Source: DAOVGU01 sp030637775 [NCBI: bacterium] (GTDB taxonomy: Bacteria > Ratteibacteria > UBA8468). Taken from it: DNA of 12,937 nt. The notes beneath the pieces were generated by a model. It was not told the origin of the DNA and ran no database searches. It saw only the letters and a program-made list of their open reading frames with translations. The number at the start of each line of letters is the position of its first letter. The first letter of the stretch is position 1. The stretch lies in NCBI GenBank assembly GCA_030637775.1, contig DAOWFY010000048.1, positions 1 through 12,937 of the forward strand, read 5' to 3'. The translations under genes were made by a program, and so were the position numbers. Shown piece after piece: positions 1-12,937 of the stretch.

Positions 1-2
1 AT

Positions 3-77
3 GAGATAAAGGTTCCCGAAGCCATCAGAAGCCGTGCTAAAGGAGCAGTTGATAGGATGTTAAGGATTGTAAGATAA
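3..77 (+). CDS. nadA: Probable quinolinate synthase NadA, C-terminal end only
   Basis: The first complete codon is at base 3 and the frame runs 24 codons to a TAA at 75-77. The peptide ends in [20 protein letters not shown]. This resembles the tail of NadA proteins, where a 'VP..I..RA...ldRML' helix follows the last cluster ligand. NadA condenses iminoaspartate with dihydroxyacetone phosphate to quinolinate, using a [4Fe-4S] cluster, in NAD synthesis. The assignment rests on this short tail alone, because all catalytic residues lie outside the window. The stop is one base before the cysK start, so the two genes are probably cotranscribed. Confidence 0.55.
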
Positions 78-78
78 A

Positions 79-1002
79 ATGAAAATATATGAAGATATTA
101 CCGAGACAATCGGCAGGACTCCTTTGGTGAGGTTAAACAAGGTAACCGCTGGCCTGGAAGCTCAGATAGTAGCCAAATTAGAATCATTTAATCCTCTTGC
201 CAGTGTGAAGGACAGAGTGGGAGTCTCAATGATCGAGGAGGCCGAAAAGAAAAGCCTCCTTAAAAAGGATACCGTAATTATTGAACCAACCAGTGGCAAT
301 ACGGGCATTGCTTTAGCCTTTGTCTGTGCAGCCCGTGGTTATAAACTAATCCTTACGATGCCGGATAATATGAGCATTGAGAGGAAAGCACTTTTAGGAC
401 TTTTCGGAGCAGAATTGGTTTTGACACCAGGCTCGGAAGGAATGACGGCAGCAATAAAAAAAGCGGAGGAGCTGAAAAAAAGGATCCCAAATTCTTTTAT
501 GCCCGGCCAGTTTAAAAATCCAGCTAATCCTGAGGTTCACCGGAAAACTACCGCCGAAGAAATCTGGAAGGATACCGAGGGAAAAGTGGATATCCTGATT
601 TCCGGGGTAGGAACTGGAGGAACAATTACCGGGGTCGCTGAGGTGATTAAGAAAAGAAAACCAGAATTTAAGAGCATTGCCGTTGAGCCAGCAGATTCGC
701 CGGTCCTTTCCGGAGGAAAACCTCGTTCTCACAAGATTCAGGGTATTGGAGCCGGCTTCATTCCTGAGGTTCTAAATATGAAACTTGTGGATGAAATAAT
801 TAAAGTAAGTAATGAAGATGCGGGAATAATGGCTAAAAGATTGGCTAAAGAAGAAGGAATCTTGGTAGGCATTTCCTCCGGGGCAGCAACCTGGGCCGCA
901 ATAGAGGTAGGCAGAAGAAAAGAAAATAAAGGTAAACTTATCGTGGTGATTTTGCCCGATACGGGAGAAAGATACTTATCTACGATGCTACTTCAAAAAT
1001 GA
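79..1002 (+). CDS. cysK: Cysteine synthase (O-acetylserine sulfhydrylase)
   Basis: This PLP enzyme makes L-cysteine from O-acetylserine and sulfide in the cytoplasm. At 307 aa it has the usual family length. The visible motifs are GRTPLVRLN (12-20), the PLP lysine K44 in SVKDR, the substrate loop TSGNT (71-75), the PLP phosphate loop GVGTGGT (176-182), GISSGAA (264-270), whose serine contacts the PLP ring nitrogen, and [10 protein letters not shown] (293-302). No key residue is missing. The chain begins at the normal family position. The nearest purine-rich ribosome-binding candidate (AAGGA, 62-66) is about 12 bases upstream, so translation may be coupled to the preceding gene. The stop codon overlaps the ATG of the LarE-type gene. 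This places cysteine synthesis directly before two sulfur-transfer enzymes. Cystathionine beta-synthase is a less likely alternative because there is no extra regulatory domain. Confidence 0.95.
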
Positions 1003-1805
1003 AAACAGGTATAAAAGGAAAGATGCTCAGGCTACAGAAAATTCTAAAGGAGATGAAAACTGTGCTTATTGCCTATTCTGGGGGTGTCGACAGCACCCTT
1101 CTCTTAAAGGTGGCGAAGGATACCTTAGGGAAGAAGAATATCTTGGCGGTAACCGCAGATTCGCCAATCTATCCCAAGGAAGAAATTAAGGATGCAGAAA
1201 AGAGGGTGAGAATTTTTGGACTGCGTCATTTAATCATAAAAACTGAGGAACTAAAGAGCTCCCGCTTTCTCCAGAATTCGCCGGAAAGATGTTATCATTG
1301 CAAAAGGGGGCTATTTGCTAAGCTAACCGATTTAGCCAGAAAGGAAAATTTGCTCTTTGTCCTTGATGGCACTAATAGTGACGATTATAAAGATTTTCGG
1401 CCAGGGACAAAAGCAGCCAGAGAGTTTAAGGTGAGAAGTCCTTTAAAGGAGGCAGGATTTACAAAGAATGAGGTTCGTATCTTGTCAAAAAAGTTAAGCC
1501 TTCCCACCTGGGATAAGCCCGCGTTGGCCTGCCTTGCCTCGCGCATCCCTTACGGAAGAAGGATAACAACAAAAAATCTGGCTAAAGTTTACCAAGCAGA
1601 AAAGTTTTTAAGAAATCTTGGGGTCTCCCAAGTGAGAGTGAGAGATCATAAGCACATTGTCCGAATTGAAGCCTTACAAGAAGATATATTTAAGATATTA
1701 AAAAAGAGCGATAAAATTATCTCTAAGTTCAAAAGATTGGGTTACAATTACATAACCGTTGATCTTGAAGGATATAGATCTGGCAGCATGAATGAAGTTT
1801 TATGA
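999..1805 (+). CDS. larE: LarE-type ATP-dependent sulfur transferase with three-cysteine motif
   Basis: LarE proteins adenylate a pyridinium biscarboxylate mononucleotide and insert sulfur to build the nickel-pincer nucleotide cofactor of lactate racemase-like enzymes. The PP-loop ATP site is SGGVDS (27-32). LDGTNSDD (122-129), [10 protein letters not shown] (177-186), VRVRDH and the C-terminal [11 protein letters not shown] are LarE family signatures. C178 occupies the position of the sacrificial cysteine C176 of Lactobacillus plantarum LarE. C98 and C101 (CYHC) are extra; as I recall, the L. plantarum protein has a tyrosine/alanine-type sequence there. CxxC plus C178 is the arrangement expected of [4Fe-4S]-containing LarE, as described for Thermotoga maritima. 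The ATG overlaps the cysK stop (ATGA). An alternative start at 1023 follows AAAGGAAAG and gives the more usual N terminus. No larABC genes are in the window, so a different substrate cannot be excluded. Confidence 0.85.
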
Positions 1806-2872
1806 AGAGGAAAGTAGCGGTGGCAATGAGCGGCGGAGTGGACTCTGCAACTGCGGCGGTTTTGCTAAAAGATAAGGGCGATGAAGTTATCGGCCTAACC
1901 GCTCAAATCTGGCCGTCAGGCAAGATAGGTTCCCCAGAAAAGATAAACAATAGCAAAAGAGTAGCGGCCAAACTGAAAATCCCCCATTATGTAGTAGACC
2001 TTAAAAAACTCTTTGAAAAGAGAATAATTGCCAACTTTTGTCAGGAATACAAAAAGGGAAAAACTCCCAATCCTTGCATCAGATGCAATAAGTATATAAA
2101 GTTTACTGCTTTACTAAAGGCGGCAGAAAAACTGGGTGCTAACTATATCGCTACTGGCCACTATGCTAAAGTAGAATATGATAAAAGGAGAAAAAGATAC
2201 CTTCTTAAGAAAGGAATTGATGCTAAAAAGGACCAGTCCTATTTTCTTTATAAATTAAGTCAGGAGCAGTTAAGACACACCCTTTTTCCTTTAGGAAATT
2301 ATAAAAAAAGGGATGTAAAAAAGATTGCTCTAAGTATGAATCTGCCGGTGGCTAAAGAGGAAAGCCAGGAAATCTGCTTTATTCCCGATAATGGGTACGG
2401 AGAGTTTATAAAGAACTATTCTTCTGAGCCGATAAAAGTCGGTCGAATTCTTGATAAAAAAGGAAATGTCTTGGGAGAGCACCAGGGAATTATCTTCTAT
2501 ACCATTGGTCAGCGAAAAGGAATAAAAGTAGCATCTAAGAAACCTCTCTATGTAACTGTCATCGATAGCGAGAAGAATACTATTGTTGTGGGTAGAAAAG
2601 AGGAGCTCTTTTACCAGGAATTAATTGCCGAAAAGTTAAACTTTATTGCGACGAAAGAACTAAAAAAATCTCTTAAGGTAAAGGCAAAAATAAGATATCT
2701 TCATCCCCTCTCAGAGGCAACCATCTTTCCCTTAAATAAAACTAAAGTTCGCGTAAAGTTTGCAGAGTCTCAATGGGCAATCACTCCGGGGCAATCGATA
2801 GTTTTCTATGACGGAGAATCTGTATTGGGAGGGGGAATAATATCTAAAACTCTACTTCGGGAACGGCGGTAG
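1802..2872 (+). CDS. mnmA: tRNA-specific 2-thiouridylase MnmA
   Basis: MnmA adenylates C2 of the wobble uridine U34 in tRNA(Lys/Glu/Gln) and replaces its oxygen with sulfur. The 356-aa chain is full length. It shows the PP-loop AMSGGVDSATAA (8-19), TPNPCIRCNKYIKF (88-101), TGHYAK (118-123), KDQSYFLY (143-150), ESQEICFIPD (187-196) and the C-terminal beta-barrel ending FYDGESVLGGGII. C95 and C192 align with E. coli C102 and C199. C92 replaces the aspartate found three residues before the first of these in E. coli, giving a CxxC plus C set that could ligate a [4Fe-4S] cluster. The start overlaps the larE stop by four bases and there is no clear Shine-Dalgarno, so translational coupling is likely. 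The last 29 bases overlap the 3' end of the convergent lemA gene. No downstream terminator is visible. Confidence 0.95.
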   Translation: MKRKVAVAMSGGVDSATAAVLLKDKGDEVIGLTAQIWPSGKIGSPEKINNSKRVAAKLKIPHYVVDLKKLFEKRIIANFCQEYKKGKTPNPCIRCNKYIKFTALLKAAEKLGANYIATGHYAKVEYDKRRKRYLLKKGIDAKKDQSYFLYKLSQEQLRHTLFPLGNYKKRDVKKIALSMNLPVAKEESQEICFIPDNGYGEFIKNYSSEPIKVGRILDKKGNVLGEHQGIIFYTIGQRKGIKVASKKPLYVTVIDSEKNTIVVGRKEELFYQELIAEKLNFIATKELKKSLKVKAKIRYLHPLSEATIFPLNKTKVRVKFAESQWAITPGQSIVFYDGESVLGGGIISKTLLRERR

Positions 2873-3422
2873 CTTTCTTCTCTGCCTCGAAGTAGGGAAG
2901 AGAGACAAGGCTTCTCCTTTTGGCAAAGAAACTACCAAAGACCGTTCTGATATAAGCATTGAAGTCCCGGGCAGTTTGATTATATCTCATTCTTTGTACC
3001 GCAATTCTATTCTCTGTTCCTTCTAATTGAGACTGCAAAGCCAAAAAATTCTCACTTGCCCTTAAAGTTGGATAGTTCTCCGCCACTAAGAGTAGCCGGG
3101 AGATAGTCCCCTCCAATCCTCTTGCGGCAGCAATCTTCTCCTTTTTCGTTGTGGCTTTCGCCCACTGACTCCGCAGCCTTGTGATCTCAGTAAAAAGTCC
3201 TTTCTCATGAGCAGCATAACCCTTTACTGTACTTACAAGATTAGGAATAAGATCAACCCTTCGCTGCAGGACCGCTTCCACCTGGGACCAGGCGCCTTTG
3301 ACCGCCTCTTCCATTCGGACCACTCGATTGACACCGGAGATGTACCAGCCTGCCCCGATGATAATAAACAGCACAATAATCAATCCTACCAACAACCCCA
3401 AACCAATTCCTCCTCTTTTCAT
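2844..3422 (-). CDS. lemA: LemA family membrane protein
   Basis: LemA proteins are small, mostly helical proteins with one N-terminal membrane anchor; their biochemical role is not established. This 192-aa copy has a hydrophobic segment at about residues 6-28, then EEAVKGAWSQVE (38-49), RRVDLIPNLV (54-63) and KGYAAHE (67-73), the most conserved part of the family. The rest of the long helical bundle follows, ending in the usual YFEAE...VPEVEF tail. I chose the ATG at 3422 because GGAGGAG sits just upstream and because the anchor then starts at residue 6. A start at 3491 would add 23 residues without family support. It follows a TPM-domain gene after a 170-base gap, a common partnership. Its C-terminal codons are antisense to the end of mnmA, yet both proteins end in the way normal for their families. 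Confidence 0.92.
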   Translation of the reverse strand: MKRGGIGLGLLVGLIIVLFIIIGAGWYISGVNRVVRMEEAVKGAWSQVEAVLQRRVDLIPNLVSTVKGYAAHEKGLFTEITRLRSQWAKATTKKEKIAAARGLEGTISRLLLVAENYPTLRASENFLALQSQLEGTENRIAVQRMRYNQTARDFNAYIRTVFGSFFAKRRSLVSLPYFEAEKKATAVPEVEF

Positions 3423-3424
3423 TT

Positions 3425-3431
3425 CTCCTCC
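3425..3431 (-). promoter_or_regulatory. Strong Shine-Dalgarno of lemA
   Basis: Read on the minus strand this is GGAGGAG, two bases before the ATG at 3422 (four bases from the GGAGG core). It is one of the best ribosome-binding sites in the window and decides the lemA start in favour of the internal methionine. Confidence 0.8.
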
Positions 3432-3523
3432 ATAGTTTTTTTGGTACTTACGTAACAAACTTATAGTTAATTTTTTGATGTAAATATTCACTAAAGAGAT
3501 GACTGGAATTTGTAAGCGAGTTG

Positions 3524-3550
3524 GCGGTTATGCCGCAGGTATGAAATACC
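3524..3550. repeat. Twin short palindromes between the TPM gene and lemA
   Basis: The 170-base gap between the two genes holds two perfect small inverted repeats separated by a single A: GCGG-TTATG-CCGC (3524-3536) and GGTAT-GAA-ATACC (3538-3550). The rest of the gap, toward lemA, is AT-rich. On the minus strand it contains a TATAAG box but no -35 at a good distance, so I do not call a promoter. No open frame in the gap looks like a gene. The pair could be a small repetitive element or an RNA structure in the intercistronic region. Stems of 4 and 5 bp are weak evidence. Confidence 0.35.
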
Positions 3551-3592
3551 GAGGAATAAGAAAGCCCGAGCGAACAAACTTTAGCCATCTCC

Positions 3593-4375
3593 CTACCATC
3601 CTCCTCCAGCTCCCCCTCCACCACAGGAACCACCGCCAAAACCGCCAAAGCCTCCTCCAAAACCACCACTACCTCCACCGCTCCAGTAACCTCCTCGAGA
3701 GCCCATCCCAAAGAAGAGTAGCCCCAAAGGACCAAAGAAGATAAGAATAAAGGCGAAGAATAAAAGACTAACAATAGTACTAAAAATGCGTTTACCAAGA
3801 GAGGGTTTTGCTTCGGGAGAATAACGGGATTGGGGAAGAGAACTTAAAGAGGAGAGTTCAATCCCGCTCTCGGCGGCAATCTTTTTAGCAAAGCCAGTAG
3901 TTGCTGCTAAGAGCCCTTCTCCGTATCTTTTCTGGCGAAATGCTGGCACCAGCTGCTTTAGATAAACTCGATGGGCAAAAGCATCAGGAATAATTCCTTC
4001 GAGGCCATATCCTACCTCAATCCAGACCTTTCGGTCTGCTTTTGCCACAACAATCAAGAGGCCATTATCCTTTCCTTTCTGGCCAACTCCCCAGCGGCTA
4101 AAAAGATTAACCGCGTACATATCGATACTTTCCGGGTGAGTCGACTCAACGGTGGCGATAGCGATCTGAGCAGTTGTTTTTGCCTCTAACTCCTGACAGA
4201 GAGTGGAAAGAGCCTCTTTTTCAGAGGCAGGGATAATCTCAGCGTAGTCACTGACATAGCCAAGAGGTTTTGGGTAGGTGGGTACTTGGGCAAAACAGTG
4301 GAAAACCAGAGATATAAGTAGGATAGAGATAGACCCAAGAATTTTTATAGATTTATTTGTTGGGGATTTGGTCAT
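3593..4375 (-). CDS. TPM-domain (YgcG-like) membrane protein with glycine-rich tail
   Basis: This 260-aa protein belongs to the TPM/YgcG family, whose founding members include a thylakoid protein acting in photosystem II repair; bacterial roles remain unclear. A signal peptide (about residues 1-29, ending HCFA before QVP) leads into the TPM domain (about 37-170). The domain contains LGYVSDYAEIIP, the core GKDNGLLIVVAKADRKVWIE (101-120), and GYGLEG (122-127). A hydrophobic segment at about 197-224 follows, then a tail (225-260) that is mostly glycine with phenylalanine, serine and tryptophan, ending GGGW. The topology predicted is an exported TPM domain anchored by a C-terminal helix, with the Gly tail on the other face. 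The ATG overlaps the stop of the upstream nucleotidyltransferase gene, and no good Shine-Dalgarno is seen, so coupled translation is likely. LemA lies downstream. Confidence 0.9.
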   Translation of the reverse strand: MTKSPTNKSIKILGSISILLISLVFHCFAQVPTYPKPLGYVSDYAEIIPASEKEALSTLCQELEAKTTAQIAIATVESTHPESIDMYAVNLFSRWGVGQKGKDNGLLIVVAKADRKVWIEVGYGLEGIIPDAFAHRVYLKQLVPAFRQKRYGEGLLAATTGFAKKIAAESGIELSSLSSLPQSRYSPEAKPSLGKRIFSTIVSLLFFAFILIFFGPLGLLFFGMGSRGGYWSGGGSGGFGGGFGGFGGGSCGGGGAGGGW

Positions 4376-5127
4376 GAAGACTTTATTTGATCCACGCTCT
4401 CTGCCAACTTGAAAAGTTCATCAATATATCTGCCCAGAACAATCTCCGCATCTTCTTTTCCGATTTTATTATTGTCCTTTTTATCTCGCCAGATTGCTAA
4501 GAATGTCCCAGAATTAATGCCGAATTCTCCACCGAGCGCGGTTAAAACCTTCTCCTTTTCATGGGGAACAGTCTTTCCTTTAAGATAAAGTATATTTCTG
4601 AAGACAGGAATAAGGGAGGTGAGGGAATCCTTAAGCAGCCGATCAAGCCCTCTTCTCTGCAGTCCCACTTCAAGATAGGTCTGCCGCAGCCGGATTAATT
4701 TGCTACGCAGTTGCTCCTCGCATTCTAACCGGAGATGTTCCTTGTTGATCTTCAGGCTCACAAAGGGATCTTCTCCATAAAGCAGGAGATGGTTTCCGGC
4801 TATCTCAAGAAACTCTATGGGGAAAACATCGGAGGAGCTCTCCATATATTCTTTGGTAAAGAAAAGGGGGGCAACTATCTTTCTCTTTATTCCTTTAGCC
4901 ACCAATTTCAGACTTTTCTTTAAAACTGATAGGCTCATCTTTTGAAACTCTAAGAGAAGATTTATATTGGAAGCCCCCGGAATAAAATCTTTACCGGTGG
5001 CACTGCCATAGACGATAATGGCAAGAAGATTATCCCCATGAATCTCAAGCAATTCTTCTAAGTAAGGCGAAAGAATCTTTTTTACTGTTTCTGGTAGCCT
5101 TTCCGTATTTATTAACCTTTTATCCAT
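4372..5127 (-). CDS. Nucleotidyltransferase-fold protein lacking the catalytic aspartates
   Basis: The N-terminal part (about residues 15-125) resembles the small MNT/Pol-beta-type nucleotidyltransferase fold: LLAIIVYGSATGKD (34-47) followed by ASNINLLL (52-59). In active members the second element reads S-D-x-D, whose aspartates bind metal. Here it is S53-N54-I55-N56, so both acids are asparagine. The GS pair (G41, S42) that cradles the triphosphate is kept. The C-terminal half (about 130-245) is predicted to be helical and rich in Lys/Glu. There is no signal peptide or membrane segment, so it is cytoplasmic. It may bind a nucleotide without turning it over, or it may use another acidic residue. 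I cannot name a function. It is translationally coupled to the TPM gene. Its own start has no Shine-Dalgarno and lies 14 bases after a strong hairpin. Confidence 0.75.
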   Translation of the reverse strand: MDKRLINTERLPETVKKILSPYLEELLEIHGDNLLAIIVYGSATGKDFIPGASNINLLLEFQKMSLSVLKKSLKLVAKGIKRKIVAPLFFTKEYMESSSDVFPIEFLEIAGNHLLLYGEDPFVSLKINKEHLRLECEEQLRSKLIRLRQTYLEVGLQRRGLDRLLKDSLTSLIPVFRNILYLKGKTVPHEKEKVLTALGGEFGINSGTFLAIWRDKKDNNKIGKEDAEIVLGRYIDELFKLAESVDQIKSS

Positions 5128-5141
5128 TTTTTAGCAAAATT

Positions 5142-5171
5142 GAAGGGGGCAGTTTTATTTCCGCCCCCTTC
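5142..5171 (-). terminator. Strong GC hairpin, possible terminator or attenuator
   Basis: GAAGGGGGC (5142-5150) pairs perfectly with GCCCCCTTC (5163-5171) around a 12-base AT-rich loop. On the minus strand it lies downstream of the zinc-ribbon gene and is followed by AATTTTGCTAAAAA and then the ATG of the nucleotidyltransferase gene. That U-tract is short, so termination could be partial. On the plus strand the stem is followed by a more T-rich run (5175-5186), so it may act in both directions, although no plus-strand gene ends nearby. Stem, 9 bp, is seen directly; the terminator role is inferred. Confidence 0.6.
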
Positions 5172-5210
5172 CCATTTTATTTTTTACTTCTTTCCTCTTT
5201 TGAGTCTACC

Positions 5211-5588
5211 TTACATTTTTCGTTCAGAGATAGGCCCGAGGTTCATCGAGCCACACTTTGGGCATTTTGGCATTTCAGGAGGAATCATTTCTCCAGGAGC
5301 CCCCGGGGCAATAGGAACAGGTTTCATGGTGAAAACCTCTCCACAGTCTAAACACTTCATTGCCCGATGAGCTGCTCTTTCTCCGCATTTTTGGCACTTG
5401 ATAGGAAATGTCGTTCCCGATGCTATCTTCTCTTGATAAATACTCCCGCAACTCTCACACTTCAAGTCGGTGGTGTAGTAATACTTCTTGGGTATTGCTT
5501 GCTTGACAATGAAGAAGAGAGCCACAAGTATTATCAACACCAAAATTACTACCGGGCCTTTCTTTTGACCTGCCGTTTTTATCGCCAT
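5211..5588 (-). CDS. Membrane-anchored double zinc-ribbon protein, function unknown
   Basis: This 125-aa protein has a short basic N terminus, one hydrophobic helix (about residues 12-29) and a soluble part with four CxxC knuckles: CESC (44-47), CQKC (65-68), CLDC (79-82) and CPKC (109-112). These pair naturally into two zinc ribbons. The second ribbon is split by a proline-rich insert (about 90-107, with PVPIAPGAPGE). I do not recognise a named family. The ATG at 5588 is chosen because GGGGGTGAT, near the ideal ribosome-binding sequence, lies four bases upstream. An in-frame GTG at 5597 would overlap that site. A well-formed divergent promoter precedes it. It is the first gene of the minus-strand group, but a hairpin separates it from the next gene, so it may form its own transcript. 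An adaptor or redox/metal-sensing role would be guesswork. Confidence 0.75.
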   Translation of the reverse strand: MAIKTAGQKKGPVVILVLIILVALFFIVKQAIPKKYYYTTDLKCESCGSIYQEKIASGTTFPIKCQKCGERAAHRAMKCLDCGEVFTMKPVPIAPGAPGEMIPPEMPKCPKCGSMNLGPISERKM

Positions 5589-5592
5589 CTGT

Positions 5593-5601
5593 ATCACCCC
5601 C
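5593..5601 (-). promoter_or_regulatory. Near-ideal Shine-Dalgarno of the zinc-ribbon gene
   Basis: On the minus strand the sequence is GGGGGTGAT, differing by one base from the full anti-16S complement GGAGGTGAT, and it ends four bases before the ATG at 5588. The in-frame GTG at 5595-5597 lies inside this site, which argues against that GTG being the start. Confidence 0.75.
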
Positions 5602-5608
5602 TTAACTT

Positions 5609-5637
5609 TTGCTGAATTATATCATAAATGATAAAAT
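5609..5637 (+). promoter_or_regulatory. Probable leaderless promoter of leuD
   Basis: TTGCTG (5609-5614) and TAAAAT (5632-5637) are separated by 17 bases. The -10 ends six bases before the leuD ATG at 5644, so the expected start point is at or next to the A of the ATG. No Shine-Dalgarno precedes leuD. Together these suggest a leaderless mRNA. The region is AT-rich, so a chance match is possible. Confidence 0.5.
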
Positions 5638-5644
5638 AAAACAA
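5616..5644 (-). promoter_or_regulatory. Probable sigma-70-type promoter for the zinc-ribbon gene
   Basis: On the minus strand TTGTTT (5639-5644) is followed after exactly 17 bases by a perfect TATAAT (5616-5621). Transcription would start near 5609, giving a leader of about 20 bases that carries the strong Shine-Dalgarno. The -35 matches the consensus at only three positions, but the -10 and the spacing are ideal. The -35 overlaps the first base of leuD, so the two divergent promoters probably exclude each other. Confidence 0.6.
5620..5633. promoter_or_regulatory. Palindrome inside the divergent promoters, possible operator
   Basis: TATCAT-AA-ATGATA is a perfect 6-bp dyad with a two-base centre. 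It overlaps the -10 of the minus promoter and lies in the spacer and -10 of the plus promoter, so a dimeric regulator bound here would affect both. The short AT-rich arms make this tentative. Confidence 0.35.
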
Positions 5645-6141
5645 TGGTTTTAAAGGGAAGGGTTCATAAATTTGGGGATGATGTCAACACCGACTATATC
5701 ATTTCAGGAAGGTATAAGTTCAGAACGTTAAATATGGATGAATTAATAGCCCACCTCTTTGAGGATATAAAACCAAATTTCTCTAAAGAGGTAAGAAAGA
5801 GAGATTTTATCGTTGGCGGTAGGAATTTTGGTTGTGGCTCCAGTAGAGAGCAGGCGCCATTGGTGATTAAACAGAGTGGAATAGCTGCCATTTTGGCAGA
5901 GTCATTTGCGCGAATCTTCTTTCGCAATTGTATTAACGTTGGTCTTTTAATAATTGAGTGCAATACCAAAATGATCAATTCCGGGGAGAAGTTGGAGATC
6001 AATTTGGAAAAAGGTATCATCAGAAATCTCGCCCAGAAAAAGATATTGAAATTCAAAAAATTACCCGAGATTATGGTTCAGATTCTTCAAGAAGGGGGAT
6101 TGACTCCGTATCTGAAGAAGAACAAAAAGTTTAATGTATAA
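5644..6141 (+). CDS. leuD: Aconitase/3-isopropylmalate dehydratase small subunit
   Basis: This 165-aa protein is the swivel-domain subunit of a two-subunit hydro-lyase of the LeuCD/HacAB/aconitase group. It interconverts tricarboxylate-type isomers once joined to a [4Fe-4S] large subunit. Seen motifs are KFGDDVNTDYIISGRY (9-24), the conserved GGRNFGCGSSREQAP (58-72), and ILAESFARIFFRNCINVGL (83-101). The substrate loop reads GRYKFRT rather than the plain YLRT often associated with isopropylmalate. Specificity is therefore uncertain: isopropylmalate, citrate/isocitrate and homoaconitate are all open. The large subunit is not in the window. The gene overlaps the following dehydrogenase by eight bases, so the pair probably acts in sequence: dehydratase product to oxidative decarboxylation. 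It appears to be translated from a leaderless message. Confidence 0.85.
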   Translation: MVLKGRVHKFGDDVNTDYIISGRYKFRTLNMDELIAHLFEDIKPNFSKEVRKRDFIVGGRNFGCGSSREQAPLVIKQSGIAAILAESFARIFFRNCINVGLLIIECNTKMINSGEKLEINLEKGIIRNLAQKKILKFKKLPEIMVQILQEGGLTPYLKKNKKFNV

Positions 6142-7213
6142 GATTACTCTTGTACCGGGGGATGGAATTGGGCCAGAGATAGCCAAGGTGGCACGAGAGT
6201 GTATTGATCGTCTTGGTTTGCCCATAACCTGGGATTTTCAGGATGCGGGAGAGACCGCCATCAAGAAATATGGCACACCTATTCCAGAAACTCTCCTTGA
6301 TTCTATCAAAAAAAATAAGGTCTGCCTGAAGGGTCCGATTACAACCCCAATCGGCAAAGGATACCGCAGTGTTAATGTTGCTTTACGTAAATCCCTGAAT
6401 CTCTATGTAGGCTTGAGACCTTTTAAGTCTCACAAAGGAGTCAGATCAAAATATCAAAATATAGATTTGGTAGTGATGAGGGAAAATACCGAGGATCTTT
6501 ATTCCGGCATTGAATTTGAGAGAGGGAAGAAGGATACACTGGAGTTTATCGATTTTATTAAGAGAAGAAGGAAAGGAAGGATTCCATTAGATTCTGGCAT
6601 TAGCATTAAGCCTATCTCAGTTACCGCTTCGGAAAGGATTGTAAGGTTTGCCTTTGAATATTGTAAAAAAAATAGGCGCAAAAAAGTGACGGCAGTTCAT
6701 AAGGCAAATATTATGAAATTTTCTGATGGCATTTTTTTAGAGGCCTCCCGCAGAATTAGCCAGAGCTATCCGGAGATTGAATATGAAGAGAGGATTGTTG
6801 ATAATATGTGTATGCAACTAATTCAGAAACCGGAGAAGTACGATGTTTTAGTAATGCCAAATCTCTACGGTGACATCATCTCTGACCTCTGTGCGGGTCT
6901 GGTAGGTGGTTTGGGTATGGCTGCGGGTGCAAATGTTGGTGAGGATTGTGCTGTCTTTGAGCCAACCCATGGCAGTGCCCCTAAATATAAGAAAAAAAAT
7001 AAAGTTAACCCTGCAGCGATGATTTTAGCGGCGGTTTTGATGCTGGAATATTTAGGGGAGGTGGAACCATCCAGAAAACTGGAAAAAGCGTTGGCAGAAG
7101 TAATCAAAGAGGGAAGGTCTGTTACTTATGACCTGAAGGAAGAAGGGGATCCTTCGGTAGTAGGCACAAAGGAGATGGGAGAAGCCATTATAGAAAAACT
7201 CAAAATGACATAA
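6134..7213 (+). CDS. icd: Isocitrate dehydrogenase-like beta-decarboxylating dehydrogenase
   Basis: This 359-aa enzyme belongs to the isocitrate/isopropylmalate/homoisocitrate dehydrogenase family, which oxidises and decarboxylates a 2-hydroxy acid with NAD(P) and Mg/Mn. The chain opens with LVPGDGIGPE. R85, R95 and R116 are the substrate arginines; Y123, K190, D223, D247 and D251 are the catalytic and metal residues. RSVNVALRK (78-86) supplies S79 and N81, matching S113 and N115 of E. coli Icd, which recognise isocitrate; LeuB enzymes differ there. APKY (282-285) and V291 match the E. coli NADP-binding K344, Y345 and V351, whereas NAD enzymes usually have APDI. The equivalent of R395 is E336, so the NADP signature is incomplete. 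I infer isocitrate as substrate and probably NADP as cofactor. A LeuB or homoisocitrate role is less likely. It overlaps leuD by eight bases and has no obvious Shine-Dalgarno. Confidence 0.82.
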   Translation: MYKITLVPGDGIGPEIAKVARECIDRLGLPITWDFQDAGETAIKKYGTPIPETLLDSIKKNKVCLKGPITTPIGKGYRSVNVALRKSLNLYVGLRPFKSHKGVRSKYQNIDLVVMRENTEDLYSGIEFERGKKDTLEFIDFIKRRRKGRIPLDSGISIKPISVTASERIVRFAFEYCKKNRRKKVTAVHKANIMKFSDGIFLEASRRISQSYPEIEYEERIVDNMCMQLIQKPEKYDVLVMPNLYGDIISDLCAGLVGGLGMAAGANVGEDCAVFEPTHGSAPKYKKKNKVNPAAMILAAVLMLEYLGEVEPSRKLEKALAEVIKEGRSVTYDLKEEGDPSVVGTKEMGEAIIEKLKMT

Positions 7214-7277
7214 TCGGCTGCAAAGCAAGCTTTGCCACTACAGGAATCTGTAGTTGCCGAGCTTGCTCGGCTCGGCT
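7214..7277. repeat. Three-hairpin composite palindrome before purA
   Basis: Directly after the dehydrogenase stop come three palindromes in 52 bases: GCAAAGC-AA-GCTTTGC (7220-7235), ACTACAG-GAAT-CTGTAGT (7237-7254) and GCCGAGC-TT-GCTCGGC (7256-7271). The whole is also one large imperfect dyad centred on GAAT: the 24-base arms 7220-7243 and 7248-7271 agree at 19 of 24 positions. Four of the five differences are paired changes that keep both outer hairpins intact. TCGGCT flanks it on both sides (7214-7219, 7272-7277). TCGGC at 7214-7218 can also pair with GCCGA at 7256-7260, which would compete with the third hairpin. It could be a REP-like mobile repeat or a regulatory RNA for purA. Confidence 0.75.
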
Positions 7278-7293
7278 TTGTTAACTTTTAATT

Positions 7294-8565
7294 ATGGTTA
7301 AAGTTGTAGTAGGAACCCAATGGGGTGATGAAGGGAAAGGAAAAGTTATTGATTATTTAGCCAAAGATTGTGATATTGTGGCACGGTATCAGGGAGGAGC
7401 CAATGCGGGACACACCGTCATCACCAATAATAAAAAGTATATTTTTCATCTTATTCCATCCGGGATCCTTTACCCGGATAAGATCTGTATTTTGGGTAAT
7501 GGTGTAGTTGTTGACCCCGCTGCTTTGCTTTCCGAAATCTCTAATTTAAAAAAAGAAAAAATTAAATTAAACAAAAGATTTTTCATCAGTGAGAATCTTC
7601 ATCTCACTCTTCCTTACCATAAATTGCTTGATCAAATTGAGGATAAAAAACGGGGAAGGGGGAAATTAGGGACTACCGGTCGGGGAATTGGCACCACCTA
7701 TACCGACAACTATGCTCGCTTGGGGATCAGGGTTGTTGACTTCCTTAATGAGAAGGTGTTTCGAGAGAAATTAAGGGTAAGCCTGAAACTGAAGAACTAT
7801 CTCCTGAAAGAATACTATGAAGAAAAAGTTTATAGTTTAGAGAAAATTTCAAGAGAATACCGGGTCTATCGGAAGCAAATAAAAGGATATGTGATCGATA
7901 CCTCCCTTTATCTTAACCAGGCGATTAGAAAGGGAAAGAATATCCTGGCCGAGGGGGCGCAAGGAACCTTTCTGGATATTGATTTTGGCACCTATCCTTA
8001 TGTCACCGCCTCCAATCCTATTGCCGGGGGTGTCTGCACGGGATTGGGAATTGGGCCAACAAAGATAGATAAGGTGATCGGTGTTGCCAAGGCTTATACC
8101 ACCCGGGTGGGAAAAGGTCCTTTTCCCACAGAATTTAAGGATGAATTTGGAGAAAAGATCCGAAGGTTAGGTAATGAATTTGGGGCGACTACCGGAAGAC
8201 CAAGGCGATGTGGTTGGTTTGATGCTGTTTTGGTAAAACAGGCCGCCATTGTTAATGGTTTGAGCAGCTTAGCCGTAACCAAACTGGACGTTTTAAATAG
8301 TTTAGATAAAATCAAGATTGCAGTTGGATATCGCTACCAGAGGAGAAAAATTAATCGATTCCCCAACTCTTTTGAAGTTTTTTCTCATTGCCAGCCTATC
8401 TATGAAGAGGTGCCTGGCTGGAGGAGGGAGCTTTCCGGAATCAAAAACTATCGAGACCTTCCCAAAAAAACTAAAAATTATTTGAAAAGAATTGAAGAAC
8501 TAACAGAGGTAAAAATTTCTCTCATTTCTACCGGCCCCCAACGGCAGGACACCATATTGTTGTGA
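7294..8565 (+). CDS. purA: Adenylosuccinate synthetase
   Basis: PurA joins IMP and aspartate using GTP to give adenylosuccinate, the first committed step from IMP to AMP, in the cytoplasm. The 423-aa chain is full length. It opens with GTQWGDEGKGK (7-17), whose D12 is the catalytic aspartate. NAGHTV (37-42) carries the catalytic H40, and then come KLGTTGRGIGTTYTDNYAR (124-142), AEGAQGTFLDIDFGTYPYVT (219-238), GATTGRPRRCGWFDAV (297-312) and TKLDVL (329-334, guanine recognition). Nothing is missing. The ATG sits at the normal family start but has no Shine-Dalgarno; TTAACT lies seven bases upstream, without a -35 at the right distance. The three-hairpin element between 7214 and 7277 separates it from the dehydrogenase gene, so expression may depend on read-through of that structure. 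Confidence 0.97.
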   Translation: MVKVVVGTQWGDEGKGKVIDYLAKDCDIVARYQGGANAGHTVITNNKKYIFHLIPSGILYPDKICILGNGVVVDPAALLSEISNLKKEKIKLNKRFFISENLHLTLPYHKLLDQIEDKKRGRGKLGTTGRGIGTTYTDNYARLGIRVVDFLNEKVFREKLRVSLKLKNYLLKEYYEEKVYSLEKISREYRVYRKQIKGYVIDTSLYLNQAIRKGKNILAEGAQGTFLDIDFGTYPYVTASNPIAGGVCTGLGIGPTKIDKVIGVAKAYTTRVGKGPFPTEFKDEFGEKIRRLGNEFGATTGRPRRCGWFDAVLVKQAAIVNGLSSLAVTKLDVLNSLDKIKIAVGYRYQRRKINRFPNSFEVFSHCQPIYEEVPGWRRELSGIKNYRDLPKKTKNYLKRIEELTEVKISLISTGPQRQDTILL

Positions 8566-8588
8566 AACTTCCGATATGCTCCTAAACT
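8560..8588 (+). promoter_or_regulatory. Candidate promoter for the efflux operon
   Basis: TTGTGA (8560-8565, ending in the purA stop) and TAAACT (8583-8588) are 17 bases apart, each matching the consensus hexamer at four of six positions. The start would fall near 8595, placing the 8603-8621 hairpin in a leader of about 40 bases. The match is modest. Confidence 0.3.
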
Positions 8589-8602
8589 AAAAGAAACGAT
8601 TG

Positions 8603-8621
8603 TCCCACCTACGAGGTGGGA
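8603..8621 (+). terminator. Hairpin just before tolC, possible terminator or leader structure
   Basis: TCCCACCT (8603-8610) pairs perfectly with AGGTGGGA (8614-8621) around an ACG loop, and two G-U pairs could extend it. A TTTT run follows after three bases (8625-8628), as in a weak intrinsic terminator for purA. The tolC Shine-Dalgarno GAGG (8629-8632) comes directly afterwards, so the same structure may instead limit entry into the efflux operon. Confidence 0.5.
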
Positions 8622-8636
8622 TGGTTTTGAGGACTA

Positions 8637-9917
8637 ATGGCAAATTTTAAGTTTTTCTTATTCATCTTGCTGATTTCTTTTTCTTCTCATCTTTTCTCCG
8701 AAGAAAATCTTTTATTCCTTGATTTAAAGAAGGCTTTGGAGATTGGTTTTAAAAATTCTCCCGAATTGGCGCAAATGGAAAAAGAACTGGAAAAGGCAGA
8801 ATTCGATATCGCCATTAACCGGGCTGCTTTTTACCCCAGCATTTCTTTAGAGGGTGGTTACAATCTTTATGATTCTCCCCAGTGGAATCCCGACTATCAC
8901 CAGGCAACCGTTGGGATTGATTACACACTTTACGATTATGGACGACGTCTTCTTAACCTAAAGACCGCCAAGAGTGAAAAATATGTTTTAGAAGAGGATT
9001 ATCGCAAGGCTCATCAAAACAAAGCTTTGGAGATTACCTCCGCTTTTCTCTCCGTTCTTAAAAATAAAGAACTGGTTAATTTATCAGAGGGAAGATTGGA
9101 AAGAGCGAAAACATATTACCAGTTGGCCGAAGCAAAATTAAAGGTGGGTATGGTCTCTTATGCGGATCTTTTAAAGAGTAAAGTTGAGGTAAAAAGTGCC
9201 GAATCAGACCTACTTTCCGCCTCAAATGACCTTTCTCTGGCCAGAATAGAATTAGAGAACCTTTTAGGGTTAAAGAAGAAAGTGAAATGCCAGCTTGACT
9301 CAAGAATAGAATTTTCTCTCCCTCTTGCTTCACTTGAAGAGTCCCTATCTGAAGCATTAAGTAAAAGACCGGAGATTAAGGGAGAGGAGGAAGAAGAAAT
9401 GCAAGCTGAGTACGCTTATCAATTAGCCAAAAAGGATTATCTTCCTTCTTTATCTTTAAAAGGAGATTACGACTATTATTTAAACAGGGAGTTTTCCGGA
9501 TATTCCGACACAAGTGATTGGACTGTTTATCTTGCGGTGGAAATTCCTATATTTGATGCGGGAATAAGGCGTTCTCGTCTAAAACAGGCAAAATTGGATA
9601 AAGAAAAATTGAATTTTTCAAAAGAGGAATTAATTAGAGATATCACCGGAGAGGTTTCAACCGCTTTCTTTAATCTTCAAAATCTTGAAAAGTTAATAGG
9701 AGCCCAAGAAGAAGAAGTAACCGCCGCTACGGAAAGTCTTCGTTTAGCCAGTGGCCGCTACAAAGAAGGAGTAGGTTCCATCCTGGAAGTTATCGATGCC
9801 CAGATGGATTTGGTATCTGCCGAGACAGAGAAGGTGAATACTTTCTTCGAATACCAGCTGGCAAAGGCAAATTTAATCTTATCCTTAGGAGAAGATATGG
9901 AGGATTATTTGAGATGA
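8637..9917 (+). CDS. TolC-family outer-membrane efflux channel
   Basis: This 426-aa protein is an outer-membrane factor that forms the exit duct of a tripartite exporter. A signal peptide spans about residues 1-21 (hydrophobic core FFLFILLISFSSHLF, cleavage near FS before EEN). There is no lipobox cysteine, so it is not a lipoprotein. Two outer-membrane-efflux repeats follow (about 30-215 and 240-420), each with long coiled-coil helices and short strand segments such as YPSISLEGGYNLYD and LPSLSLKGDYDYY. The C-terminal GRYKEGVGSILEVIDAQ (373-389) is a typical signature of the second repeat. The ATG follows GAGG at a suitable distance. Its last four bases overlap the adaptor gene. The full set of partners lies directly downstream, so this channel is probably dedicated to that MacAB-like pump rather than shared. 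Confidence 0.9.
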   Translation: MANFKFFLFILLISFSSHLFSEENLLFLDLKKALEIGFKNSPELAQMEKELEKAEFDIAINRAAFYPSISLEGGYNLYDSPQWNPDYHQATVGIDYTLYDYGRRLLNLKTAKSEKYVLEEDYRKAHQNKALEITSAFLSVLKNKELVNLSEGRLERAKTYYQLAEAKLKVGMVSYADLLKSKVEVKSAESDLLSASNDLSLARIELENLLGLKKKVKCQLDSRIEFSLPLASLEESLSEALSKRPEIKGEEEEEMQAEYAYQLAKKDYLPSLSLKGDYDYYLNREFSGYSDTSDWTVYLAVEIPIFDAGIRRSRLKQAKLDKEKLNFSKEELIRDITGEVSTAFFNLQNLEKLIGAQEEEVTAATESLRLASGRYKEGVGSILEVIDAQMDLVSAETEKVNTFFEYQLAKANLILSLGEDMEDYLR

Positions 9918-11050
9918 AGATGAAAAAGAAAATTTTTATCGCCTTGCTTCTGCTGATCCTTATCGGGGGAGGAATCTACCTTTCCTTTTATCAAAAAAGT
10001 AGAAAAATCAGGAAAGAAAGGGAGTATTTGACCGCTTTGGTAAAGAGAGGAGACCTGCTGATCAGCGTGAGCGAAGTGGGAACACTCCAGCCTCTGAATA
10101 AAGTAGAAATAAAGTCTGAGGTAAGTGGTCGGATATGCAAAATCTATTATCGGGAAGGAGATTTTGTCGGGAAGGGTAAAAAGTTAGTAGAGCTGGATAA
10201 ATCATTACTTCTACCTAAGAGAGACCAAGCGCTGAGCTCTCAGGAACAAACAAAAATAAAGATGGAGAATGAAAAGAAGAATTTAGGGCGCTTTGAAAAA
10301 CTTTTTCAAGAAGGATTGATTGCACAGAAAGAGGTCGATGATTTAAGAACCTCTTATCAGGTGAGTCAACTGAATTATAAGGTAGCCAAGAGCAATTTAG
10401 AAAGCATTGAAGAGGATTTAAAAAAGACCGAAATCTACTCCCCCATTTCCGGAGTTATCATTTCCGCAGATAAAGAAGAAGGAGAGGCAATCAGCGGCAC
10501 GAATTCGGCGGCCCAGGCAACCACAATTATGACCGTGGCCGACTTAAGTCAGATGGTCGTTGAGGTAAGTATCAATGAGGTTGATATTGGAAAATTAAAA
10601 TTAGGACAAAGGGCCAGGATAGTTCTTGATGCTTTTCCCGAACAGAGATTTAAGGGAAAGGTGATTAGTGTCGCTCCTTCTTCAGAAATCACTGAGGGAA
10701 TAGTCACTTATCTGGTTAAAGTGAAAGTGGATAAACCCAAGTCCTTTCTTAAACCAGGGATGAGTGCGGAAGCGGAAATCTCGACCGCAAAAAGAGAAGA
10801 TGTCCTCCTTGTTCCCCAATCCGCTTTGCGGGAAAAGGATGGAAAAAGTTACCTTCAGGTAAAGAGAGGAAAGGGTTTTAACCCGGTAGAGGTAAAAGTG
10901 GGGTTGATTACCGAAGAATTTGCCGAGATTACCACTGGCGTAAAAGAAGGAGAAGAGATTCTTTTGGGAGAGAAAGGGTTACAACCTTCCATCGAGCAAG
11001 GCGGTTCCATTATGCCTTTTGGGAGAATGCATAGAAGAAGAAGGAGATAA
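9914..11050 (+). CDS. macA: Periplasmic adaptor (HlyD/MacA-type membrane fusion protein)
   Basis: This 378-aa adaptor links an inner-membrane ABC pump to TolC. It has an N-terminal anchor (about residues 6-25) and no cleavage motif or lipobox. The lipoyl-like domain comes in two halves: VEIKSEVSGRICKIYYREGD (64-83) and IYSPISGVIISADKEEGEAI (174-193). Between them is a helical hairpin (about 100-172) that is short for docking on TolC but normal for MacA. The beta-barrel region (about 212-295) has VDIGKLKLGQRARI and LKPGMSAEAEI, and a membrane-proximal domain ends the chain. The last residues are R-M-H followed by five arginines. The AAGGAG inside those arginine codons is the ribosome-binding site of the next gene. 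The chain overlaps tolC by four bases (a second in-frame ATG lies two codons in) and the ATPase by one base. The substrate is unknown. Confidence 0.9.
   Translation: MKMKKKIFIALLLLILIGGGIYLSFYQKSRKIRKEREYLTALVKRGDLLISVSEVGTLQPLNKVEIKSEVSGRICKIYYREGDFVGKGKKLVELDKSLLLPKRDQALSSQEQTKIKMENEKKNLGRFEKLFQEGLIAQKEVDDLRTSYQVSQLNYKVAKSNLESIEEDLKKTEIYSPISGVIISADKEEGEAISGTNSAAQATTIMTVADLSQMVVEVSINEVDIGKLKLGQRARIVLDAFPEQRFKGKVISVAPSSEITEGIVTYLVKVKVDKPKSFLKPGMSAEAEISTAKREDVLLVPQSALREKDGKSYLQVKRGKGFNPVEVKVGLITEEFAEITTGVKEGEEILLGEKGLQPSIEQGGSIMPFGRMHRRRRR
11041..11046 (+). promoter_or_regulatory. Shine-Dalgarno of the ATPase gene inside macA
   Basis: AAGGAG lies in the last arginine codons of the adaptor and ends three bases before the ATPase ATG at 11050. 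The adaptor stop TAA shares its last base with that ATG, so ribosomes finishing one gene sit on the start of the next. Confidence 0.65.
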
Positions 11051-11727
11051 TGTTATTAGAAGTCAGAGATTTAACCAAAGTTTATGATACCGGTTTTGTA
11101 AAGGTAAGCGCATTAAAAGGAATAAGTTTCAAGGTGAAAGAGGGGGAACTTACCGCCATTATGGGACCTTCGGGAAGTGGCAAGACTACCTTGATGGACA
11201 TTTTGGGCTGTCTTTCCCGGCCGACAGGAGGTCTTTATCTTTTTCAAGGAGAGGAAGCAAATCGTTTAAGTGAAAGAAAATTGGCCGAAATACGCAACAG
11301 CCATTTAGGATTTGTCTTCCAATCCTTTAATCTCCTTCCCCGAGAGACTGTCCTTTCTAATATAGAATTACCCCTTATCTATAAAGGTGTTCCCCGAGGA
11401 GAAAGAAGAAAAAAGGGCATTGAAATTCTTTTTTCTTTAGGATTAAAGGATAAACTAAATAGTTTTCCCAATCAATTATCAGGAGGAGAACAACAGAGAG
11501 TCGCTATCGGGCGGGCTTTAATTAATAATCCCCACTTAATCCTTGCCGATGAGCCAACGGGAAATATTGACCGCAAGACAGGGGAAGGGATTCTGAAGAT
11601 TTTTGTTGACCTTAATCAAAAAGGAAAGACGATTATCATCATTACCCATGACCCTTTTGTTGCTTCCTATTGCTCAAGAATTATCCATTTAGAAGACGGA
11701 AAGGTAGTTAAAGATGAACTTTGCTGA
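11050..11727 (+). CDS. ABC exporter ATPase, MacB/LolD type
   Basis: This 225-aa ATPase powers the FtsX/MacB permease encoded next to it, working by mechanotransmission rather than by carrying substrate through the membrane. All nucleotide-binding parts are present: Walker A GPSGSGKT (39-46), Q-loop Q91 in VFQSFNLLP, signature LSGGEQQR (143-150), Walker B LILADE (163-168) with catalytic E168, D-loop GNID (171-174) and H-loop H200. The SFNLLP element and family length place it with MacB, LolD and FtsE. In E. coli MacB the ATPase and permease are one polypeptide; here they are separate genes, as in many related exporters. LolD would be expected with LolC/E and no TolC, which does not fit this operon. 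It overlaps the permease gene by 14 bases. Confidence 0.93.
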
Positions 11728-12913
11728 AGCTGCCTATTTAGCTCTGGATAGTCTGCGGAACAATCGGCTCCGCTCCTGGCTCACGATCTTAGGTATTCTG
11801 ATTGGTATCGCGGCTATCGTCTCTCTTATCTCCGCTGGCCGCGGTTCAGAGATTCAGATCAAGAAGCGTATTGAAACTCTGGGAACGAATATTATCAGTA
11901 TCTATTCCCGCAGACCGCCACCCCGTAAGCCCGGGGAAAGAAGAGGAATATCCAAAGGTTTAATTTTGGATGACCTTATCTATTTAAAGAGGTTAGAAGG
12001 GGTAAAAAATATATCCCCGGAAATAAGCGTTGCCAGTTTTGTCCTGGCAGGAAAAGAGGAATCGGAAGCGAGTGTTTATGGGGTAAGTTCTGCCTATCCG
12101 GAGATTCGTAATCTGGAGATCGAAAAAGGCAAATTCTTTACCTCTTTAGACACTGCCCATTGGTTAAAAGTAGCGGTCTTGGGAAGTAACGTGGCTAATG
12201 AACTCTTTCCTGAACAAGAAGCAATAGGAAAGAAACTAAATATAAACAACCACTACTTTACTGTCTGCGGTGTTCTTTCTCCGAAAGGACAAATGTGGCA
12301 TTATGATTTTGACCAACAGGTCTATATCCCCGATTCTACGGCTTATAGAAGATTAACCGGGGATGAAAAAGTCCGGAGAATAATTATCCAGACCAGGGAT
12401 GCGGAAAAGGCTAAGAGTTTGGTGCCGCTGATTGAAAAGAGTCTTTTACAAAGACATCAAGGCGTGGAAAATTTCCGGGTAAGAAGCCAGGAAGAGATAT
12501 TGGAAACCATAAGTCAGGTAAGCCGCACCTTTACTATTCTTTTAGCCGCCATTGCGGGAATCTCTCTTTTAGTGGGAGGAATTGGCATCATGAATATTAT
12601 GCTTGTTTCGGTGACCGAAAGGTATCGCGAGATAGGAATAAGAAAAGCGGTGGGAGCAAGAAAGAGGGATATCCTTTCTCAATTTTTAGTAGAATCCGTG
12701 GTCTTAAGTTTAGTGGGTGGATTCTGCGGAATTATTTTAGGAATCATAATCGCTAAAATTATCTCTCTTTTGGGTAAATGGGTCTTCACCATTCCCATTA
12801 TCGCAATTATTCTTCCTTTCCTTTTCTCCACAATTATCGGGCTCTTTTTCGGACTATACCCGGCCCGAAAGGCCTCCTCCCTCGACCCGGTGGAAGCCCT
12901 CCGCTATCAGTAA
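11714..12913 (+). CDS. MacB/FtsX-type ABC permease
   Basis: This 399-aa permease has the MacB layout: a first membrane helix (about residues 22-42, after LRNNRLRSWLTILGI), a large periplasmic domain (about 45-270), and three more helices (about 272-298, 327-352 and 360-383). Signature elements are GGIGIMNIMLVSVTERYREI (288-307), IGIRKAVGAR, which includes the coupling region toward the ATPase, and LYPARKASSLDPVEALRYQ at the end. The periplasmic domain carries a basic, proline-rich stretch (RRPPPRKPGERRG, 66-78). The gene starts inside the ATPase gene with GGAAAGG upstream and closes the operon. With TolC and the adaptor it forms a complete MacAB-TolC-like exporter. Substrates of such pumps include macrolides, peptides, glycolipids and siderophores; none can be chosen here. 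No terminator is seen before the window ends. Confidence 0.92.
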   Translation: MNFAEAAYLALDSLRNNRLRSWLTILGILIGIAAIVSLISAGRGSEIQIKKRIETLGTNIISIYSRRPPPRKPGERRGISKGLILDDLIYLKRLEGVKNISPEISVASFVLAGKEESEASVYGVSSAYPEIRNLEIEKGKFFTSLDTAHWLKVAVLGSNVANELFPEQEAIGKKLNINNHYFTVCGVLSPKGQMWHYDFDQQVYIPDSTAYRRLTGDEKVRRIIIQTRDAEKAKSLVPLIEKSLLQRHQGVENFRVRSQEEILETISQVSRTFTILLAAIAGISLLVGGIGIMNIMLVSVTERYREIGIRKAVGARKRDILSQFLVESVVLSLVGGFCGIILGIIIAKIISLLGKWVFTIPIIAIILPFLFSTIIGLFFGLYPARKASSLDPVEALRYQ

Positions 12914-12925
12914 TTCTTCCCTTAT

Positions 12926-12937
12926 TGTCATTGCGAG
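12926..12937 (+). repeat. Start of a probable dispersed intergenic repeat, cut by the window
   Basis: Thirteen bases after the permease stop the window closes with TGTCATTGCGAG. This is the opening of a palindromic intergenic repeat that I recognise from many bacterial genomes, where it continues with GAGCGAAGCGAC-like sequence and ends GCAATCTC. Only the first arm is present, so the identification depends on sequence beyond the edge. Confidence 0.45.

Follow-up and report, generated by a model that had tools for sequence, protein, structure and literature searches.

What is the palindromic sequence that lies between an isocitrate dehydrogenase-like gene and purA at positions 7214-7277 of this 12,937-nucleotide stretch (the window), a structured RNA that acts on purA or a copy of a mobile repeat? 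We conclude, with a probability of about 0.87, that it consists of two short GTAG-tagged REP units joined tail to tail as a heterodimer, which inserted between the two genes in this lineage.

Anatomy of the element at 7214-7277

The upstream gene, idh (6134-7213, forward strand), is an isocitrate/isopropylmalate dehydrogenase gene (PF00180, E 4.8e-102), and its TAA stop codon at 7211-7213 directly adjoins the element; the first stem starts 6 nt past the stop codon. The downstream gene, purA (7294-8565, forward strand), is an open reading frame for adenylosuccinate synthetase (PF00709, E 2.4e-184). Read directly from the sequence, the element has three hairpins, each paired in 7/7 positions: hairpin one at 7220-7226/7229-7235 with an AA loop, hairpin two at 7237-7243/7248-7254 with a GAAT loop, and hairpin three at 7256-7262/7265-7271 with a TT loop. 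This anatomy is real and beyond chance. Amongst 5000 dinucleotide shuffles of the 80-nt intergene, 4816 have no perfect 7-bp hairpin, 183 have one, one has two, and none reaches the observed three; the folding z-scores against shuffles are -5.35 as RNA and -4.19 as DNA. The three perfect hairpins and the larger 24-nt dyad described in the initial annotation are confirmed, and so is its description of the two arms (7220-7243 and 7248-7271), which differ at five positions, four of them forming two matched pairs within the outer stems.

Two GTAG-tagged REP units, set tail to tail, make up the element: (GCAAAGC hairpin)-CTAC...GTAG-(GCCGAGC hairpin). Unit 1 (7219-7242, reverse strand) reads GTAGTG followed by the 7-bp stem GCAAAGC, a TT loop and GCTTTGC, with the GTAG tag at 7241-7238. 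Unit 2 (7249-7272, forward strand) reads GTAGTT followed by the 7-bp stem GCCGAGC, a TT loop and GCTCGGC, with the tag at 7250-7253. In a covariance-model search of the window's own genome the two units score 37.8 and 38.1 bits, each being one of the 29 arms from which the model was built. Both have the GTAG tag beside a short perfect palindrome, which is the arrangement (GTAG beside a palindrome of 20-50 nt) that characterizes GTAG REPs. Of the three side-by-side hairpins, the middle one pairs as perfectly as the others and is not an independent stem: it forms where the tags of the two units, CTACAG and CTGTAG, pair with each other, with the paired tags ACTACAG-GAAT-CTGTAGT at 7237-7254 marking the tail-to-tail join.

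TCGGCT is found exactly on both sides of the element, at 7214-7219 and 7272-7277, as initially reported. On the right, the TCGGC that ends the arm (7267-7271) is repeated at 7272-7276 and followed by TTTGTT at 7277-7282; comparison with other tail-to-tail copies identifies 7272-7282 (forward strand) as a 5-nt internal repeat with its tail, and the TTTGTT tail is common to other copies of the CGAG-type arm. The left copy (forward strand) is absent, by eye, at other tail-to-tail copies.

A dispersed family of GTAG-tagged repeats

A blastn search with window positions 7190-7300 against the window's own genome (E<=10) returns 24 matches including itself. Most of them are further arms of a single repeat, located on other contigs, but the four at the end of the list (L021-L024) are unlike the arms. 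Read from its GTAG end, the repeat unit is GTAGT-N-(7-bp stem)-TT or TC-(7-bp stem). We built the covariance model from 29 distinct arms picked for the GTAGT tag and perfect stems, and because of that choice the invariant GTAG and the 100% paired stems of the model arms are circular. The model finds 59 matches at E<=10 in the window's genome (1.397 Mb, 83.5% complete), with at least 48 arms at E<=0.01, a high dispersed copy number as in GTAG REPs. Many dispersed copies were the test that the initial annotation proposed for a mobile REP/BIME-type repeat, and that suggestion is borne out. Six of the seven stem pairs occur in several complementary versions, and cells with changes on both sides number 61 where shuffling gives 17.6; the pairs changed on both sides and the further pair types are not above shuffles (115 and 224 of 500 shuffles reach them).

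Distinct neighbours among the scanned loci include 10 tail-to-tail (GTAG inside), 26 head-to-head (GTAG outside) and 12 same-direction arrangements, counts that take in sister-family and GGAG-tagged units (a GGAG or GTAGG tag occurs in 1/10 tail-to-tail and 6/26 head-to-head cases). REPs are therefore found paired in inverse orientation, as in BIMEs. A GCARAG-type unit is joined to a GYCGAG-type unit, with varying spacers, in 8 of the 10 distinct tail-to-tail pairs (the idh-purA copy included), and in 7 of these 8 (again with the idh-purA copy) the CGAG-type arm is followed by a T(T/A)TGTT tail. The stems GCAAAGC and GCCGAGC are each also found in intact units elsewhere. Since both stems are intact in other units and most tail-to-tail pairs join the two subtypes, the apparent compensatory changes in the idh-purA element are the difference between subtypes. 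The earlier claim that compensatory changes preserve the local stems while the long-range match decays is thus better explained by a heterodimer, and the case illustrates how two repeat subtypes can mimic compensatory RNA evolution when a single sequence is read.

For genomic placement, we used 55 arms (the 59 model matches minus the four weakest, E 1.8 to 8.7), and the assignment is approximate because genes were mechanically called ORFs of at least 100 aa. The arms form 28 clusters, of which 18 lie between co-directional genes, one between convergent and two between divergent genes, two have no gene called on one side, and five are within an ORF, each at most about 65 nt from the end of the called ORF. 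The family is mainly extragenic, between co-directional or convergent genes, as GTAG REPs are, and 15 of the 28 clusters overlap a gene 3' end or sit within 15 nt of one.

Arm counts across genomes may be low in the larger scans, which use stricter filters. At E<=0.01 we find at least 133 arms in G001, from the same genus, at least 48 in G002 and at least 94 in G003, both from the same family, at least 90 in G008, and a few in G004 (3), G011 (2) and G019 (2). The covariance-model scan finds no arms at that threshold in 53 of 61 genomes. In a class-wide scan of 35 genomes, largely the same set, 8/35 are positive at E<=0.001. Nine named genomes were hand-picked among 80 purA loci, and five of them have matches, one Stahlbacteria genome carrying at least 86 arms. 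In Stahlbacteria, at L085:2869-2929 upstream of purA, we observe the arm GTAGTGGTCGAGCTTGCTCGAC, which is also present in the window's genome, so a distant group has REP units identical to those here. The best purA match in a named genome is 63% and Omnitrophota account for many of the nearest named matches, a comparison from which records very near the window may be absent. The abstract of PMC2817692 calls more than 100 copies usual; the 48 of the window's genome fall short of that, and G001 has 133.

The idh-purA junction and the alternatives

The gap between idh and purA is 80 nt in the window versus 18 palindrome-free nt in G003, whose purA and idh genes are 85% and 82% identical to those of the window. 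We collected 30 purA loci from relatives, one of which is the window itself and one of which is untestable; none of the other 28 has an arm within 160 nt upstream, and relaxing the search to any GTAG-tagged perfect stem of at least 6 bp in the same 160 nt still leaves the window as the only positive. The short G003 junction and the 28 loci without a unit indicate an insertion and not a conserved purA leader. The idh-purA junction allows such a presence/absence comparison. Amongst named purA loci (80 fetched, 66 testable), 65 have no unit within 160 nt upstream. The exception is L085 (Stahlbacteria), where a separate pair lies 71 nt ahead of the purA match. In the scan of relatives and named genomes together, one locus (L129) covers 155 of the 160 bases. 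The L085 pair is the lone result that favours a link to purA and a partial counter-example; we take it as a coincidence in an arm-rich genome. A conserved leader RNA would be expected to recur at this position, and the tally is 0/28 relatives and 1/66 named loci. The exact pre-insertion sequence was not found, as the G003 junction has diverged and the same-genus G001 has neither an idh nor a purA match.

Side observations concern the same region in relatives. G001, although rated 93% complete, matches neither purA nor idh at the thresholds applied. The idh-purA gaps of G008 (L115) and G004 (L117) are 96 and 84 nt long and are filled by other palindrome-like sequence, in G004 a GTAG followed, by eye, by an imperfect palindrome of another sequence. 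The junction may thus accept such insertions repeatedly, as a tolerant landing site.

The position of the element before purA, its strong RNA fold (the z of -5.35 given above) and a terminator-like site at 7256-7276 with the tail TTTGTTAACT all agree with a cis-acting RNA switch or attenuator, in which 7214-7218 pairs with 7256-7260 at the expense of hairpin three and controls transcription into purA. The pair upstream of purA in L085, a member of another group, points the same way. TCGGC (7214-7218) can indeed pair with GCCGA (7256-7260), as the initial annotation stated, but the attenuator-like switch built on that pairing is not supported: terminator-like sites are at shuffle level (4 found versus a mean of 4.6), no Rfam match appears at E<=1 across the window, and the same structure is found beside many other genes of the genome, just as the genome of L085 has its own 86 arms. 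The lack of a Shine-Dalgarno sequence before purA is correct here, but purA of the element-free G003 also has none, by eye. With the unit missing within 160 nt upstream of purA in 28/28 other testable relatives and 65/66 named loci, the proposal of a regulatory RNA kept only upstream of purA is not supported, and we consider a purA switch very unlikely. The exact TCGGCT on both sides would instead suit a MITE of the DNA-transposon type, which a different transposase would have moved while duplicating a 6-bp target. A direct duplication should then flank each copy, and amongst 10 tail-to-tail pairs inspected by eye TCGGCT occurs at the window copy only. The TTTGTT that follows the right TCGGC recurs after the same arm elsewhere, and the G003 junction, diverged as it is, has no TCGGCT. 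The left TCGGCT is probably not a target duplication, because it is not seen at other tail-to-tail copies, and a MITE origin seems very unlikely. A dedicated purA attenuator, a target-site duplication and a purA riboswitch are not supported.

A different proposal, compatible with an insertion origin, is that the REP has been retained because it works on idh, by stabilising the 3' end or by braking translation, and is no passive insertion. The first stem lies 6 nt past the stop codon, more than half of the clusters (15/28) are within 15 nt of or overlap a gene 3' end, and in E. coli translation is lowered by REPs that lie less than 16 nt beyond a stop codon, according to a passage of PMC12306157 that cites its ref. 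17. The element is absent at the same gene in G003, however, and tolerance of insertions in short intergenes yields the same placement bias, so that we regard a retained function as possible but doubtful. For the inserted REP pair, the effect on the cell would be that of a generic strong hairpin 6 nt past the idh stop, with no dedicated purA switch; such a hairpin could stall ribosomes, protect the idh 3' end or expose it to cutting, or weaken coupling to purA. Taken together, the interpretation in the initial annotation is partly supported.

RAYT-type genes and comparison with known systems

A PF01797 profile search of the window's genome finds two Y1_Tnp genes only, both of the inverted-repeat type (L025:925-1863 and L026:1468-2412, 312 and 314 aa). 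Both end in inverted GGGGTCAG repeats, and their C-terminal parts resemble DnaA at a score under the Pfam cut-off. When the G003 RAYT is used as a protein query, a further gene appears at C119:7785-8237 (reverse strand), 62% identical to the query (61-62% over comparisons), which probably encodes a REP-associated tyrosine transposase: it matches NF047646 with E 8.5e-18 and 64.6 bits, under the curated cut-off of 80. The genes on either side are presumably lepA and lepB. H76, H78 and Y132 are invariant across six aligned RAYT-type proteins; we take H76/H78 to be the HxH motif and Y132 the tyrosine kept in the window genome's own candidate. Four hairpins of the GTAGGGG type surround this gene, of which one departs from the pattern at two positions, and no clear GTAGT arms are found around it. 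These hairpins belong to a sister REP family, GTAGGGG-YNNGATTYATCNNR-CCC, often in head-to-head pairs with 2-nt spacers, which is present at 44 places in the window's genome (up to 2 mismatches) and at 190 in G008; the reversed pattern has no match in the seven genomes searched, the window's included. At least two sister REP families share one genome.

The G003 RAYT (L194:1456-1914), near a lepA-like end, scores 86.2 bits with NF047646, over the cut-off of 80, and its best sequence match amongst solved structures is TnpA-REP 4er8 (E 1.6e-5). A single GTAGT arm lies 20 nt beyond its stop codon, and two more are within the coding sequence. RAYT genes adjoining REPs of the same family as the idh-purA units are seen in G003 and also in G061. 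Within the taxonomic family the RAYT and the GTAGT family are thus directly linked, but the window genome's own RAYT has GTAGGGG hairpins as neighbours and is linked to that sister family instead. GTAG hairpins adjoin a HuH-type gene in the window's genome, G001, G003, G004 and G061 (in G001 and G004 partly by eye). G002 has 48 arms yet no match to the G003 RAYT, in a genome that is 77% complete, and G008 has 90 arms yet a weak partial match (E 4e-5). The element was most likely placed by a single-strand transposase. By analogy with what is proposed for known REP/RAYT systems, a HuH-type RAYT would cleave a single strand at the GTAG-tagged hairpin, copying or moving the unit, and we infer that the idh-purA units were mobilised by such an enzyme; a passage of PMC8266576 describes the dissemination mechanism of REPs as remaining to be worked out.

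Two further observations concern hairpins and transposase genes. The RAYT of G061 (Stahlbacteria; L225:1495-1911), 46% identical to the G003 protein, has one GTAGT-family hairpin inside its coding sequence, which in the protein alignment falls no more than one residue away from one of the two intragenic hairpins of G003. The other G003 hairpin coincides with a 7-residue in-frame stretch; three of five relatives lack exactly that stretch, one lacks 8 residues and one lacks 2. It is conceivable, if unlikely, that the RAYT gene carries its own target in the coding sequence as a self-limiting or self-marking device, in which the enzyme would bind the gene or mRNA that encodes it and so curb REP copy number. 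In G002, a head-to-head REP pair at L164:499-608 is bounded by inverted GGGGTCAG...ACATTTGACAAA-type ends that enclose no transposase gene; the pair may sit inside a miniature TIR element or be carried by one.

These results show GTAG REPs alongside RAYT-type genes in an uncultured lineage that has been little studied. We found no open-access paper on Omnitrophota and repetitive extragenic palindromic elements, and the word 'Omnitroph' is absent from the main text of PMC3733652. The separate inverted-repeat system has a counterpart in the TIRtrons and TIRYTs of section 16 of PMC3733652: the two 312-314-aa Y1_Tnp genes have inverted GGGGTCAG ends that fit the GGGGWSAS motif given there, but those ends do not flank the idh-purA element. 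The RAYT/TnpA-REP genes and REPtrons, as far as PMC8266576 describes them in the relevant passages, resemble what we see in having a HuH-type gene beside GTAG hairpins, and in perfect short palindromes like those of group-3 REPs; the difference is that the window genome's own RAYT carries the sister GTAGGGG family, and cognate pairing is putative. BIMEs and REPINs, which the same source describes as inversely oriented REPs paired through a short linker, share that arrangement with the idh-purA element; it differs in being one lone pair, made of two stem subtypes whose GTAG tags are 8 nt apart, with no tandem array. A close likeness is to the GTAG super-family of REPs (Di Nocera et al. 2013, PMC3733652). 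In the portions concerned, that paper describes a terminal GTAG, stems mostly of 6-9 bp (7 bp here) and a 2-nt TY loop, stem subtypes with complementary changes, head-to-head and tail-to-tail pairs including heterodimers, and a location mostly between co-directional or convergent genes, downstream of genes. The host here is unlike those in being an uncultured lineage probably near Omnitrophota, going by its nearest named purA matches, and the likeness is judged on the described features. The idh-purA element is a genuine if unremarkable GTAG REP pair, and it adds a further lineage to those known to carry this familiar kind of repeat.
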